Assembly: GCF_008085915.1 (NCBI RefSeq)
Contig: NZ_VSJK01000004.1
Location: 1 to 64,000, forward strand
Length of the DNA stretch: 64,000 nt
Source: Oceaniovalibus sp. ACAM 378
GTDB taxonomy: Bacteria; Pseudomonadota; Alphaproteobacteria; Rhodobacterales; Rhodobacteraceae
Direction: 5' to 3'
Positions 1 through 64,000 of this stretch are shown here, in pieces (the first letter of the stretch is position 1; every line of letters begins with the position of its first letter). The position numbers and the translations under genes were made by a program. The notes beneath the pieces were generated by a model that was not told the DNA's origin, searched no databases, and saw nothing but the letters and a program-made list of their open reading frames with translations.

Positions 1-119
1 AGATAGCGGCGGAACTCCCAGGCGACGAAGCCGTGACTGTCCAGCCGCACCGATGATGAGATCGGGTATTCGGGCAGAGAAGAGGTATCAACCGGGATTA
101 GTGCAGCGGAGGCATTCAT
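1..119 (-). CDS. Unknown element protein, N-terminal 39 residues only
   Basis: The reading frame opens with ATG at 119 and runs off the left edge. Its ATGA overlaps the stop of the upstream HD-hydrolase gene, so the two are probably translationally coupled. The visible part contains YPISSSVRLDSHGF; a tyrosine-proline-rich start followed by RLDSH is, from memory, a recurring opening in phage-encoded hypothetical proteins of Rhodobacterales. The function is unknown and only the start can be seen. Confidence 0.65.
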   Translation of the reverse strand, partial: MNASAALIPVDTSSLPEYPISSSVRLDSHGFVAWEFRRY

Positions 120-640
120 GCGACATCTCCCCTGCCTGATCCGTCGACCAGCCGCGCAACCGAATTGTAGCAATCCAGAGCGTAGGCCGTGGCTAACAGC
201 CACCCTCGCGCCTCGGGCCAACCATCGCCGCTCATCACCCATGGCCCATGATGCGCCGCCCACTGAAACGCGTCGAGACGGTCAGCGAACCGCAGCCAGA
301 GCTGGTCGGAATCAGTCAAACTAGCGCCACTATCTGGGCCAGCCGCACCAGACCACAGACGGCGGCGCTCGGCCTCTTCGGCAACCTCCAACCACTCAGC
401 CAGTTCAGGCGTGGAATCTTTCGCGGGCGCAGGAACGTCGCCTACCGCGCTCTCGCCGTCATCATGGATCAGCGCGTGGCACAGCAGGGATACTGAAGGC
501 GACGGATGCAGCGCGATCAGGATCCGAGCGACCCGTGCGCTGTGCCCGTCGATCCGATCGCCTGTGGTGGCCAGATCGGGATTGGTATGCCAGCGAAGAA
601 CACAGCCCGCACGAAAGATCGCCTTGAGGTCCATCATCAT
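116..640 (-). CDS. HD-domain hydrolase, YfdR/YfbR-like (probable nucleotidase)
   Basis: This 174-residue protein has an HD-superfamily metal site: His33 in DGHSAR, then His59-Asp60 in LIHDDGES, followed by GDVPAPAK. The HD-x2-E-x3-GD-x-P-P-K pattern is typical of YfbR-type 5'-deoxynucleotidases and of the prophage protein YfdR of Escherichia coli. The likely role is hydrolysis of nucleotides during element replication, but the substrate cannot be read from sequence. It overlaps the methyltransferase upstream and the unknown gene downstream by 4 bp each, so it sits inside one leftward operon. A DUF2303/YfdQ-like gene also occurs in this element. Confidence 0.7.
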   Translation of the reverse strand: MMMDLKAIFRAGCVLRWHTNPDLATTGDRIDGHSARVARILIALHPSPSVSLLCHALIHDDGESAVGDVPAPAKDSTPELAEWLEVAEEAERRRLWSGAAGPDSGASLTDSDQLWLRFADRLDAFQWAAHHGPWVMSGDGWPEARGWLLATAYALDCYNSVARLVDGSGRGDVA

Positions 641-1380
641 ACGCTCCCATATCCAAGCTCAGCGCCGACGCAGAGGGCACTTTCCAGTCGCGCACAGGCC
701 ACGTCGAACCATTTGCGTTCCAGCTCAATCCCCACGGCCCGCCGGCCAAGTGCGGCGGCGGCCAACAGCGTCGATCCCGAACCCGCGAAAGGATCGAGAA
801 CCAGACCCCCCGGCGGGCAGGAATTGGCGATGTAATGCTGCATCAGCGCGACCGGCTTTTCAGTTTTATGACCGGACGTGCGCGCGGCGTTCAGTGTGAA
901 CAGCTGCTTTGATCCGCAATCGGCGATGCCCTGCGGTGCCGCGAGCCCCTTGAACAGATAGAGCGTGAACTCGCAGTTCTTCATGTACCAGCGGTTGCGC
1001 GTGGCGCGGATCTTGTCCCAGACCAGCAGGTTGTGAAACGCGAACCCGGCGCCGGTGAACGCGGCATGGGCAGCCCAGACGTTTTTGTCGTTTGCCATGA
1101 TGTAACAATCGGCATCGTCAGCGCAGGCCCGGAAGATCGGTCCGCCCATGTGGTGCCAGGGCACGCTCGGCATCAGATCGCCGCTGTTGTCATAGACATC
1201 TTGCGAGAACAGCCCGCCCATCACTTCGGTGGCATTGCCGCCCGAGGTCAGCGGATAAGGCGGATCGCTGACCACGCAATCGGCGCGCATCCGCCCCAGC
1301 TCAGGCAGCACTTCCCGCATATCGCCCAGATACAGCGTGACATCGCCAATCACGGCATGATCGACGATGCCGCCCATCAC
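637..1380 (-). CDS. Beta-class DNA methyltransferase (N4-cytosine or N6-adenine)
   Basis: The 247-residue protein carries motif IV DPPY at residues 39-42 and the SAM-binding motif I LDPFAGSGST at 195-204. DPPY before the FxGxG motif is the beta-class order of amino-methyltransferases. Catalysis would be SAM-dependent methylation of an exocyclic amine in DNA; DPPY more often marks N6-adenine enzymes. No restriction endonuclease is adjacent, so it is probably an orphan enzyme that protects or regulates element DNA. Its stop overlaps the HD gene and its start overlaps the preceding 101-residue gene, showing operon structure. The recognition sequence is not predictable. Confidence 0.85.
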   Translation of the reverse strand: MMGGIVDHAVIGDVTLYLGDMREVLPELGRMRADCVVSDPPYPLTSGGNATEVMGGLFSQDVYDNSGDLMPSVPWHHMGGPIFRACADDADCYIMANDKNVWAAHAAFTGAGFAFHNLLVWDKIRATRNRWYMKNCEFTLYLFKGLAAPQGIADCGSKQLFTLNAARTSGHKTEKPVALMQHYIANSCPPGGLVLDPFAGSGSTLLAAAALGRRAVGIELERKWFDVACARLESALCVGAELGYGSV

Positions 1381-1682
1381 GCCATCCCCCGCGGAACAGC
1401 CCGAACCGGAGTGCGCTCGCGCATCACCACCTCAAGCGCCTGTTTGCGACTATAGCGGGCCCGGGTCACCAGCAGCTTTACATCTGCGGCCTGCGCGACT
1501 GTCAGCCCCTGCGCTGCCAAACTGTCCTTCTGGACCTTGACCATTGCCCAACGACAAAAGGTCTGCAGCGGATCGCGCCCGATCTTGGTCTCTCGCGAAA
1601 TCTTCTCAAGGCACTCGCCCGCTGCGGCCATCGCGATGATCCGCTTCTGGACATCCAGCGGTATTTTCATACGACGGCTCAT
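1377..1682 (-). CDS. Unknown 101-residue element protein, possible HTH
   Basis: This is a small basic protein coupled by ATGA overlaps to the methyltransferase downstream and to the 132-residue gene upstream. Residues about 5-45 (IPLDVQKRII ... ISRETKIGRDPLQTF) read like a helix-turn-helix with a short recognition segment, which would suit a terminase-small-subunit-like or regulatory DNA-binding protein, but I do not recognise a family. Position inside the early leftward operon supports an accessory role in element replication or regulation. Confidence 0.6.
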   Translation of the reverse strand: MSRRMKIPLDVQKRIIAMAAAGECLEKISRETKIGRDPLQTFCRWAMVKVQKDSLAAQGLTVAQAADVKLLVTRARYSRKQALEVVMRERTPVRAVPRGMA

Positions 1683-2077
1683 TCCGCGCCCTGCCCCAGA
1701 GATATTCGCGCGACGGCCACGGCCGCACCCCGGCCCTTGCGGGCGTTTGTCACGTTGCCCAGGCTGATGCCGCGGATATCGGGAACCCCCTGCGCCAAAC
1801 GCTCACAGAATGCGTCATGCTCCAGTCCCAGCATGTCGAAAATCGCGCGGCATTCCCGCCCTTGCAGCCAGCTCAAAGCCCGCTCGCGTTCAAACTGGCG
1901 CTTGCGCCCCTTGAGGTCAGTGCGCCCGGTCATCGTGCTGACCGGACTTGCCACATGCAGTTCGGCCAAGACCCGCGCACACCACAATCGGCGGCAGGCG
2001 ACGGGATCGATGTCGCTGTCGTCATAGACCGGGCGCGCAGGACCATCGGAAACGAGAACGGGATAATGGGTTGTCAT
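1679..2077 (-). CDS. Unknown 132-residue element protein
   Basis: A charged soluble protein with no signal peptide or membrane segment and no recognised motif. The middle is rich in arginine (RKRQFERERALSWLQG). It overlaps both neighbours by 4 bp, so the frame and start are supported by operon architecture rather than by a family match. It could be a DNA-associated accessory protein; I cannot assign a function. Confidence 0.6.
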   Translation of the reverse strand: MTTHYPVLVSDGPARPVYDDSDIDPVACRRLWCARVLAELHVASPVSTMTGRTDLKGRKRQFERERALSWLQGRECRAIFDMLGLEHDAFCERLAQGVPDIRGISLGNVTNARKGRGAAVAVARISLGQGAE

Positions 2078-2298
2078 TTCGCCCCCTTGACGCGACGGAA
2101 AAACTTTTCTCTCTGTTGCTTGAACCGGGCGGCCCTGTGGAAATCCTCGTAACTTGACGCCCGCGCATAGGTCGCGCGAAACCGCCGGTCATAATACCGA
2201 GCTGCCATCCGCCAGCAGGCCAGTCGGATCAGCCGCAATCTGTGCCAGGGAGCGAGAACAACGAACTCGGGGATATCGACACGCCGATGGCGCGTCAT
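2074..2298 (-). CDS. Unknown 74-residue basic protein
   Basis: This is a very basic, arginine- and aromatic-rich small protein (for example RLIRLACWRMAARYYDRRFR). It overlaps both the upstream 123-residue gene and the downstream 132-residue gene by 4 bp. The composition would suit nucleic-acid binding, but there is no recognisable domain. Confidence 0.55.
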   Translation of the reverse strand: MTRHRRVDIPEFVVLAPWHRLRLIRLACWRMAARYYDRRFRATYARASSYEDFHRAARFKQQREKFFRRVKGAK

Positions 2299-2666
2299 GG
2301 CGCCCCACCATAAATCAGGTCCAGAACCGCCTCACCTCCGGCCATCATCAGCACCGGCAGGTAATACCGGAACGATGGCGCATTATCTGTGCTCAACCAG
2401 TTGCGCACCGTCTTCGGGTGCACAGGCCGGTCTTCGGTTGTCAGTTGCCCCGCGACCAGTGCAGCCAGATCAGCCTCGGATCGTGCTTCGGGAAACGCGC
2501 GCCAAAGCAGCGCGGCGAACATCCGGCGCTGCTCATCTTCCGCGACGACAGTTTTTTTCATCCGTCGCGATTTTGGATAAGACTTTTCCACTCTCGATGC
2601 TCCATGCTTGACCTGTGAGGGATCGTTTGGAGCAACAAAGGACAGGAGATGGGGTGCGGCGGTCAT
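2295..2666 (-). CDS. Small DNA-binding-type element protein
   Basis: This 123-residue protein has a C-terminal half containing VHPKTVRNWLS, which reads as the second and third helices of a helix-turn-helix, followed by a hydrophobic stretch (YYLPVLMMAGG). It is the second gene of the leftward early operon, directly after the Cro-like gene and overlapping it by 4 bp. A second N-terminal methionine (residue 36, MKKTVVAEDE) could be the true start. It is plausibly a regulator of the lytic/lysogenic decision or of replication. Confidence 0.55.
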   Translation of the reverse strand: MTAAPHLLSFVAPNDPSQVKHGASRVEKSYPKSRRMKKTVVAEDEQRRMFAALLWRAFPEARSEADLAALVAGQLTTEDRPVHPKTVRNWLSTDNAPSFRYYLPVLMMAGGEAVLDLIYGGAP

Positions 2667-2869
2667 GCTGCATCCCGTTTCTGTTCGGGCGGATTGGCCG
2701 CCATAAAGGCGCGGAGCCGGTCAACAGATGCCATAGTCGGACTGGACGCGCGGGCCTTCCAGCCCGCCCATTGGCCCCATCCCGCTCCAATGGCATCGCG
2801 CAGGACCTTCTGCGGAAGTTTGTCGACAGAGGCCGCATAGGCCTCGATTTCGCGGATCAGGTTTTCCAT
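2663..2869 (-). CDS. Cro-like HTH protein, first gene of the leftward operon
   Basis: This 68-residue protein has PQKVLRDAIGAGWGQWAGWK followed by SPTMASVDRLRAF, which fits a small lambda-Cro/CI-type helix-turn-helix. It is transcribed divergently from the S24 repressor and separated from it by 88 bp holding two operator palindromes, the classical cro/cI arrangement. The start lies only about 7 bp beyond a plausible -10 box and has no Shine-Dalgarno sequence, so the mRNA may be leaderless. The Cro assignment comes from position and helix pattern, not from a clear family match. Confidence 0.6.
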   Translation of the reverse strand: MENLIREIEAYAASVDKLPQKVLRDAIGAGWGQWAGWKARASSPTMASVDRLRAFMAANPPEQKRDAA

Positions 2870-2876
2870 GCCAATC

Positions 2877-2906
2877 AGTATTGGTGAAACTTCCCCAAAA
2901 CTTCAA
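2877..2906 (-). promoter_or_regulatory. Promoter for the leftward (cro-like) operon
   Basis: On the minus strand a -35 TTGAAG (2906-2901) is followed by an 18-bp spacer and a -10 AATACT (2882-2877). The operator palindrome at 2883-2896 lies entirely in the spacer, so repressor bound there would block RNA polymerase. The predicted start is about 2870, at the ATG itself. Confidence 0.5.
2883..2896. promoter_or_regulatory. Repressor operator 1 (GGTGAAACTTCCCC)
   Basis: A 14-bp hyphenated palindrome with half sites GGTGAA and TTCCCC and a 2-bp centre. The same sequence occurs in inverted orientation at 4867-4880. It lies within the leftward promoter between the divergent cro-like and repressor genes. 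Confidence 0.7.
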
Positions 2907-2920
2907 GGGGAAACTTCCCG
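2907..2920. promoter_or_regulatory. Repressor operator 2 (GGGGAAACTTCCCG)
   Basis: Second copy of the palindrome, 24 bp from operator 1 start to start, with half sites GGGGAA and TTCCCG. It covers the region just upstream of the leftward -35 box and toward the repressor gene, a position suited to repressor autoregulation. Confidence 0.65.
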
Positions 2921-2957
2921 GTTCCATGCAAACAGGTGCACATTGCATAAGCCTGTT

Positions 2958-3626
2958 ATGGATAAGCACGTTGATCCCTTTGTCGAAGGGCTACTTCGAG
3001 TAATGGCCGCTCGAAAATTAAAGGCTTCCCCGCTGTCCAAGGCGGCAGGCCTTGGCGAGTCGTTCATCCGCGACCTTGCGTCCAATCCCGACAGCTCACC
3101 GAAAATATCCAATGCTCAAAAATTGGCCGATACTTTAGGATTATCGATCGACGACATCATTGCCGCAGGGACCACCTACAACGACCACCGCAGCCCCATT
3201 GCTGTTGTCGGACATGTCGGCGCTGGAGCCCGCGTCCCGCTATCCGACAGCTACGCCAAGGGCGATGGCCATTATCACGTCGTCTGCCCGCCACAGCTTT
3301 CACCCAAAGGTCTGGCCTGCGTAGAAATCTGTGGCGACTCCATGGAGCCTGCCTATCTTGACGGCGACCTTCTTTTCTATTCCCGGCCCTCGATGGGTGT
3401 TCCTTCCGAAGCAGTGGGTGCGCGCTGCATCGTCGAAGACGAAAAGGGCATGGCATGGGTCAAACTGGTGCGCCGCCGCGAAGGACAGCCCGAAGGTCTG
3501 TTCGATCTGGTCAGCTTCCACGCCGATCACCCACCAATGTATGATTGCGCGCTACACTGGGCTGCACCGATCCTGATGCATCAGCAAAGGGCATTTGCTG
3601 AACGCATCGAACCAGCGGGCGATTGA
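2958..3626 (+). CDS. LexA/CI-type repressor with S24 self-cleavage domain
   Basis: The 222-residue repressor has an N-terminal XRE-type helix-turn-helix (about residues 5-65, including LSKAAGLGESFIRDL) and a C-terminal S24 peptidase domain. The nucleophile is Ser128 in CGDSMEP and the general base Lys169 in WVKL. An Ala-Gly pair at residues 89-90 (GHVGAGAR) is a likely self-cleavage site, which would make the element inducible through RecA during DNA damage. ATG 2958 is chosen because an upstream in-frame start would place coding sequence over the operators and because family proteins begin just before the HTH. Its own -10 (CATAAG, 2946-2951) would give a leaderless mRNA. Confidence 0.85.
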   Translation: MDKHVDPFVEGLLRVMAARKLKASPLSKAAGLGESFIRDLASNPDSSPKISNAQKLADTLGLSIDDIIAAGTTYNDHRSPIAVVGHVGAGARVPLSDSYAKGDGHYHVVCPPQLSPKGLACVEICGDSMEPAYLDGDLLFYSRPSMGVPSEAVGARCIVEDEKGMAWVKLVRRREGQPEGLFDLVSFHADHPPMYDCALHWAAPILMHQQRAFAERIEPAGD

Positions 3627-3695
3627 ACAGCCGCGCTTGCCAGACCACTTTCCACCAACCTATGGTCGCTCCAGGGCTTTCAAAAAGGCAAAGAA

Positions 3696-3998
3696 ATGAT
3701 TAACGCACTGGTTGCATTCGCAAAATTCTTCCTCGTGGTCCAGGTGATCGTCGGGGGTTCGTTGTTTATCGGCCTGGTCTTGATATTGAGCCTCACAGGC
3801 ACTGTCACCATGTGGCAGATGATTGCCATGGCAGGCGGCGGAGTCGGCCTACTGGCCACTGCTGGCTTTGCTGCCGTCTTGTTCCAGATAAGCGACCGCC
3901 TTGCACAGCTCATTTCTCAAAACCAGACGGGGCCTCAGGCTCTACCTCGCCAAAGTGGCACTTCACGCCGAGAACCCGCATTGCGCAGCGACCGTTGA
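3696..3998 (+). CDS. Small two-helix membrane protein, unknown
   Basis: This 100-residue protein has two hydrophobic segments (about residues 10-35 and 40-65: FFLVVQVIVGGSLFIGLVLI and MIAMAGGGVGLLATAGFAAV) and a polar C-terminal tail. It lies 69 bp after the repressor on the same strand, between the two operator pairs, where lambdoid phages keep exclusion and accessory genes. A superinfection-exclusion role is possible but only a guess; no family was recognised. Confidence 0.55.
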   Translation: MINALVAFAKFFLVVQVIVGGSLFIGLVLILSLTGTVTMWQMIAMAGGGVGLLATAGFAAVLFQISDRLAQLISQNQTGPQALPRQSGTSRREPALRSDR

Positions 3999-4028
3999 AA
4001 ACACGATAGATTTGCAAGGAAAGCATGA

Positions 4029-4163
4029 ATGGCCAAGAAACCTGCCGCCCCTCCTATTTTCAAACCCCCGAGCATCACCCGACCGAGCGTCCGGCCAGGC
4101 GGGGCCGGGGCCAGCGTCCAACCCAGCAGCACACCCACCACCGGTGGCAAGCCACCCAAGTGA
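4029..4163 (+). CDS. 44-residue Pro/Lys-rich small protein
   Basis: A short frame begins MAKKPAAPPIFKPPSITRP and ends GGKPPK. It has a good Shine-Dalgarno sequence AAGGA at 4016-4020, 8 bp before the ATG. The low-complexity, basic, proline-rich composition is consistent from end to end and differs from the two overlapping frames, supporting real translation. It has no recognised family. The small size and basic charge would suit an RNA- or protein-binding accessory peptide. Confidence 0.55.
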   Translation: MAKKPAAPPIFKPPSITRPSVRPGGAGASVQPSSTPTTGGKPPK

Positions 4164-4181
4164 CGGCGCACGCCAATCTAA

Positions 4182-4780
4182 TTATTTCAGCCGAATCTCA
4201 ATGCGCGCGATTTCGGATGGCGGCAGATAAGTCATACGGGCACCCCAGCCGTCGCTCAGAATCCCATCTCGCACCGTGAGCTTTCCATCTCCGACCACTT
4301 CTTCATCGACCGCCATAACGATACTGCCGTCACCACCAAGATATATTCCTTCCCATGGCGCATGCTTGAACGGCGCGCGATCCGTAAGGTACAGAATGTC
4401 GCCACCTCGAGTGTGCACAGTCAATTGAGTTACGGCACGACCCGATTGCAACAACCCGTCCCAAGCTGAGTGCACCCCATCCTCGCGATGAACTCCGGAT
4501 GCGCGCATTGCCAGAGCCAAACCTTGCGCCCCACCATCCGCCACAGGCAAGCACACGCAAGGCTAGTAAGCAGCGCCACGAGGCCCGCAGCAACGGTGCC
4601 CCACGCTTCGCCAAGGACGAACGCAACTGATGCGATAGAAGCGAAAACCAGCGAAATGAAAATTGCATCCCGCGCGAGATGCCCGCGACGGTAGCCGGCA
4701 TAGGCCGTGCAATACCCCAAATATCCTGCGGCCAGAGCCACCTGCACCGCCAGCGATTGGCCGAAAAATCCCAACTCCAC
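4182..4780 (-). pseudogene. Frameshifted two-part membrane protein gene
   Basis: Translation from GTG 4780, preceded by AAAGGA at good spacing, gives three hydrophobic segments (starting LGFFGQSLAVQVALAAGYLG) up to about 4535. From about 4530 a different frame continues with ASGVHREDGVHSAW, then TVHTRGGDILYL, and ends TYLPPSEIARIEIRLK. Both halves look like parts of one family of about 200-residue prophage-associated proteins (membrane N-terminus, soluble C-terminus), so one base appears to be missing near 4525-4535. A sequencing error, a real inactivating mutation or frameshifting during translation are all possible. I do not know the function. Confidence 0.6.
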
Positions 4781-4866
4781 GCCAATTCCTTTCAGTAAAA
4801 GCTCGCCACCTTTGCGCGCACAGCGGGAAACTACCACGTGATTCGCGCATCTGTCGACGGCACGAT

Positions 4867-4880
4867 GGGGAAGTTTCACC
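4867..4880. promoter_or_regulatory. Repressor operator 3 (GGGGAAGTTTCACC)
   Basis: Exact reverse complement of operator 1. It is paired with operator 4, 29 bp away start to start, upstream of the rightward operon. Confidence 0.7.
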
Positions 4881-4888
4881 TTTTTTTC

Positions 4889-4917
4889 TTGACGTGGTGA
4901 AAGTTCCCCATCATTAA
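4889..4917 (+). promoter_or_regulatory. Promoter of the rightward element operon, overlapped by an operator
   Basis: A -35 TTGACG at 4889-4894 is followed 17 bp later by a weak -10 CATTAA at 4912-4917. Operator 4 (4896-4909) fills the spacer, the same layout as at the leftward promoter, so the repressor should silence both operons together. Confidence 0.55.
4896..4909. promoter_or_regulatory. Repressor operator 4 (GGTGAAAGTTCCCC)
   Basis: Fourth copy of the palindrome, differing from operator 1 only at the second centre base. It lies between the -35 and -10 boxes of the rightward promoter. Confidence 0.65.
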
Positions 4918-4946
4918 TGATCTTCATCACTCGATGGAGAGACGAC

Positions 4947-5276
4947 ATGAACATTCTCACCCCGATCCATGCGGCCAGTCTTGTCGAACAGAACATCGCC
5001 GAGGCCATCGCGGATGACACCGGCGATCTGGTCGACAAGACGGCGCCCGCTTTCAATAGCAGCCGCGCGCAACTTCTCGGCCGCACGATCTGTGCCCTGA
5101 TCGCCCGCCTCCATGTGCTCGACCGCCCGGCGACCGAACAACTGCTGCTGTCCTATCTCGACCTGATCGCGCCGCAATCCTGCCTGACCCACGAAACCCT
5201 GACACAGGCGTTCGATGGCGCACTGGATGATCTCGCCCGCGCCGAAGCCCGCAAAGCCGCCGGAGATCCTGCATGA
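4947..5276 (+). CDS. Unknown 109-residue element protein
   Basis: This is the first gene of the rightward operon. ATG 4947 is chosen over an earlier ATG at 4917 because GGAGA lies 6 bp upstream and because 4917 falls within the promoter. It is a soluble, largely helical and acidic-to-neutral protein (for example QLLGRTICALIARLHVLDRP) with no recognised motif. It overlaps the next gene by 4 bp (ATGA). Confidence 0.6.
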   Translation: MNILTPIHAASLVEQNIAEAIADDTGDLVDKTAPAFNSSRAQLLGRTICALIARLHVLDRPATEQLLLSYLDLIAPQSCLTHETLTQAFDGALDDLARAEARKAAGDPA

Positions 5277-5503
5277 CACATCCGGTCGATCACTGCCCCG
5301 CCGGTCGCGCCGCCCACGCTTTTCGGTCCATGCCCCAAAGCCACTTCGATCGCGAAGCCACGGCCCGCAGCCGTCGCGCGCTTCTGAGCGGTATGATGAT
5401 CGCAATCGCCCTGTTGCTCGCCTTCGTCGCCGGAACCTTTGCCAGCCGCGCCATCGCCCAGGCAGCCCATGACGCAATCTGGGTCGAGCCGTTCCATGGC
5501 TGA
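5273..5503 (+). CDS. Single-pass membrane protein, 76 residues
   Basis: The N-terminal 38 residues are polar and basic. They are followed by one strong hydrophobic segment (about residues 40-62, MMIAIALLLAFVAGTFASRA) and a short tail. It is coupled by an ATGA overlap to the upstream gene. No lipobox or cleavable signal is evident, so it is probably an inner-membrane anchor protein of unknown role. Confidence 0.55.
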   Translation: MTHPVDHCPAGRAAHAFRSMPQSHFDREATARSRRALLSGMMIAIALLLAFVAGTFASRAIAQAAHDAIWVEPFHG

Positions 5504-5594
5504 CCCGGCCAACCCGTTGCCACACGCGCGGAGGCTCCTTCCTCCCGCCCCGGGCGCACCTGCGGGCGGCACTCCCCTGCCGCCCACCCTTTAA
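5496..5594 (+). CDS. Possible 32-residue Pro-rich peptide
   Basis: A short frame overlaps the end of the membrane protein gene (ATGGCTGA) and would be translated by coupling. It reads MADPANPLPHARRLLPPAP and ends in PTL. There is no good Shine-Dalgarno sequence. GC-rich DNA readily gives proline/alanine-rich spurious frames, so this is only a candidate. Confidence 0.25.
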   Translation: MADPANPLPHARRLLPPAPGAPAGGTPLPPTL

Positions 5595-5628
5595 CACCGC
5601 GCGCAGGGCATCCCGCCCAACGCGCCAA

Positions 5629-5667
5629 GGGGCGCCCACCGCTCACGAAATACCCCCCGGGCGCCCC
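5629..5667 (+). other. GC-rich inverted repeat
   Basis: Nine-base arms GGGGCGCCC (5629-5637) and GGGCGCCCC (5659-5667) with a 21-base loop lie in the gap before the next gene. There is no T-run after it, so it is not a clear terminator; it may stabilise or segment the operon mRNA. Confidence 0.3.
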
Positions 5668-5690
5668 GCAATCCTTCGAAAGGACCAACA

Positions 5691-6089
5691 GTGAACAGCC
5701 CCATGATCCACGATCCCTACAAGATGCGCACGGTCGAACAGATTCTCGCACTGTTTGACGGTGGCGACTTTCTTGAAAAATTGCTGGCCGATCACCGGCA
5801 ACTGCAGATCGATCTGATGGACCACCGCGCCGAACACGGCGGAAAGACCGAAGGGTCTATGACGATCAAGATCCAATATGCGCTCGGCAAACAGGGTGAC
5901 GTTGCCATGGGCGCTCAGGCTGATTTCAAATCGCCCAAAAAGCCGCCCAGCAGCGCCGCCGCCTTCATCAACGAGAACGGCGATCTGACCCTGTACAGCC
6001 CGTTGCTGGCCCGCATGCAGCACCCGGTCCGCGACACCGCCGAGTCTGCGCACGACCCCGATACCGGCGAAGTGCGCGACGCCATCTGA
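5691..6089 (+). CDS. Unknown 132-residue element protein
   Basis: GTG 5691 is preferred because AAAGGA lies 6 bp upstream; an ATG four codons later is the alternative. The protein is soluble and contains EQILALFDGGDFLEKLL and a central Lys/Pro-rich loop (KSPKKPPSSAAA). It directly precedes the DUF2303 gene with a 32-bp gap and probably works with it. I do not recognise a family. Confidence 0.6.
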   Translation: MNSPMIHDPYKMRTVEQILALFDGGDFLEKLLADHRQLQIDLMDHRAEHGGKTEGSMTIKIQYALGKQGDVAMGAQADFKSPKKPPSSAAAFINENGDLTLYSPLLARMQHPVRDTAESAHDPDTGEVRDAI

Positions 6090-6121
6090 TCCATCCACGA
6101 CCGCGAAGAAGGAACACTCGC

Positions 6122-7117
6122 ATGAAAGACGACAATCTCATCATCGGCCCGATGGAAAACCCCGGACAGACTGTCCAGAAACTGATGACCGAACTGGGCA
6201 CGGTCGACTCAGTGCCCGATATCGACATTGGCGATATCGACACTGCGTGGCTGGTGTCCGTTCCCGAAGGTCGCAAGATCGAGAACCTTACCAGCTTGCG
6301 CATCGCCGCCGCTGAATACTTCGCACCCCAGCGCCGTCGTGGCACCGCGCGCCTTGCCGATCTGCAGAGCCTGATTGACTGGACCAACCGGTTCAAAGGC
6401 GAAAACTCTGCACTCTACGCCAATCCCGACATGGAACGCCCGACGCTGGAATGCATCGCTGATTACCACGCCGAAGGCCCGGGAGTGCCATTCGGCAACG
6501 ACACCACCGCACGCCATTGCGCCCATCGGGGTCGATATGCCTTTCCGCTGTCGAAGGAATGGAAGCGCTGGATGGCGATCTCGGGCAAACCGCTCGACAA
6601 GGACGAAATGGGCGAGTTCATCGAAGCCAACGCCAAGGATGTTATGGATCCGACCCCGGCCCTGCTGAAGCTGGAAGACGCCGACAGCAATCAGTCGTGG
6701 GAAACCCGCCTGATCCAGACTGCCCGCCACATCGAAGGGCGCTACGGGCAGTTGGGCCAACTGCTGGCGATGTCACGTCAGTTTCAGGTCTATGAAACCA
6801 GCAACCTTGCCGTGACCAGCAACCGTGACACCGGCGAATCCTCGATCCAGTTCTTGAACGAACACAACGACAAGGACGGCGCGCCGATCAAGATCCCCAA
6901 TCTGATCATCATCGGCATTCCCGTTTTCGAGAATGGCGCCGCATACCGGATGCCGGTTCGGTTTCGCTATCGCAAGTCCGGCAGCGCCGTGAAGTTCATC
7001 ATGTCGATTTACAGCCCCGAAAAAGCGTTCGATGCCGCCTTCGACGAAGCGCTGACCACCGCGCGCGATGGAACTGAACTACCACTGTTCCTCGGCCAAC
7101 CCGAAACCAACACCTGA
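6122..7117 (+). CDS. DUF2303 family protein (YfdQ-like)
   Basis: This 331-residue protein matches my recollection of the DUF2303/YfdQ prophage family. It has a central LADLQSLIDWTNRFK, an HRGRYAFPLSKEWKRW segment after a short insertion, and a long beta-rich C-terminus. YfdQ is a prophage protein of Escherichia coli CPS-53 whose biochemical role is unknown. It is full-length, has no signal or membrane segment, and sits mid-operon between an unknown gene and a 49-residue gene. A role in element DNA metabolism is suggested by position only. Confidence 0.75.
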   Translation: MKDDNLIIGPMENPGQTVQKLMTELGTVDSVPDIDIGDIDTAWLVSVPEGRKIENLTSLRIAAAEYFAPQRRRGTARLADLQSLIDWTNRFKGENSALYANPDMERPTLECIADYHAEGPGVPFGNDTTARHCAHRGRYAFPLSKEWKRWMAISGKPLDKDEMGEFIEANAKDVMDPTPALLKLEDADSNQSWETRLIQTARHIEGRYGQLGQLLAMSRQFQVYETSNLAVTSNRDTGESSIQFLNEHNDKDGAPIKIPNLIIIGIPVFENGAAYRMPVRFRYRKSGSAVKFIMSIYSPEKAFDAAFDEALTTARDGTELPLFLGQPETNT

Positions 7118-7176
7118 CCTGCAGCCTCTTTCTGGTCCCTGCGCGCAGGGGCCAGCGACGGACTGCAGGAGGAAAT

Positions 7177-7326
7177 ATGTCGACCAACAACGCCACGCCC
7201 TGGGCCAAGACCGGCCTTTACCGCGCCCACACGCCAACCGGATGGGCCGTATACTGCAAAGCCTATGGCTTCGCCCGACCAGCCACCGCCGATGAGGCAA
7301 AGAGCCAAGAGGTCCGCGATGACTGA
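7177..7326 (+). CDS. 49-residue small element protein
   Basis: A short frame starts MSTNNATPWAKTGLYRAHTP and ends SQEVRDD. A very strong Shine-Dalgarno AGGAGGAAAT lies directly upstream. Its stop overlaps the start of the next gene in ATGACTGA. The run of aromatic residues with a single cysteine (WAVYCKAYGFARP) and the tight coupling argue for a real gene. No family was recognised. Confidence 0.6.
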   Translation: MSTNNATPWAKTGLYRAHTPTGWAVYCKAYGFARPATADEAKSQEVRDD

Positions 7327-7513
7327 CATCACCCCCAAAATGAAACACGCCGCCGCCCTTCGCGAGCTGCGGATGCGCCGCAAGGTCTATCCCCGGCAGA
7401 TCAAGTCGCGGCGGATGAAACAGGCCGACGCCGATCACGAAATCGCCGTGATGCAGGCCATCGCAGACGATTACGCCGAGCGGGATCTGCTGGGCGGACA
7501 GACTGATGCTTGA
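7319..7513 (+). CDS. Unknown 64-residue basic helical protein
   Basis: ATG 7319 overlaps the preceding stop and the gene's own end overlaps the methyltransferase start, so it is fixed between two coupled genes. It is strongly basic in the middle (RELRMRRKVYPRQIKSRRMK) and acidic at the end. It could be a nucleic-acid-binding accessory protein. An upstream in-frame start at 7265 would overlap the 49-residue gene and is not favoured. Confidence 0.6.
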   Translation: MTDITPKMKHAAALRELRMRRKVYPRQIKSRRMKQADADHEIAVMQAIADDYAERDLLGGQTDA

Positions 7514-9638
7514 CGCAACCCAACCCATGATCATCGACAGCTTCGCCGGTGGCGGCGGAGCAAGCACCGGCATTGAGCTGGCACTTGGCCGCAGCCCTGA
7601 CGTGGCCATCAACCACAACGCCGCCGCGTTGGCGCTGCATGCGGTCAATCACCCGGAAACGCTGCATCTCGACAGCAATATCTGGGACGTCGCACCACTG
7701 GACGTCACCAAGGGCCGGCACGTCGGATTGCTCTGGGCCAGCCCGGACTGCAAGCACTTCTCGAAAGCGAAGGGCGGCGCGCCGAAAGACCGCAACGTCC
7801 GCGATCTGGCGTGGGTCGTCGTCGACTGGGCCGAACAGGTAAAGCCGGATGTGATCCTGATGGAGAACGTCGAGGAGTTTCTGACATGGGGTCCGCTGGG
7901 TGAAGACGGCCAGCCGATGAAGGAGTTCGCAGGCATGACGTTCGAACTCTGGATCAAGCGGCTGCGCAAGGCCGGTTACCGGGTCCAGTGGCGAGAGCTG
8001 CGCGCATGCGACTATGGCGCTCCGACAATCCGAAAGCGGTTCTTCATGGTGGCGCGGCGTGATGGATTGCCCATAACCTGGCCCAAACCAACCCACGGGG
8101 ATCCGAAGTCAGCCCCTGTCAAGTGTGGCAAACTTCTACCGTGGCGCACCGCGGCTGATTGCATCGACTGGTCACTGCCCTGCCCGTCGATCTTCGACAC
8201 TGGCCCCCAGATCATGGAAAAGCACGGCCTGCGCGCTGTGCGTCCGCTGGCCAAGAACACGATGGCGCGGGTTGCGCGCGGCATGAAGCGTTATGTTCTG
8301 GATTCCGAACGACCATTCATCGTGAATTTGACCCACGGCGCGCGAACCGAAGACATCGCCGATCCGTTCCGCACAATCACCGGCGCCAACCGTGGCGAGA
8401 AGGCCGTTGTCGCTCCGTCGATCACCCGCTTCAACGGCGGAGCGACCGGGCAGGATCTGCGTGAACCGATGGCAACCGTAACCGCGAACAGCTTCATCAA
8501 GCGCCCTGGTGGCGCGGCCCCTCTGGGCCTGATCGCGCCCTCTCTCGCCACCTACTACGGGCATGGCGGCCCACGTGGGACGCGGACTGCGGACCTGTCG
8601 GAACCGCTGCGTGCCGTGACTGTCGGGAACAGGCACGCGCTTATCGCGCCCTGCTTGATGAGCCTCAAAGGAACTGCGCGGCGGGCGAGCGGTGCAGACA
8701 CCCCACACCCAACTGTTCTGGCGGGCGGCGGGCATTCGGCATTGATCGCACCCCTTATGGCGACGATGCGCAACAGCCAGAAGCCATGGCAGGGATGCAA
8801 CCAGCCAGCCCACACGATCACCGCCGGCGGTGCGGGACTTACTGTGATCGCGCCTGTCCTAACATATGCGCAGCAAGGTGGCCGGTGCCGTTCAGTCGAT
8901 GACCCGCACCACACGATCTGCGCCAGCTCGAAAGATCAGAATGCAGTGATCGCCCCGATGCTGATACAGACCGGCTATGGCGAGGCTCCCGGCCAGGCAC
9001 CGCGATCGCTCGACATTGGCGCACCTTTGGGCACAGTCGTCGCGGGCGGCGTCAAACATGCGGCCGCCGCTGCGTTTCTCGCCCAGCACCACACCGGAGC
9101 CACCGGTCACGATGCCCGCGACCCGTTCTCGACCGTCGCCGCCACAGGCAGCCATCAGACACCTGTCGCAGCATGGTTCGCGAAATACTACGGCACCGGC
9201 GACGGCGCCCGCACCGACGACCCGATGCACACGATCACCGTCAAGGATCGCATGGGTCACATGCAGGCCGCGCTGAGCGCCCCGCCTTTCACCGCAGACC
9301 ATGCGAAACGGGCGCGCGAAGTGGCTGATTTTATGCGCGCACACGATGCATGGGATGATCGTGAGTTCGTCACCCTCGACATTGGTGATGCGACCTATGT
9401 GATCACCGATATCGGCATGCGCATGCTGACCCCGCGCGAGCTGTTCCACGCACAAGGTTTCCCGCCCGATTATGTGATTGAGGGCCATTGGACTGAAACC
9501 GCCGACAAGTGGGTATGGCACCCGTTTTCCAAAAGCGTCCAGGTCAGCTGCTGCGGCAACAGCGTCTGCCCGCCACTCGCCGAAGCACTGGTGCGAGCGA
9601 ACTGCAAGCACCTGGTCGAAGAAAGGATCGCAGCATGA
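7506..9638 (+). CDS. C5 cytosine DNA methyltransferase with a nine-unit internal repeat
   Basis: This 710-residue Dcm-type enzyme methylates C5 of cytosine in DNA using SAM. Motif I is DSFAGGGGASTG near the N-terminus, motif IV is SPDCKHFSKAKGG with the catalytic Cys in PDC rather than the usual PPC, and ENV is in LMENVEEF. Motif VIII is in QWRELRACDYGAPTIRKR, motif IX in LTPRELFHAQGFP and motif X in GNSVCPPL. Between motifs VIII and IX lie roughly 330 residues made of about nine degenerate repeats of the form DP-h-x-T(I/V)T ... IAP. These occupy the place of the target-recognition domain. No restriction enzyme gene is beside it. Confidence 0.9.
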   Translation: MLDATQPMIIDSFAGGGGASTGIELALGRSPDVAINHNAAALALHAVNHPETLHLDSNIWDVAPLDVTKGRHVGLLWASPDCKHFSKAKGGAPKDRNVRDLAWVVVDWAEQVKPDVILMENVEEFLTWGPLGEDGQPMKEFAGMTFELWIKRLRKAGYRVQWRELRACDYGAPTIRKRFFMVARRDGLPITWPKPTHGDPKSAPVKCGKLLPWRTAADCIDWSLPCPSIFDTGPQIMEKHGLRAVRPLAKNTMARVARGMKRYVLDSERPFIVNLTHGARTEDIADPFRTITGANRGEKAVVAPSITRFNGGATGQDLREPMATVTANSFIKRPGGAAPLGLIAPSLATYYGHGGPRGTRTADLSEPLRAVTVGNRHALIAPCLMSLKGTARRASGADTPHPTVLAGGGHSALIAPLMATMRNSQKPWQGCNQPAHTITAGGAGLTVIAPVLTYAQQGGRCRSVDDPHHTICASSKDQNAVIAPMLIQTGYGEAPGQAPRSLDIGAPLGTVVAGGVKHAAAAAFLAQHHTGATGHDARDPFSTVAATGSHQTPVAAWFAKYYGTGDGARTDDPMHTITVKDRMGHMQAALSAPPFTADHAKRAREVADFMRAHDAWDDREFVTLDIGDATYVITDIGMRMLTPRELFHAQGFPPDYVIEGHWTETADKWVWHPFSKSVQVSCCGNSVCPPLAEALVRANCKHLVEERIAA

Positions 9639-9922
9639 CTGACCTGCGCGACAAACTCATGATCGAGATCGCAGCGTCTCGACATTTGGAAAAGTCCGTC
9701 AGCGAAACAGCCGACGCGATCCTTGCCGTGATAGAGGTGACGGATTTGCAGGAATGTCTGCGCGTGCTCATCGCCGCCGAGGAGATCAGTTTGGCCGAAG
9801 CCAAGCGGATGCAAGCGGCAGTCCAACTGCCCAAGAAGATGTACGCCGCCGATATGCTCATCAACGCCTGCAAGGCACGGCTCATCACATACCGCGCGAT
9901 GCAGAACAGGAGGGAGATGTGA
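9635..9922 (+). CDS. Unknown 95-residue element protein
   Basis: ATG 9635 overlaps the methyltransferase stop (ATGA). The protein is helical throughout and alternates acidic and basic patches (SVSETADAILAVIEV, EEISLAEAKRMQAAV). Its stop shares bases with the next start. No family was recognised. Confidence 0.55.
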   Translation: MTDLRDKLMIEIAASRHLEKSVSETADAILAVIEVTDLQECLRVLIAAEEISLAEAKRMQAAVQLPKKMYAADMLINACKARLITYRAMQNRREM

Positions 9923-10062
9923 TGGGGTTGTTTTTCGCCATGGTATGGGCCGAGGATGAGCTTTCCGCCGAACACACCGGCAAGGAAGCATACCGAGCGA
10001 TGATGCGGATGCTAAACATGGACCGGCGCCCATTGCACGAGATTGTGAAGGGGGAGACATGA
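9922..10062 (+). CDS. 46-residue small element protein
   Basis: The start overlaps the preceding stop (TGATG) and the end overlaps the following start (ATGA). The sequence begins MGLFFAMVWAEDELSAEHTG. It is short, acidic at first and basic at the end; the function is unknown. Coupling on both sides is the main support. Confidence 0.5.
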   Translation: MGLFFAMVWAEDELSAEHTGKEAYRAMMRMLNMDRRPLHEIVKGET

Positions 10063-10262
10063 CCGCATCTCAGCCCATCCCTGCCAGCGTTAAACCCACC
10101 CGCCGGGCGCCCACTTCGTCCAACGCCCGAGCGCTGGAAATGGTGCGCCAACTTCGGAGCGAAGGCCTAGACGTCGCCCGCGTCATTGTAGAAGGTCGCA
10201 AGATCGAGATCGAGATAGTACAGCAAGCCGCGCCGCAGAAAATCGACGGAGTGAAGTGGTGA
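10059..10262 (+). CDS. 67-residue protein preceding the integrase, possible excisionase position
   Basis: A small soluble protein with a proline/threonine-rich start, then a helix (NARALEMVRQLRSEGLDVAR) and a strand (VIVEGRKIEIEIV). It overlaps the integrase start by 7 bp. A small gene immediately before int is where excisionases often sit, but no winged-helix Xis motif can be recognised, so that role is speculative. Confidence 0.55.
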   Translation: MTASQPIPASVKPTRRAPTSSNARALEMVRQLRSEGLDVARVIVEGRKIEIEIVQQAAPQKIDGVKW

Positions 10263-11236
10263 AATCCGACCTTCCGAAATTCGTCTATTTTAAGGGCAAG
10301 AACCGATACCCATACTTTGTGCGCGGCAATGTGTGCCAGCGCATCACGTCAGAACCCGGTACAAATGCCTTTTGGGCAGAATACAACGGTATATTGAATG
10401 GCAATATTTCCGGCGATCCTGCCCGGACGATTAAGAAACTGATTGCCCATTATATGCGCTCACATAAATGGGGGCAGCTGGCAAAGAATACACAGAAAAG
10501 CTACATGCAAGGATTCAGATACTTTGAGGACAAGATAGCCCTGGTCGATCCGGCGAGCATCCGACGCCGCAATGTGATCGAAATGCGCGATGCTCTATCG
10601 TCCACTCCCACCACCGCCAATAGGCGCGTAGCGATCCTGTCAACGCTTATGGAACACGCAATTGATATCGACTGGATAGAGCGGAACCCGGCGAAGGGCG
10701 TCGGGTCGCTCCAGGGCACAAAAACCCGCCACCCTTGGCCTGCCGATATGGTTGAGGCCTTCCGGCGCGAGGCCGGAGGAATGCCGCTGTTGCTGTTTGA
10801 AATGTTGATCGGCACAGGCCAGCGCATTGGCGACGTGTTGAAAATGCAATGGGGACACGTCGAGGACCGTGGAATACTGGTAAGACAGGGCAAGACTAAA
10901 GCTGAGGTCTGGATACCATTCACATCCCGCCTGTCTGACGCGATTGCCGTGACACCAAAGCGCGGGCTGCACATCGTCACACAGTCATCAGGACAGCCGG
11001 TTGGATACAACTTGGCGTGGAAGTGGATCAAAGAGATACGCGACGTGATTGGCGCCGAGGCTTGGGATATCCACAGCTTGCGCCACACGGCCGCATCTGA
11101 GCTTGCCGCGCTGGGGCTGGATGATCAGCACATAATGAGCATCACCGGGCACACATCCAGCGGCATGGTACGACTCTATGCGGGCAAGGCAGCTCAGCGG
11201 GCACGGGCCAAGAAAGCACAGGAAGACCGACAGTGA
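10256..11236 (+). CDS. int: Tyrosine recombinase (integrase)
   Basis: This 326-residue phage-type integrase catalyses site-specific integration and excision. The catalytic set is complete: Arg190 (GTGQRIGD), Lys213 (QGKTKAEV), His273 and Arg276 (HSLRHTAA), His299 (ITGHTSSG) and nucleophile Tyr308 (VRLYAG). The N-terminal part holds the SAM-like core-binding domain (about residues 55-150). The start is GTG 10256, overlapping the previous gene. It is the last gene of the rightward operon and stops 80 bp before the ctrA sequence, so it is very likely responsible for insertion there. Nothing suggests inactivation. Confidence 0.95.
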   Translation: MVKSDLPKFVYFKGKNRYPYFVRGNVCQRITSEPGTNAFWAEYNGILNGNISGDPARTIKKLIAHYMRSHKWGQLAKNTQKSYMQGFRYFEDKIALVDPASIRRRNVIEMRDALSSTPTTANRRVAILSTLMEHAIDIDWIERNPAKGVGSLQGTKTRHPWPADMVEAFRREAGGMPLLLFEMLIGTGQRIGDVLKMQWGHVEDRGILVRQGKTKAEVWIPFTSRLSDAIAVTPKRGLHIVTQSSGQPVGYNLAWKWIKEIRDVIGAEAWDIHSLRHTAASELAALGLDDQHIMSITGHTSSGMVRLYAGKAAQRARAKKAQEDRQ

Positions 11237-11345
11237 ACGGAACGAAAACGAAACGAGAATTTTGAATCGCATTGGAAATGCAAAAAATAAGTTAATATAT
11301 TTCAGTTAGTTAACGGTCAATAAAGATGGTTCAGAAACATCTCTT
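11237..11345. other. Right attachment junction (attR) of the element inside ctrA
   Basis: After the integrase stop there are about 80 bp of AT-rich non-coding DNA containing several TTAA tetramers. CtrA-coding sequence then begins on the minus strand at about 11320. The crossover core must be within or just left of ATAAAGATGGTTCAG (11320-11334), which encodes the conserved NHLY of CtrA. The matching copy at the other end is outside the window, so exact core limits cannot be set. Confidence 0.65.
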
Positions 11346-11856
11346 TGGTCAGGGTCGTGCCTTTGCGCAGACTCAACAGTTCCAGCATCTGATATTCCTT
11401 TCCGGTCAGATGCACCGTTTTCCCATCAACTTCGACAGTTTTTGCATCGAGGTTTACCGCAATTTTTCCCGTCCGGATCATCGATTGCGCGTGGCCTTTT
11501 GATCTGCGGATGATTGCATGAATCCGGGCGACAAGTTCTTCGCGATGAAAAGGTTTGGTCAGATAGTCGTCAGCACCAAATCCGAAGCCTTTGATTTTAT
11601 TGTCGGTATCATCTGCGCCCGACAGGATCAGGATTGGCGTATCGACCCGTGCGAGGCGCAACTGGCGCAATACCTCATGCCCATGCATATCCGGTAGATT
11701 AAGATCCAGCAGTATAAGATCGTAATCATACAGCTTCGCCAGATCGACAGCCTCTTCGCCCGTATCAGTGCAATAGACGTTGAGGTTGGCATGGGTCAGC
11801 ATCAATTCGATACTGCGAGACGTGGTGGGGTCATCTTCGACAAGCAGGATGCGCAT
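11317..11856 (-). pseudogene. ctrA: CtrA response regulator, 3' end removed by element insertion
   Basis: CtrA is the OmpR-family master regulator of alphaproteobacteria; in Rhodobacterales it controls flagella and gene transfer agent genes. The 179 residues present contain an intact receiver domain (phosphoacceptor Asp51 in LLDLNLPD, Lys in LTKPFH) and the start of the winged-helix domain up to [10 protein letters not shown]. Family members of about 237 residues continue GGMDEPELK through the recognition helix and wing. Here the next codon is TGA and no frame downstream restores the match. The product should therefore be unable to bind DNA normally. Its promoter and the neighbouring sciP are intact. 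The 3' fragment should lie at the element's other end. Confidence 0.9.
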
Positions 11857-11905
11857 AAATCTCTCCGCCGTTTAACGCGATTGACCCCACCCTTGTGGCA
11901 AATGG

Positions 11906-11920
11906 TTAATTCGAGGTTAC
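11906..11920. promoter_or_regulatory. Possible CtrA half-matching box upstream of ctrA
   Basis: TTAA-N7-TTAC in the ctrA-sciP gap differs by one base from the CtrA consensus TTAA-N7-TTAA. CtrA commonly regulates its own gene, so this may be an autoregulatory site. One mismatch in a short motif makes this weak. Confidence 0.3.
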
Positions 11921-11946
11921 GCTTAACGTCAATTACCACGCTCCCG

Positions 11947-12225
11947 TTAAAGTTGTCTATACTTTTGCAATCTGGTGGCTTTCAGCCCAGCCACCCCATG
12001 CCGGTCAACTGCCCTTTTCCAGGCTGTGAATTCTTCCTCCGTCAGCCCATAGATTGCCAGCGCCTCCTCTTGCAACAACAGGCCACCGATGACCGCCCGG
12101 ACGACGGCCGCTTTGCGACTGGCCACCCAGCGTTTGATTTTTGGATCAGGCAGATCGGCACGCGTCATCATCTGCCCTCCCGGCAGTTTGACGGCCCGTG
12201 GACCGCCAACCTTTTTAAGATACAT
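11947..12225 (-). CDS. sciP: SciP, CtrA-antagonist (DUF1153)
   Basis: This 92-residue protein starts MYLKKVGGPRAVKLPGG, includes RWVASRKAAVVRAV and ends LKATRLQKYRQL, the DUF1153/SciP signature. In Caulobacter, SciP binds CtrA at promoters and prevents RNA polymerase recruitment. Length and all recognisable helices are normal. It lies 90 bp upstream of ctrA on the same strand, the arrangement expected for Rhodobacterales. With ctrA truncated its main known partner may be absent. Confidence 0.9.
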   Translation of the reverse strand: MYLKKVGGPRAVKLPGGQMMTRADLPDPKIKRWVASRKAAVVRAVIGGLLLQEEALAIYGLTEEEFTAWKRAVDRHGVAGLKATRLQKYRQL

Positions 12226-12394
12226 CTACTCACCCCTTTCGCCCCCTGTGGACACATTGGGCGCACGATCTTAATCCGGGGTGAAACCCGGCCTTGAGAG
12301 TGGTGGCAATTTTCCTATATTCTGAACTTATGGGTGACTGTCAGAACGTCCGACAGGACCGCCGCCAAATCCGCCAAACCTGAAAGGGCGCACC

Positions 12395-13537
12395 ATGCCG
12401 CTCGACCGTCCGCATCCGATCAATTCACTGGGCTTTGCAAAACCGCCTGCCGAAACCCGCGTCGTCGTGGCGATGTCGGGCGGTGTCGACAGTTCGGTCG
12501 TGGCTGCAGAACTGGCCGCCGAAGGCTACGACGTGGTCGGCGTAACCCTGCAACTTTACGATCATGGCGCGGCATTGGCGAAAAAGGGGGCCTGCTGTGC
12601 TGGACGTGACATTCACGATGCGCGGCGCGTCGCGGAAACCATGGGATTTCCCCACTATGTTCTTGATTATGAGGACACATTTCGCGCGGCGGTGATCGAC
12701 GAATTCGCCGACAGCTATTTGGCCGGAGCGACTCCTGTGCCCTGCATCCGCTGCAACGAGCGGGTCAAATTCCGCGATCTGCTGGAAACGGCCCGCGATC
12801 TTGACGCCGACTGCATGGCCACTGGCCATTATATCCAGCGCAAGGACGGCGAGAATGGTCCCGAATTGCATTCGGCAGCGGATGCCGATCGCGACCAGTC
12901 GTATTTCCTGTTTTCCACCAGCCCCGAACAACTGGCCTTTTTGCGCTTTCCGCTCGGCCATCTCCACAGCAAGGCCGAGACCCGCGCCCTTGCCACCAAA
13001 CATGGGCTGAGCGTCGCCGACAAGCCTGACAGTCAGGATATCTGTTTCGTTCCGAACGGCGATTATGCCGCGGTTATCAAAAAACTGCGCCCAGGTGCGG
13101 CTGATCCGGGACGGATTGTCGACACCGAAGGGAATGATCTGGGCGAACATCGCGGCGTGATCCATTATACCGTGGGACAACGGCGGGGTCTTGGTATCGG
13201 CGGCCTGGAGACGCCGCTTTATGTCGTGCGGCTGGACGTCGACCGGCGCGAAGTGATCGTTGGCCCCAAGGAATTGCTTGCCACCCGCACCGTGCCGCTG
13301 AAGGAAATCAACTGGTTGGGGGATGCGCCGCTGACCTCGCGTGCGGAATGGCCGGTTGAGGTGCGCGTTCGTTCGACCCGCCCACCCCGGTCGGCAATCC
13401 TACGCCCGCTTTCCGACACCACCGGCACTGTCGAGTTGCTGACGCCTGAAGAAGGGGTTTCACCCGGGCAGGCCTGCGTGTTTTACGATCCCGAAAGCAG
13501 CCGCGTGTTCGGTGGCGGCTGGATCACCAAAGGTTAA
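12395..13537 (+). CDS. mnmA: tRNA-specific 2-thiouridylase MnmA
   Basis: MnmA activates U34 of tRNA Lys, Glu and Gln with ATP and inserts sulfur to form 2-thiouridine. The PP-loop SGGVDSS is at residues 28-34. The cysteine pair of the active site is represented by CIRC (117-120, in TPVPCIRCN) and Cys217 in SQDICFVP. The C-terminal beta-barrel region follows from [14 protein letters not shown]. At 380 residues it has the usual length. It reads convergently toward lpxB with only 28 bp between stops. Confidence 0.95.
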
Positions 13538-13565
13538 CGCGGCCATCGGTTCAGTAGCTGCCGGT

Positions 13566-14726
13566 TCAGGCGCCGTCGATCCCATCGAGAACAGCACGGG
13601 CGGCGCGCAGACCCGGCGCATCGCCGCCCTTGCCGAGTGCCTGCATCGTCTGAGCCAGAACCGCCCGCTGGGCGTCCGGCGCGGCAAGCAATGCGTCCAG
13701 TGCAGCCGCCATCGGCCCGGGGCGGCAGGCGGGGCCGAGAAATTCAGGCACCAGTCGGGTTTGCGTGACCAGATTGACCAGCGTCACCGTATCGATCAGC
13801 GCCATTCGCGACATGATCTGCCAGCTGAGCCAGTTCATGTCGTATCCGACAATCATCGGCGTATCGGCCGCCGCCAGTTCCAGCGAAACCGTGCCGGATG
13901 CGGCCAGCGCCACATCGGCAGCGGCGAAGGCCACGGGTTTCATGCCCTGCGCCCGATCCGACGCCGCGCCCCGGGGGTCGACGACCACCGGGCCTCCCGG
14001 CCAACCCTGCACCGCTTGGGTCACCCGGTCGGCAACGCCGGGCGCAACCGGCACGACGACGCGCAGATCGGGACGGCGCTGGACAAGCTGCGCGACGGTT
14101 TCCCCGAAGACCGGCAAAAGACGCCCCACCTCGCCTTGACGTGATCCCGGCAACACCAGCAAAAGCGGCGCTGCCCCGATGTCATTGTCTGAGCGGAACG
14201 CGGCGATCTGCGCAGGCGATACGATGGGTTCAGCGACCACCGGATGACCAACGAAATCACAGCGCATGCCCGCCGCCTCCATCAGCGGTGGCTCGAACGG
14301 CAACAGGGCCAGCACCTGATCCACATGGGGCGCCATCTTTGCCGCCCGCCCCGGACGCCAGGCCCAGACCGACGGCGCGACATAATGCACGGTGCGGATC
14401 CTGCGCGCGGCCCGCACACGGGCGGCAACACGCAGACAGAAATCAGGACTGTCGATGGTGATCAGAACATCCGGATCGGCCGCCAGAACCGCATCTGCGG
14501 TCTGGATCATCCGCGCACGCAACTGGCGGTATTTGGGGAGCACCTCGGCAATACCCATGACGCTGAGCTCATCCATGGGAAACAGGCTGGTCATGCCCTG
14601 TTCCGCCATCAGCGGACCGCCGACACCCTGAAACGCCATGCCGGGATCAAGCGTCTTTAGCCCGGCCATCAGCGCAGCACCCAACCGGTCGCCCGATGCC
14701 TCGCCCGCGACCAGAAACACCTTCAT
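13566..14726 (-). CDS. lpxB: Lipid-A-disaccharide synthase LpxB
   Basis: LpxB is a GT19 glycosyltransferase that joins UDP-2,3-diacylglucosamine and lipid X to form lipid A disaccharide at the inner membrane. The protein begins VFLVAGEASGDRLGAAL and contains GVGGPLMAEQG, then YVAPSVWAWRPGRA and LPGSRQGEV with AASGTVSLELA, all classic LpxB motifs. Length 386 is normal. It is the last gene of the leftward lipid A block and overlaps lpxI by 4 bp. Confidence 0.95.
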   Translation of the reverse strand: MKVFLVAGEASGDRLGAALMAGLKTLDPGMAFQGVGGPLMAEQGMTSLFPMDELSVMGIAEVLPKYRQLRARMIQTADAVLAADPDVLITIDSPDFCLRVAARVRAARRIRTVHYVAPSVWAWRPGRAAKMAPHVDQVLALLPFEPPLMEAAGMRCDFVGHPVVAEPIVSPAQIAAFRSDNDIGAAPLLLVLPGSRQGEVGRLLPVFGETVAQLVQRRPDLRVVVPVAPGVADRVTQAVQGWPGGPVVVDPRGAASDRAQGMKPVAFAAADVALAASGTVSLELAAADTPMIVGYDMNWLSWQIMSRMALIDTVTLVNLVTQTRLVPEFLGPACRPGPMAAALDALLAAPDAQRAVLAQTMQALGKGGDAPGLRAARAVLDGIDGA

Positions 14727-15556
14727 TCCGGCGCTCGCGACCAGACGAAAATCCCCGCGTCGTCGGCCATGCGCAGCAGCAGGTCACGCTCAAGCATGAC
14801 GATCCCACGCGCCTCGGTGACGATCCCGGCCAATCCCAGAGATGCCGCCAGCGCCACAGTGTCCGGGCCGATGGCGGGCAGGTCGATCCGCCAATCCTGC
14901 CCCAGTTTCGGAGCTTTGAACAACAACCCGCCTTTGGTCGCCGGCAATTCACTCACGTCATCGGCCCCGGCCATCAGAGCCAGACTGCGCAGCATCCAAT
15001 CGGTGCCCGCCTGCGCCTCGATCGCCAGCGCCTGACCCCGGGCAACAACAACGCCCTGTCCGATATCTGCCGGCGCCATGGCGGCAAGGATGCCGGCAGC
15101 GCGGGTGGCATCTTGGCGCGACCGGTCCGAAGGTGTCGCACGGGTCAGAACGCCGTCATCGGCCAGCAGGTCTGGCACCAGATCGGTTGCGGCGACAATC
15201 TCAATCCCCGCCGCTTCAAATAGCGCCAGAACTGTACGCAATGCGCCATCATCCCCCTGTTCTAGCGCGGACATCAGGCGCGGGACCAAAGGCAGGGTTG
15301 CGGCATCAATGCGTGCCGGATCGATCAGCGGGCGGCGCACGGCTCCGGCAAAACAGGCGCGTGTCACCCCACGTTCCAGCAATGTCTTGATCAGCGTGCC
15401 CAGAGTTTCCAGCCGGAAAATCACCGCGTCATCGCACGCGAAATCCGGCGGATCATCGGCAAGCCGGGCCACCAGCACCGGGTCACCCCTTGCCTCCAGC
15501 GCGCTTAGAATCAGCCCCGGAAGCCGCCCGCGGCCTGCAATCAGTGCCAGTGTCAT
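14723..15556 (-). CDS. lpxI: UDP-2,3-diacylglucosamine pyrophosphatase LpxI
   Basis: LpxI (DUF1009) hydrolyses UDP-2,3-diacylglucosamine to lipid X and UMP; it replaces LpxH in most alphaproteobacteria. The 277-residue protein starts LALIAGRGRLPGLI and ends in the conserved region with GTDWMLRSLALMAG, ATKGGLLFKAPKLGQD and DLPAIGPDTV. It sits between lpxA and lpxB, the usual context, and overlaps lpxB by 4 bp. Confidence 0.93.
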   Translation of the reverse strand: MTLALIAGRGRLPGLILSALEARGDPVLVARLADDPPDFACDDAVIFRLETLGTLIKTLLERGVTRACFAGAVRRPLIDPARIDAATLPLVPRLMSALEQGDDGALRTVLALFEAAGIEIVAATDLVPDLLADDGVLTRATPSDRSRQDATRAAGILAAMAPADIGQGVVVARGQALAIEAQAGTDWMLRSLALMAGADDVSELPATKGGLLFKAPKLGQDWRIDLPAIGPDTVALAASLGLAGIVTEARGIVMLERDLLLRMADDAGIFVWSRAPE

Positions 15557-15574
15557 CGGGGATTCATGTCCGGC

Positions 15575-16390
15575 TCATGACGGAGTCAGAAAGCCACGGT
15601 CACTGTCGACCAGAATGAAATCGACAATCTTGCGCACATAGTCGCTGTCGGTGTCGTGCTGCAACCGCCGGGCGCGGTCGACGAACGCGCCCTCGCCCTG
15701 TTTGAGCATCTGGAATGCGGCGCGCAGGGCGGTGATGTCGGCACGGCTGACGCCTTTGCGCTTCAGTCCGACAAGGTTCAGCCCGTCCAGCTCTCCGCGC
15801 GGGCCCTGCACCAAAGCATGGGGGATCACGTCATGGGTCACCATCGTGACCGCACCGATAATCGCGCCCTCACCGATCCGCACCCATTGGTGTACACCCG
15901 ACAGACCGCCGATGATCACGTCGTCACCAACGACACAATGGCCGGCGAGTGCCGAATTGTTCACCATGATGACCCGGTTGCCGACCTGCGCGTCATGGGC
16001 AACATGCGAACCCGCCATGAACAGGCAGTCGTCGCCCACCCGCGTCACGCCACCGCCGCCGTCGGTGCCGGTGTTCATCGTCACATGTTCGCGGATACGG
16101 CAGCGGGCGCCGATTTCCAGCCGCGTCGCCTCGCCCGCAAATTTCAGATCCTGAGGAATTTCGCCAATGATCGCAAAGGGAAAGATCACGGTGTCCGCGC
16201 CGATGCGCGTCAATCCGGTGATCACCCCATGGGATTTCACCACCACGCGCTCGCCCAGTGTCACATCCGCGCCGATCACCGAAAACGGCCCGATACTGGC
16301 GCCTGCACCGATCCGCGCGCCCGGCTCGATGATGGCCGAGGCGTGGATGGTCGCGCCGGGGTGGATGCCCTCCGCCGCGCCGCCGCTCAC
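15575..16390 (-). CDS. lpxA: UDP-N-acetylglucosamine acyltransferase LpxA
   Basis: LpxA transfers a 3-hydroxyacyl chain from ACP to UDP-GlcNAc, the first step of lipid A synthesis. The 271 residues show many hexapeptide repeats of the left-handed beta-helix ([14 protein letters not shown] and onward). The catalytic His lies in the [11 protein letters not shown] segment, followed by a helical C-terminus. It starts with GTG inside the fabZ stop (overlap 4 bp), so the genes are coupled. Confidence 0.95.
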
Positions 16391-16839
16391 TTGGGCAGAT
16401 CCATCATCGCGGTGAACTCCGCCTCGCAGGCCAGTTCACCTGCCACTTCGGCGCGACCATGGAATTTCCACACTTTGCCGCCGCCGCGTTTGGTCGTGAT
16501 GAAGAGTTCCAGAACATCACCCGGAACCACCTTGCGGCGGAACTTGGCGCTGTCGATGGACATGAAATACACCAGAAACGCCTTGTCGGCGAGATCGAGA
16601 TCAACCCCGACCATCACCGCCGCCGTCTGTGCCATCGCCTCGACGATGGTTACGCCGGGCATGATCGGCGCGCCGGGAAAATGGCCCTGGAAATGCGGTT
16701 CGTTGAAGGAAACATTCTTGATCCCGACCGCAGATTTCGATCCGTCGATATCGCGCACCTTGTCGACCAAAAGAAACGGATAACGATGGGGGATAATCCG
16801 CTGGATCAGCTGGATATCGGCGCTGGTCTTGTCGGTCAT
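16387..16839 (-). CDS. fabZ: 3-hydroxyacyl-ACP dehydratase FabZ
   Basis: FabZ is a hotdog-fold enzyme that dehydrates 3-hydroxyacyl-ACP in fatty acid elongation and shares its substrate pool with LpxA. The 150-residue protein has [15 protein letters not shown] at the start. The catalytic His is in [18 protein letters not shown] and the Glu in [10 protein letters not shown]. It is placed directly before lpxA, the common order, 107 bp after the ompH-like gene. Confidence 0.95.
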
Positions 16840-16946
16840 TGGGCGATCCTCTCGTGTCGGTCCTGACTAGCAACTGCGCCGCCCCGCCGCAAGTTGGTCG
16901 ATCGGCACCGATATGTTCGGTTGATGACGCTGTCGAATCCTGCCGG

Positions 16947-17537
16947 TCAGTCTTGGTCGGGAACGGGCGCAGGCGGTTCGGTGGCTTCGTTCACGCCGCT
17001 GCCGATGGCCGCATCAATCCTCGCGATCGCGGCTTCGGTGATGTCGATTACATCAGCGGCGAGAAAAACCACGCGCTCATCCAGAATTGCCACGGCACCG
17101 CGTTCGCGCATCAACTGGCTCAAGATTTCGGCAACGCGGGCAAAAAACACCTGCTGGCCTTCATCGCCTGCGCGGTTGATGGCGCGGGTCTTGGCATCCT
17201 GTTCACTGCGGATCGCAACGACACGGCTGTCGAATGCTTCGGCCTCGGCGCTGAAATCCTCGATCGACATGGACCGACGGCGTTCGGTCAAAGACTGTTC
17301 CTCGGCCATCAGATCGGCTTCGATCACGCGGTTTTCAGCGGCCAGTTCCTCTGATGCCCGGGCAATGTCGTCGCGGATACGCTGCCCAAAAGCCGAACGC
17401 AGAAACAGAGCTTCCTGATTGACCGTCAGAACGGGGGTGACCTGCTGCGCCACTGCGCGACCGCCCACCGGCGTCATCGCCAGCAGGGCCGCCAGACAAA
17501 ACGGTAAAACACCGTTGCGCAGACCACCGCCCACCAT
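16947..17537 (-). CDS. OmpH/Skp-family periplasmic chaperone
   Basis: This 196-residue protein has an N-terminal signal peptide (hydrophobic PFCLAALLAMTPVGG, ending near AVAQQ) and a long charged helical body (ELAAENRVIEADLMAEEQSL) typical of the Skp tentacle helices. Skp holds unfolded outer-membrane proteins in the periplasm before BamA inserts them. It lies one base after bamA on the same strand, the standard arrangement. The C-terminus is an extended acidic/proline tail. The family is clear from context and architecture although sequence conservation is low. Confidence 0.8.
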   Translation of the reverse strand: MVGGGLRNGVLPFCLAALLAMTPVGGRAVAQQVTPVLTVNQEALFLRSAFGQRIRDDIARASEELAAENRVIEADLMAEEQSLTERRRSMSIEDFSAEAEAFDSRVVAIRSEQDAKTRAINRAGDEGQQVFFARVAEILSQLMRERGAVAILDERVVFLAADVIDITEAAIARIDAAIGSGVNEATEPPAPVPDQD

Positions 17538-17538
17538 A

Positions 17539-19914
17539 TCAGAACTGGGTCGAGATCGTCAGGTTGAAGTTCTGCTCATCGTCGTAATCTTCCTTTTTCA
17601 ACGCCTTGGAGAAGTTGAAACGCAGCGGGCCAATCGGCGTGTCCCAGAACACCGAAACCCCGGCCGCGACCCGCAGTTTGAACGCATCGTCAACCTCAAC
17701 CCCGCCCGCGCCTGCGGTATTGTCCAAGCTCCAGACCGATCCTGCGTCAAGAAACACACCGCCGGAAATGCCGTATTCTTCGGGAAGTCCCACAGGAAAT
17801 TCAGCTTCCAATCGGCTGACTGCGTACATGTTGCCGCCCAGAACGTCCTGATTGACTGTTTCCAGATCGCGCGGGCCGACGCCACGGGACGAGAATCCGC
17901 GCAACAGGTTCGGCCCAAGGAAATACCGGTCGGTCAATCGGGTGGTGTTGCCGTTCAGGGAATGCACAGCGCCGCCTTCCACCGTGGCGCGCAGAGTCAC
18001 CTCTTCGTTCATCACCTTGGTCTGGACAATCGCCTTGGCCGTCGACTTTACATATTTGGTATCGCCGCCCAGACCCGCGAAATCCTGCCCGAACTGCAAC
18101 AGGATGCCGGTGTTCGGGCTCAGCCCGCCGCGCCGCGTGTCATAGGTATAGGTATAGCCAAGCGAACTGGTCTCCTTCGATCCCACTTCATCCAGCAGAA
18201 TCGGAGAGTTGAGCGGTTTCCCGGTCGGCGTACCGTCGTCCGTACCTGCGTCTACGTTCAGGATGGTATCTTTCGATCCGGAATACCGAACCCCGAGCCG
18301 CCCAAATTCGGACACTGGAAAATCAAGCCCCGGCGAAACGCCGACAACCCGGGTGTCATAGAACGAATTGTCCTGCTCAGTCACCGAATAGAATGCCCGG
18401 AACGAAAAGGCCAAATCACGCCCAAGAATGGCAGGCTCGATGAACGTAAAGTTCGACGAGGTGGAATCGGTGCCCGAGGTCACCGAGAAACTCAACGTCT
18501 GACCACGACCCAGAAAGTTACGCTCCGAGAACGAAACATTCAGTCCCGCGCCCGAGTCGGCTGAGTAGCTGCCGCCAAAAGACAGGCTGCCGGTGGGTTG
18601 TTCCTCGACGTTAACGCCAACGACCACCTGATCCGGGGCCGTTCCCTCGCGGGTGTTCACATCAGCCGTGCCGAAATATCCCAGCGCACGGATGCGTTCT
18701 GCCGCCTGCCGGATCTGGCGCGGGTTGAACGGATCGCCCTCGACCGAGTCAAACTGCCGCCGGATGACACGGTCAAGCGTTGTCTGGTTGCCCTCAATAT
18801 CGATACGCTCGACAAAGATCCGCGGACCGCGTTCGATCACGTAATCAATGTTCAGGATCAGGTTGCGGTCATCGCGATTAACCTGAGGCGTTACCCGAAT
18901 GAAGGTCAGTCCTTTTTTCAACGCCAGCCGTTCCATCCGATTGATATCGTTCTCAAGCGCGACAGGTGAATAGGTCTGACCGACACGGGTTTTGGTGACG
19001 CCAAGAAATTCCTGCGCATCGACGCCCGGAAGAACGCTTGAGGCGCTGATTTCGCCAAACTTGTAAGCCTGGCCCTCTTGCACCGAGAAAGTGACAAAGA
19101 AGGCATTGCGTTCACGGCTGAATTCGCTGTTCACGCTCAAAGTCTGGAAATCGATAAAGCCACGGGTTGCGTAAAAGTCGCGCAACAGCTGCTTGTCCAG
19201 TTCCAGCCGGTCAGCCACGAAGGTGTCGCGTTGGATCACGGAACGCAGCAGCCCCGCCTGTTTTGTTTCCAGCACACGGCGCAGCCGATTGTCAGAAAAT
19301 GAGCGGTTGCCGACAAACGACAGACGCTCGATCTCGACGACCTTGCCCTCAACCACCTCAAACACAAGATCGACGCGATTGTCGGACCGGCGGATGATCT
19401 TGGGGGTGATCGTCGCGGCAAGACGCCCGCGCGCTTCGTACATCTCGACCATGGATGCCGCATCCTGTTCGGCCACCGTAGGGTTATAGACGCGGCGCGG
19501 CTGCGACTTGACCAAGGTCAGAAGTGGCTCGTCCTTGATGCGCGCATTGCCTTCGATGTTGATCCGGTTGATCGTCGGCCATTCCTTGACCCGGATCACC
19601 AGCGTCGAACCGCCGGGCACCAATTCCACAGTTTCAAACAGACCGGAATTTACGATCCGCTGATAGGCGTCGTTCAACTCTGCGCCCGATACCGCTTCTC
19701 CGCGGCTGATCGCGGCATAGGACAGAATCGTTCCCGGCTCGATCCGCTGGTTGCCTTCGATCGTAACCGAATTGAATTGAAATGCCTGCGCCTGAGCGGG
19801 GGAAGCGGAAAGACCCGCAAATCCACCAAGGGCCAAAAGAAAGACAAGGCAGAAACCCTTGATCCAGGTTGCCGTCTGTGCCCGGCGCCGAACGCCTGTA
19901 TTCACGATGCCCAT
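17539..19914 (-). CDS. bamA: Outer-membrane protein assembly factor BamA
   Basis: BamA is the central Omp85 protein that folds beta-barrels into the outer membrane. After a signal peptide (FCLVFLLALGGFAGL, cut near AQAQA) there are five POTRA domains over roughly residues 45-430 and then a 16-strand barrel ending FNLTISTQF with a terminal Phe. The barrel contains an RGF motif in LLRGFSSRGVG. ATG 19914 is chosen because it opens directly into the signal peptide and gives the usual length of about 791; an in-frame TTG at 19986 would add 24 unneeded residues. Confidence 0.95.
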   Translation of the reverse strand: MGIVNTGVRRRAQTATWIKGFCLVFLLALGGFAGLSASPAQAQAFQFNSVTIEGNQRIEPGTILSYAAISRGEAVSGAELNDAYQRIVNSGLFETVELVPGGSTLVIRVKEWPTINRINIEGNARIKDEPLLTLVKSQPRRVYNPTVAEQDAASMVEMYEARGRLAATITPKIIRRSDNRVDLVFEVVEGKVVEIERLSFVGNRSFSDNRLRRVLETKQAGLLRSVIQRDTFVADRLELDKQLLRDFYATRGFIDFQTLSVNSEFSRERNAFFVTFSVQEGQAYKFGEISASSVLPGVDAQEFLGVTKTRVGQTYSPVALENDINRMERLALKKGLTFIRVTPQVNRDDRNLILNIDYVIERGPRIFVERIDIEGNQTTLDRVIRRQFDSVEGDPFNPRQIRQAAERIRALGYFGTADVNTREGTAPDQVVVGVNVEEQPTGSLSFGGSYSADSGAGLNVSFSERNFLGRGQTLSFSVTSGTDSTSSNFTFIEPAILGRDLAFSFRAFYSVTEQDNSFYDTRVVGVSPGLDFPVSEFGRLGVRYSGSKDTILNVDAGTDDGTPTGKPLNSPILLDEVGSKETSSLGYTYTYDTRRGGLSPNTGILLQFGQDFAGLGGDTKYVKSTAKAIVQTKVMNEEVTLRATVEGGAVHSLNGNTTRLTDRYFLGPNLLRGFSSRGVGPRDLETVNQDVLGGNMYAVSRLEAEFPVGLPEEYGISGGVFLDAGSVWSLDNTAGAGGVEVDDAFKLRVAAGVSVFWDTPIGPLRFNFSKALKKEDYDDEQNFNLTISTQF

Positions 19915-19948
19915 GTGCCCCAATCCGATGCCGACTTCCAGTAGTGCC

Positions 19949-19977
19949 TGAGTACCGGCAACAAAGGGGCTTGTCAA
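19949..19977 (-). promoter_or_regulatory. Possible promoter for bamA
   Basis: A perfect -35 TTGACA (19977-19972 on the minus strand) and TACTCA 17 bp downstream (19954-19949) lie about 35 bp before the bamA ATG. The -10 is only a half match. Confidence 0.35.
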
Positions 19978-20059
19978 AACGCACAAGGCCCGGAATCGCT
20001 TATTTATGCATTCCGGGCCTTAAAACCATAGATGTTGTCAGATTATCGATGCTTCGGGG

Positions 20060-20185
20060 TCACAGGGACGCCAGAAATGCCGCCGTCATCAGGGCCGCAC
20101 CGAGCACGCCAAAAAATACGATCCGGTCGAAACCAAGCGAAACCAGCAGGGAAAAGCTCCGCGCTCCGGCTTGAATATGTTGCAT
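20060..20185 (-). CDS. 41-residue single-helix membrane peptide between rseP and bamA
   Basis: A short frame begins MQHIQAGARSFSLLVSLGFD and continues with a hydrophobic stretch (FFGVLGAALMTAAFLASL). It is preceded by AAAGGG at 9 bp. It fills the rseP-bamA gap on the same strand as both. The polar start plus one membrane helix is a plausible small inner-membrane protein. No family was recognised and it may be spurious. Confidence 0.4.
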   Translation of the reverse strand: MQHIQAGARSFSLLVSLGFDRIVFFGVLGAALMTAAFLASL

Positions 20186-20272
20186 GTCCGATGGCCCTTT
20201 CACATGGCAGGTTCGCTGTTCGCTCGGTCATACCCACGGATTGTGGCCGCAATTTGGCGCAAATCCGGGAAA

Positions 20273-21619
20273 TCAGGGGCAGAACAGATCGTTCGTCAGC
20301 GCAAAGAGCATCAGCGCTCCAAGCAACGACAGCCCGACGATCATCAGGATCCGCAACGCACCTTCACTGGGCGGGCGGCCGGTCACCGCCTCATAGGCGT
20401 GAAACACCAGATGGCCGCCATCCAGCACGGGAATCGGAAACAGGTTCAGCAATCCGACAGCCGTGGACAGGACGGCGATGAACCAGATAAAGGTCAGCCC
20501 GCCCTGCGATGCTGCCGCGCCACTGGTCTGGGCGATGCCGATGGGGCCCTGCATATTGCAGCTGCTGATCGCGCCGACTGCCATGTTATACATGCCCGAA
20601 ATGCTCATCTGCGCGATGCGAAGCGTCTGTGTCGCCGCTTGCCCGATGGCCGTGAACGGTCCCGGCGTTTCGGTCTGCGGGGTAAAGAACAGCCCGCCGG
20701 AAATGCCGATCAGCCAACGGGTTTCGAAACCACCACCGGCACCGGGCAAATCCACGCGACGGGGCGACAAAACGATGGTTTCGGTCTGTCCGTCGCCCGC
20801 CACATCGCGCCAGATCTCAAGTGTCAGTGGATTGCCCTCGGCCGCGGCCACCTTGGCGGGCAGTTGATCGAAGGCAAAGATCGGATCACCATCAACCGAC
20901 AGGATGACATCGCCGGTCTGCAATCCTGCATCCATCGCCGCCGATTGCAGATTCACGCCGTTGACCAGCGGTGGATAAGGATGCGGCCCCTGCACGGTCA
21001 GCGTTTCGTCGCCGCGTCGGACAAGATAATCGACCTGCGGCTCCTTCGGCAGCGTTTCGATATAACCGTCCAGCCCGGCAAGTGCGGGCGTATCGCGCCC
21101 GGCAATCGCCAGAACCTCATCACCCGATTGCAGCCCCTGCACCTGATAGGGCAGCGGCATCACCTGGTCCACGGTCAGCGGGTCGCTGGCCACGCCGCGA
21201 AACATCATCACCGCGGTAAAAATCAGGATCGAGAACACAAAGTTGAACCCCGGCCCGGCCGCAACCGTGGCTGCCCGCGCCCAAAGCGGTGCGCCGGACA
21301 TGGTGCGCCGACGCTCGGCCGCGCTCAGCCGGGTGACATCGGCGGTTTCGACACTGGCCGCATCGGCGTCTCCGGCAAATTTCACATAGCCGCCGAAGGG
21401 CAGTGCGGCGATCTGCCATTGGGTGCCGCGCTTGTCGGTCCGGGTGTAGAGGACCGGCCCAAACCCCAGCGAAAACACATCCGCATGGATGCCAGACCAG
21501 CGCCCAACGATGTAATGGCCGTATTCATGCACCGCGACGATGATCGAAAGTGCCACGATAAACGCGGCAACCGACCAGAAGAAGCTGCCGAAGGACGGGA
21601 TCAGCCCGAGAAAATCCAT
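20273..21619 (-). CDS. rseP: Site-2 intramembrane metalloprotease RseP
   Basis: RseP cuts anti-sigma factors such as RseA within the membrane. The zinc motif HEYGH is at residues 31-35 in the first membrane segment, and the third zinc ligand is in PVLDGGHL near residue 400. Two PDZ domains lie between (SGDEVLAIAGRD and TGDVILSVDG). FGGYVKFAGD is the membrane re-entrant loop. The 448-residue length is normal. It follows dxr by 12 bp in the leftward cluster. Confidence 0.95.
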   Translation of the reverse strand: MDFLGLIPSFGSFFWSVAAFIVALSIIVAVHEYGHYIVGRWSGIHADVFSLGFGPVLYTRTDKRGTQWQIAALPFGGYVKFAGDADAASVETADVTRLSAAERRRTMSGAPLWARAATVAAGPGFNFVFSILIFTAVMMFRGVASDPLTVDQVMPLPYQVQGLQSGDEVLAIAGRDTPALAGLDGYIETLPKEPQVDYLVRRGDETLTVQGPHPYPPLVNGVNLQSAAMDAGLQTGDVILSVDGDPIFAFDQLPAKVAAAEGNPLTLEIWRDVAGDGQTETIVLSPRRVDLPGAGGGFETRWLIGISGGLFFTPQTETPGPFTAIGQAATQTLRIAQMSISGMYNMAVGAISSCNMQGPIGIAQTSGAAASQGGLTFIWFIAVLSTAVGLLNLFPIPVLDGGHLVFHAYEAVTGRPPSEGALRILMIVGLSLLGALMLFALTNDLFCP

Positions 21620-21631
21620 GATATACCTGCC

Positions 21632-22798
21632 TTAGTGTCTTGCGACGATGATCTCGTCTGTCCGTCTGCGTGCCAGATGGTCTGCCGCTGCGACCGTATC
21701 AAGCGCAATCGTGTCATTCATCAGGCGGTCGGCTGACATCTTCGTCAACACGCCCTCGACCACCACCGCCATATCGGTGAACCCGATCCGCCCGGCGATG
21801 AACGCATCAAGCGCCCGTTCCTTTGCGCCGTTGAACACCGCCCCGGCCAATCCGCCGGCCTGCATCACCTCGCGCGCAAGGCGCAGCGCGGGATACCGTA
21901 TCTCGTCCGGTGCGGCAAAGGTGAACTGCCCCAGCGCCGCGAAATCCAGCCTCTCGACCGGCAGCGCTTGACGGTGCGGCCAGTTGAGCGCGAAGCCGAT
22001 GGCGTGGCGCATATCGGGTGGCCCCACATGCGCCATCAGCGCGCCATCGACAAAACCGACCATAGCGTGAATCATCGATTCCGGATGGATCAGCGGCTCG
22101 ATCTTTTCCGGCGCTATGCCAAAGAACTCGTGGGTTTCGATCAGTTCCAGCGCCTTGTTGAACATGCTGGCGCTGTCGATCGTGATCCGCTGGCCCATGG
22201 ACCAGTTGGGATGGCAAGCCGCCTGTTCGGGTGTGGCACGCGCCAGACGCTCCAGCGGCCAGTCCCGGAATGCGCCCCCCGATGCGGTGATGATCACCCG
22301 TTCGACCGCGCCCACGTCTTCACCGATCAACGCCTGAAAGACGGCGGAATGTTCGCTGTCCACAGGCAGGATTGTCGCGCCGTGCCGCCTTGCCGTGGCC
22401 AGCAAAAGCGGCCCGGCACAGACCAGCGATTCTTTGTTGGCCAGTGCCAGAGTGGTGCCTTGCTCCAGCGCCGCCATGCCCGGGGCCAGCCCCGCCGCGC
22501 CGACGATGGCGGACATGATCCAGTCGGCAGGCCGGCGCGCGGCATCGACCAAAGCACCCTGCCCCGCCGCCGCTTCGATGCCCGATCCCGACAGGCGATC
22601 ACGCAGATCGTCAAGACAGTCCTCATTCGCGGTCACAGCGATTTCGGCCCGGTGCAGACGCGCAAGTTCGGCCAGTCGCGCCACGTTGCGACCTCCGGTC
22701 AGCGCGACCACCCGGTATGCACCTGGATCGCGCCCGATCAGATCCAGAGTGTTGCCGCCGATGGATCCCGTGGCGCCGAAAACCGAGATCCGCCTCAT
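21632..22798 (-). CDS. dxr: 1-deoxy-D-xylulose 5-phosphate reductoisomerase Dxr
   Basis: Dxr converts DXP to MEP with NADPH in the isoprenoid pathway. The start ATG 22798 gives MRRISVFGATGSIGGNTLDL, the NADPH-binding opening. NKESLVCAG and SEHSAVFQAL are the metal/substrate motifs, and SGGAFRDWP with NPNWSMGQRITIDSASMFNK-type residues are all present in order. Length is 388. It lies 13 bp after cdsA; an upstream in-frame start would overlap cdsA. Confidence 0.95.
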   Translation of the reverse strand: MRRISVFGATGSIGGNTLDLIGRDPGAYRVVALTGGRNVARLAELARLHRAEIAVTANEDCLDDLRDRLSGSGIEAAAGQGALVDAARRPADWIMSAIVGAAGLAPGMAALEQGTTLALANKESLVCAGPLLLATARRHGATILPVDSEHSAVFQALIGEDVGAVERVIITASGGAFRDWPLERLARATPEQAACHPNWSMGQRITIDSASMFNKALELIETHEFFGIAPEKIEPLIHPESMIHAMVGFVDGALMAHVGPPDMRHAIGFALNWPHRQALPVERLDFAALGQFTFAAPDEIRYPALRLAREVMQAGGLAGAVFNGAKERALDAFIAGRIGFTDMAVVVEGVLTKMSADRLMNDTIALDTVAAADHLARRRTDEIIVARH

Positions 22799-22811
22799 AT
22801 CTGCAGATGCC

Positions 22812-23600
22812 TCATGAAAGGCCCGGCGGAAAATCCACAAGCTGCCAGACCAGCAGCAGGAATATCGCCGCGCCTAGCATCCCGTCGAACCGGTCGAACA
22901 ACCCGCCGTGGCCGGGCAGCAGGTTGGAACTGTCTTTGACCCCGACGCGCCTTTTCACTGCGGATTCCGCGATGTCGCCCATCTGCGCCGCCATGGCCAG
23001 CGCGATTGAAATGCCGATCAGTTGAGGCCCGGCACCGGTGGATGCCACGAACAGCCACCCGACAGCCGCCGCTCCGATCCAACCGGCAATGGTGCCCGAC
23101 CATGTCTTTTTCGGGCTTACGCGGGGCCAGAACTTTGGCCCGCCGATGAACCGGCCCGCGAAATATCCGGCAACGTCCGAGGCGATCACGATCAGCGCCA
23201 GCCACAGCATCCAGACAAAGCCGAAATCCTGTCGCAGGATGAACAGTCCATACCCGGCCAACAGGATCATCACCGTATAAAGCATAAACGTGACGCGGCG
23301 AAGCTTGAGCTGACCGAACCCCACAAAGGCAGGCACGATCAACAACGGCAGCGCGTAACCGGGCGGCATCTGGTCAGCGATCAACAGCGCCAGACCGGCA
23401 AACCCGGCAATCAGCAGCGCCGGCGCGTCCACGTCCAGCATGCGGGTCAGCTCCCACACCATCACGGTGGAAATCACAACAGTCAGCGCCAGAAACAATA
23501 CGCCACCGGCCCAGACACAGGCCAGCCCGACCACTGCGATCGCCGCCCCCGAGCCCATGCGGACGATCAGGTCGTCCCACTGTCCGGGCTTGGCGGTCAT
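22812..23600 (-). CDS. cdsA: Phosphatidate cytidylyltransferase CdsA
   Basis: CdsA makes CDP-diacylglycerol from phosphatidate and CTP in the inner membrane. The 262-residue protein has about seven hydrophobic segments. It ends with the CdsA signature: SDVAGYFAGRFIGG, SPKKTWSGTIAGWIGA and then AQMGDIAESAVKRRVGVKDS followed by LPGHGGLFDRFD. It overlaps uppS by 4 bp. Confidence 0.95.
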   Translation of the reverse strand: MTAKPGQWDDLIVRMGSGAAIAVVGLACVWAGGVLFLALTVVISTVMVWELTRMLDVDAPALLIAGFAGLALLIADQMPPGYALPLLIVPAFVGFGQLKLRRVTFMLYTVMILLAGYGLFILRQDFGFVWMLWLALIVIASDVAGYFAGRFIGGPKFWPRVSPKKTWSGTIAGWIGAAAVGWLFVASTGAGPQLIGISIALAMAAQMGDIAESAVKRRVGVKDSSNLLPGHGGLFDRFDGMLGAAIFLLLVWQLVDFPPGLS

Positions 23601-24334
23601 GCAGATACGGCGCCGAACCGACGTTCGCGCCTGCCGAATCCAGCCAGAACCGTGGCGAATTCCGCCGCGCTGAAATCCGGCCAGAGCGTGTTGATGAATT
23701 CATATTCGGCATAGGCCGACTGCCACAGCAGAAAGTTTGAAATCCGTGCTTCGCCGCTGGTGCGGATCACCAGATCCGGGTCGGGCAGAAAACAGGTGTC
23801 AAGGAACCGCGCCAGTGTCGTTTCGTCGACGGAATGCGGATCGATCCGCCCGGCCGCCACTTCGATCGCAAGCCGTTTTGTCGCCCGCGCCACTTCGTCG
23901 CGTCCGCCATAGTTCAGCGCGACGGTCAGATGCACCCGGTCGTTCTTCGAGGTCAAAAGCTCGATCTCGTCCATCACCTTGCGCAGTTTGGCGTCGAGCT
24001 GCAGCCGGTCCCCGATAAACCGGACCCGCACGCCTTCGGCCAGCAGATCGCGGGCCTCGGACTGGATATAGCGACGGAACAGCTTCATCAGTCCGGAAAC
24101 CTCAACCTGGGTGCGTTTCCAGTTCTCGGTCGAAAAGGCAAAGACGGTCAGGTATTTTACGCCATGGTCGGGACTGGCGCGCACGATCTCTTTCACCCGC
24201 TTCACCCCGGCATGGTGGCCGAACAGGCGCGGCTGGCCGCGGGATTGCGCCCAGCGGCCATTGCCGTCCATGATAATCGCAACATGGCGGGGTCCGCCGG
24301 ATTTCGTTTCGGGTGTTGTCACTGCGGTGGTCAA
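23597..24334 (-). CDS. uppS: Undecaprenyl diphosphate synthase (cis-prenyltransferase) UppS
   Basis: UppS extends farnesyl diphosphate with isopentenyl diphosphate to give the C55 carrier lipid for peptidoglycan and LPS. The motif HVAIIMDGNGRWAQ with the catalytic Asp is near the start; LTVFAFSTENWKR, NYGGRDEV and DLVIRTSGEARISNFLLWQ follow. TTG 24334 is preferred as start because AGGAGA lies 6 bp upstream, giving 245 residues. A longer frame to 24385 exists but also starts with TTG and has no such site. Confidence 0.93.
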   Translation of the reverse strand: MTTAVTTPETKSGGPRHVAIIMDGNGRWAQSRGQPRLFGHHAGVKRVKEIVRASPDHGVKYLTVFAFSTENWKRTQVEVSGLMKLFRRYIQSEARDLLAEGVRVRFIGDRLQLDAKLRKVMDEIELLTSKNDRVHLTVALNYGGRDEVARATKRLAIEVAAGRIDPHSVDETTLARFLDTCFLPDPDLVIRTSGEARISNFLLWQSAYAEYEFINTLWPDFSAAEFATVLAGFGRRERRFGAVSA

Positions 24335-24425
24335 ACTGCCTCTCCTCACTCGGTGGGCATTGCCGCGCGACGCCCCTGGGGACAAGCACGGAGAACGGGC
24401 GCGAAAGGTTTCGCACCCGCGCAGG

Positions 24426-24989
24426 TCAAACCTGCATGATTTCTTCCTGTTTGGTGATCAAAGTGGCGTCGATGCGCGCGATCGCCGCATCGGTCAGATC
24501 CTGCACTTCGGCGGTCCAGACCTTGTGATCGTCTTCGGACATACCGGCGGCCTTCAGCTTTTTCAACTGGTCCATCCCGTCGCGCCGCACGTTGCGGATG
24601 GCGACGCGGGCATCTTCCGAGCGGGCTCCGGCCACTTTGGCCAGATGGGTGCGGCGCTCTTCGTTCAGTTCCGGGATCGGCAAGCGGATCGTCATACCGT
24701 CAATCACCGGATTGATCCCCAGACCGGATTCACGGATCGCCTTTTCCGTCTTGCCCATCAGTGACTTGTCCCAGACGGTGACGGTGACCATACGCGGTTC
24801 GGGCACGTTGATCGTACCCACCTGATTGATCGGCGTCAGCTGTCCATAGGCATCAACCATGATCGGCTCGACCATCGAGGACGAGGCGCGCCCTGTGCGC
24901 AGCGATGCGAATTCGTGGCGCAGTGCGTCCAGCGCCCCGTCCATCCGTCGTTGCAGATCAGCTGTATCCAGCTCTAATTCGTCGGCCAT
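24426..24989 (-). CDS. frr: Ribosome recycling factor Frr
   Basis: Frr works with EF-G to split post-termination ribosomes. The 187-residue protein starts [20 protein letters not shown] and has [14 protein letters not shown], the tip-domain [15 protein letters not shown], and a long helical C-terminus ending [11 protein letters not shown] 24989 has GAGG at about 7 bp; a GTG two codons earlier is less likely. The pyrH-frr order is standard in bacteria. Confidence 0.96.
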
Positions 24990-25056
24990 TGTCACACCTC
25001 GCGTACGATATTACGCCGGGCAATTCCCGCCCGCGCGGTTTTTTCAGTTTATAACG

Positions 25057-25794
25057 TCAAGCGTGCACGATTGTATAGGTGCCTTGCCCCGCCAGAATTC
25101 CACGGAAACCGCCCGGTTCATCCAAGGAAAACACCACAATAGGCAGTCTGTTGTCGCGGGCGAGTGCAATTGCGCTGGCATCCATTACCTTGAGGTTCTT
25201 TCTCAGCACCTCGTCATAGCTGACTCTGTCATAGCGTTTTGCATCCGGATTGGTCATCGGATCCTTGTCATATATGCCATCGACCTTGGTGCCTTTAAAG
25301 ATCGCCTGACAGGCCATTTCATTTGCGCGCAGGGTCGCTGCGGTATCGGTTGTGAAATACGGGTTGCCGGTGCCGGCAGCAAAGATCACCACCCGTTTTT
25401 TCTCAAGGTGGCGCACGGCACGACGGCGGATATAGGGTTCGCAGACCTGATCCATCGGAATCGCGCTGATCACCCGGGTGTGGATGCCCAGTTCTTCCAG
25501 CGCGCTTTGCATCGCAAGGGCGTTCATCACCGTGGCCAGCATGCCCATGTAATCGGCGGTTGTGCGCTCCATCCCCTGTGCGCTGCCCTGAAGGCCGCGA
25601 AAGATGTTGCCGCCGCCGATCACCATGCAGATCTCGACGCCTAGGTCGCGCACGGATTTCACCTCGGAGGCGATGCGCTGAACCGTGGGCGGGTGCAGCC
25701 CGAAGCCCTGGTCGCCCATCAACGCCTCACCGGATATCTTGAGCAGGACACGGTCGTACGTGACCTGCGGCATCGATTCGGAATCGTCGGCCAT
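25057..25794 (-). CDS. pyrH: UMP kinase PyrH
   Basis: PyrH phosphorylates UMP to UDP with ATP and forms a hexamer. The 245-residue protein has [43 protein letters not shown] and [17 protein letters not shown], all typical of the amino-acid-kinase family UMP kinases. AGGAG lies 8 bp before the ATG. It heads the leftward pyrH-frr-uppS-cdsA-dxr-rseP cluster and diverges from miaA. Confidence 0.96.
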
Positions 25795-25875
25795 CGGGGT
25801 GCTCCTGCGCTGTGATTGTATCGGGGCGACAAATGGCGCAAAAGCCGACGGGTTTCAACGGCGCAAAGGCTGCAC

Positions 25876-26763
25876 ATGCCCTTTAGACGGATCATCGCCG
25901 AGGTAGGGCCGGATCGTCCGGTGTTGATCGCCGGACCAACCGCCAGCGGCAAGTCGGCGCTCGCGCTGGAGATCGTTGCGCGCCATGGCGGGGTGATCGT
26001 CAATGCCGATGCCTTGCAGGTCTATGGCAACTGGCGCGTCCTGACGGCCCGCCCGTCGCTGGCCGAGGAACGCGCGGCCCCGCATCTTCTGTACGGCCAC
26101 ATCGCATTTGATGCGCCCTACTCTACCGGGCACTGGTTGCGCGATGTGGCGCCAGTTCTGAGCGGGCCACGTCCGGTGATCGTCGGTGGGACGGGGTTGA
26201 ATTTTACCGCTCTGACCGAGGGGATGGCCGAGATTCCGCTGACGCCCTCGGCGATTCGGGCGCGGGGTGACGCGATAATGGCGGACGAGGGTATAGAGGC
26301 GCTGCTGGCCGCGATCGACCCGGAAACCGCGCGCAGGATCGACCGCGCCAATCCCGCCCGCGTTCAGCGTGCATGGGAGGTGCTGCAAACCACCGGGCGC
26401 GGGCTGGCCGATTGGCAGGATACGACCCCCCCGCCCCTGCTGGCGCTGGCCGATTGCCTGCCGCTGGTGCTGAACCCCGGGCGCGACTGGCTGACTGAAA
26501 GGATCTCGCGGCGGTTCGACACGATGCTGGAGCAGGGTGCACTGGACGAAGCGCGCGAAAACCTGCCCGGCTGGGACCAGCGCCGCCCGTCATCGCGCGC
26601 CATCGGGGCGCCCGAACTCATCGCGCACCTGCAGGGCACCATGACATTGGATCAGGCACGCACCCGCGCCGTGATCGCCAGCCGACAATATGCCAAACGC
26701 CAGCGCACCTGGTTTCGCAATCGAATGAAACACTGGCAGGCGGTGGAACTGTCCGGCGATTGA
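25876..26763 (+). CDS. miaA: tRNA dimethylallyltransferase MiaA
   Basis: MiaA adds a dimethylallyl group to A37 of UNN-reading tRNAs. The P-loop is [33 protein letters not shown] and [16 protein letters not shown] follow, with the C-terminal [18 protein letters not shown]-binding motif. ATG 25876 is chosen over an upstream in-frame TTG because the extra 20 residues are not family-like. The 295-residue length is normal. It is divergent from pyrH. Confidence 0.93.
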
Positions 26764-26892
26764 GAACAATCGCGCCCTCACCACAGACTCCGTTTGACTC
26801 CTCGCCCGTTTACCATGACGCTTTCATCCAGCCCCGTTCAGCAATGCCGGGGCACTGCCGACCGACGTTCCTCTGCCAGGGTCCGATCAGAC

Positions 26893-27696
26893 ATGACATT
26901 TGCCGAAACCGCCCTTTTGGGCTTCCGCCTTGTTCCGCTTCAGCGTTTCGCGCTGGGGGACCGGTGGCGCACCGAAGCGATGCGCAGCTATTCCGGCCCG
27001 GTCCTGTACTGGTTCACCCGGGGTCAGGGGCGAATCACGGTAAACGGTGTGACCCGTGGCTATGGCCCGCACAACGCGATTCTGCTGCCTGCGGGCACGA
27101 TGCACGGGTTCGACATGATGGGGCAGGTTTCGGGGGTCGCATTGTTCTTTCCGCGCGACAGTGGAATCGACATGCCGGTCAATGCGCTGCACCTGCGGCT
27201 GCGCGATTCCCAGTCACAGTCGGAAATGGCGCACCAACTGGAAAGCGTGCAACGGGAACTGCAACTTGGCGCCGAAGCGATGGAGCGTGCGTTGCAGCAC
27301 CACGCCGGGTTGCTGACGGTCTGGATGGAGCGTCAGGCCGGCCCCGCAGCCCTTGACGACGGCACCGACCAATGCGCCGCAGACCGGATATCAGCCGCGT
27401 TCACCGCCTTGATTGAGCGGGATTTCCGCACGGGCCATGGCGTGTCCGACTATGCCGCCCAACTGGGTGTCACCGCGACCCATCTGTCGCGCTGTTGCAA
27501 GATCACATCCGGGCGCACCGCGTCGGCCCTGTTGCAAGACCGCGTGCATTTCGAGGCTCGCAGGCTGCTGCGTGAAACCCGGGTGCCGATCAAGGATGTG
27601 GCGCAATCGCTCGGCTTCCGCTCGGCTGCCTATTTCACCCGCGCGTTCCACCTGAAGACTGGGCAGACACCATCGGCGTTCCGCCGCGCCGGCTGA
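26893..27696 (+). CDS. AraC-family transcriptional regulator
   Basis: The N-terminal half is a cupin-like sensor domain ([29 protein letters not shown] is split by short loops). The C-terminal 100 residues form the two AraC helix-turn-helices: [18 protein letters not shown] and then [20 protein letters not shown]. The inducer is unknown; the neighbouring ilvD is not an obvious target. In-frame starts also exist at 26794 (TTG) and 26815 (ATG); ATG 26893 gives the usual length of 267. Confidence 0.85.
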
Positions 27697-27799
27697 TCCC
27701 GCCGACTGGGCCATTGCCTGCACCGCTTCCGGCCCTTTCCGCCCCCTGCGAAACCAGAGTATGCAGGGGCGACTCGTACCTTGGAAAGGAACCGCACCC

Positions 27800-29632
27800 A
27801 TGCCCGTCTATCGCTCACGCACCACCACCCATGGACGCAATATGGCGGGGGCCCGTGGGCTCTGGCGTGCGACCGGAATGACCGACAGCGACTTTGGCAA
27901 ACCGATCATCGCCATCGTCAACAGCTTTACCCAGTTCGTTCCCGGCCATGTCCACCTGAAGGATCTGGGGCAAATGGTGGCGCGCGAAGTCGAGGCGGCA
28001 GGCGGTGTGGCCAAGGAATTCAACACCATCGCCGTGGATGACGGAATCGCCATGGGCCATGACGGAATGCTCTATTCCCTGCCCTCGCGCGAAATCATCG
28101 CCGATTCGGTCGAATATATGGTCAACGCCCATTGCGCCGATGCGATGGTCTGTATCTCCAACTGCGACAAGATCACGCCCGGGATGCTGAATGCCGCCAT
28201 GCGGCTGAACATCCCCGTGGTGTTCGTGTCGGGCGGACCGATGGAGGCGGGCAAGGTCGTGTTGGAAAACGGCGTGGAAAAGGTGCTGGATCTGGTCGAT
28301 GCCATGGTCGCCGCCGCCGATGACAGCGTGTCGGATGCGGATGTCACGGCGATCGAACGTTCGGCCTGCCCGACCTGTGGGTCCTGCAGCGGCATGTTCA
28401 CCGCCAATTCGATGAATTGCCTGACCGAGGCGCTGGGTCTGGCCCTGCCCGGCAACGGTTCGGTCCTTGCCACCCATTCGGATCGCAAACGGCTGTTTGT
28501 CGAGGCCGGGCATCTGATCGTCGATCTGGCGAAACGGTATTACGAAGGTGATGACGCATCGGTCCTGCCACGCAACATCGCCACTTTCGCCGCGTTCGAA
28601 AACGCGATGACACTGGACATCTCCATGGGCGGATCGACCAACACCGTGCTCCACCTGCTGGCTGCTGCCCATGAGGGCGAGGTGGATTTCACCATGGCCG
28701 CCATCGACCGCCTGTCGCGCGGCGTGCCGGTGCTGTGCAAGGTCGCGCCTGCCAAGGCCGATGTGCATATGGAGGATATTCACCGCGCCGGCGGCATCAT
28801 GGCGATCCTCGGCGAACTTGACCGCGCCGGGCTGCTGGATACATCCGTCAAATCAATCCATTCCGCCGATCTCAAGGCGGCGCTGGAACGCTGGGATGTG
28901 AAACAGACAACGGCGAATTCGGTGCATGAATTCTATGCCGCCGCCCCCGGCGGTGTGCCGACCCAGACCGCGTTTTCCCAGTCGCAACGTTACGCTTCCG
29001 TTGATCTTGACCGCGAGAATGGCGTGATCCGCAGTGCCGACCATGCGTTCAGCAAGGATGGCGGGCTGGCTGTGCTCTATGGCAATCTGGCCGAGGAAGG
29101 CTGCATCGTCAAAACCGCAGGTGTGGACGAATCGATCCTCACCTTCACCGGCCCGGCGCGGGTGTTTGAATCACAGGACGATGCCGTATCCGCGATCCTG
29201 ACCAACAAGGTGCACCGCGGCGATGTCGTACTCATCCGCTACGAGGGGCCGCGCGGCGGTCCGGGGATGCAGGAAATGCTCTATCCCACCAGCTATTTGA
29301 AATCCAAGGGGCTGGGCAAAGACTGTGCCCTGATCACCGACGGGCGGTTTTCGGGCGGATCAAGCGGGTTGTCCATTGGCCATGTCTCGCCCGAAGCAGC
29401 CGAAGGCGGCACCATCGGTCTGGTCGAGGAAGGCGATGCAATCGTCATCGATATCCCCAACCGGATCATCCGGCTGGATGTGGACGAGGCAACATTGGCT
29501 GAACGCCGCGCCGCGCGCGAGATCAAAGGCTGGAACCCCGACAAGCCCCGCCCGCGCAAGATCACGACCGCGCTGAGGGCCTATGCCGCGCTGACCACCA
29601 GCGCCGCAAAGGGCGCGGTGCGTCAGGTCTGA
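27800..29632 (+). CDS. ilvD: Dihydroxy-acid dehydratase IlvD
   Basis: IlvD removes water from 2,3-dihydroxy-isovalerate and its isoleucine analogue in branched-chain amino acid synthesis, using an iron-sulfur cluster. The cluster cysteines are visible in [10 protein letters not shown] and in [36 protein letters not shown] is near the C-terminus (preceded here by ITDGRFSGG-type residues). The start ATG 27800 has GGAAAGGAA upstream and gives 610 residues, typical for the E. coli-like class. Confidence 0.95.
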
Positions 29633-29646
29633 AGCGCGATTACCCG

Positions 29647-29681
29647 GGCACCCGTTTCCGGCCAATGGCCATGCGGGTGCC
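29647..29681. terminator. Possible bidirectional hairpin between convergent genes
   Basis: GGCACCCG (29647-29654) pairs with CGGGTGCC (29674-29681) across a 19-base loop that itself contains GGCCAATGGCC. It lies in the short gap between the ilvD stop and the convergent transglycosylase. There is no T-run, so termination efficiency is uncertain. Confidence 0.4.
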
Positions 29682-29708
29682 GGGGTTCTGCAACCGCCGG
29701 ATCGCCGG

Positions 29709-30308
29709 TCAGTTGCCCCAGATCGTAAGCACATAATTGCGGGTTTCCTTGTACGGCGGAACCCCACCGTGCTTTTCCACCGCCCCCGGCCCGGCGTTGT
29801 ATGCGGCCAGTGCAAGACGCCATGTCTTGAACGTCTCGAACTGCTGGCGCAGATATTTCGCGCCGCCTTCCAGATTTTGTTTCGGGTTGTTTGGATCGAC
29901 CCGCAGTCGCTGGGCGGTGCCCGGCATAAGCTGTGCCAACCCGATGGCGCCCTTGTGCGACACCGCACCCGGGTTCCAGCCCGATTCCTGCTGGACAAGT
30001 CGCAGGAACAGTTCTTCGGGCACGTTGTGCATACGTGCCGCTGCGCGTGCCATCGTCAGATAAGGACCGTTGTACTTGCCCACATAACGCGGCGCCGTTT
30101 CGTCGGAACCGCGCGACGGAATACTTACCGTTTCAGGGCGCAGTCGGGCTGAATTGGCATATTGCTTTGACGCACGATCATCCAGAACCCGGGTTTGCGA
30201 GCTGAACAGCTTGAGCCGACTCTTGGATGACACGGTCAGGGTATCTGCCGCACCCAACCCGGGAAATGTCACGACAACCGCCAGAATCAGCGAGGTTTTG
30301 CCTATCAT
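29709..30308 (-). CDS. Lytic transglycosylase (SLT domain)
   Basis: This 199-residue protein has an N-terminal signal peptide ([17 protein letters not shown]) and a C-terminal SLT/GH23 domain of about 110 residues. The catalytic Glu is in [14 protein letters not shown], followed by [14 protein letters not shown] and [13 protein letters not shown]. Such enzymes cleave peptidoglycan glycan strands to 1,6-anhydromuropeptides in the periplasm, often for secretion or remodelling. It stands alone and is convergent with ilvD. Confidence 0.88.
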
Positions 30309-30463
30309 TCGCTTAGCCCAATCGATATTTCGTCGCGACTATACTCCAAGCCGGAATGAAATCCACCCTTGGCGCGACGACTACAACTGTTAAACCGGGA
30401 CGGCTGCGGTATAACACCGGGCGCGAACGCGGGAATCAGCGCAATCAAAAGGGAAAAGGCACA

Positions 30464-30994
30464 ATGGCAGGTTCAGTGAACAAGGTTATCCTGATCGGCA
30501 ATCTGGGCCGTGACCCCGAAGTCCGGTCCTTCCAGAATGGTGGCAAGGTATGCAATCTTCGCATCGCCACATCGGAAAACTGGAAAGACAAGAACACCGG
30601 CGAACGCAAGGAACGGACCGAATGGCATTCGGTCGCGATCTTTCAGGAAGGTCTGGTGCGCATCGCCGAGCAGTACCTGAAAAAAGGCTCGAAGGTCTAC
30701 ATCGAGGGCAAGCTTCAGACCCGCAAATGGCAGGATCAATCGGGCCAGGACAAGTACAGCACGGAAGTCGTGCTTCAGGGGTTTGATGGCGTTCTGACCA
30801 TGCTGGACGGGCGCGATGGCGGATCGGGTGACCGTTCCTCCAGCGACCGTGACACCGGCTATGATCAGGGCGGTCCGGATCGCGGCTATGGCGGCGACAA
30901 CGACCGCGGCGGGAATGACCGAGGCGGAAACGACCGGGGCGACAGCGGCGGGCGCGGTTCGGCCAGCGACATGGACGACGAAATTCCGTTCTAG
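30464..30994 (+). CDS. ssb: Single-stranded DNA-binding protein Ssb
   Basis: Ssb coats single-stranded DNA in replication and repair. The OB-fold spans residues 1-110 ([44 protein letters not shown]). A flexible tail rich in repeated Asp-Arg-Gly-Gly follows, and the partner-binding tip MDDEIPF is intact. ATG 30464 opens exactly at the conserved N-terminus; upstream in-frame sequence is not family-like. Length is 176. Confidence 0.95.
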
Positions 30995-31005
30995 TCAGCG
31001 GTTCG

Positions 31006-31029
31006 CGGCGGTGTTCAAACGCACCGCCG
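31006..31029 (+). terminator. Hairpin after ssb
   Basis: CGGCGGTG (31006-31013) and CACCGCCG (31022-31029) form an eight-base stem with an eight-base loop 12 bp after the ssb stop. It is followed by a weakly T-rich stretch (TTGACCCGTTCTT). A plausible but not textbook intrinsic terminator. Confidence 0.5.
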
Positions 31030-31117
31030 TTGACCCGTTCTTAATAAACGACGTCCAAATTGACAAAGGCCCGCGCCGATCCCAGCTTTCGGCGCGGTCT
31101 GGGAGGAGTTCTTGACT

Positions 31118-31282
31118 ATGTTGGCCATCTGTAAATCACTCGTCACATCAAGGCTCATGAATGGTGTGAAAATGCCGTTCCCGAATTCGATTGGCCCCAC
31201 TGCACCCTTGCCGGGTTTCGTCACCGTATTCGCTGACAAACAGCAGGTGTCTTGCGGCTTCACCCCTCGCCGGGGCGTCTGA
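31118..31282 (+). CDS. Possible 54-residue leader ORF before the ribokinase gene
   Basis: A short frame starts MLAICKSLVTSRLMNGVKMP and ends two bases before the ribokinase ATG (TGAGATG). GGAGGAG lies 9 bp upstream of its ATG. Translation would place ribosomes at the rbsK start, suggesting coupling. No family was recognised; conservation would be needed to accept it. Confidence 0.3.
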   Translation: MLAICKSLVTSRLMNGVKMPFPNSIGPTAPLPGFVTVFADKQQVSCGFTPRRGV

Positions 31283-31283
31283 G

Positions 31284-32225
31284 ATGGCAGGTCGCGTTGT
31301 CATCACCGGCATTTTTGCCGCCGATTCCACATTCCGCGCCGGGCGTTTGCCTGTGATTGGCGAAACCATATTGGGTCAGGGATTTGCGCTTGGCCCAGGC
31401 GGCAAGGGCAGCAATCAGGCGGTTGCCTGTGCCCGCGCCAGTGGCGGGTCGAAAACCGGAGCCGAGACCTATTTCATCACCCGTCTTGGGCAGGACACTT
31501 TTGCCGATATGGCGCTTGACCTGTGGCGCGACGCGGGCGTGATCCCGGCCGTCACCCACCATCCCGAATCCCATACCGGCGCTGCGTTCATCTTTCTTGA
31601 GGCGGGCACCGGAAACAATGCGATCATCGTCTGCCCCGGCGCGGCAGGCACCATGGGCCCCGCCGATATGGACGCGCAACAGGAATTGATTTCTGGTGCC
31701 GACGTCTTTCTGACCCAGCTGGAGCAACCGCTGGATGCGGCGCAGCGTGGTCTTGAAATCGCGCGTGAGGGCGGGGTAACGACGATTCTCAATCCCGCGC
31801 CCGCCGCCGATCTGTCGGACGCCATGCTGGCGCTGTGCGACTGGATCACCCCCAATGAATCCGAATCCGAGGCGTTGACCGGCCTGCCCGTCACCACCAC
31901 GACCGAGGCCGAAGCAGCCGCCCGCGCATTGCAGGCCCGGGGCGTCGGCAACGTGATAATCACCCTTGGCGCGCTGGGCGTACTGGTCTGCGCCGGCGAC
32001 GGTGACGCGGTGCATCTGCCCGCTGTGGCGCCCGGCCCCGTGGTCGAAACCACCGGCGCGGGCGATGCGTTCAACGGTGGATTTGCGGCGGCACTGGCCC
32101 GGGGTGATGATCCGGTCACGGCAGCGCGGTTCGGTTGTGCGACAGCCGGAATTTCGGTTACCCGCCCCGGCGCCGCCGCCTCGATGCCCGGGCTGGACGA
32201 GATCACGGCGCTGCTGGCTCGCTAG
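31284..32225 (+). CDS. rbsK: PfkB-family sugar kinase, ribokinase
   Basis: This 313-residue kinase starts with VVITGIFAADSTFRAGRLP and has LGPGGKGSNQAVACAR, the first PfkB signature, and ETTGAGDAFNGGFAAAL, the second with the catalytic Asp and anion hole. NPAPA in ILNPAPAADL and TPNESESEALTG are typical ribokinase residues. It would phosphorylate ribose to ribose 5-phosphate. No ribose transporter is next to it, so another sugar or nucleoside-derived sugar is possible. Confidence 0.82.
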   Translation: MAGRVVITGIFAADSTFRAGRLPVIGETILGQGFALGPGGKGSNQAVACARASGGSKTGAETYFITRLGQDTFADMALDLWRDAGVIPAVTHHPESHTGAAFIFLEAGTGNNAIIVCPGAAGTMGPADMDAQQELISGADVFLTQLEQPLDAAQRGLEIAREGGVTTILNPAPAADLSDAMLALCDWITPNESESEALTGLPVTTTTEAEAAARALQARGVGNVIITLGALGVLVCAGDGDAVHLPAVAPGPVVETTGAGDAFNGGFAAALARGDDPVTAARFGCATAGISVTRPGAAASMPGLDEITALLAR

Positions 32226-32264
32226 ACATTTGCGCCCGCTGTTATCCGTGCGACCCGGTCCCGA

Positions 32265-33932
32265 TCAGGCCCGGTTTGCCCGCGCCAGAATTGCCACCGC
32301 AACCAGACCCACCGCCATCACCAGCAGGGCGGCAGGTGCTGCGTCGCCCAAACGCTCAAGCGATGCCTGTTCATGCACCCGTGTCGCCAAGGTGTTGTAA
32401 TTGAACGGCCGCAGCAACAAGGTGGCCGGCAGTTCCTTGACGCAATCGACAAAGACCAGCAACAGCGCGGTGCCCACCGACCCGCGGATCAGCGGCACAT
32501 AGACGCTGGTCAGCGTGCCCCCCGCACTGCGCCCCAATGCGCGCGCAGCCATCGGCAGGTTGGGCGACACACGCCCCATCGCCGCATCCGTCGCGCCCTG
32601 TGCGATCGCAAAGAACCGCACGGAATAGGCCAGCACGATCGCCGTTGCGCCGCCGGTCAGCAACAGCCCCGGATCCGTGCCGCTGATCGCGGTCCAGACA
32701 TCGGCCAGCCGGTTGTCAAAAGCCGCCAGCGGAATCAGCAATCCCAACCCCAGAACCGCCCCCGGCGCGGCATAGCCGATGGTCGTCACCGGCAGCAGGG
32801 CGCGCGGCAGCGCGCGTCCGGTCAGCCGCACTCCGTAAACCAGAATCAGCGCCGCCCCGACGGTCAGCAAAGCAGCCAGCCCGCCCGTCGCAACCGTATG
32901 CCAGAACGCGCGAAGCAACCCGGGATCGACCCAGCGGTCGGGTTTTTCGACTGCGTGGGACAGAATCACTCCGACCGGCAGCACAAAACCGAATGCGAAA
33001 GGCAGCGCACAGGCCACCGTCGCCGCCCAGCCGCGCCATCCCGTCAACTCTGTCGGAACGACGCCGCGCTGCTGGCGTGACATCTGATGAAACCGCGAAC
33101 GCCGGCGCGACAGCCGCTCGATCATCACCAGCCCCAGAACCAGCGCCAGTATGACCAGCGCGATCTGCGCCGCTCCCCCCGTATTGCGTGCCTCCAGCCA
33201 GACGGTGAAGATCCCCGTGGTCAGGGTCTGCACCGCGAAATAATCGACGACGCCGAAATCATTCACCGTTTCCATCATCACGATGGCCACACCGGCGGCG
33301 ACCGCAGGCCGGGTCAACGGCAGGCCTACCCGCCAGAACCGCGCAAACGGCCCCGCACCCAGCGCCCGTGCCACATCGAAAGACGCGCCCGAAAGTTCGC
33401 GCAATCCGGCCCGGGTCAGCAAATAGACATAGGGATAGAGCGATGCCGCAAGCACCAGAACCGCCGCCTCGCGGGAACGCACCCGGGGGAAAAAGTAATC
33501 CGCAGCGGATGTCCAACCCATCATGGCGCGCAGCGAGGTCTGCACCGGCCCGGCGTAATCCAGAAAATCAACCAGCGCATAGGCCCCGACATAGGCCGGA
33601 ATCGCCAACGGCAGCAGCAACAGCCATTCCAGCCAGCGCACGCCCGGAAAGCGGTACATCACCACCACCCATGCCGCCCCCGCGCCGATTGACCCGGCCA
33701 AAAGCCCGGTGCCGATCATCAGAAACAGCGAGTTGCCCAGATACCGGGGCAGCGTCGTGGCCATCAGGTGCGGCCAGATATTCTCGGACGGATGCAGCGC
33801 CAGCCAAAACACCGATATCAGCGGCAGCAGCACCAGCGCGGCAATAACAAGCGCGGTCGCCGACCACGGATCGGGCCGCCAGCGAAATCGTGACCGCGGC
33901 GCGGCGGGACTCTGAGCGTTTTGGTTGGTCAT
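32265..33932 (-). CDS. Fe(3+)-type ABC transporter permease, two fused halves
   Basis: This protein of about 555 residues has two copies of the binding-protein-dependent permease domain with roughly 12 membrane helices, as in FbpB/SfuB. EAA loops are seen near FDVARALGAGPFARFWRVGLPLTRPAV in the first half (quoted in part) and ARALGRSAGGTLTSVYVPL in the second. It would move ferric iron, or possibly thiamine as in ThiP, across the inner membrane. Neither the binding protein nor the ATPase is adjacent, which is unusual. In-frame starts at 34043, 33968 and 33932 are possible; the last is chosen because it opens just before the first cytoplasmic segment. Confidence 0.82.
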   Translation of the reverse strand: MTNQNAQSPAAPRSRFRWRPDPWSATALVIAALVLLPLISVFWLALHPSENIWPHLMATTLPRYLGNSLFLMIGTGLLAGSIGAGAAWVVVMYRFPGVRWLEWLLLLPLAIPAYVGAYALVDFLDYAGPVQTSLRAMMGWTSAADYFFPRVRSREAAVLVLAASLYPYVYLLTRAGLRELSGASFDVARALGAGPFARFWRVGLPLTRPAVAAGVAIVMMETVNDFGVVDYFAVQTLTTGIFTVWLEARNTGGAAQIALVILALVLGLVMIERLSRRRSRFHQMSRQQRGVVPTELTGWRGWAATVACALPFAFGFVLPVGVILSHAVEKPDRWVDPGLLRAFWHTVATGGLAALLTVGAALILVYGVRLTGRALPRALLPVTTIGYAAPGAVLGLGLLIPLAAFDNRLADVWTAISGTDPGLLLTGGATAIVLAYSVRFFAIAQGATDAAMGRVSPNLPMAARALGRSAGGTLTSVYVPLIRGSVGTALLLVFVDCVKELPATLLLRPFNYNTLATRVHEQASLERLGDAAPAALLVMAVGLVAVAILARANRA

Positions 33933-34051
33933 TGCGCCCGCATAGACCTTTGACGTTTCCCTGTCCATCAAACCGCCTATATATTGATCGCAGAATGGCC
34001 CCGGACAATCCTGCACCGAAAATCGCCATAAACTCGGAGACAATTCCCTTC

Positions 34052-34927
34052 ATGGATATAGCGATACACCTCGGCGCCCATTGCACCGACAGCACGCGGT
34101 TGCTGCGCACTTTGTTGCGCAATCGCGACCATCTGTCGCCCTATGGCGTCAGCGTGCCCGGACCCGGCCGGTATCGCGATGTTCTGGGTCAGGTGATGAA
34201 CGTGCTGCGCGGTGAACCGGCCACCGGCGACACACGCGATGTGGTGCTTGAATCGGTGCTGGAAGGCGACGAACCCGCGCGGCTGATCCTGTCGAATCCG
34301 AATTTCATTTCGATGCCCGCGATGGCGGTCGATGGGCGGCACCTTTATCCAAAGGCGCACAAAATCGCTTGGCTGCGCAACGTTTTTCCCGACAATCCGG
34401 TGGCTCTGTATCTTGCCATCCGCAACCCGGCCACCTTCATTCCCGCGCTGTACGGTTCCATGCAGGGTGCCGCATCTTTCGAGGATTTTTCGTCCGGGTT
34501 TCGCCCAAGTGACATGCGCTGGTCAGAAACCGTGGCACGAATCCGGGCCGCCTGCCCCGACTGTCCGCTGACCGTGTGGTGTCACGAAGACTCTCCGCTG
34601 ATCTGGGGCGAGATTTCACAGGCGTTGGCCGGTGTCGATGAAGATGCCGGATTGCACGGCGGATTCGATTTGCTGCGTCAGATCATGTCGAACGAGGGGA
34701 TGCAGCGACTGCGCGCCTATACCAAGGGCCATCCGCCGTCCAACCAGACAGCGCGCCGCCGGGTGATGGGGGCGTTTCTGGACAAGTTCGGGCTTGAGGA
34801 TGAAATGGAGGAAGAGATCGACCTTCCCGGCTGGACCGAAGATCTGGTCGCGCGGATGACCGAAACCTATGAGGCAGATCTGGATACCATTGCCGCGCAG
34901 CACGGGGTAACCCTGTTGCATGCCTGA
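34052..34927 (+). CDS. Unknown 291-residue protein
   Basis: A soluble protein starting MDIAIHLGAHCTDSTRLLRT with no signal peptide. The middle has YPKAHKIAWLRNVFPDNPVALYLAIRNPATFIPALY, whose strand-turn-helix pattern resembles a sulfotransferase-like or nucleotide-binding fold (quoted only to mark the region at about residues 105-140). No P-loop is visible. ATG 34052 follows GGAGA at about 12 bp. It is divergent from the iron permease. I do not recognise the family. Confidence 0.65.
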   Translation: MDIAIHLGAHCTDSTRLLRTLLRNRDHLSPYGVSVPGPGRYRDVLGQVMNVLRGEPATGDTRDVVLESVLEGDEPARLILSNPNFISMPAMAVDGRHLYPKAHKIAWLRNVFPDNPVALYLAIRNPATFIPALYGSMQGAASFEDFSSGFRPSDMRWSETVARIRAACPDCPLTVWCHEDSPLIWGEISQALAGVDEDAGLHGGFDLLRQIMSNEGMQRLRAYTKGHPPSNQTARRRVMGAFLDKFGLEDEMEEEIDLPGWTEDLVARMTETYEADLDTIAAQHGVTLLHA

Positions 34928-35453
34928 ATTCGTGGCCGGGGGCTTAACCTTCAGGCCTGAGCTTGCGCGGACCTGAACATCTCAGGCATGCCACAAGATT
35001 TTGCCGAGCAGTACTGTGCAAAGCCGTTCTGCAAAATAGCTTTGGTGCCATCGCAAGGCGGGATCTGAACAATCACCTCAATCACGGCCCAAAGATATCC
35101 TGTGTGATCCTAACCACTGCATTCAGCTGCGGGGTGCGCGTGTCCATAACAGCAAGAATATCGACGTCGATTGCCGCACAATGCGCTTGTCGTCTTTACG
35201 GGTATCTCGGGGGCAGATTTCAGTGTCCCCGGACTGCGACGGCAAAAACTGCGGCGCGGGTCGCTTTCGGTAGAATTTGCACGGCTGGATATCGGTGAGT
35301 TGTCGCAACTCACGCGCCTTTTGGCGAACCCCGGCAGAACCGTTTGCCAGCCGGGCAGCCTATGCGGGTTTGGGCCAGACGAATTGCGGACGCAGGCCTG
35401 AAAACAAAGGAGCAGCGGCGCGATGTTGCGCGCCGCCGCCCGGTCGAGTGTAA
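34928..35453. other. Mostly non-coding stretch, possible gene remnant
   Basis: This gap of about 526 bp carries no gene I can support. On the plus strand 35171-35401 is an open frame whose end reads LDIGELSQLTRLLANPGRTV and then LCGFGPDEL; it looks more protein-like than random frames and may be the tail of a decayed gene. A palindromic ATATCGACGTCGAT-like stretch occurs near 35158-35171. Confidence 0.35.
35415..35436 (-). terminator. Hairpin downstream of the formaldehyde dehydrogenase gene
   Basis: GCGGCGCG (35415-35422) and CGCGCCGC (35429-35436) form an eight-base GC stem with a six-base loop, 18 bp beyond the stop. On the minus strand it is followed after six bases by a T-rich tract (TTTGTTTTC), fitting an intrinsic terminator. 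Confidence 0.5.
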
Positions 35454-36587
<1,134 letters not shown>

Positions 36588-36699
36588 TCACTTTGCTTTG
36601 ATGAAAAACCGCTCGTGCAGCGGTTGATACGAGGGGTCTACACTAAACTTGCTGCGCCATAATCCCAAATTTCGGTAAATTACGATTGCGGTAGTGGCG

Positions 36700-36976
36700 C
36701 TTTCACGAACGTCACAAGACGCGCCTCACCCCGGTCAACGGGAATATTCGCTGCAACAGCGGGTGGTCTTTGGTCGATGCCGCACGAAAGGGCGTCGGAA
36801 TCGTCCAGCTGCCGGACTAATACGTCGAAGCTGAATTTCAGGCGGGACGGCTGATGCCCGTGCTTGATGCATATCGCGCAGCGGACGATGGCATCTTGGC
36901 GATCTATCCGCAAAACCGTCACCTGTTACCGAAGCGCGGGTTGCTTCTGGACCATTTGGCCCAGGGATTGAGCTGA
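36700..36976 (+). pseudogene. LysR-family regulator remnant (C-terminal part)
   Basis: In one frame the segment reads RLTPVNGNIRCNSGWSLVDA, then RKGVGIVQLPD, a stop (TAA at about 36819), and continues YVEAEFQAGRLMPVLDAY through NRHLLPK to HLAQGLS and TGA. This is the end of a LysR substrate-binding domain with an internal stop and no upstream half, so the gene is dead. The HTH domain has been lost. Confidence 0.75.
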
Positions 36977-37262
36977 CCCTACACGTACGCACCGCTGACC
37001 GGTTGGCTGGCACGATGGCGCAGGCCCAAATTTAAAATTTGATAAAAAATGCTTGACGTAGTCGTCAGATCTCTTTTGCATGGTCCGGGACCACTCAACG
37101 GCACATGGATCATGTCGCAGACAGCAGTCGCGCTGGCACACAAAACCAGAGCATTCGCGGAATTGTCACGCTCAAAAACGCGGTGTTTTCCATAGAAACA
37201 GGCGCTGCACAACACTTTCAAAGCCCGCACAGCGCCTGTGTTCATTGATATTTATTAGGTCT
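36977..37262. other. Intergenic region with an inverted repeat
   Basis: No gene is seen. ACAGGCGCTG (37198-37207) and CAGCGCCTGT (37230-37239) make a ten-base perfect inverted repeat with a 22-base loop just past the gapR stop. It is followed on the plus strand by AT-rich sequence. It could end gapR transcription on the minus strand, but no T-run follows there. Confidence 0.45.
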
Positions 37263-37556
37263 TTACGCCATTCCCAGCGCAGCTTTATACATCTCCAGCA
37301 CCGCTTCTTCCTCGGCCAGATCATCTTTGTCGCGTTTTCGCATGGCGATGATCTTGCGGATCACTTTGGTGTCATAGCCACGGCCCTTGGCCTCGGCCAT
37401 CACCTCTTTCTGGGCTTCGGCGATGTCCTGTTTTTCTTGCTCAAGCCGTTCGTACCGCTCGACGAACTGGCGCAGTTCCTCGGCGGCGACGTGATAGCCC
37501 CCTTCGGACGGTTGCGCGGGGGAATGTGCGGGGGATTGGGATGACATATCGCTCAT
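37263..37556 (-). CDS. gapR: GapR-like nucleoid-associated protein (DUF2312)
   Basis: This 97-residue protein has a disordered, serine/proline-rich start and then the DUF2312 core: AEELRQFVERYERLEQEK, EVMAEAKGRGYDTKVIRKII and MRKRDKDDLAEEEAVLEMY. In Caulobacter GapR binds AT-rich, overtwisted DNA ahead of replication and transcription and stimulates topoisomerases. The helical core and basic residues are intact and the length is usual. Confidence 0.88.
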   Translation of the reverse strand: MSDMSSQSPAHSPAQPSEGGYHVAAEELRQFVERYERLEQEKQDIAEAQKEVMAEAKGRGYDTKVIRKIIAMRKRDKDDLAEEEAVLEMYKAALGMA

Positions 37557-37684
37557 GCTCGACCTCTTGGCTGTTTTGCCGACAATCCCTAATCAGACCG
37601 CCCGCCCATCGCAACCCCGCACGGACGTTGCCATGGCTGCCCGGCCGGGTTAGGAGCGGCTTTTATGCAACGCGGAGCGAACGA

Positions 37685-37900
37685 ATGGATGCCCTGATCT
37701 GGAGCGGTGCGGCCCTGTCGCTGTCCGGCCTTGTGGCCTTGATCTGGTGCATCGTCGCGGCGATGCGCGTGCGGCGCGAAGGGCTTGACGATGCGGCGAT
37801 GCGCGCAAGACTGCAACGGCTGGTGGCGGTCAACATGGGCGCGCTGGCGCTGTCGGTTCTTGGGTTGATGATGATTACCGTCGGGATTTTCCTGGCCTGA
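37685..37900 (+). CDS. 71-residue protein with two membrane helices
   Basis: The sequence has a first hydrophobic segment (ALIWSGAALSLSGLVALIWC), a basic loop with RVRREGLDDAAMRARLQRL, and a second segment (NMGALALSVLGLMMITVGIF). The polar loop in between is amphipathic. ATG 37685 is chosen because upstream in-frame sequence is not protein-like. It is a plausible small inner-membrane protein conserved in the order, but no function can be named. A 22-bp tandem repeat begins at its stop codon. Confidence 0.65.
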   Translation: MDALIWSGAALSLSGLVALIWCIVAAMRVRREGLDDAAMRARLQRLVAVNMGALALSVLGLMMITVGIFLA

Positions 37901-37983
37901 CGCTGGCGGGTCAATAGAACGCGACTGGCCAGTCACTGACCTGACGCTGGCCCATCAACGGCCTGACGCTGGCCCGCCACCGG
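37896..37983. repeat. 22-bp tandem repeat, four units (three clear, one degenerate)
   Basis: CCTGACGCTGGC recurs at 37896, 37940 and 37962, a phase of exactly 22 and 44 bp. The unit at 37918 is degenerate but keeps CTGGCC and TCA in register. Full units read like CCTGACGCTGGCCCATCAACGG. The array starts on the stop of the small membrane protein gene and ends before the FadJ-like stop. One isolated copy of the core lies near 42730. Confidence 0.65.
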
Positions 37984-38000
37984 CGGGTCGGGCTGCTTTC

Positions 38001-40082
38001 TCAGTCTGCCATCTCTGCCATATCGCAAAATCCCCGCCCGTTCTTGATCAACTCATCAAACAGCGGCGACAGGTCGCCACCTGTGTCCAACAAGGCCAGA
38101 TCGTGCCCGATCCGAACCAATCCATGCAGATCGGCGGCGATCATCGGCCCGCCCCGCCACCGTGGAAACCCAAGGGCATGCACCGCAGCCACATCGACGT
38201 CACCGGGATGCAACACCGCGCCGGACTCGATCATTTTGGCCCCCGCATTGGCCAAAGCCGCGGCGCAGATATCGGCAATTTTCCCCGCTCGCAACCGCAG
38301 CGGCGCCATGTCGCAATCCTCGGCCAGGGCGAGCATCAGCGCCCGCGCCTCGTCGGATTCCGAAAGCGGACCTTCGCCGGAGTCTGCTTCCTCACCGGCC
38401 AAACCACCGGCCCGATCACTGGCCCAGAGATACAGCCCCTCACCCACAGCACGCCCGGTCAGACCGCTGTCGGCCAGCGCGTCCAGCAGAGCAACCTCGG
38501 GCGTAGTGGCCACGCCCTGCCCCGCCACCCGGCGCCGATGGTTCAACACCCGGTCGATCCCCCGCCGGTCAAGCGTTTCGCAGGGCGGCATCCGAAATCC
38601 GTAGCCGGTCAGCTCGGTGTCGATGTCACCCGCACGGCAGCCACCGATCAGCAGGGTTTCGATCGTGCGCTCAAGCACTTCGGACAATGCATGGGCCACA
38701 CGTCCCGGGCGATCCTGCGCCAGAATGACCCGACGGCCCAGCCGCCGAACCAACGCCAGTGCCGCCGCCGCCGTGTCGGGCGTTGCGTCCTTGGACAGCA
38801 CCAGCTCGACCAGCGCGCCGGTGTGCCCCGGCCCGACCACATGCAGCCCCGCCATGTCGCCCGCACGCCCCGCCGCAGTCACAAGCGGTGCCAGAGGTAC
38901 GGTATCGCCATCGGCCAGCAACAGCGCACCGGGGCGCGCCAACAGACCGATGGCCGCCCAGGTTTCGCTCCGCACCTCTGGGCTGTCGGCGCCCGCTTCC
39001 CACACTGCATCGACCTCTGAAAGATCGTCGAACGCCGCATCCGGCACGATCCGCATCAGGCGTCTGTCGCGCTCTTCTGCGCCCAGCGTGCCGCGCGCCA
39101 CGGCGTCGTCATAAAGGCTCAGCAATCGCTCAAGCACTGCGGCCTGTCCGGCAGGATCAAGTTCGATCAGCAGCACCTCAAGCCCGGCGTCAAGACAGCT
39201 AAGCGCCAGTTCCCCCGCCCGGTCAGTACCACCCAGAATCGCAATCCGCGCCAATGCACCGGCCCGCCCGCCCGCCGCCTGCGGCACCTGCCAAGCCTGA
39301 GCCTCGGCCCGGGCCAGATGGCGCAACGCGCGGCTGGCCGGGGTGGCGGCGCAATCCGCATAGGCGGCGCGCTCCATCTCCAGACCTGTCGTCATCGGCA
39401 ACAGCATCGCGCCCTCGACACAGGTGACGATCTTTTCAGAGGCCAGCAGAGGCGAGCCTTCAATCGACGCACGCGCCTTTTTCACCGCCGTCATATATCC
39501 TGCGGGATCGGCCAGCCCCTCGATCCGGTTTGCGGTCGGACGCCGGGAAAGCGGTTGCGTCGCCAGCCGCATCGCGGCTTCGATCCCATCGGCTGCGGGG
39601 TCATCCAGCAGGCCGTTCATCGGTGGCACCGCCTGCCCGTCCAGCGAAAGCGACAGCGTCGCGGCACCGCCGACCAGCCGCGGCAACCGTTGGGTCGCAC
39701 CGCCCGATGGCGGCAGGCCCAGACGGACGCCGGGCATCCCGACCCGCACCCCAACCGATGCCGTGCGATAATGACAGGCCAATGCCAGGTCGAGCCCGTC
39801 GCCCAGAACCGCACCCGTCAGTACCGCGATCACAGGTTTCCGTGACGTCTCGATCATTTCGCAAAGTTCGGCCAAGGTCGGAGATGTCTGCTCTGCGGTG
39901 GTTCCGGCGCAGAAATCCGGGCCCGAGGCCGCCAGAACCACAACCCGCACATCACCGTTCGCAATCGCCTGCGTCATGGCCTGCGCCAAGCCGGCACGCA
40001 GCGCACCATCAAGCGCGTTCAGCGGCGGATTGGCAAAGGTGATCACCGCCACATCGCCGTCAATCGCGGTTTCGATCCTCAT
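38001..40082 (-). CDS. FadJ-like fused enoyl-CoA hydratase/3-hydroxyacyl-CoA dehydrogenase with eroded active sites
   Basis: The 693-residue protein has the two-part FadB/FadJ layout: a crotonase domain (about 1-180) and an HAD domain (about 290-680). The fold is recognisable from LALACHYR, TQRLPRLVGG and the C-terminal LGFPRWRGGP. Key residues are changed: GGGLE is GDGLD, the second catalytic Glu position (PEV in FadJ) is PGV, the NAD loop GxGxMGxGI reads GGTDRAGEL, and the conserved Asn of the HAD site is His in GRVAHAL. His of GLHxxxP is kept. It overlaps the kinase gene by 4 bp. It is probably a divergent, perhaps catalytically dead paralogue. ATG 40082 is the first start at the fold boundary. 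Confidence 0.8.
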   Translation of the reverse strand: MRIETAIDGDVAVITFANPPLNALDGALRAGLAQAMTQAIANGDVRVVVLAASGPDFCAGTTAEQTSPTLAELCEMIETSRKPVIAVLTGAVLGDGLDLALACHYRTASVGVRVGMPGVRLGLPPSGGATQRLPRLVGGAATLSLSLDGQAVPPMNGLLDDPAADGIEAAMRLATQPLSRRPTANRIEGLADPAGYMTAVKKARASIEGSPLLASEKIVTCVEGAMLLPMTTGLEMERAAYADCAATPASRALRHLARAEAQAWQVPQAAGGRAGALARIAILGGTDRAGELALSCLDAGLEVLLIELDPAGQAAVLERLLSLYDDAVARGTLGAEERDRRLMRIVPDAAFDDLSEVDAVWEAGADSPEVRSETWAAIGLLARPGALLLADGDTVPLAPLVTAAGRAGDMAGLHVVGPGHTGALVELVLSKDATPDTAAAALALVRRLGRRVILAQDRPGRVAHALSEVLERTIETLLIGGCRAGDIDTELTGYGFRMPPCETLDRRGIDRVLNHRRRVAGQGVATTPEVALLDALADSGLTGRAVGEGLYLWASDRAGGLAGEEADSGEGPLSESDEARALMLALAEDCDMAPLRLRAGKIADICAAALANAGAKMIESGAVLHPGDVDVAAVHALGFPRWRGGPMIAADLHGLVRIGHDLALLDTGGDLSPLFDELIKNGRGFCDMAEMAD

Positions 40083-41146
40083 GTCTCTGTCCCTTCGCGC
40101 GTCAACCGCGCCGCCATTTCCGCCAGAACCGGGATCGACCCGGCATATTTCATCGCTGCCGCCGGGTTCGACGCATTGCCGCCCCGCGCCCGCGCCACAA
40201 CACCTTCCAGAATGGCCGCCAGCCGGTAAAAGGAAAAGGCCAGAAAGAAGGTCCAGTCGCCAATCACCGCAATCCCGCGTCTTGCGCAATAGGCGGCGAC
40301 ATAATCCGCCTCATCCGGCAATCCCAGCGCGGCACGGTCCAGACCGCCCAGCCCGCGCATTCCCTGGGGTCCACCGTCATATGGCAAACGCCATTGCATG
40401 CACTGATAGGCGAGATCGGCCAGCGGGTGACCCAGAGTGCTCAACTCCCAGTCCAGCAACCCCAGAATGCGCGATCCGCCGGACTCAAAGATCATGTTAT
40501 CAAGCCGGAAATCCCCATGGACGATGGCCGTCTGTCCGTCATCGCCGGGCATATGATCTGCCAGCCAGCGCGCCAGATAGATCATATCCGCCAGCGGCGT
40601 GTCCGCCGTCGCCAGATATTGCCGCGTCCAGCGGTCGGTCTGGCGGGCAAAGTAACTTCCGGGTTTACCGAAATCGGCCAGACCCACGGCAACCGGATCG
40701 ACCGAATGCAGCGCCGCCAGCACCGCGTTCATCCCGTCATACACCACCGCCCTTGTCTCGTGCGCCAGTTCGGGCAGTGCCGGATCCCAGAAGATCCGCC
40801 CGTCCAGATGCTCCATCACGAAAAAGGCCCGGCCCAGTGGCGAGTCATCGTCGCGCGCCAGCAGAACCACTTTCGGCACCGGCACACCGCTGCCCTCCAG
40901 CGCCTGCATCACGGCGAATTCACGTTCGACCATATGCGCGGAGGGGAGTAATGTTCCGGGCGGCTTGCACCGCAGCACGACGCGGCGCGTACCGGTGACC
41001 AGATATGTCGGATTCGATTGCCCACCGGAAAACTTGTCGATCCGCGTGACAACGCCCAGCCCGGGCACATGGGCGCCCAGCCAGTCCTTCAGCGTGGAGA
41101 TGTCATCGGCCTGCCCCAAAGTCATGGCGCAATTTGTATCTACCAT
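40079..41146 (-). CDS. ACAD10/11-type acyl-CoA phosphotransferase (kinase)
   Basis: This 355-residue aminoglycoside-phosphotransferase-fold kinase matches the kinase half of eukaryotic ACAD10/11 and bacterial LvaA. It has KFSGGQSNPTYLV, VLRCKPPGTLLPSAH, the Brenner motif HGDFRLDNMIF and the metal motif LDWELSTLGHPLADLAY. In that family the enzyme phosphorylates the 4-hydroxyl of 4-hydroxyacyl-CoA so that a partner dehydrogenase can eliminate it. It is divergent from an ACAD-type dehydrogenase and coupled to the FadJ-like gene. Substrate is inferred from family. Confidence 0.82.
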   Translation of the reverse strand: MVDTNCAMTLGQADDISTLKDWLGAHVPGLGVVTRIDKFSGGQSNPTYLVTGTRRVVLRCKPPGTLLPSAHMVEREFAVMQALEGSGVPVPKVVLLARDDDSPLGRAFFVMEHLDGRIFWDPALPELAHETRAVVYDGMNAVLAALHSVDPVAVGLADFGKPGSYFARQTDRWTRQYLATADTPLADMIYLARWLADHMPGDDGQTAIVHGDFRLDNMIFESGGSRILGLLDWELSTLGHPLADLAYQCMQWRLPYDGGPQGMRGLGGLDRAALGLPDEADYVAAYCARRGIAVIGDWTFFLAFSFYRLAAILEGVVARARGGNASNPAAAMKYAGSIPVLAEMAARLTREGTET

Positions 41147-41220
41147 GGGCCGTCACGCAATCCCTTGATTGAACCGGTCCGCTTTCCTTGACAGAGTGGT
41201 GCAAACGAAAGGCGCCCGAC

Positions 41221-42447
41221 ATGACCATGTCCCTAGGTCCATCCGACCGCCTGCTGCCGCTGCTTGACCGGGTCCGCACGATGATCCGCGATGAAATTGC
41301 GCCGCAGGACGCCGATTTTCTGTCCGAGGTTCCAAAAGGCAACCGCTGGCGGTTTACCCCGCTTCAGACCCGAATTCTGGAGGGGTTGAAGGAACGCGCC
41401 CGCGAACAGGGGCTGTGGAACCTGTGGTCCCGCGACGATGGACCGGAATTGAACACTGTCGAATATGCCTATCTTGCGGAAGAGATGGGCAAATCCCACC
41501 TTGCCGCCGAGGTTTTCAACTGCAACGCCCCTGACACCGGCAACATGGAGGTATTGGGCCGCCACGGGACACCGCAGATGAAAGACCGCTGGCTGACGCC
41601 GCTGCTGAACGGCAAAATTCGATCCGCCTATCTAATGACCGAACCCGATGTGGCCAGTTCCGATGCCACCAATATCGCCATGTCTTGCGTCGCCGATGGT
41701 GACGATTTCGTGCTTAACGGCGAAAAATGGTGGGCGACGGGCGCCGGCGATCCGCGCTGTGCGGTCTATATCGTGATGGTCCGCACCGACGGCGATGATG
41801 CGCCAAAACATGCGCGCCACTCGATGATCGTGGTCGACTCCGCCACTCCGGGGATCGAAAAGCTGCGCGCAATGACTGTCTTCGGCCATGACGACGCGCC
41901 GCACGGGCATTTTCACATCCAGTTCGCCAATGTGCGGGTGCCGCGCGAAAATCTTTTGCTGGGGGTTGGGCGGGGGTTCGAAATCGCTCAGGCGCGTCTC
42001 GGGCCGGGGCGGATTCACCACTGTATGCGCGCCATCGGTCAGGCGGAAAAAGCATTGGAGCTGATGTGTCAACGGTCTCTGTCACGCACCGCTTTCGGTA
42101 AGCCGCTGGCACACCTTGGGGCGAATTTCGACCATATCGCTGATGCCCGGATGGAGATTGAACAGGCGCGGCTGCTTTGCCTCAAGACCGCATGGATGAT
42201 GGACCGGGGCGATGCCCGCGCCGCTGCACCGTGGATATCGCAGATCAAGGTGGTCGCGCCGCAGATCGCGCTGAAAATCACCGATCAGGCGATCCAGATG
42301 TTCGGAGCGGAAGGGATAAGTCAGGACACGCCGCTGGCCCGTCAGTGGTGCAATCTGCGCACGCTCAGATTGGCCGATGGCCCGGACGCCGTGCATCGCC
42401 GACAGGTCGCCCGGGCAGAACTGCGAAAATATGCGCCGCCGGAATAA
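41221..42447 (+). CDS. Acyl-CoA dehydrogenase, ACAD10/11-like
   Basis: This 408-residue flavoprotein has AYLMTEPDVASSDATN, FVLNGEKWWATGAGDPR, RIHHCMRAIGQAEKALELM, RTAFGKPLAHLGANFD and the end LRTLRLADGPDAVHRRQ. The ADGPD-x-VH end in place of the usual catalytic Glu region is typical of the ACAD11 group. Together with the divergent kinase it forms the two halves that are fused in ACAD10/11. It would act on 4-phosphohydroxyacyl-CoA or a related acyl-CoA. ATG 41221 is chosen; an in-frame ATG at 41188 is upstream. Confidence 0.85.
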   Translation: MTMSLGPSDRLLPLLDRVRTMIRDEIAPQDADFLSEVPKGNRWRFTPLQTRILEGLKERAREQGLWNLWSRDDGPELNTVEYAYLAEEMGKSHLAAEVFNCNAPDTGNMEVLGRHGTPQMKDRWLTPLLNGKIRSAYLMTEPDVASSDATNIAMSCVADGDDFVLNGEKWWATGAGDPRCAVYIVMVRTDGDDAPKHARHSMIVVDSATPGIEKLRAMTVFGHDDAPHGHFHIQFANVRVPRENLLLGVGRGFEIAQARLGPGRIHHCMRAIGQAEKALELMCQRSLSRTAFGKPLAHLGANFDHIADARMEIEQARLLCLKTAWMMDRGDARAAAPWISQIKVVAPQIALKITDQAIQMFGAEGISQDTPLARQWCNLRTLRLADGPDAVHRRQVARAELRKYAPPE

Positions 42448-42465
42448 TAGGGGTCACGGCCGAAG

Positions 42466-42642
42466 TCATTCATCGCGCTTGGAGGCGGGAGCAGGATAAT
42501 CCTTCTCTTCCAGAACTAGCTTGATCCGGGTCACATTCCGCCGAATCTTGCTGTTAGACTCATTCACCGGCGCAGTTCCGGGACGGTGAACAACCGGTTC
42601 ATCGTCGTTTTTTGTCATCATGCCACGAAGCATTGTCAACAT
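42466..42642 (-). CDS. Small unknown protein, about 58 residues
   Basis: A frame ending NVTRIKLVLEEKDYPAPASKRDE looks protein-like, with a basic, helical C-terminus (SKIRRNVTRIKLVLEEK). ATG 42642 has GGGGGGATG nearby; a longer frame opens at 42759. The rest of the 42448-42919 gap holds no other gene and presumably the promoter of the sulfide operon. Support is weak. Confidence 0.35.
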   Translation of the reverse strand: MLTMLRGMMTKNDDEPVVHRPGTAPVNESNSKIRRNVTRIKLVLEEKDYPAPASKRDE

Positions 42643-42919
42643 CCCCCCAACCGCGTGAGAGCAGACACTAGCACGCGTTTCGCCATAGGGTTGTGTCATA
42701 AGACATACTATCCAAACTTTCTCTGCTTGGCCTGACGCTGGCAGCGGCGTCGGTTCCATGGGTCAAACCGGCTCGCGGCACAGGTTGCCCGGGACAGATT
42801 GTGCGATTGAATCCGGGCTATCCGCGCTATCCATGCTTATGTCTGTGTGAGGTTCGGTCTAAATTGCAAACCGCCCGTCCCGGGCCTAGACACGGCCCAA
42901 CAAGCGATAGGAACCCACC

Positions 42920-43780
42920 ATGACCCCCGACGTCACTGCGTTTTTTGACGAGGCAACCAACACCATCTCCTATGTCATCCGAGACCCTGCTGGAACAGCG
43001 GCAGCTGTGATCGACTCGGTTCTTGACTTTGACCATGCATCGGGGCGCACCGACACCGCGTCAGCCGACCGGATCGTCACCTTTGTTCAGGATGCGGGGC
43101 TGGATGTTCAGTGGATCCTCGAAACCCATGTCCATGCCGACCATCTGTCCGCCGCGCCCTATCTTCAACAACGACTGGGCGGCAAGATCGGCATCGGCGA
43201 CCAGATCACCTTGGTGCAGGACACATTCGGCAAGGTGTTCAACGAAGGCAGTGAGTTTCAGCGTGACGGATCGCAGTTCGACGCCCTGTTCAAGGATGGT
43301 GACAGCTTTCACATCGGACAAATGCGCGGCGATGTCATGCACACGCCGGGGCACACGCCCGCCTGCCTGACCTATGTGATCTCGGATGCGGCATTTGTCG
43401 GTGACACCCTGTTCATGCCCGATTTTGGCACGGCGCGCTGCGATTTCCCAGGCGGCTCGGCGCAGGACCTGTACGATTCGATCCAGCGCATCCTGACCCT
43501 GCCCGACAAAACGCGGATTTTCGTCTGTCACGATTACAAGGCGCCGGGGCGCGACAGCTTTGCATGGGAAACCACCGTGGCCGAAGCAAAAGCGAAGAAC
43601 GTTCATATAGCTGGCAAGACGGGCGAAGAATTCGTGCGGATGCGCAATGAACGCGACGCCAAACTGTCGATGCCGAAACTGATCGTGCCGTCGCTTCAGG
43701 TCAACATGCGCGCAGGCCACATGCCAGAGCCCGACGCCCAGGGCGACGTCTTTCTGAAACTGCCAATCAACAAGTTGTAA
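42920..43780 (+). CDS. Metallo-beta-lactamase-fold persulfide dioxygenase-like protein (Blh type)
   Basis: This 286-residue hydrolase-fold protein has the metal motif THVHADHLSAAPYL, a further metal His in HTPGHTPACLTY, an Asp in VGDTLFMPDFGTARCDFPGG and a His in FVCHDY. These are the signature of ETHE1/Blh persulfide dioxygenases, which oxidise glutathione persulfide to sulfite using one Fe(II). AGGAA is 7 bp before the ATG. It leads an operon with two YeeE/YedE membrane halves and a DUF442 protein, the composition of BigR-type sulfide detoxification operons. Confidence 0.85.
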   Translation: MTPDVTAFFDEATNTISYVIRDPAGTAAAVIDSVLDFDHASGRTDTASADRIVTFVQDAGLDVQWILETHVHADHLSAAPYLQQRLGGKIGIGDQITLVQDTFGKVFNEGSEFQRDGSQFDALFKDGDSFHIGQMRGDVMHTPGHTPACLTYVISDAAFVGDTLFMPDFGTARCDFPGGSAQDLYDSIQRILTLPDKTRIFVCHDYKAPGRDSFAWETTVAEAKAKNVHIAGKTGEEFVRMRNERDAKLSMPKLIVPSLQVNMRAGHMPEPDAQGDVFLKLPINKL

Positions 43781-43785
43781 ACATT

Positions 43786-44199
43786 ATGGAAACAAGCTGG
43801 ATTTATGGGTTGATCGGCGGATTGATGATCGGCTGTGCCGGGGCCGTCTTCCTTTTGTTCAACGGCCGGATCATGGGCGCGTCGGGCATCTTCGGCGGTC
43901 TGATCGACGGATCGGCGGGGGGGCGCGCGCCGGAATACGCGGCGTTTCTGCTGGGACTTGTCGCCCTGCCCGCACTGATCGGAGTGCCCGACACCCACCT
44001 GACAGACAATTGGACAGTGCTGATCGCCGCCGGGTTTTTGGTGGGGCTGGGAACGCGCATCGCCAACGGCTGCACCTCGGGGCACGGGGTCTGCGGCATC
44101 TCGCGCCTGTCGCCGCGCGGCATCATCGCGACGCTGCTCTATGTCGGCGCGGGTGTGGCATCGGTGGCGTTGTTCCGGCACGGATTGGGTGTGGTATGA
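43786..44199 (+). CDS. YeeE/YedE-family membrane protein, first half
   Basis: This 137-residue protein with about four hydrophobic segments has GLGTRIANGCTSGHGVCGIS, the conserved YeeE/YedE (DUF395) cysteine motif that in homologues passes thiosulfate or other reduced sulfur. It lies 5 bp after the dioxygenase and overlaps the second half by 4 bp. The two short proteins presumably pair to form the full transporter (PmpA/PmpB type). Confidence 0.85.
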   Translation: METSWIYGLIGGLMIGCAGAVFLLFNGRIMGASGIFGGLIDGSAGGRAPEYAAFLLGLVALPALIGVPDTHLTDNWTVLIAAGFLVGLGTRIANGCTSGHGVCGISRLSPRGIIATLLYVGAGVASVALFRHGLGVV

Positions 44200-44624
44200 C
44201 GCGGCTGTTGATTGCCTTGGTGGCCGGGGCGCTGTTCGGCGTGGGGCTGGTCGTGTCGGGAATGACCGACACCGCGCGTGTGCGCGGTTTTCTCGACGTC
44301 GCGGGCGCATGGGATCCGACGCTGATTTTCGTGATGGGCGGTGCGATTTTGCCCATGGCAGGCGCCTGGGCTTTTGCGCGCGGTCGCCGGCCCAGATTGG
44401 GCGGTGACTTTCCCACCCGCCCCGATCCCGGGATTGATCTGCGTCTGGCGGCCGGATCGGTGATGTTCGGCATCGGCTGGGGGCTGTCGGGCCTCTGTCC
44501 CGGTCCGGCACTTGCCGCGATGTCGGCCAACGGCGCCGGAGGGGTTGTTTTCCTCGCCGCCATGGCGTTCGGTATGTGGGCCGCCGTACCGGTGCGCCGA
44601 CACGCCGACTCCGCAAAAGGATGA
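44196..44624 (+). CDS. YeeE/YedE-family membrane protein, second half
   Basis: This 142-residue membrane protein begins with LLIALVAGALFGVGLVVSGMT and carries the second cysteine motif GIGWGLSGLCPGPALA. ATG 44196 overlaps the previous stop, so the pair is translationally coupled. Likely role: one half of a sulfur-compound channel feeding or relieving the persulfide dioxygenase. Confidence 0.85.
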   Translation: MTRLLIALVAGALFGVGLVVSGMTDTARVRGFLDVAGAWDPTLIFVMGGAILPMAGAWAFARGRRPRLGGDFPTRPDPGIDLRLAAGSVMFGIGWGLSGLCPGPALAAMSANGAGGVVFLAAMAFGMWAAVPVRRHADSAKG

Positions 44625-44627
44625 CAC

Positions 44628-45053
44628 ATGCAGATTAACACCCTGACCCCCGAATATTCGGTTGCGGGCCAGATTTCGCCGGACGATGTCGCGGCGGCGA
44701 AACAGGCCGGGTTTACCGCGATCATCTGCAACAGACCGGACGAAGAAATCGGGCCGGGAGAGAACGCCGAGACGATTCGTGCGGCGGCTGAGGCAGCGGG
44801 CCTGTCCTTCACCTATAACCCGGTCTCGAACGGTGGACTGACTCCGCAGAACGTCACGCTGCAGGGTGATGCGATCGCTTCGGCCACCGGCCCGGTGCTG
44901 GCCTATTGCCGCTCGGGCATGCGGTCGTCCGTGGTCTGGACGATGAGTCAGTCGGGCAAGATGCCGACAGACGACTTGATCGCCGCCGCAGCCGCAGGTG
45001 GATACGACCTGTCGGGCCTGCGCCACCAAATCGAGGCTGCAGCCCGCGGTTGA
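44628..45053 (+). CDS. DUF442 / TIGR01244 phosphatase-like sulfurtransferase-type protein
   Basis: This 141-residue protein has VAGQISPDDVAAAKQAGF, the conserved NRPDEEI, and the active-site loop AYCRSGMRSS. This is the DUF442 domain often fused to Blh dioxygenases; here it is a separate gene at the end of the operon. It may accept persulfide sulfur on the loop Cys. It is followed 98 bp later by a convergent gene. Confidence 0.82.
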   Translation: MQINTLTPEYSVAGQISPDDVAAAKQAGFTAIICNRPDEEIGPGENAETIRAAAEAAGLSFTYNPVSNGGLTPQNVTLQGDAIASATGPVLAYCRSGMRSSVVWTMSQSGKMPTDDLIAAAAAGGYDLSGLRHQIEAAARG

Positions 45054-45151
45054 ACCCGCTGTCAGTGGCCCGAGACGCGCGACGCTCTGGGTTCGCATGG
45101 GTGTGAATGCCCTGCCAATTGGCCTGCAACAGCGCGGGCACGTCGCGTTCT

Positions 45152-46057
45152 TCATTCCCCGGCCTCGGGGAGAGGCAGTGCGGCAGGCGGAGGTTCGGGC
45201 ATTCCGTCAAGGAGTATCGCTTTCATCCCTGATTTCTGGCCGAGCCGCCCCTGCGCAATCACCGTCCCGGTGCAGGTGCTCAAGGCCACATGCCCAAGGG
45301 CGGTTGCAGGGACCGGCACAAGATCGCCCTTGGACAGACGGGTGATAACCTCGATCGGCAGTTGCAGCCGGATCAGTACCGCCTGCAAGGTCGCCGTGGC
45401 CCCCATCAGATTATGTTCCAGCTGTGCATTCCATTCCGGCCCGGTGTCCGTCGTATCAGCCTTGGGCGGCAGTGCACGAGGCAGGATCAGGCGCAGTCGG
45501 CCACGCCGCTCGCCGGCGCCAAGAACCAGTATAAATTCGCTCAGCAGGTGGGGTTCATCGGGCAGCGCCAGCATCACTGTGCGACCGTCCGTCAGCATCG
45601 TGGCATAGCGCAGACCGAAACAGAGATCAGCCCCGGCAACACCCTGACCGTGGGTTTCAAACAGGGTCAGCACGCGGTCCAGCGGATTGGCAATCATCGC
45701 GCCATCGGTCGGCGTCGGCGTGCGTGGCTGCGCCGGGCGGGCCAGAATCCGGCCCATGGTCTGTGCTTCCAACAGCCCGGCCATCATTTGCACGTCAAAC
45801 AGCGCCACGCCAAACCCGTTCGGGCCTTCCAGAAGGATGGCAAGATCGCCGGTATCCATCAGCGCGCCCATATCAATCGGCTCGACGTCCCGTCCCGACA
45901 GGCTGTCCAGTGTCACGGCCAGCCCGGCCGCGCCTGACAACCCGTGCACCAGCGCCAGACGCCATGCCCGTTCCAAGGTCATCGCCCCGATGGGCGCAGG
46001 TGCCGCCGCAGATGCCACCTTACGCCGAATTGTTGAGGACCGCGCGCCCTGCGTCAT
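45152..46057 (-). CDS. FliM/FliN C-terminal-domain-like protein
   Basis: This protein of about 301 residues has a central region LAILLEGPNGFGVALFDVQMMAGLLEAQTMG resembling the FliM middle domain (quoted only in part below 20 in motif terms: GFGVALFDVQMMAGL). A C-terminal SpoA-like domain contains TATLQAVLIRLQLPIEVITRL-type residues and then KGDLVPVPATAL. It is not next to flagellar genes. ATG 46057 is chosen because AGAAGG lies at about 9 bp; ATG 46129 is an alternative. It may be a motor-switch relative or a secretion-type C-ring protein. Confidence 0.6.
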   Translation of the reverse strand: MTQGARSSTIRRKVASAAAPAPIGAMTLERAWRLALVHGLSGAAGLAVTLDSLSGRDVEPIDMGALMDTGDLAILLEGPNGFGVALFDVQMMAGLLEAQTMGRILARPAQPRTPTPTDGAMIANPLDRVLTLFETHGQGVAGADLCFGLRYATMLTDGRTVMLALPDEPHLLSEFILVLGAGERRGRLRLILPRALPPKADTTDTGPEWNAQLEHNLMGATATLQAVLIRLQLPIEVITRLSKGDLVPVPATALGHVALSTCTGTVIAQGRLGQKSGMKAILLDGMPEPPPAALPLPEAGE

Positions 46058-46215
46058 AGATGCCGACCTTCTGACTGCATAGGCCGGTTGTGGACCAGCA
46101 AAGTTACCAAATCCTGAATTTGCCGCCAAATGTGTTCACGGGGTTCAACTCAAACCCGGATCACTCCACGCGCCATCTCGTAGATGCCTGAACCAGCGTT
46201 CAGACGCGCCGGGGA

Positions 46216-48951
46216 TCAGGCCAAATCCGCAACGCCCTGATCCCCGGCCACCTGTCGCAAACGCCGCGGCAACGCCACGCGAAACGCCGCCCCGCCCTGC
46301 CCGGGCACATAGGTGATCTGCCCGCCAAGACGGATCATGATTTCGCGACAGATCGCGAGACCCAAGCCCGCCCCATCCACCGAGCGGGTATTGGCAAGAC
46401 GCAAGAATTTCTCGAAGATCACCGGCTGATTTCCCTGAGAAATACCACTGCCGTTGTCGATGAAATCCACGCTCAGCCGATCCTCACTGCCGCGCAGGAT
46501 GATCCGCAGCACCGGAGAATCGGCATCGCAATATTTCTGCGCGTTCGAGATAAGGTTGATGAACACCTGCGCCAGACGGTCGGGGTCGGTGAAGATCACG
46601 AACCGCTCGTCGCCGGGCGCACGGTCAATCCGCAATCCGTTGACAGTGCCGACGGCCCTGACGGTATCGTTCGCCGTTGCCAACACCGCGCGATCGATCA
46701 CATCCCCGACCACCACAAGGCTCTCGTTCAGCGTCACCCGACCACTTTCCAACGTACCCAGATCCAGCAGTTCGTCCAGCAAACGCGTCAGTCGCCGGGC
46801 CTCTTCGTGGATAATCGTCGAAAACCGGGCACGCGTTTCGGAGTCCAGATCCGCCCCATCGCGCAGGATTTCGGAAAACGCGCGGATTGATGTCATCGGC
46901 GTGCGCAACTCGTGGCTGATCTGGCTGAGAAACGAATCTTTCTGGATCGACAGCGCGGTCAGCTTTTCGTTCGCCTCGCGCAGCTGGCGCGCGGTGCGGC
47001 CCAGTTCTTCTGATTTCGCTTCAAGCTGACTGGAGTACTCCATGATCTGCGCGGTTTCATCCGCGACCTGCATCAATTCCTCGACCGAAACAGCCCTGCC
47101 GCCGGTGATCTGGCCGAGCATCGCATGGGCGGTGGCAGCCCCCACCGATCCGGACAGTTCACGCTCCAACCGCTCAAGAAATTCCGGCGTGGGATCAGGC
47201 AGATAACCCTTTTTTCCCTGTCGCGCGGCCGCTGCCTGAAACAGCGCCTGTGCCTCGGCGGCGCCCAGGATCCGCTGTGACATCATCAGCAGATCCTCAG
47301 GCTCGACCCCCGCAGGCGCCCAGCCCCGCGCGCCCGCCGAGTGGCGAAAGATGTTGACGAATTCGGCGCCCTGCAACCGTTCAAGCGGACCGGGAAAGCC
47401 GAGCAGCGACACCGTGATAAAAACCAGCGTGTTTAGCCCAATGGACCACAGGGTCGCATGCACCACCGGATCGATCCCGGATATGCCGAACAGGGCTTGC
47501 GGGCGCAGCCAGCCAAGTCCGAACGGCCCTTCAGCCAGAACCGTGGCGCTGATCACCGCGCCAGTACCGAAACCGGGAAGCAACAGTGTCCAGGCCCAGA
47601 TGGCGAACCCCACGATAAGCCCGCTGGCCGCCCCGGCCCGGGTGCCGCCGCGCCAGTATATCGCGCCCAACAACGCCGGCAAAACTTGCGCGATCCCCGC
47701 AAAAGCGATCAGCCCGATGGCGGCCAGCGCCGTGCCACCGCCCTGCGCGCGATAGTAAATATAGCCGAGCGCGAGAACCCCGACGATTGAAATCCGCCGC
47801 GCCCGCAAAACAACGCTGCGCACGTCGCCCGACATCGTCGCACCGCCCTTGCGCGATGACAGCCAGATTGGCATCACGATATGATTGCTGACCATCGTCG
47901 ACAGCGCGATTGATGCGACAATCACCATCGATGTGGCCGAGGAAAACCCGCCAAGGAACGACAGCATCGCCAACCCCTCGCGGTCAAAGAACAGCGGCAC
48001 GGTCAGAACGAACAGATCGGGGTCGGCATCGCCGGGCAGCATCGCCAGCCCGACAACGGCGATGGGCACGACAAACAGGCTCATCGCGAACATATATAGC
48101 GGAAACGCCCAGGCGGCGGTGGCCAAATGGCCTTCGTCGGAATTCTCGACAACCAAAACGTGAAACATCCTTGGCAGACAGACAAAGGCCGCCGCCGACA
48201 GAAAGGTCAGCGTGACCCAGCGCCCATGCTCCATCCGCCAATCGGCGATCGGGCTGGTTTCGATCATCTCGTAAACCCCGGTCGGGCCACCCGCCACGCC
48301 CCAAACCACGAACACCCCCACCGCCAGCAGCGCGACCAGTTTGACCACCGCCTCGACCGCGATGGCCGTGACGACGCCGTGATGGCGTTCATTCACGTCA
48401 AGGTTGCGGGTGCCGAACAGGATGGTGAACACTGCCAATCCCGCCGCCACCCAAAGCGCAGTGGAATTCAGCGCGCCCGAACGGTCCAGCCCATTGGGTG
48501 TGTCGGGTGCAAAGACCGAGAACGACAGGGTCACCGACTGCAATTGCAGCGCGATATAGGGCGTAGTGCCGATCACCGCCAGCAGGGTCACCAACACGCC
48601 CAGCAGGTTCGACTTGCCATAGCGCGAGGATATCAGGTCGGCGATGCTGGTGATGCGCTGGGTGCGGGCGATCCTGACCAGTTTGCGCAGCAGCGCCCAC
48701 CACCCCACCATCACCAGCGTCGGACCCAGATAGATCGTTACAAATTCCAGCCCCGAGCGCGCCGCATAGCCAACCGCGCCATAAAACGTCCAGGCGGTGC
48801 AATAGATCGACAGCGACAGGGTATAGACGAGAGGCGAGCGCAGGATGCCCAACCGCCCGCGCTCGGCACGCTTTTCGGCCACAAAAGCGACGGTGAACAG
48901 AAATATGACGTAAATTCCACAGGCCAGCGCCAGAACATTGAACGACAGCAT
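46216..48951 (-). CDS. Sodium:solute symporter-fused sensor histidine kinase (CrbS/CbrA type)
   Basis: This protein of about 911 residues has an SSS-type symporter domain with about 13 membrane segments (residues 1-570, with SIYCTAWTFYGAVGYAAR and FLGGFSSATSMVIVASIAL), a short linker, a helical coiled segment, and a HisKA/HATPase kinase. The phosphoacceptor His lies in SQISHELRTPMTSIRAFSEIL and the ATP site in INLISNAQKYC, DNGSGI and GLGLAICREIM. CrbS-like kinases sense acetate or related nutrients and control acs. A receiver-only protein and a 108-residue membrane protein are coupled upstream. The start ATG 48951 overlaps the stop of the latter. Confidence 0.88.
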   Translation of the reverse strand: MLSFNVLALACGIYVIFLFTVAFVAEKRAERGRLGILRSPLVYTLSLSIYCTAWTFYGAVGYAARSGLEFVTIYLGPTLVMVGWWALLRKLVRIARTQRITSIADLISSRYGKSNLLGVLVTLLAVIGTTPYIALQLQSVTLSFSVFAPDTPNGLDRSGALNSTALWVAAGLAVFTILFGTRNLDVNERHHGVVTAIAVEAVVKLVALLAVGVFVVWGVAGGPTGVYEMIETSPIADWRMEHGRWVTLTFLSAAAFVCLPRMFHVLVVENSDEGHLATAAWAFPLYMFAMSLFVVPIAVVGLAMLPGDADPDLFVLTVPLFFDREGLAMLSFLGGFSSATSMVIVASIALSTMVSNHIVMPIWLSSRKGGATMSGDVRSVVLRARRISIVGVLALGYIYYRAQGGGTALAAIGLIAFAGIAQVLPALLGAIYWRGGTRAGAASGLIVGFAIWAWTLLLPGFGTGAVISATVLAEGPFGLGWLRPQALFGISGIDPVVHATLWSIGLNTLVFITVSLLGFPGPLERLQGAEFVNIFRHSAGARGWAPAGVEPEDLLMMSQRILGAAEAQALFQAAAARQGKKGYLPDPTPEFLERLERELSGSVGAATAHAMLGQITGGRAVSVEELMQVADETAQIMEYSSQLEAKSEELGRTARQLREANEKLTALSIQKDSFLSQISHELRTPMTSIRAFSEILRDGADLDSETRARFSTIIHEEARRLTRLLDELLDLGTLESGRVTLNESLVVVGDVIDRAVLATANDTVRAVGTVNGLRIDRAPGDERFVIFTDPDRLAQVFINLISNAQKYCDADSPVLRIILRGSEDRLSVDFIDNGSGISQGNQPVIFEKFLRLANTRSVDGAGLGLAICREIMIRLGGQITYVPGQGGAAFRVALPRRLRQVAGDQGVADLA

Positions 48952-49277
48952 CAGGAATCCTGCCCGGAATCCATCGGATCCCGGTGCGGTGCCTCGTTGC
49001 GGGTCAAACCGCGCGACATCACAGCGGCACCAAGGATCAGAGCGGTCCAGACTGCGAAAAGATAGATACCGCCCGCTGCAGTGCCCGGGCCGGCTCCGTC
49101 TTCGGCAAACCACAGGACCGGCGACAGAAACAGCGCCGCACCCAGCAGCGGCAGAAGACGCGCCGCATCTGCAAGGCGGCGGCGGCGATAACTGCGGCGT
49201 TCCAGAAACAACGGCTCAATGGTTTGCCTGCCGGACACACGCGGCGGTACCTGCGGATGCTGATCGCGGAACGGCAT
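48951..49277 (-). CDS. 108-residue membrane protein coupled to the kinase
   Basis: This small protein has a basic N-terminal third and two hydrophobic segments (LPLLGAALFLSPVLWFA and GGIYLFAVWTALILGAAVM). Its stop overlaps the kinase ATG (TGATG) and its start directly follows the response regulator stop. Small DUF-type membrane proteins commonly accompany SSS-type kinases and may be a subunit of the symporter domain. The exact family was not identified. Confidence 0.7.
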   Translation of the reverse strand: MPFRDQHPQVPPRVSGRQTIEPLFLERRSYRRRRLADAARLLPLLGAALFLSPVLWFAEDGAGPGTAAGGIYLFAVWTALILGAAVMSRGLTRNEAPHRDPMDSGQDS

Positions 49278-49649
49278 TTAATCTGCCCCGGCCAGAGCCT
49301 GAACGCAGGCCAATACCTCGGCATTGGAAAACGGTTTTGTCATGAATCGGTCAGCGCCCAGCCTTTCGGCCAGATCGCGGTCTTTCTGCTGGCCGCGGGC
49401 GGTCAGCATCAGGACGGGAATTTCGGCCGTTGCGGCATCGGCCCTGAGATCGCGCAGGATGTCGAACCCAGAACGGTTGGGCAACATCGCGTCCAGAATG
49501 ATCACATCGGGCCGCCGACGGGCCACCTGTGACAGCGCGGTTGCGCCGTCGGAGTGGGTGTCGACCGCCCAGCCCTCACGGGTCAGTATATAGCGTACTG
49601 CCTCAATTATATTGGGCTCGTCCTCGATCAGCAGGATTCGTCTGACCAC
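49278..49649 (-). CDS. Receiver-only response regulator
   Basis: This 123-residue CheY-like receiver has acidic residues in LLIEDEPN, phosphoacceptor Asp in VIILDAMLPNRSGF, Thr/Ser in VLMLTARGQQ and Lys in MTKPFSNAE. There is no output domain, so it must act by protein contact or phosphotransfer. It is the first gene of the kinase operon. In the related CrbSR system the regulator has a LuxR-type output domain, which is missing here. Confidence 0.92.
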   Translation of the reverse strand: MVRRILLIEDEPNIIEAVRYILTREGWAVDTHSDGATALSQVARRRPDVIILDAMLPNRSGFDILRDLRADAATAEIPVLMLTARGQQKDRDLAERLGADRFMTKPFSNAEVLACVQALAGAD

Positions 49650-49787
49650 CCTTCCCCCCCCGAGATCGATGATGCGACCGGCCTTTCGGCGCTGGCTTAG
49701 TCAACTATGCACCCCGCTCCCGGCTTGTGTCAAAGGGTGGCGGACATTTCGATCCGCACAGAGTCATGCGGGCAGACCGGGGCACAG

Positions 49788-51074
49788 TCAGCCAAGACCG
49801 GTATCGGCCAGAATCGATGGTTCACGCCGGGCCGGACAAGCGTTGCGCGGACAGATGCGGCAATACGGACCAACACCAAGCGCCGGACCGGGGGTGTCGT
49901 CGGGCAGGACAAGCATGGCCGCCGTGGTCACCGGCGGGCGATCGAATCCACCCGTCAGATCTGGAACGGACACCGCGAAGGTGGCAAAGCACTGCGCGTC
50001 CCGTCCGGGCGGCGCAATGCGCTGACGGATCGGGGTCATCGGACGCGACAGCGCCGTGTAAAGCGGCCAGAGCGGGCAGGTGACGCCGGGATGCGGCATC
50101 GCCAGTCCCTCAATCGGCTTGCGCAGGGTCAACGCGCCCGAACCGTCACAGACCGCCAGCCCGACGGGGCGGCCTGCCACGCCTTCCGGCAGGCTGGCCA
50201 GACGCCGAAACAGGCACAGCAGATCACCGCCCGCCAAGGCGATCAGCGCCCCGGGATCAAAGGCAGTGTCGCCGTCACAGGCGGCAAGACCTGCCCGCAG
50301 CCCAGCCAGCGGCAGCGTTTCGGCGTCTCGCTGGTATTGCGCCACATGGGCCCGGGCCAAGGCCAGCGCACCTGACGAAAGTCCCGGAGGCAATTCAGGG
50401 TCGCCGCCGGTCTCGGCCTCGCAGAGGTGCCAGTCTCGGGTGCACAGCCACGCCTCAAGTTCCTCCTGCGGCGATGCCAACCCGCGTTCCAAACCATCCC
50501 CGGTTTCAAGATACCCGACCAAACCTTTGGCGCTGTCGGCCAGACGCTGGCTGTCCTCGTGCAGGTTGCGCAGGAACCGCGCCTGCCAGTCCGGTTCGAT
50601 CCCCGGGTCGTCGACAAGGATGCCACTGGCCGAATGGATCGCCGTCACGCTGGACAAGATGTCATGCAGCGCGGCGGACAGCCACGGGTCGTTGGCGAGC
50701 CGATCGCTCAGGTTGTCGACCGCCCTTTCAAGCCCGATGATGCGCCGGTCCTGCGCGATCATCAGCGCGGCCCAATCGGGAAACTTTGTCGCCAGATCCT
50801 CGGCGCTGGCCGGATCGGCTGTCGCCCCCCGGCTTCGCGCCGCAACATCGCGCAATCCACCGGTCAGTGGCGCAAACGCCGCGCCGGTCAGCACCTGAAC
50901 GTCGGTGTCCAGTTCACGCGCCAGATCTGCCATCCGCTTACCCGCGATCGGACGGCGGTTGTGTTCGATCAGGTTCAGATAGGCCGCTGAAATTCCGATG
51001 CGCCGGGACAGTTCGACCTGCCGCAATCCCAGATCAATGCGCCGCGCGCGGATCCGGCTGCCGATTGGTGCCAT
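49788..51074 (-). CDS. XRE-family regulator of the ScfR/RamB type
   Basis: This 428-residue regulator has an N-terminal HTH (RIRARRIDLGLRQVELSRRI, AAYLNLIEHNRR), a central helical part, and the DUF2083 C-terminal domain ending with the cysteine group CRICPRNACPARREPSI. Members sense acyl-CoA or short-chain fatty-acid signals and regulate acetate, propionate and glyoxylate genes (RamB, MccR, ScfR). It is divergent from the ABC transporter-acs operon, so it probably controls that. ATG 51074 is chosen; an upstream in-frame TTG is weaker. Confidence 0.85.
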   Translation of the reverse strand: MAPIGSRIRARRIDLGLRQVELSRRIGISAAYLNLIEHNRRPIAGKRMADLARELDTDVQVLTGAAFAPLTGGLRDVAARSRGATADPASAEDLATKFPDWAALMIAQDRRIIGLERAVDNLSDRLANDPWLSAALHDILSSVTAIHSASGILVDDPGIEPDWQARFLRNLHEDSQRLADSAKGLVGYLETGDGLERGLASPQEELEAWLCTRDWHLCEAETGGDPELPPGLSSGALALARAHVAQYQRDAETLPLAGLRAGLAACDGDTAFDPGALIALAGGDLLCLFRRLASLPEGVAGRPVGLAVCDGSGALTLRKPIEGLAMPHPGVTCPLWPLYTALSRPMTPIRQRIAPPGRDAQCFATFAVSVPDLTGGFDRPPVTTAAMLVLPDDTPGPALGVGPYCRICPRNACPARREPSILADTGLG

Positions 51075-51297
51075 ATCTTCCAAGCGAGAAAACCTTTCGC
51101 ATCAGCCATTACCACTCCGAAATATCAATTTATTTACAGATTTTCACTCAATCCTGTCAAGTTTTTTACATATCTTGCCCGGTACCCGAGTGCTGAGTTG
51201 AGTGGATTTCCACCTTGGAACACTCTGCCAGTAGTCCTGACAAAGGGACGGTCCGGGGGCCAGAACCCACGGACACCTGACGCAACGGGAGGTTTTC
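51075..51297. promoter_or_regulatory. Divergent control region between regulator and transporter-acs operon
   Basis: This 223-bp gap has an AT-rich core (about 51118-51175) with two related TTTACA elements, TTTACAGATTTT (51131-51142) and TTTTTTACATATC. It probably holds both promoters and the binding site of the ScfR-like regulator. No confident -35/-10 pair was assigned. Confidence 0.4.
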
Positions 51298-52674
51298 ATG
51301 ACACGATCGAACTTTACACGCCGCGGGCTGCTGCGCACCGGGGCCGCAACCGGCGCCGGGCTTGCCCTGCCCACCATCTTTACCGGCTCCGCGTGGTCGG
51401 CCGCACATTCTGGCTATACCAACGCGCCCGAGGGCGGCACCGTCACGCTGGGGTTCAACGTGCCCCAGACCGGCGCCTATGCCGATGAGGGCGCGGACGA
51501 GCTGCGCGCCTTCCAACTGGCGGTCGAGCACCTGAATGGTGAAGGCGACGGCGGGATGCTGCAGACGTTCTCGGAAAAAAATCTGGACGGCACCGGCATC
51601 CTTGGCAAAAAAGTGGAGTTCGTCACCGGCGACACAGCCACCAACACCGATACCGCGCGTTCTTCGGCCCGTTCGATGATCGAGAAGGACGGCGTGATCA
51701 TGATTTCTGGCGGTTCGTCCTCGGGCGTTGCCGTCGGGGTTCAGGCGCTGTGTCAGGAGGCCGGCCTGATCTTCATGGCCGGACTGACCCACTCGAACGA
51801 CACCACCGGCAAGGACCGCCGCGCCAATGGCTTCCGGCACTTCTTCAACACCGAAATGTCGGGCCGCGCGCTGGCTCCGATCCTTGAGGCCAACTATGGC
51901 AAGGACCGCAAAGCATACCACCTGACCGCCGATTATACCTGGGGCTGGAGCCAGGAAAAGTCCATGCGCACCTATACCGAGGCGATGGGTTGGGAGACCG
52001 TCAACACGGTGCTTACTCCGGTCGGCGCGGGCGATTTTTCATCCTACATCACCCCCGTCGCGCAATCGGGCGCGGATGTGCTGATCCTGAACCACTACGG
52101 CGGGGACATGGTGAATTCGCTGACCCAGGCGGTGCAGTTCGGGCTGAAGGATATGCAGGCCAACGGCAAGGATTTCACCATCGTCGTGCCGCTGTATTCC
52201 GAATTGATGGCCCGCGGTGCGGGTGCCAACATCAAGGGTATTTTCGGTTCGCAAAACTGGGACTGGAAGTTGGAGAACGAAAAGGGCGACCGTTACAAGG
52301 GCACCAACGCCTTTGTTCAGTCGTTCGGCACCAAATACGGCTTTCCACCATCGCAGGCGGCCCAGACCTGCTATGTTCAGGCGCTGCTTTACGCCGATGC
52401 GGTCACCCGGGGCAAATCGTTCAACCCCTGTTCCGTGGCCGAGGCGCTGGAAGGGTTCGAATTCGACGGGATGGGCAATGGTCCCACCCTGTACCGCGCC
52501 GACGATCACCAGTGCTTCAAGGATGTCGTCGTGGTGAAGGGCAAGGAAGAGCCCGAGAACGAATTCGATCTGGTCGAAATTGTCGACATCACGCCGCGCG
52601 ATACGGCGACCTATCCAGTCGACCATCCCGATTTTCAGGGCGGCTCTCTGGGCACGTGCAACCCGGGCGCCTGA
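51298..52674 (+). CDS. ABC transporter substrate-binding protein, Tat-exported, branched-chain type
   Basis: This 458-residue periplasmic protein has a twin-arginine signal (FTRRGLLRTGAATGAGLALP, cut after SAWSAA) and a type I periplasmic-binding fold of the LivK/urea family (VTLGFNVPQTGAYADEGADE, ISGGSSSGVAVGVQALCQE). The ligand cannot be deduced: homologues bind amino acids, urea, amides or aromatic and short carboxylic acids. It is the first gene of an operon with permeases, ATPases and acs, and is followed by a strong hairpin that may raise its mRNA level. Confidence 0.85.
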   Translation: MTRSNFTRRGLLRTGAATGAGLALPTIFTGSAWSAAHSGYTNAPEGGTVTLGFNVPQTGAYADEGADELRAFQLAVEHLNGEGDGGMLQTFSEKNLDGTGILGKKVEFVTGDTATNTDTARSSARSMIEKDGVIMISGGSSSGVAVGVQALCQEAGLIFMAGLTHSNDTTGKDRRANGFRHFFNTEMSGRALAPILEANYGKDRKAYHLTADYTWGWSQEKSMRTYTEAMGWETVNTVLTPVGAGDFSSYITPVAQSGADVLILNHYGGDMVNSLTQAVQFGLKDMQANGKDFTIVVPLYSELMARGAGANIKGIFGSQNWDWKLENEKGDRYKGTNAFVQSFGTKYGFPPSQAAQTCYVQALLYADAVTRGKSFNPCSVAEALEGFEFDGMGNGPTLYRADDHQCFKDVVVVKGKEEPENEFDLVEIVDITPRDTATYPVDHPDFQGGSLGTCNPGA

Positions 52675-52690
52675 CATTCGCATCATGACA

Positions 52691-52719
52691 GGACCGCGCG
52701 CCGTTCTGGCGCGCGGTCC
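52691..52719 (+). other. Strong intercistronic hairpin after the binding-protein gene
   Basis: GGACCGCGCGCC (52691-52702) and GGCGCGCGGTCC (52708-52719) are perfect 12-base arms with a 5-base loop. The T-run is weak (ATCCTTCTG), so it may be a partial terminator or a 3' stabiliser that gives the binding protein more mRNA than the permeases. The next gene starts 39 bp later. Confidence 0.75.
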
Positions 52720-52758
52720 ATCCTTCTGAAAATCATCAGAGCACCGGGGACATAACCC

Positions 52759-53790
52759 ATGGAATCCTTCATCCTCCAGATCCTCAATGGACTGGACAAG
52801 GGCGCGGCCTATGCGTTGATCGCACTAGGCCTGACGCTGATTTTCGGCACGCTCGGGGTTGTCAATTTTGCCCATGGCGCGCTGTTCATGCTGGGCGCGT
52901 TCTGCGCGGTCACCCTGAACCGCCTGTTGCAGGTTTCACATGTGGTTCTCGACGAAACCAAGACCGATTTTCTGGGCAACCCCAGAAAGATCGAGGTGCC
53001 GTATATTCAGGACTGGCTGGGTGAAACCATGGGGGCAGCGATCATCGACTGGTCGGTGCCACTGTCGATCATCGTGACCATTCCGGTGATGATCCTGATT
53101 GGTGTGATCATGGAGCGGGGGCTGATCAAGCATTTCTATAAACGTCCCCATGCCGATCAGATTCTGGTGACCTTTGGTCTGGCCATCGTCTTGCAAGAGA
53201 TCATCAAGGCGTTCTTCGGTGCCAATCCGATCCCTACGGCCGCGCCACAAATGTTTGCCGGATCTTTCGATTTCGGAGTTCTTCTGGGGTTCGATCCCTT
53301 CACCGTCTTCTATCCGTACTGGCGGTTGATCTACTTCATGTTCTCGATGATCGTCATCGGCGCCGTCTTTGCCTTTTTGCAATTCACCACCTTCGGCATG
53401 GTTGTCCGGGCAGGTATGGCGGATCGTGAGACAGTCGGGTTGCTGGGCATCAACATCGACCGCAAATTCACGATCATGTTCGGCATCGCCGCCGCCGTCG
53501 CCGGTCTGGCCGGGGTGATGTATACCCCGATTGTTTCACCGAATTATCATATGGGAATGGATTTTCTCGTGCTGTCCTTCGTCGTCGTCGTGGTGGGCGG
53601 CATGGGGTCGCTGCCGGGGGCGGTACTGGCCGGTTTCCTGCTGGGAATCCTGCAAAGTTTCGCCTCGATGAGCGTGGTGATTGAGGCAATCCCGGGGATC
53701 AATCAGGTCATTATCTATCTGGTGGCGATGGTTATTCTGCTCGTTCGGCCACGCGGGCTGATGGGGCGCAAAGGCGTGATGGAGGACTAA
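52759..53790 (+). CDS. livH: Branched-chain-type ABC permease LivH
   Basis: This 343-residue inner-membrane permease has about eight to ten hydrophobic segments, including [20 protein letters not shown] at the start. The EAA-like loop is in [17 protein letters not shown] and [18 protein letters not shown] is near the end. The central soluble insertion (about residues 60-95) is longer than in E. coli LivH. It pairs with LivM, whose gene follows after 4 bp. Confidence 0.9.
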
Positions 53791-53794
53791 ACCA

Positions 53795-54991
53795 ATGCTC
53801 GGACTGACCAAAAGAGACACGGCCCTGTTCGCGATTGTCGTCGCCATGGTGGTTTTCGCGCCTTTCATCCTGAACCCGTTTCCCGCCGCATCGCCGATGG
53901 CACAGTTCAACGCGGGCTATCCCGATCTGATGCAAAGGTTCCTGATCTTCGGGATCTTCGCCATCGGGTTCAACATTCTGTTCGGACTGACCGGATATCT
54001 GTCGTTCGGTCACGCGGCGTTTCTTGGCACGGGGTCTTATGCCGGGGTCTGGATGTTCAAACTGTTGTCGATGAATGTCTTGCCGGCAATCGTGATCGCC
54101 GTCGTGGTGGCGGGGCTATTCTCGGTGCTGATCGGCTATATCTCGCTGCGCCGGTCGGGGATCTATTTCTCGATCCTGACGCTGGCCTTTGCGCAGATGT
54201 CCTATGCGCTGGCCTATTCGGTGCTGACGCCGATCACCAATGGCGAAACCGGGTTGCAGCTTTCGCTGAATGATCCGCGAATTCTGGACGGCGCTGCTGC
54301 GGCGGACGGATCTCTGCCGGTCCCCAATTTCTTTGGCATCGAGATGCGTTCGAGCACGGAGCTGTACTTTGGCGGATGGGAGTTTACCCTGAACGCCGGA
54401 TACTATCTGTGCGCGGTATTCATGATCGCGGCGTTCTACGTATCGATCCGGATCTTCCGCTCGCCTTTCGGGATGATGCTGCGGGCGGTAAAATCGAACC
54501 AGCAGCGGATGAACTATACCGGGCTGAACTCGCGCCCCTATACGCTGGCAGCCTTTGTGATCTCGGGCATGTTCGCCGGGCTGGCGGGCGGGCTTTTGGT
54601 GGCAATGGATCCGCTGGCTGGCGCGGAACGGATGCAGTGGACACGATCCGGCGAAGTGGTACTGATGACGATCCTCGGGGGCATGGGCACGCTGATCGGA
54701 CCGGTTCTTGGGGCCGGGTTGATCAAATATCTTGAGAACATTCTGTCCAAGATCAACGATTCCATCCTGCACCAGTGGTTTTCCCTGTTCCCCGACGGTC
54801 TCAGCGATTTTCTGGTGTTCATCGTCCATCCGTTCATCGGCAAGGGATGGAATCTGACGCTCGGCCTTGTCTTCATGCTCGTCGTGATCTTCCTGCCCGG
54901 CGGTCTGGTGCAGGGTGGACAGAAGATCGCCGCGCTGTTCCGTCGCCGAAAGCCCGATCAGCCCGTCTCTGTCAAGCATCCCGCCGAATAG
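53795..54991 (+). CDS. livM: Branched-chain-type ABC permease LivM
   Basis: This 398-residue permease partner has about ten membrane segments ([20 protein letters not shown] is the family opening after the first helix) and an EAA-type loop [39 protein letters not shown] is near the end. An extended periplasmic loop lies around residues 150-195. It is in operon between livH and livG, with 11 bp to the next start. Confidence 0.9.
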
Positions 54992-55002
54992 GAGCCACAC
55001 CC

Positions 55003-55761
55003 ATGGGCATTCTCGAAGTCAACAACGTGAGCAAACGGTTCGGCGGGCTCAAAGCGCTGGACAACGTCAACCTCAACGTGATGGAAAACACCGTTCATGC
55101 CATCATTGGTCCAAACGGCGCGGGCAAGTCGACCCTGCTGAACTGTCTGATCGGCAAGCTGATGCCGGACACCGGATCGGTGATGTTCGACGGGCAATCC
55201 GTTCTGGGCCGCAAACCGCATGAGATCAACCAGATGGGCATTTCGCGGGTTTTCCAGACGCCGGAAATCTTTGGCGATCTGACAGTGTTTGAAAACGTGA
55301 TGATCCCGATTTTCGCCAAACGCGACGGCGCATTCGCCCTGCACGCCTTTTCCCGGGTGCTGAACGACGCCGACATTGTCATGCGCACCGAAGCGATGTT
55401 GGAAGACGTCGACATGCAGGACAAACGGCACGCCAATGCCGCGTCCCTGTCGCGTGGTGACAAGCGTCGGTTGGAAATGGCCATGTGCCTGTCACAACAG
55501 CCAAAATTGCTGCTGCTGGACGAACCCACGGCAGGTATGGCCCGCGCCGACACCAATAATACCATCGACCTGCTGAAAGAAATCAAGGCGTCGCGTGACA
55601 TCACAATGTGTATCATCGAGCATGATATGCATGTGGTATTTTCACTGGCCGAGCGGATCACCGTGCTGGCCCAGGGCACTCCCTTGGTCGAAGACACGCC
55701 CGAAAATATCAAAGGCCATCCCAAAGTGCGCGAAGCCTATTTGGGCGAAGCGCAGGTCTAG
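55003..55761 (+). CDS. livG: Branched-chain-type ABC transporter ATPase LivG
   Basis: This 252-residue ATPase has Walker A IGPNGAGKSTLLN, a Q-loop in ISRVFQTPEIFGDLTV, a signature region that reads LSRGDKRRLEMAMCLSQ rather than the usual LSGGQQ, Walker B LLLLDEPTAGMA and the switch His in IIEHDMHVVF. The SRGDK signature variant is common in this LivG subgroup. ATG 55003 has GGAG upstream; earlier in-frame starts overlap livM. Confidence 0.9.
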   Translation: MGILEVNNVSKRFGGLKALDNVNLNVMENTVHAIIGPNGAGKSTLLNCLIGKLMPDTGSVMFDGQSVLGRKPHEINQMGISRVFQTPEIFGDLTVFENVMIPIFAKRDGAFALHAFSRVLNDADIVMRTEAMLEDVDMQDKRHANAASLSRGDKRRLEMAMCLSQQPKLLLLDEPTAGMARADTNNTIDLLKEIKASRDITMCIIEHDMHVVFSLAERITVLAQGTPLVEDTPENIKGHPKVREAYLGEAQV

Positions 55762-55767
55762 GGACCG

Positions 55768-55786
55768 AAATTCTCAATGAGAATTT
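55768..55786. other. Palindrome 1 between livG and livF
   Basis: AAATTCTCA-A-TGAGAATTT is a perfect nine-base inverted repeat with one centre base, AT-rich in a GC-rich region. It could be a regulator site rather than a terminator because the loop is too small for a good stem-loop. Confidence 0.6.
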
Positions 55787-55790
55787 CCAC

Positions 55791-55811
55791 AAATTTCTCT
55801 GAGAGAAATTT
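55791..55811. other. Palindrome 2 between livG and livF
   Basis: AAATTTCTCT-G-AGAGAAATTT is a ten-base perfect inverted repeat with one centre base, 23 bp after the start of palindrome 1 and closely related to it. Two such sites in tandem in a 77-bp gap suggest a binding site for a dimeric regulator. Confidence 0.6.
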
Positions 55812-55838
55812 AGCCCCGCCCGCAACAAGGAGCCGATC

Positions 55839-56588
<750 letters not shown>

Positions 56589-56603
56589 GACACGGGGACC
56601 ACC

Positions 56604-58553
56604 ATGATCGATTCAATTTATCCGCCGTCGGCCGAATTCGCCGCCAACGCCCATGCCGACCGCGCGACATACGATCGGATGTATGCCGAAAGCATCAAGG
56701 ATCCGGATGCATTCTGGCGCGAACACGGCAAGAGGATCGACTGGATCAAGCCATTTAAAACGGTCAGTAATGTCAGCTTTGATCCAGGCAATGTCTCGAT
56801 CCGCTGGTTCGAAGACGGCAGCCTGAACATTGCCGCCAACTGCATCGACCGGCATCTGGCCGAGCGCGGCGACAAGCCCGCGATCATCTGGGAGCCCGAC
56901 AGCGCTGACGATGCGGCGCGCACGATCACCTATTCGCAGCTTCACTCCGAGGTCTGCAAATTCGCCAACGTGCTTAAAAAGCTCGGCGTGAAAAAGGGCG
57001 ACCGGGTCGTTCTGTACTTACCAATGATCCCCGAAGCCGCCTTTGCCATGCTGGCCTGCGCGCGGATCGGCGCGATCCACTCCATTGTTTTTGCCGGATT
57101 TTCCCCGGATGCACTTGCGGCGCGTCTTTCAGGCTGCAACGCCAAAGTCTTGATTACTGCCGACGGTGCGCCGCGCGGCGGGCGGGTAACCAGCCTGAAG
57201 GACAACGTCAATCAGGCGATGATCAATGTCATTCACGACGTGAAGTGTCTGGTGGTGAAACACACCGGTCAGCAGATCGCATGGCGTCCAACGGGTGATC
57301 ACTGGCTGCACGAAATGCAGGCCGATGTCAGCGAAGACTGCCCCCCGGAAGAAATGAACGCCGAAGATCCGCTGTTTATTCTTTATACCTCGGGGTCAAC
57401 CGGGCAGCCCAAAGGCGTGGTGCACACGACCGGCGGCTATATTGTCTATGCCGCGATGACCCATCAATATACCTTCGACTATCACGATGGCGATGTGTTC
57501 TGGTGCACTGCGGATGTTGGCTGGGTGACCGGACACAGCTATATCGTCTATGGCCCACTGGCCAATGGTGCCACCACGCTGATGTTCGAGGGCGTTCCGA
57601 CCTATCCCGACGCCGGGCGGTTCTGGAAGATTTGCGAAAAGCACAAGGTCGCGCAGTTCTATACTGCGCCCACGGCCATCCGTGCACTTATGGCCCATGG
57701 CAACGAGCCGGTGGAAAAATACGATCTCTCGTCGCTGAAACTGCTTGGAACCGTTGGCGAACCAATCAACCCCGAGGCCTGGAACTGGTACAACACCGTG
57801 GTCGGCAAGGGCAAATGCCCCATCGTGGACACTTGGTGGCAGACCGAAACCGGCGGTCATTTGCTGACCCCCCTGCCCGGGGCCATTCCGACAAAACCCG
57901 GCTCGGCCACCCTGCCCTTTTTTGGGATCGAGCCGGTGGTTCTTGACCCGACAACCGGTGCCGAACTCAAGGAAAGCCCGGCCGAAGGCGTGCTGTGTAT
58001 CAAGAACAGCTGGCCAGGGCAGATGCGCACTGTCTATGGCGATCATGAGAGGTTCGAACAAACCTATTTCTCTGACTATAAAGGGTATTATTTCACTGGC
58101 GATGGCTGCAAACGCGACGCGGACGGATATTACTGGATCACCGGGCGTGTCGATGACGTGATCAACGTCAGCGGGCACCGCATGGGCACAGCCGAGGTGG
58201 AATCCGCCCTTGTTGCCCACGAAGCCGTGGCCGAGGCTGCTGTCGTGGGCTACGCGCACAAGATCAAGGGACAGGGCATCTATGCCTATGTTACCCTGAT
58301 GAATGGGATCGAACCCACGGACGAGTTGCGCAAGACGCTGGAAAATTTTGTGCGCAAGGAAATCGGCCCGATTGCCAAACCCGACCTGCTGCAATGGGCG
58401 CCGGGCCTGCCGAAAACCCGGTCAGGCAAGATCATGCGTCGTATCCTGCGCAAGATCGCCGAGAACGATCACAACGCTCTGGGCGATATTTCGACCCTTG
58501 CCGATCCGGGAGTCGTCGAAGATCTGATCGAAAATCGCATGAACCGGGACTAG
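56604..58553 (+). CDS. acs: Acetyl-CoA synthetase
   Basis: This 649-residue AMP-forming enzyme makes acetyl-CoA from acetate, CoA and ATP. It has the P-loop [50 protein letters not shown] and the C-terminal acetylatable Lys in [16 protein letters not shown]. The acetate-binding pocket residues (W in TWWQTE, GxVG in GTVGEPI) fit Acs rather than longer-chain ligases. Its place as the last gene of a transporter operon is unusual, and suggests that what is imported is converted to acetate or is a short carboxylic acid. Confidence 0.95.
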
Positions 58554-58867
58554 CAGCCCCGGCGCTGGCAGACCCCAGATCGTCCTTCGCGGTGACGGTT
58601 TTTGGGGCACCTGTGGCGGTATTCGGACCCCTTCAATTCGCGACGATTGGCTTGAATTCAGGCGCAAGATCAATCATCGCCGCCGCATGGATTTTGACGT
58701 CAAAATCCAAGATATTGAACAGTCCCGGGCTTTCACGCGGGGCGCAATTCCGGCGCTTGCAGCGTCAGGCGGCAACCGACTTTTGGCGCAACCGCTTGCG
58801 CCATGATCCTGCAGCATTTGGCGCGACAGACAGCCGGACTTGAGATGGCCACCGTCATCTACAGGAT
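58554..58867. other. Intergenic region after acs
   Basis: No gene is supported here. The sequence is GC-rich with no strong hairpin until the terminator of the neighbouring minus-strand gene at its right edge. Confidence 0.5.
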
Positions 58868-58897
58868 AAAAAAAGGGCGCTGCCAGCGGCAACGCCC
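58868..58897 (-). terminator. Intrinsic terminator of the pyrimidine-type transporter operon
   Basis: On the minus strand GGGCGTTGCC (58897-58888), loop GCT, and GGCAGCGCCC (58884-58875) form a ten-base stem with one mismatch, directly followed by seven Ts (58874-58868). It lies 19 bp after the stop of the binding-protein gene. Confidence 0.88.
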
Positions 58898-58915
58898 CTC
58901 ATTACATAACGTCGC

Positions 58916-59896
58916 TCAGTTGAACGCCATATCGGTTATCTCATGGGTCCAGGCGCCTTCCGGCTCTTTGGTGATTACCGGATCCGAACCGCCCGCCAGC
59001 AGAGATTTTACCGTCGTCGCATAGGCTGCCTCGTCCAAGGTGCCGTCTGTGCCCTCGGTCAGTTTGGAGACTTCACGCATCATCCGCCGCTGGTGCTCTT
59101 CGGTCTGCGCGCCGGTCTCGTCGTTCTCCAGAACGATGTCGGCGGCCTCGTCCGGATGTTCGGCCGCGTATTTCCAGCCCTTCATGCTCGCGCGCACGAA
59201 CTTGGCGAGCGTTTCCTTGAATGCTTCGTCCTGCAGCCGTTCCTCAAGCACATAAAGCCCGTCTTCCAGCGTCGCGACGCCCTGATCCTCGTATTTGAAC
59301 GTGATCAACTGTTCAGGCGTGATGCCGGCATCGATGATCTGCCAATATTCATTATAGGTCATCGTCGAGATGCAATCGGCCTGCTTTTGCAGAAGAGGAT
59401 CGACGTTGAACGCCTGCTTCAGAACTTCGACCCCGTCAGGCCCGCCCTCGGTCGAAATGCCAAGATGCGACATCCACGACAGGAACGGAAATTCGTTACC
59501 AAAGAACCACACGCCAAGGGTCCGGCCCGGGAAATCCTCGGGCGTTTTTACACCAGATTCGGCCAGACAGGTCAGCATCATGCCAGATGATTTGAACGGC
59601 TGCGCAATGTTGACCAGCGGCAATCCCTTTTCGCGCGCGGACAGTGCGGCGGGCATCCAGTCGACCATCACATCGGCACCACCACCGGCGATCACCTGAG
59701 TCGGCGCGATATCGGGGCCGCCCGGCTTGATCGTTACGTTCAGCCCCTCCTCGTCATAGAACCCCTTGTCCTGAGCCACATAGTATCCACCGAATTGCGC
59801 CTGAGTGACCCACTTCAATTGTAGCGTCAGATCCTGTGCCGAAGCGGTGCCACCGATAAGTCCCAGCGCCACGGCGCCCGCAAACGTCTTTCTCAT
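58916..59896 (-). CDS. ABC transporter substrate-binding protein, NMT1/SsuA type
   Basis: This 326-residue periplasmic protein has a signal peptide (FAGAVALGLIGGTASAQ) and an NMT1/THI5-like fold (LQLKWVTQAQFGGYYVAQDK, GGGADVMVDWMPAAL). Such proteins bind pyrimidine-like or sulfonate ligands. With two permeases, an ATPase and a dihydropyrimidinase gene in the same operon, the ligand is probably a pyrimidine or hydantoin. It is the last gene of the operon and ends in a good terminator. Confidence 0.85.
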   Translation of the reverse strand: MRKTFAGAVALGLIGGTASAQDLTLQLKWVTQAQFGGYYVAQDKGFYDEEGLNVTIKPGGPDIAPTQVIAGGGADVMVDWMPAALSAREKGLPLVNIAQPFKSSGMMLTCLAESGVKTPEDFPGRTLGVWFFGNEFPFLSWMSHLGISTEGGPDGVEVLKQAFNVDPLLQKQADCISTMTYNEYWQIIDAGITPEQLITFKYEDQGVATLEDGLYVLEERLQDEAFKETLAKFVRASMKGWKYAAEHPDEAADIVLENDETGAQTEEHQRRMMREVSKLTEGTDGTLDEAAYATTVKSLLAGGSDPVITKEPEGAWTHEITDMAFN

Positions 59897-59919
59897 GGTT
59901 TATTCTCCCTTTAAGGTTC

Positions 59920-60852
59920 TTAGTGCCTTTGCGACGGGTGCCAGAATGTCACCCATCGTTCGATTAACGCCATGATGCCATAGAACGCCGACCCCGCCAG
60001 CGCCGCCACAGCAATTTCCGCCCAGACCAGATCCAGCGCCAGTTGCCCCACCGCGGTCGAGATCCGAAACCCCATCCCGCGCACCGGCGAGCCAAAGAAT
60101 TCAGCGACAATCGCCCCGATAAGCGCCAGCGTGGTACAGATCTTCAACCCGTTGAAGATGAACGGCATCGCAGCCGGAAACCGAAGTTTGAACAGCGCCT
60201 GCCAATAGGTGGCGCCATAGGTCTGCATCAGGTCGCGCTGCATCGCGCCGGCTTGGGTCAGCCCGGCCATGGTGTTGACCAGCATCGGAAAAAACACCAT
60301 CAACACGACCACCGCCGCCTTCGACTCCCAGTCGAATCCGAACCACATCACCAGAACCGGCGCTGTGCCGACGATGGGCAAGGCAGCTGCGAAATTCGCC
60401 ACAGGCAGAAGCCCCTTTTGCAGGAACGCCGACCGGTCGATCAGCACCGCGACCAGAACCGCCGCGCCGCAACCAATGGCAAAACCCGACAGCGCGCCCT
60501 TGATGGCCGTTTGCACGAAATCGCCCCACAACAGCGGCAGACTGTCCGCAATCCGCGCTGCGATCATCGAAGGAGCCGGCAAGATCACCGAGGGTACCGC
60601 GAACAACCGCACCACCAGTTCCCAGATCACCAGAAGGGTCAGCCCGAACAACACCGGTACGATGGCCCGCGCCACCCTTCCGCCCTGGCGTGCCAAAAGC
60701 GTGTTGACGCCCCAGGCCGCAAGCCACAGCGCCACCACCGCGCCAAACCGCCAATTCACGGCACCCGTCAGCAGAACCGCAAGAACGGGCGCGAACAACC
60801 GCCAACGCGGCGCGCTCCATCCAAACGAACCGCTGTCATCCACCGCGCTCAT
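59920..60852 (-). CDS. ABC transporter permease (SsuC/ThiX type), second
   Basis: This 310-residue permease has about seven hydrophobic segments and the EAA loop MQTYGATYWQALFKLRFPAAMPF. The N-terminus carries two extra hydrophobic segments not found in the sister permease. It lies between the binding protein and the first permease gene and would form a heterodimer with the latter. Confidence 0.88.
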   Translation of the reverse strand: MSAVDDSGSFGWSAPRWRLFAPVLAVLLTGAVNWRFGAVVALWLAAWGVNTLLARQGGRVARAIVPVLFGLTLLVIWELVVRLFAVPSVILPAPSMIAARIADSLPLLWGDFVQTAIKGALSGFAIGCGAAVLVAVLIDRSAFLQKGLLPVANFAAALPIVGTAPVLVMWFGFDWESKAAVVVLMVFFPMLVNTMAGLTQAGAMQRDLMQTYGATYWQALFKLRFPAAMPFIFNGLKICTTLALIGAIVAEFFGSPVRGMGFRISTAVGQLALDLVWAEIAVAALAGSAFYGIMALIERWVTFWHPSQRH

Positions 60853-60934
60853 GCCGGCTCTCCCTTTTGAAGCGGCGATATCCCGTAGGCGCGATTGCCC
60901 GGAGTGGTCGCGCTGAATGTCATCGCCCCGCGCT

Positions 60935-61855
60935 TCATTGTCTCAGCCCCATCCGTTTGAGCAGTCCGGCCTCGATCCGCGTCACGATCAGCACCAGAAC
61001 CGCCGCAAGGATCGCCGCCATGAACAGCGCCGCCCACATCTGAACCGTCTGCCCGTAATACGACCCGCCCAGCAGCCGCGCGCCCAGCCCGCCCTGCTGC
61101 ACCGGCAATTCACCCACCACAGCCCCCACCAGTGCCGCCGCGATCCCCACCTTGAGCGAGGCGAAAAGATAAGGCACCGAGGCGGGAAACCGCAGCTTCC
61201 ACAAGATCTCGGCCCGCGAGGCGTTATATGTGCGCAGCAGATCCATCTGCATCGCATCCGGGCTGCGCAGGCCCGAAACCATGCCAACAACAACCGGAAA
61301 GAACGAAAGATAGGCGGAAATCACCGCCTTGGGCAGCAGCCCGGTGATACCGATCGAGTTCAGAACGACGATGATCATCGGTGCGATGGCAAGGATCGGA
61401 ATCGTCTGGCTGGCGATCGCCCATGGCATCACGCTCAGATCCATCGCGCGGTTGTGCACGATCCCCAAGGCCAGAACGATGCCCAGAACGGTGCCAATGC
61501 CGAAACCCACCAATGTTGCGCTCAGCGTCACCCAGGCGTGCCAGACCAGACTGCGTTTTGAGGTGACCGGTTTGTTGAACACCAGATCATAGAACTCGGC
61601 CGCAACCTGATGCGGCGCCGGCAATTTGGGCCGGTCCTGTGACATCGTATCGGCCAGAATCTCGCTAAATCCGGGCGAGGTACCGGCCCGCGCCGCCTGA
61701 TCCATCGTCCAAGTGCTGTTCATCCACGCCGCCGCCAGATACCAGACCGCAATCAGCGCGATCAGCACCGCCAATATCGGATAAACGCCGCCGCCAAACC
61801 TGCGCAAGGCCGCACCGCGGATGATCGGCACCGCAGTCTGCGCCGCGTCGGTCAT
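60935..61855 (-). CDS. ABC transporter permease (SsuC/ThiX type), first
   Basis: This 306-residue permease has about six membrane segments and the EAA loop LRTYNASRAEILWKLRFPASVPY. A periplasmic segment of about 70 residues follows the first helix. It pairs with the second permease. The 82-bp gap between the two genes shows no clear promoter or terminator. Confidence 0.88.
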   Translation of the reverse strand: MTDAAQTAVPIIRGAALRRFGGGVYPILAVLIALIAVWYLAAAWMNSTWTMDQAARAGTSPGFSEILADTMSQDRPKLPAPHQVAAEFYDLVFNKPVTSKRSLVWHAWVTLSATLVGFGIGTVLGIVLALGIVHNRAMDLSVMPWAIASQTIPILAIAPMIIVVLNSIGITGLLPKAVISAYLSFFPVVVGMVSGLRSPDAMQMDLLRTYNASRAEILWKLRFPASVPYLFASLKVGIAAALVGAVVGELPVQQGGLGARLLGGSYYGQTVQMWAALFMAAILAAVLVLIVTRIEAGLLKRMGLRQ

Positions 61856-61909
61856 GGAAATACACGATCCGTGGGAGAGTGGACCCTGCAGGTCAGCTGG
61901 AAAACGCTC

Positions 61910-62731
61910 TCAGACATCGCCGTGGCCCGCCCGCAGCCCTTCACGCACCCGATGGGCAATCTCGATAAATGCCGCGCTGTCGCGGATCTCCAATGGTCGG
62001 TCCTTAGGCAAGGGACTTTCGATAATCTCGGTAATCCGGCCCGGGCGCGGGCTCATCACGACGATGCGCGTGCTCAGATATACCGCTTCGGGGATTGAAT
62101 GGGTCACAAAACAGATGGTTTTTTTCGTTCTCGACCAAAGGTTCAGGAGTTGTTCATTCAGATGGTCACGCACGATTTCATCCAGAGCGCCAAAGGGTTC
62201 ATCCATCAACAGGATATCGGCATCAAAGGCCAATGCCCGGGCAATACTTGCCCTCTGCTGCATCCCGCCTGACAACTGCCAAGGATATTTCCCTTCAAAT
62301 CCTTGAAGATCAACAAGTTGCAGGACGTCTCTCATTCTTCGGTCCTGCTCGGACTTGTCGAACCCCATGATCTCAAGCGGCAGTTTGATATTTCGCCCGA
62401 TGTTGCGCCAGGGATACAATCCGGCAGCCTGAAAGACATATCCGTAAGCCCTTGATTTTCGGGCCTCTTCAGCAGTCATCCCGTTCACCGACAGCATACC
62501 GCCGGTCGGTGTTTCAAGCCCTGCAATACAGCGCAAAAGCGTAGTCTTGCCACACCCTGACGGCCCGATGAACGACACAAAGTCACCGGGCGTCACATCA
62601 AGCGTCACATCCTTCAGCGCCTGCACTGGACCATCGGCAGTCTGAAACTGAAGGTCCAGATTTTTAGTACTGATTACAGGCCACTGCGCCACGTCCTTCA
62701 CCTGTTCCGGGACCGCCACAGCCTGCATCAT
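61910..62731 (-). CDS. ABC transporter ATPase (SsuB/TauB type)
   Basis: This 273-residue ATPase has Walker A IGPSGCGKTTLLRCIAG, Q-loop YVFQAAGLYPWRN, signature LSGGMQQRASIARALAF, Walker B ILLMDEPFGALDEI and switch His in FVTHSIPEAVYL. It resembles nitrate/taurine/pyrimidine ABC ATPases. The start overlaps the dihydropyrimidinase stop by 4 bp, tying the enzyme to the transporter. Confidence 0.92.
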   Translation of the reverse strand: MMQAVAVPEQVKDVAQWPVISTKNLDLQFQTADGPVQALKDVTLDVTPGDFVSFIGPSGCGKTTLLRCIAGLETPTGGMLSVNGMTAEEARKSRAYGYVFQAAGLYPWRNIGRNIKLPLEIMGFDKSEQDRRMRDVLQLVDLQGFEGKYPWQLSGGMQQRASIARALAFDADILLMDEPFGALDEIVRDHLNEQLLNLWSRTKKTICFVTHSIPEAVYLSTRIVVMSPRPGRITEIIESPLPKDRPLEIRDSAAFIEIAHRVREGLRAGHGDV

Positions 62732-64000
62732 ACCCCGCTCGCCGGGATGCCAGAGCGTTCAACCTTGCGCGGCGATGTCAGTTCTTTCCAGGTCGACAGA
62801 GCCTTGGCCACCGGCGTGACCGGTTGACGCGGTACAAACTTGCCATGCCCCTCTTCTGTCTTGATCTCACCGTCTTGCACTGCAACCTTGCCACGGGTCA
62901 GTGTGAAACGCGGCAATCCTGTTACAACTTTCCCTTCGAACACATTGTAATCAATCGCAGACTGCTGGGAACCGGCGCTGATCGTTTTGGACTTCTCTGG
63001 ATCCCAGACCACCAGATCGGCATCTGCACCCACCAAGACGGCGCCTTTTTTCGGATAGCAATTCAATATCTTGGCGATGTTTGTTGATGTGAGCGCGACA
63101 AATTCGTTCATCGTCAACCGTCCGGTGGCCACACCATGGGTCCAAAGCATCGGCATCCGATCTTCTAACCCTCCGGTTCCATTGGGAATTTTGGTAAAAT
63201 CTCCGACGCCATAACGTTTTTGCTCGGTGGTGAAGGCGCAGTGATCGGTTGCAACGACGCTCAGCGATCCGGACTGCAATCCGGCCCATAGACTGTCCTG
63301 ATTGCGTTTGTCGCGAAAAGGCGGGCTCATCACCCGGCGGGCGGCATGATCCCAATCGGGGTTCGCATATTCGCCCTCGTCCAAGGTCAGGTGTTGGATC
63401 AGAGATTCACCATACACCCTTTTTCCGGCCTGACGCGCACGGCGGATCGCCTCGTGACTTTCCTCGCAGGATGTATGAACAATATAGACCGGAACACCGG
63501 CCATATCGGCAATCATGATTGCCCGGTTTGTCGCTTCACCTTCAACAGCAGGCGGGCGGGAAAACGCGTGGGCCTCGGGACCGTTGTTGCCCGCCGCCAT
63601 CAGTCGAGCCTGAAGATCGGCCACGACATCGCCGTTTTCGGCATGAACCAAAGGCAATCCACCCAGTTCGGCACAGCGCTGGAACGACGCGAACATCTCG
63701 TCGTCATTCACCATCAACGCGCCCTTATACGCCATGAAGTGCTTGAACGTGTTGATTCCACGCTCGGTCACCGCCTTCATTTCGTCGAACACCTGCTCGC
63801 CCCACCAAGTGATCGCCATGTGGAAAGAATAGTCGCAACAGGCCCGGGTCGATTTGTTGTCCCACATCTGAATTGCGTCCAGCAGGCCCTGTCCCGGGCT
63901 TGGCAGCGCGAAATCCACGACCATCGTTGTGCCGCCTGCCAAGGCCGCCCGAGTCCCGGATTCAAAATCGTCGGCGGAATATGTCCCCATAAAGGGCATT
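62728..64000 (-). CDS. hydA: Dihydropyrimidinase, N-terminus cut by the window edge
   Basis: Dihydropyrimidinase opens the ring of dihydrouracil or hydantoins in reductive pyrimidine breakdown. The visible 424 residues begin inside the protein, just after the missing metal-binding HxH region (the edge Met belongs to a QMPFMGT-like motif). Metal ligands visible are the carboxylated Lys in FKHFMAYKGAL, His in LVHAENGD, His in YIVHTSCEESHEAI and Asp in VVATDHCAF. It overlaps the transporter ATPase gene, supporting a pyrimidine or hydantoin substrate. Confidence 0.92.
   Translation of the reverse strand, partial: MPFMGTYSADDFESGTRAALAGGTTMVVDFALPSPGQGLLDAIQMWDNKSTRACCDYSFHMAITWWGEQVFDEMKAVTERGINTFKHFMAYKGALMVNDDEMFASFQRCAELGGLPLVHAENGDVVADLQARLMAAGNNGPEAHAFSRPPAVEGEATNRAIMIADMAGVPVYIVHTSCEESHEAIRRARQAGKRVYGESLIQHLTLDEGEYANPDWDHAARRVMSPPFRDKRNQDSLWAGLQSGSLSVVATDHCAFTTEQKRYGVGDFTKIPNGTGGLEDRMPMLWTHGVATGRLTMNEFVALTSTNIAKILNCYPKKGAVLVGADADLVVWDPEKSKTISAGSQQSAIDYNVFEGKVVTGLPRFTLTRGKVAVQDGEIKTEEGHGKFVPRQPVTPVAKALSTWKELTSPRKVERSGIPASGV

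Follow-up and report, generated by a model that had tools for sequence, protein, structure and literature searches.

The window, i.e. the whole stretch of 64,000 nucleotides analysed, forms the first part of contig C66 in the Oceaniovalibus sp. ACAM 378 genome (G000; 5.36 Mb in 116 contigs). As shown in Table 1, it opens with phage-type genes that end in a tyrosine integrase gene, which is separated by a gap of 80 bp from the end of an oppositely oriented ctrA open reading frame. This frame closes with the residues ..EMFLNHLY followed by TGA, and no continuation of the CtrA frame was found beyond the stop. Because sciP, which encodes a CtrA inhibitor, adjoins it, we regard the locus as the ordinary ctrA locus. 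In Pfam searches, the receiver domain (PF00072) of the window CtrA was whole, but Trans_reg_C was matched only over positions 1-34 of 77, leaving the truncated protein without 43 of the 77 positions of the DNA-binding domain. Against NF045991, the NCBIfam equivalog model for Rhodobacterales CtrA (224 positions; cut-off 350 bits), residues 1-179 aligned with positions 1-179 and scored 329.9 bits; since an intact CtrA of a relative, trimmed to the same 179 residues, scored 327.3 bits, the shortfall is an effect of truncation. The initial annotation, which had described a CtrA frame intact up to FLNHLY and then stopped by TGA, an integrase ending 80 bp away and a CtrA cut inside its DNA-binding domain, was thus accurate on these points.

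Table 1. Features at the ctrA junction of the window (PF, Pfam domains; phrog_, phage protein families)
Feature	Position	Strand	Evidence or remark
Prophage, right-hand part	1..11320		Left end on C77:324011-328837; middle unassembled; phage-type genes
DNA methyltransferase (N6_N4_Mtase)	637..1380	-	Domain and PHROG matches
Phage repressor (HTH and S24 peptidase)	2868..3626	+	PF00717, PF13443; phrog_4
DUF2303 phage protein	6122..7117	+	PF10065, 3.8e-56; phrog_210
C5-cytosine DNA methyltransferase, 710 aa	7506..9638	+	PF00145; phrog_116
Tyrosine integrase (ctrA-inserter clade), 326 aa	10256..11236	+	PF00589, 6.6e-21; phrog_1, 1.1e-42
Putative arm-type integrase site, right copy	11243..11271	+	Direct repeat of the left-end site on C77; score reached in 1/300 shuffles
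ctrA, 5' three quarters	11317..11856	-	Receiver domain and start of winged-helix domain; 179 codons, then TGA
attR core TAAAGATGGTTCAGAA	11321..11336		Repeated at C77:323995-324010; 7 bp TTCAGAA (11330-11336) corresponds to the in-register stretch common to the five hosts compared
sciP (DUF1153), CtrA inhibitor, neighbour of ctrA	11947..12225	-	NF051866, 124.4 bits (cut-off 100); PF06627
mnmA-like gene (name presumed from the sequence), chromosomal flank	12395..13537	+	Same neighbour in relative L029

The element contains an integrase and a repressor; structural genes were not found in its assembled ends because its middle is unassembled. Contig C14, whose end matches the first 200 bases of C66 at 98% identity, holds a second prophage (L181, C14:115000-130719) with nearly the same early region and a different integrase. 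The two prophages are 94-95% identical over window positions 1-2870 and 4828-7575 and 82% identical over 3196-3919, whereas their integrases are only 24% identical over 273 aligned residues. To judge from these matches, the early region common to both was probably merged into one during assembly; this would account for the contig break and for the absent middle of the prophage. Further, the combination of like early genes with another integrase indicates that integration modules are naturally swapped. At the left prophage end, on C77, an AbiJ-type gene (L043:8135-9295; PADLOC 4.6e-19; Pfam AbiJ_NTD3 and Abi_C) is followed directly by a reverse transcriptase gene matching Drt8 (L043:9299-10753; 1.1e-125), a pair that we note as phage-defence cargo near attL of the window prophage.

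The remainder of ctrA was found on a second contig. Its 3' part (GGMDEPELK...) lies at C77:323859-324011, 4.8 kb from the C77 end and beside a presumed ligA-like gene, and the 16-bp core occurs in exactly two copies in the 5.36-Mb genome when up to one mismatch is allowed, one per junction (by our own estimate, an exact 16-mer repeat would arise by chance with a probability of ~0.003). The 3' part and core repeat that the initial annotation had suggested looking for are therefore both present, and one of the observations that it had named as speaking against its claim, the absence of a ctrA 3' fragment, was not borne out; nor was another, a full-length second ctrA, as the next-best matches of the 5' part in G000 were 35-38% identical (best five of eight). 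A core search of the G000 assembly returned no restored ctrA and no attP. Because the element crosses the contig break, we infer the linkage of C77 to C66 from the att core, from similar arm-type repeats at both ends and from the gene order of a relative (L029), in which ligA-like, ctrA, DUF1153 and mnmA-like genes (the first and last names presumed from sequence) are consecutive. Arm-type direct repeats were found at both ends of all seven elements or attP sites compared, the weakest being those of G427; their score was matched by 1 of 300 shuffles for the window, 8 of 300 for G427 and none of 300 for each of the other five. When the G000 flanks were joined in silico, they gave an intact CtrA of 237 aa with a complete DNA-binding domain, which matched all 224 positions of NF045991 (1-224) at 433.4 bits; the rejoined flanks gave intact CtrA in five of five hosts with both parts, in agreement with the earlier proposal that excision would restore ctrA exactly. 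The empty site is seen in relatives: ctrA is intact in all five other fetched genomes of the same genus (G001-G005; L003, L005, L006, L008, and L010). With both ctrA parts in hand and a core repeat at each junction, the claim that an integrated element splits ctrA stands. The chance that an assembly error merely fused an integrase to a broken ctrA is negligible: although both G000 parts lie less than 12 kb from contig ends, core and arm repeats match at both ends, the contig break is accounted for by the second prophage, and three other genomes have ctrA split with both parts on a single contig.

These and further genomes carry integrases at the same insertion point, which the initial annotation had suggested searching for. 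Of 20 species in the genus of G119, four (G119, G427, G428, and G442) have ctrA interrupted by such an element and 15 have it full length. A single contig holds both parts in G119, G427, and G428, with 47.2, 49.9, and 39.7 kb between them, respectively, whereas in G442 they are on two contigs. Phage structural genes were found in G119 (portal, head, and tape measure), G428 (head), and G427 (terminase). Pairwise alignment of the prophages of G119, G427, and G428 covered only 2.5 of 47.2 kb, 5.7 of 47.2 kb, and 1.6 of 49.9 kb; one ancestral insertion common to the three was thus rejected, there being little alike outside the integration module, and the insertions look independent because the phage bodies are mostly unrelated. 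Among viral records, ctrA fragments were present in 3 of 22 tested, a count that leaves out two new loci (L185 and L186): G061 carries a 79% identical integrase and then a ctrA 5' part ending FLNHLH-stop, and G446 and G448 (2 of 20 further records) contain the 3' part. The integrases of G119 and Pkon1, used as queries against viral sequences, found one and four loci, respectively, of which L185 and L186 were new. In the single case of G448 (L177; G448:C1:121-315), the integrase adjoins the ctrA 3' part, indicating the opposite orientation of insertion. Across 394 genomes of the family, about one per genus, 58 matched the integrase at E 1e-40, and ctrA lay beside it in 2 (our genome and G119) of the 30 of these that were fetched with 1.5-kb flanks. 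A class-wide search of 385 genomes at E 1e-50 gave no integrase match besides that of G000, a negative that weighs little because the rows listed were a minority and included only four other family members; the integrase scan of genome contigs gave a sole match of 12 residues. Overall, we conclude that the element and the split of ctrA are real and recurrent.

Two other broken ctrA genes were rejected as element insertions and left out of the counts: that of G429 (L147, C125:123794-124339), the remaining species of the G119 genus, carries a single-base frameshift within a G homopolymer, and that of G027 (L029, C371) has a frameshift with normal neighbours. Either may reflect mutation, phase variation, or sequencing error.

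Comparison of the five hosts with both junctions gave an in-register common stretch, T(T/C)CT(C/G)AA, which lies in the Phe-Leu-Asn codons; for G427, the register was read from the junction sequences, as the automated call gave a chance tie. The join of phage and host falls within the Phe-Leu-Asn codons (about 174-176), in the winged-helix domain of CtrA. Judged by eye, an imperfect palindrome, GTT-N4-AAC, is centred on the common stretch, and the phage side has a CATCTATAT-like copy of the ctrA codons that follow. In the 31 intact ctrA genes used, the 7-mer occurs in seven versions, of which TCCTCAA (13) and TTCTCAA (6) make up the majority, and MFLNHLYGG is present in all 31 proteins.

The catalytic domain of the window integrase is present (PF00589, 75.3 bits; cut-off 27.1). 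Tyrosine recombinases share the catalytic residues R..H-x-x-R..H..Y, and R190, H273, R276, H299, and Y308 are invariant in five of five aligned integrases. We built a tree from 56 integrases, 53 of them different (L129, L130, and L111, the last being on the same contig as L047, were dropped), in which a 16-row clade with support of 100/100 includes the window integrase and all nine rows labelled as ctrA inserters, Pkon1 being counted among the nine by the annotation of its record. The sister pair of this clade, L061/L065 (96/91), adjoins tRNA-Cys, which ARAGORN confirmed at L065 but did not call at L061, whose site has Ns. Twenty tree rows were labelled tRNA by eye; run on 12 loci, ARAGORN found a tRNA in seven, with none in the labelled L061 and L125 and tRNA-Cys in the unlabelled L067 and L069. 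Within the clade, the contigs of L047, L112, L113, and L115 end at the integrase, so that the site is unseen, and L110 and L118 are phages with the core and without ctrA, whose cores we read as the probable attP of the free form. A further member, L107 (G442:C18:116999-118000), is the second clade integrase in a genome whose ctrA is occupied; it lies beside the start of a gene that is presumably rlmJ-like, perhaps a secondary site. Because L107, L110, and L118 fall inside the clade, the ctrA label requires three changes on the tree, not one. The integration module comprises ~1.2 kb at the right end and a short left end. As the remaining phage bodies are mostly unrelated, the module appears to move between phages.

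Flagella and gene transfer agents (GTAs) are governed by CtrA in Alphaproteobacteria, as is the cell cycle in some species. The best-supported reading of the locus is a ctrA-aimed integration module: we estimate a probability of roughly 0.9 that a temperate phage integrated in ctrA by its own tyrosine integrase, as part of a transferable ctrA-aimed module, leaving the lysogen ctrA-null until excision. The insertion at the Phe-Leu-Asn codons divides the gene into a 5' part of 179 codons, which keeps promoter and receiver, and a 3' part beyond the opposite prophage end. Since clade members occupy ctrA at these codons in several hosts while their phages are otherwise mostly unrelated, the integrase behaves like a transferable module. 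The lysogen would be without DNA-binding CtrA and functionally ctrA-null, and phage excision would rebuild ctrA exactly. To judge from the truncated domain, CtrA function is likely lost in lysogens. What makes the site usable may be that its protein sequence hardly varies and that Rhodobacterales can dispense with ctrA. The gene is reported to be non-essential in KLH11, R. capsulatus, and TM1040, and flagellar motility is under CtrA control in Ruegeria KLH11 (PMC3692519); in R. capsulatus, its deletion leads to resistance to phage Jorvik (PMC10589892).

The split genes show no decay. None of the five breaks any of the 166 columns invariant in the 31 intact genes, and pN/pS is 0.059-0.067 in four split genes, within the range of 15 intact congeners (0.044-0.095); in G000, it is 0.061, slightly above five intact congeners (0.044-0.055). 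Such conservation is compatible with recent insertion as well as with frequent excision. The genome retains a ChpT-family gene. CtrA binds sites of the form TTAA-N7-TTAA; eight element pieces contained no exact site, and one-mismatch sites occurred at the level of shuffled sequence. The idea that restored CtrA drives phage (lytic) genes is thus unsupported, there being no excess of such sites in these pieces.

The nearest published counterpart is the Paracoccus phage Pkon1 (vB_PkoS_Pkon1; MK291442), described by Decewicz et al. in 2019 as induced by mitomycin C and as having the attB GTTTCTCAA(G/C)CAT, with a putative OmpR regulator disrupted on insertion (PMC6536676); its record places the attachment site within the gene of an OmpR-family transcriptional regulator. 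The attB motif, 49 bp downstream of the integrase gene, can be read as the FLNH/FLKH codons of ctrA. Because of this reading, and because its integrase (51% identical to that of the window) is in the same clade, we suggest that the published "OmpR" target of Pkon1 appears to be ctrA. Pkon1 was sequenced as an induced phage, whereas the assembly contains the window element only in part. The initial annotation knew of no described ctrA-targeted element. This needs qualification in that Pkon1 had been reported at what reads as the ctrA motif, but it stands as regards the name, since the target is given as "OmpR family" and the word ctrA has no occurrence in the main text of that paper (PMC6536676). 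No title or abstract beginning in the literature searched, mostly without subscription journals, names ctrA as a prophage target. A second counterpart in the site given is prophage vB_PpaP_PD15 of P. pantotrophus J46, listed at a "putative ompR regulator" (PMC6536676, Table 3), although PD15 is a podovirus predicted in silico and is compared here by description. CtrA-dependent phages of Alphaproteobacteria likewise have a life cycle tied to CtrA, but they need or read CtrA, whereas the ctrA inserters break its gene (PMC9437464, PMC10589892).

What the insertion does beyond housing the phage can be read in several ways. In Listeria, the comK phage splits and restores its host gene as a regulatory switch (active lysogeny), and a programmed reversible switch is a possible hypothesis here also: the prophage would excise without killing when motility or GTAs are needed and may then re-enter. 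We hold this to be improbable. It agrees with the exact in silico restoration of ctrA, the undecayed state of the split genes, the retained ChpT-family gene and the inducibility of the related Pkon1 with mitomycin C (PMC6536676). However, induction of Pkon1 yields phage, with no cue or lysis-free excision known; the G000 assembly holds neither restored ctrA nor attP, and pN/pS in G000 is slightly above that of the five intact congeners. Further, the phage bodies differ almost wholly between close hosts, so that each insertion may be young, in which case the undecayed ctrA needs no switch. The hlb-converting Sa3int phages likewise split a host gene that excision restores, but for these, reversible lysis-free excision is stated (PMC6597384, PMC13123087), whereas the window element is known from its sequence alone; unlike both the Sa3int and comK phages, it targets a two-component master regulator. 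The fragment itself might instead be active, its receiver taking phosphate from ChpT or binding partners as a sink or dominant negative. A complete receiver domain, the retained upstream region and start, and the existence of a solved CtrA receiver chain (4qpj, which we take to be the complex with ChpT) are consistent with this; still, the 5' part shows no evolution apart from the 3' part and the truncated winged helix may be degraded, and we regard an active fragment as distinctly unlikely.

The loss of CtrA could also be what is selected, as silencing of its regulon (flagella, GTAs and, in other species, pili) would protect the host both against phages that depend on CtrA and against lysis by GTA release, a superinfection exclusion through knock-out of a regulator. 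The Jorvik resistance of the ctrA deletion (PMC10589892) argues in this direction, as do the control of flagellar motility by CtrA in KLH11 (PMC3692519), the repeated use of the site within one genus (4 of 20 species) and the Drt8-like and AbiJ-like defence genes at the left end of the window element. Against this, a conserved and dispensable site suffices for a phage, and many related integrases adjoin tRNA genes without any such effect; we consider selection for CtrA loss conceivable but doubtful. Another view is that ctrA is a safe harbour, conserved in DNA and tolerably lost, whose inactivation is of no benefit to the phage, and to this we give somewhat less than even odds. The MFLNHLYGG sequence common to the 31 intact proteins favours it, and so does the position of the sister of the clade, from the same protein family of Rhodobacteraceae tyrosine integrases, at a tRNA gene, one of the conserved sites commonly used. 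Yet integration at tRNA genes reportedly rebuilds the target (PMC6536676), whereas the ctrA inserters break theirs, and a wide-acting regulator would presumably be a costly harbour.

A ctrA-aimed phage module would be a simple genetic cause of some CtrA-null strains, and lysogens would be expected to lack motility and GTA production. It would also be a natural example of mutual exclusion between a resident phage and a master regulator. Only tentatively do we extend this to the proposal that ctrA is the dedicated att site of an integrase clade passed among unrelated Rhodobacteraceae temperate phages, with the CtrA regulon turned off in lysogens and returned on excision. Such lysogens would lack motility, make no GTAs and resist CtrA-dependent phages, so that a single insertion would control both immunity and life-style.

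Some observations on ctrA in other genomes may be added. Three genomes of the family, G013, G019, and G034 (completeness of 98% for G019 and 97% for G034), have no CtrA match above 39% identity among the matches listed, a possible loss of ctrA. In G011 (L050; G011:C58:48160-48495), CtrA matches only from residue ~118, near a contig end, and the ~316 bp beyond the partial gene are without ctrA match; this may be another interruption. Finally, near attL, the G119 element encodes a hybrid histidine kinase of 940 aa (L090:3572-6394) and a stand-alone receiver protein (L090:6421-6783).
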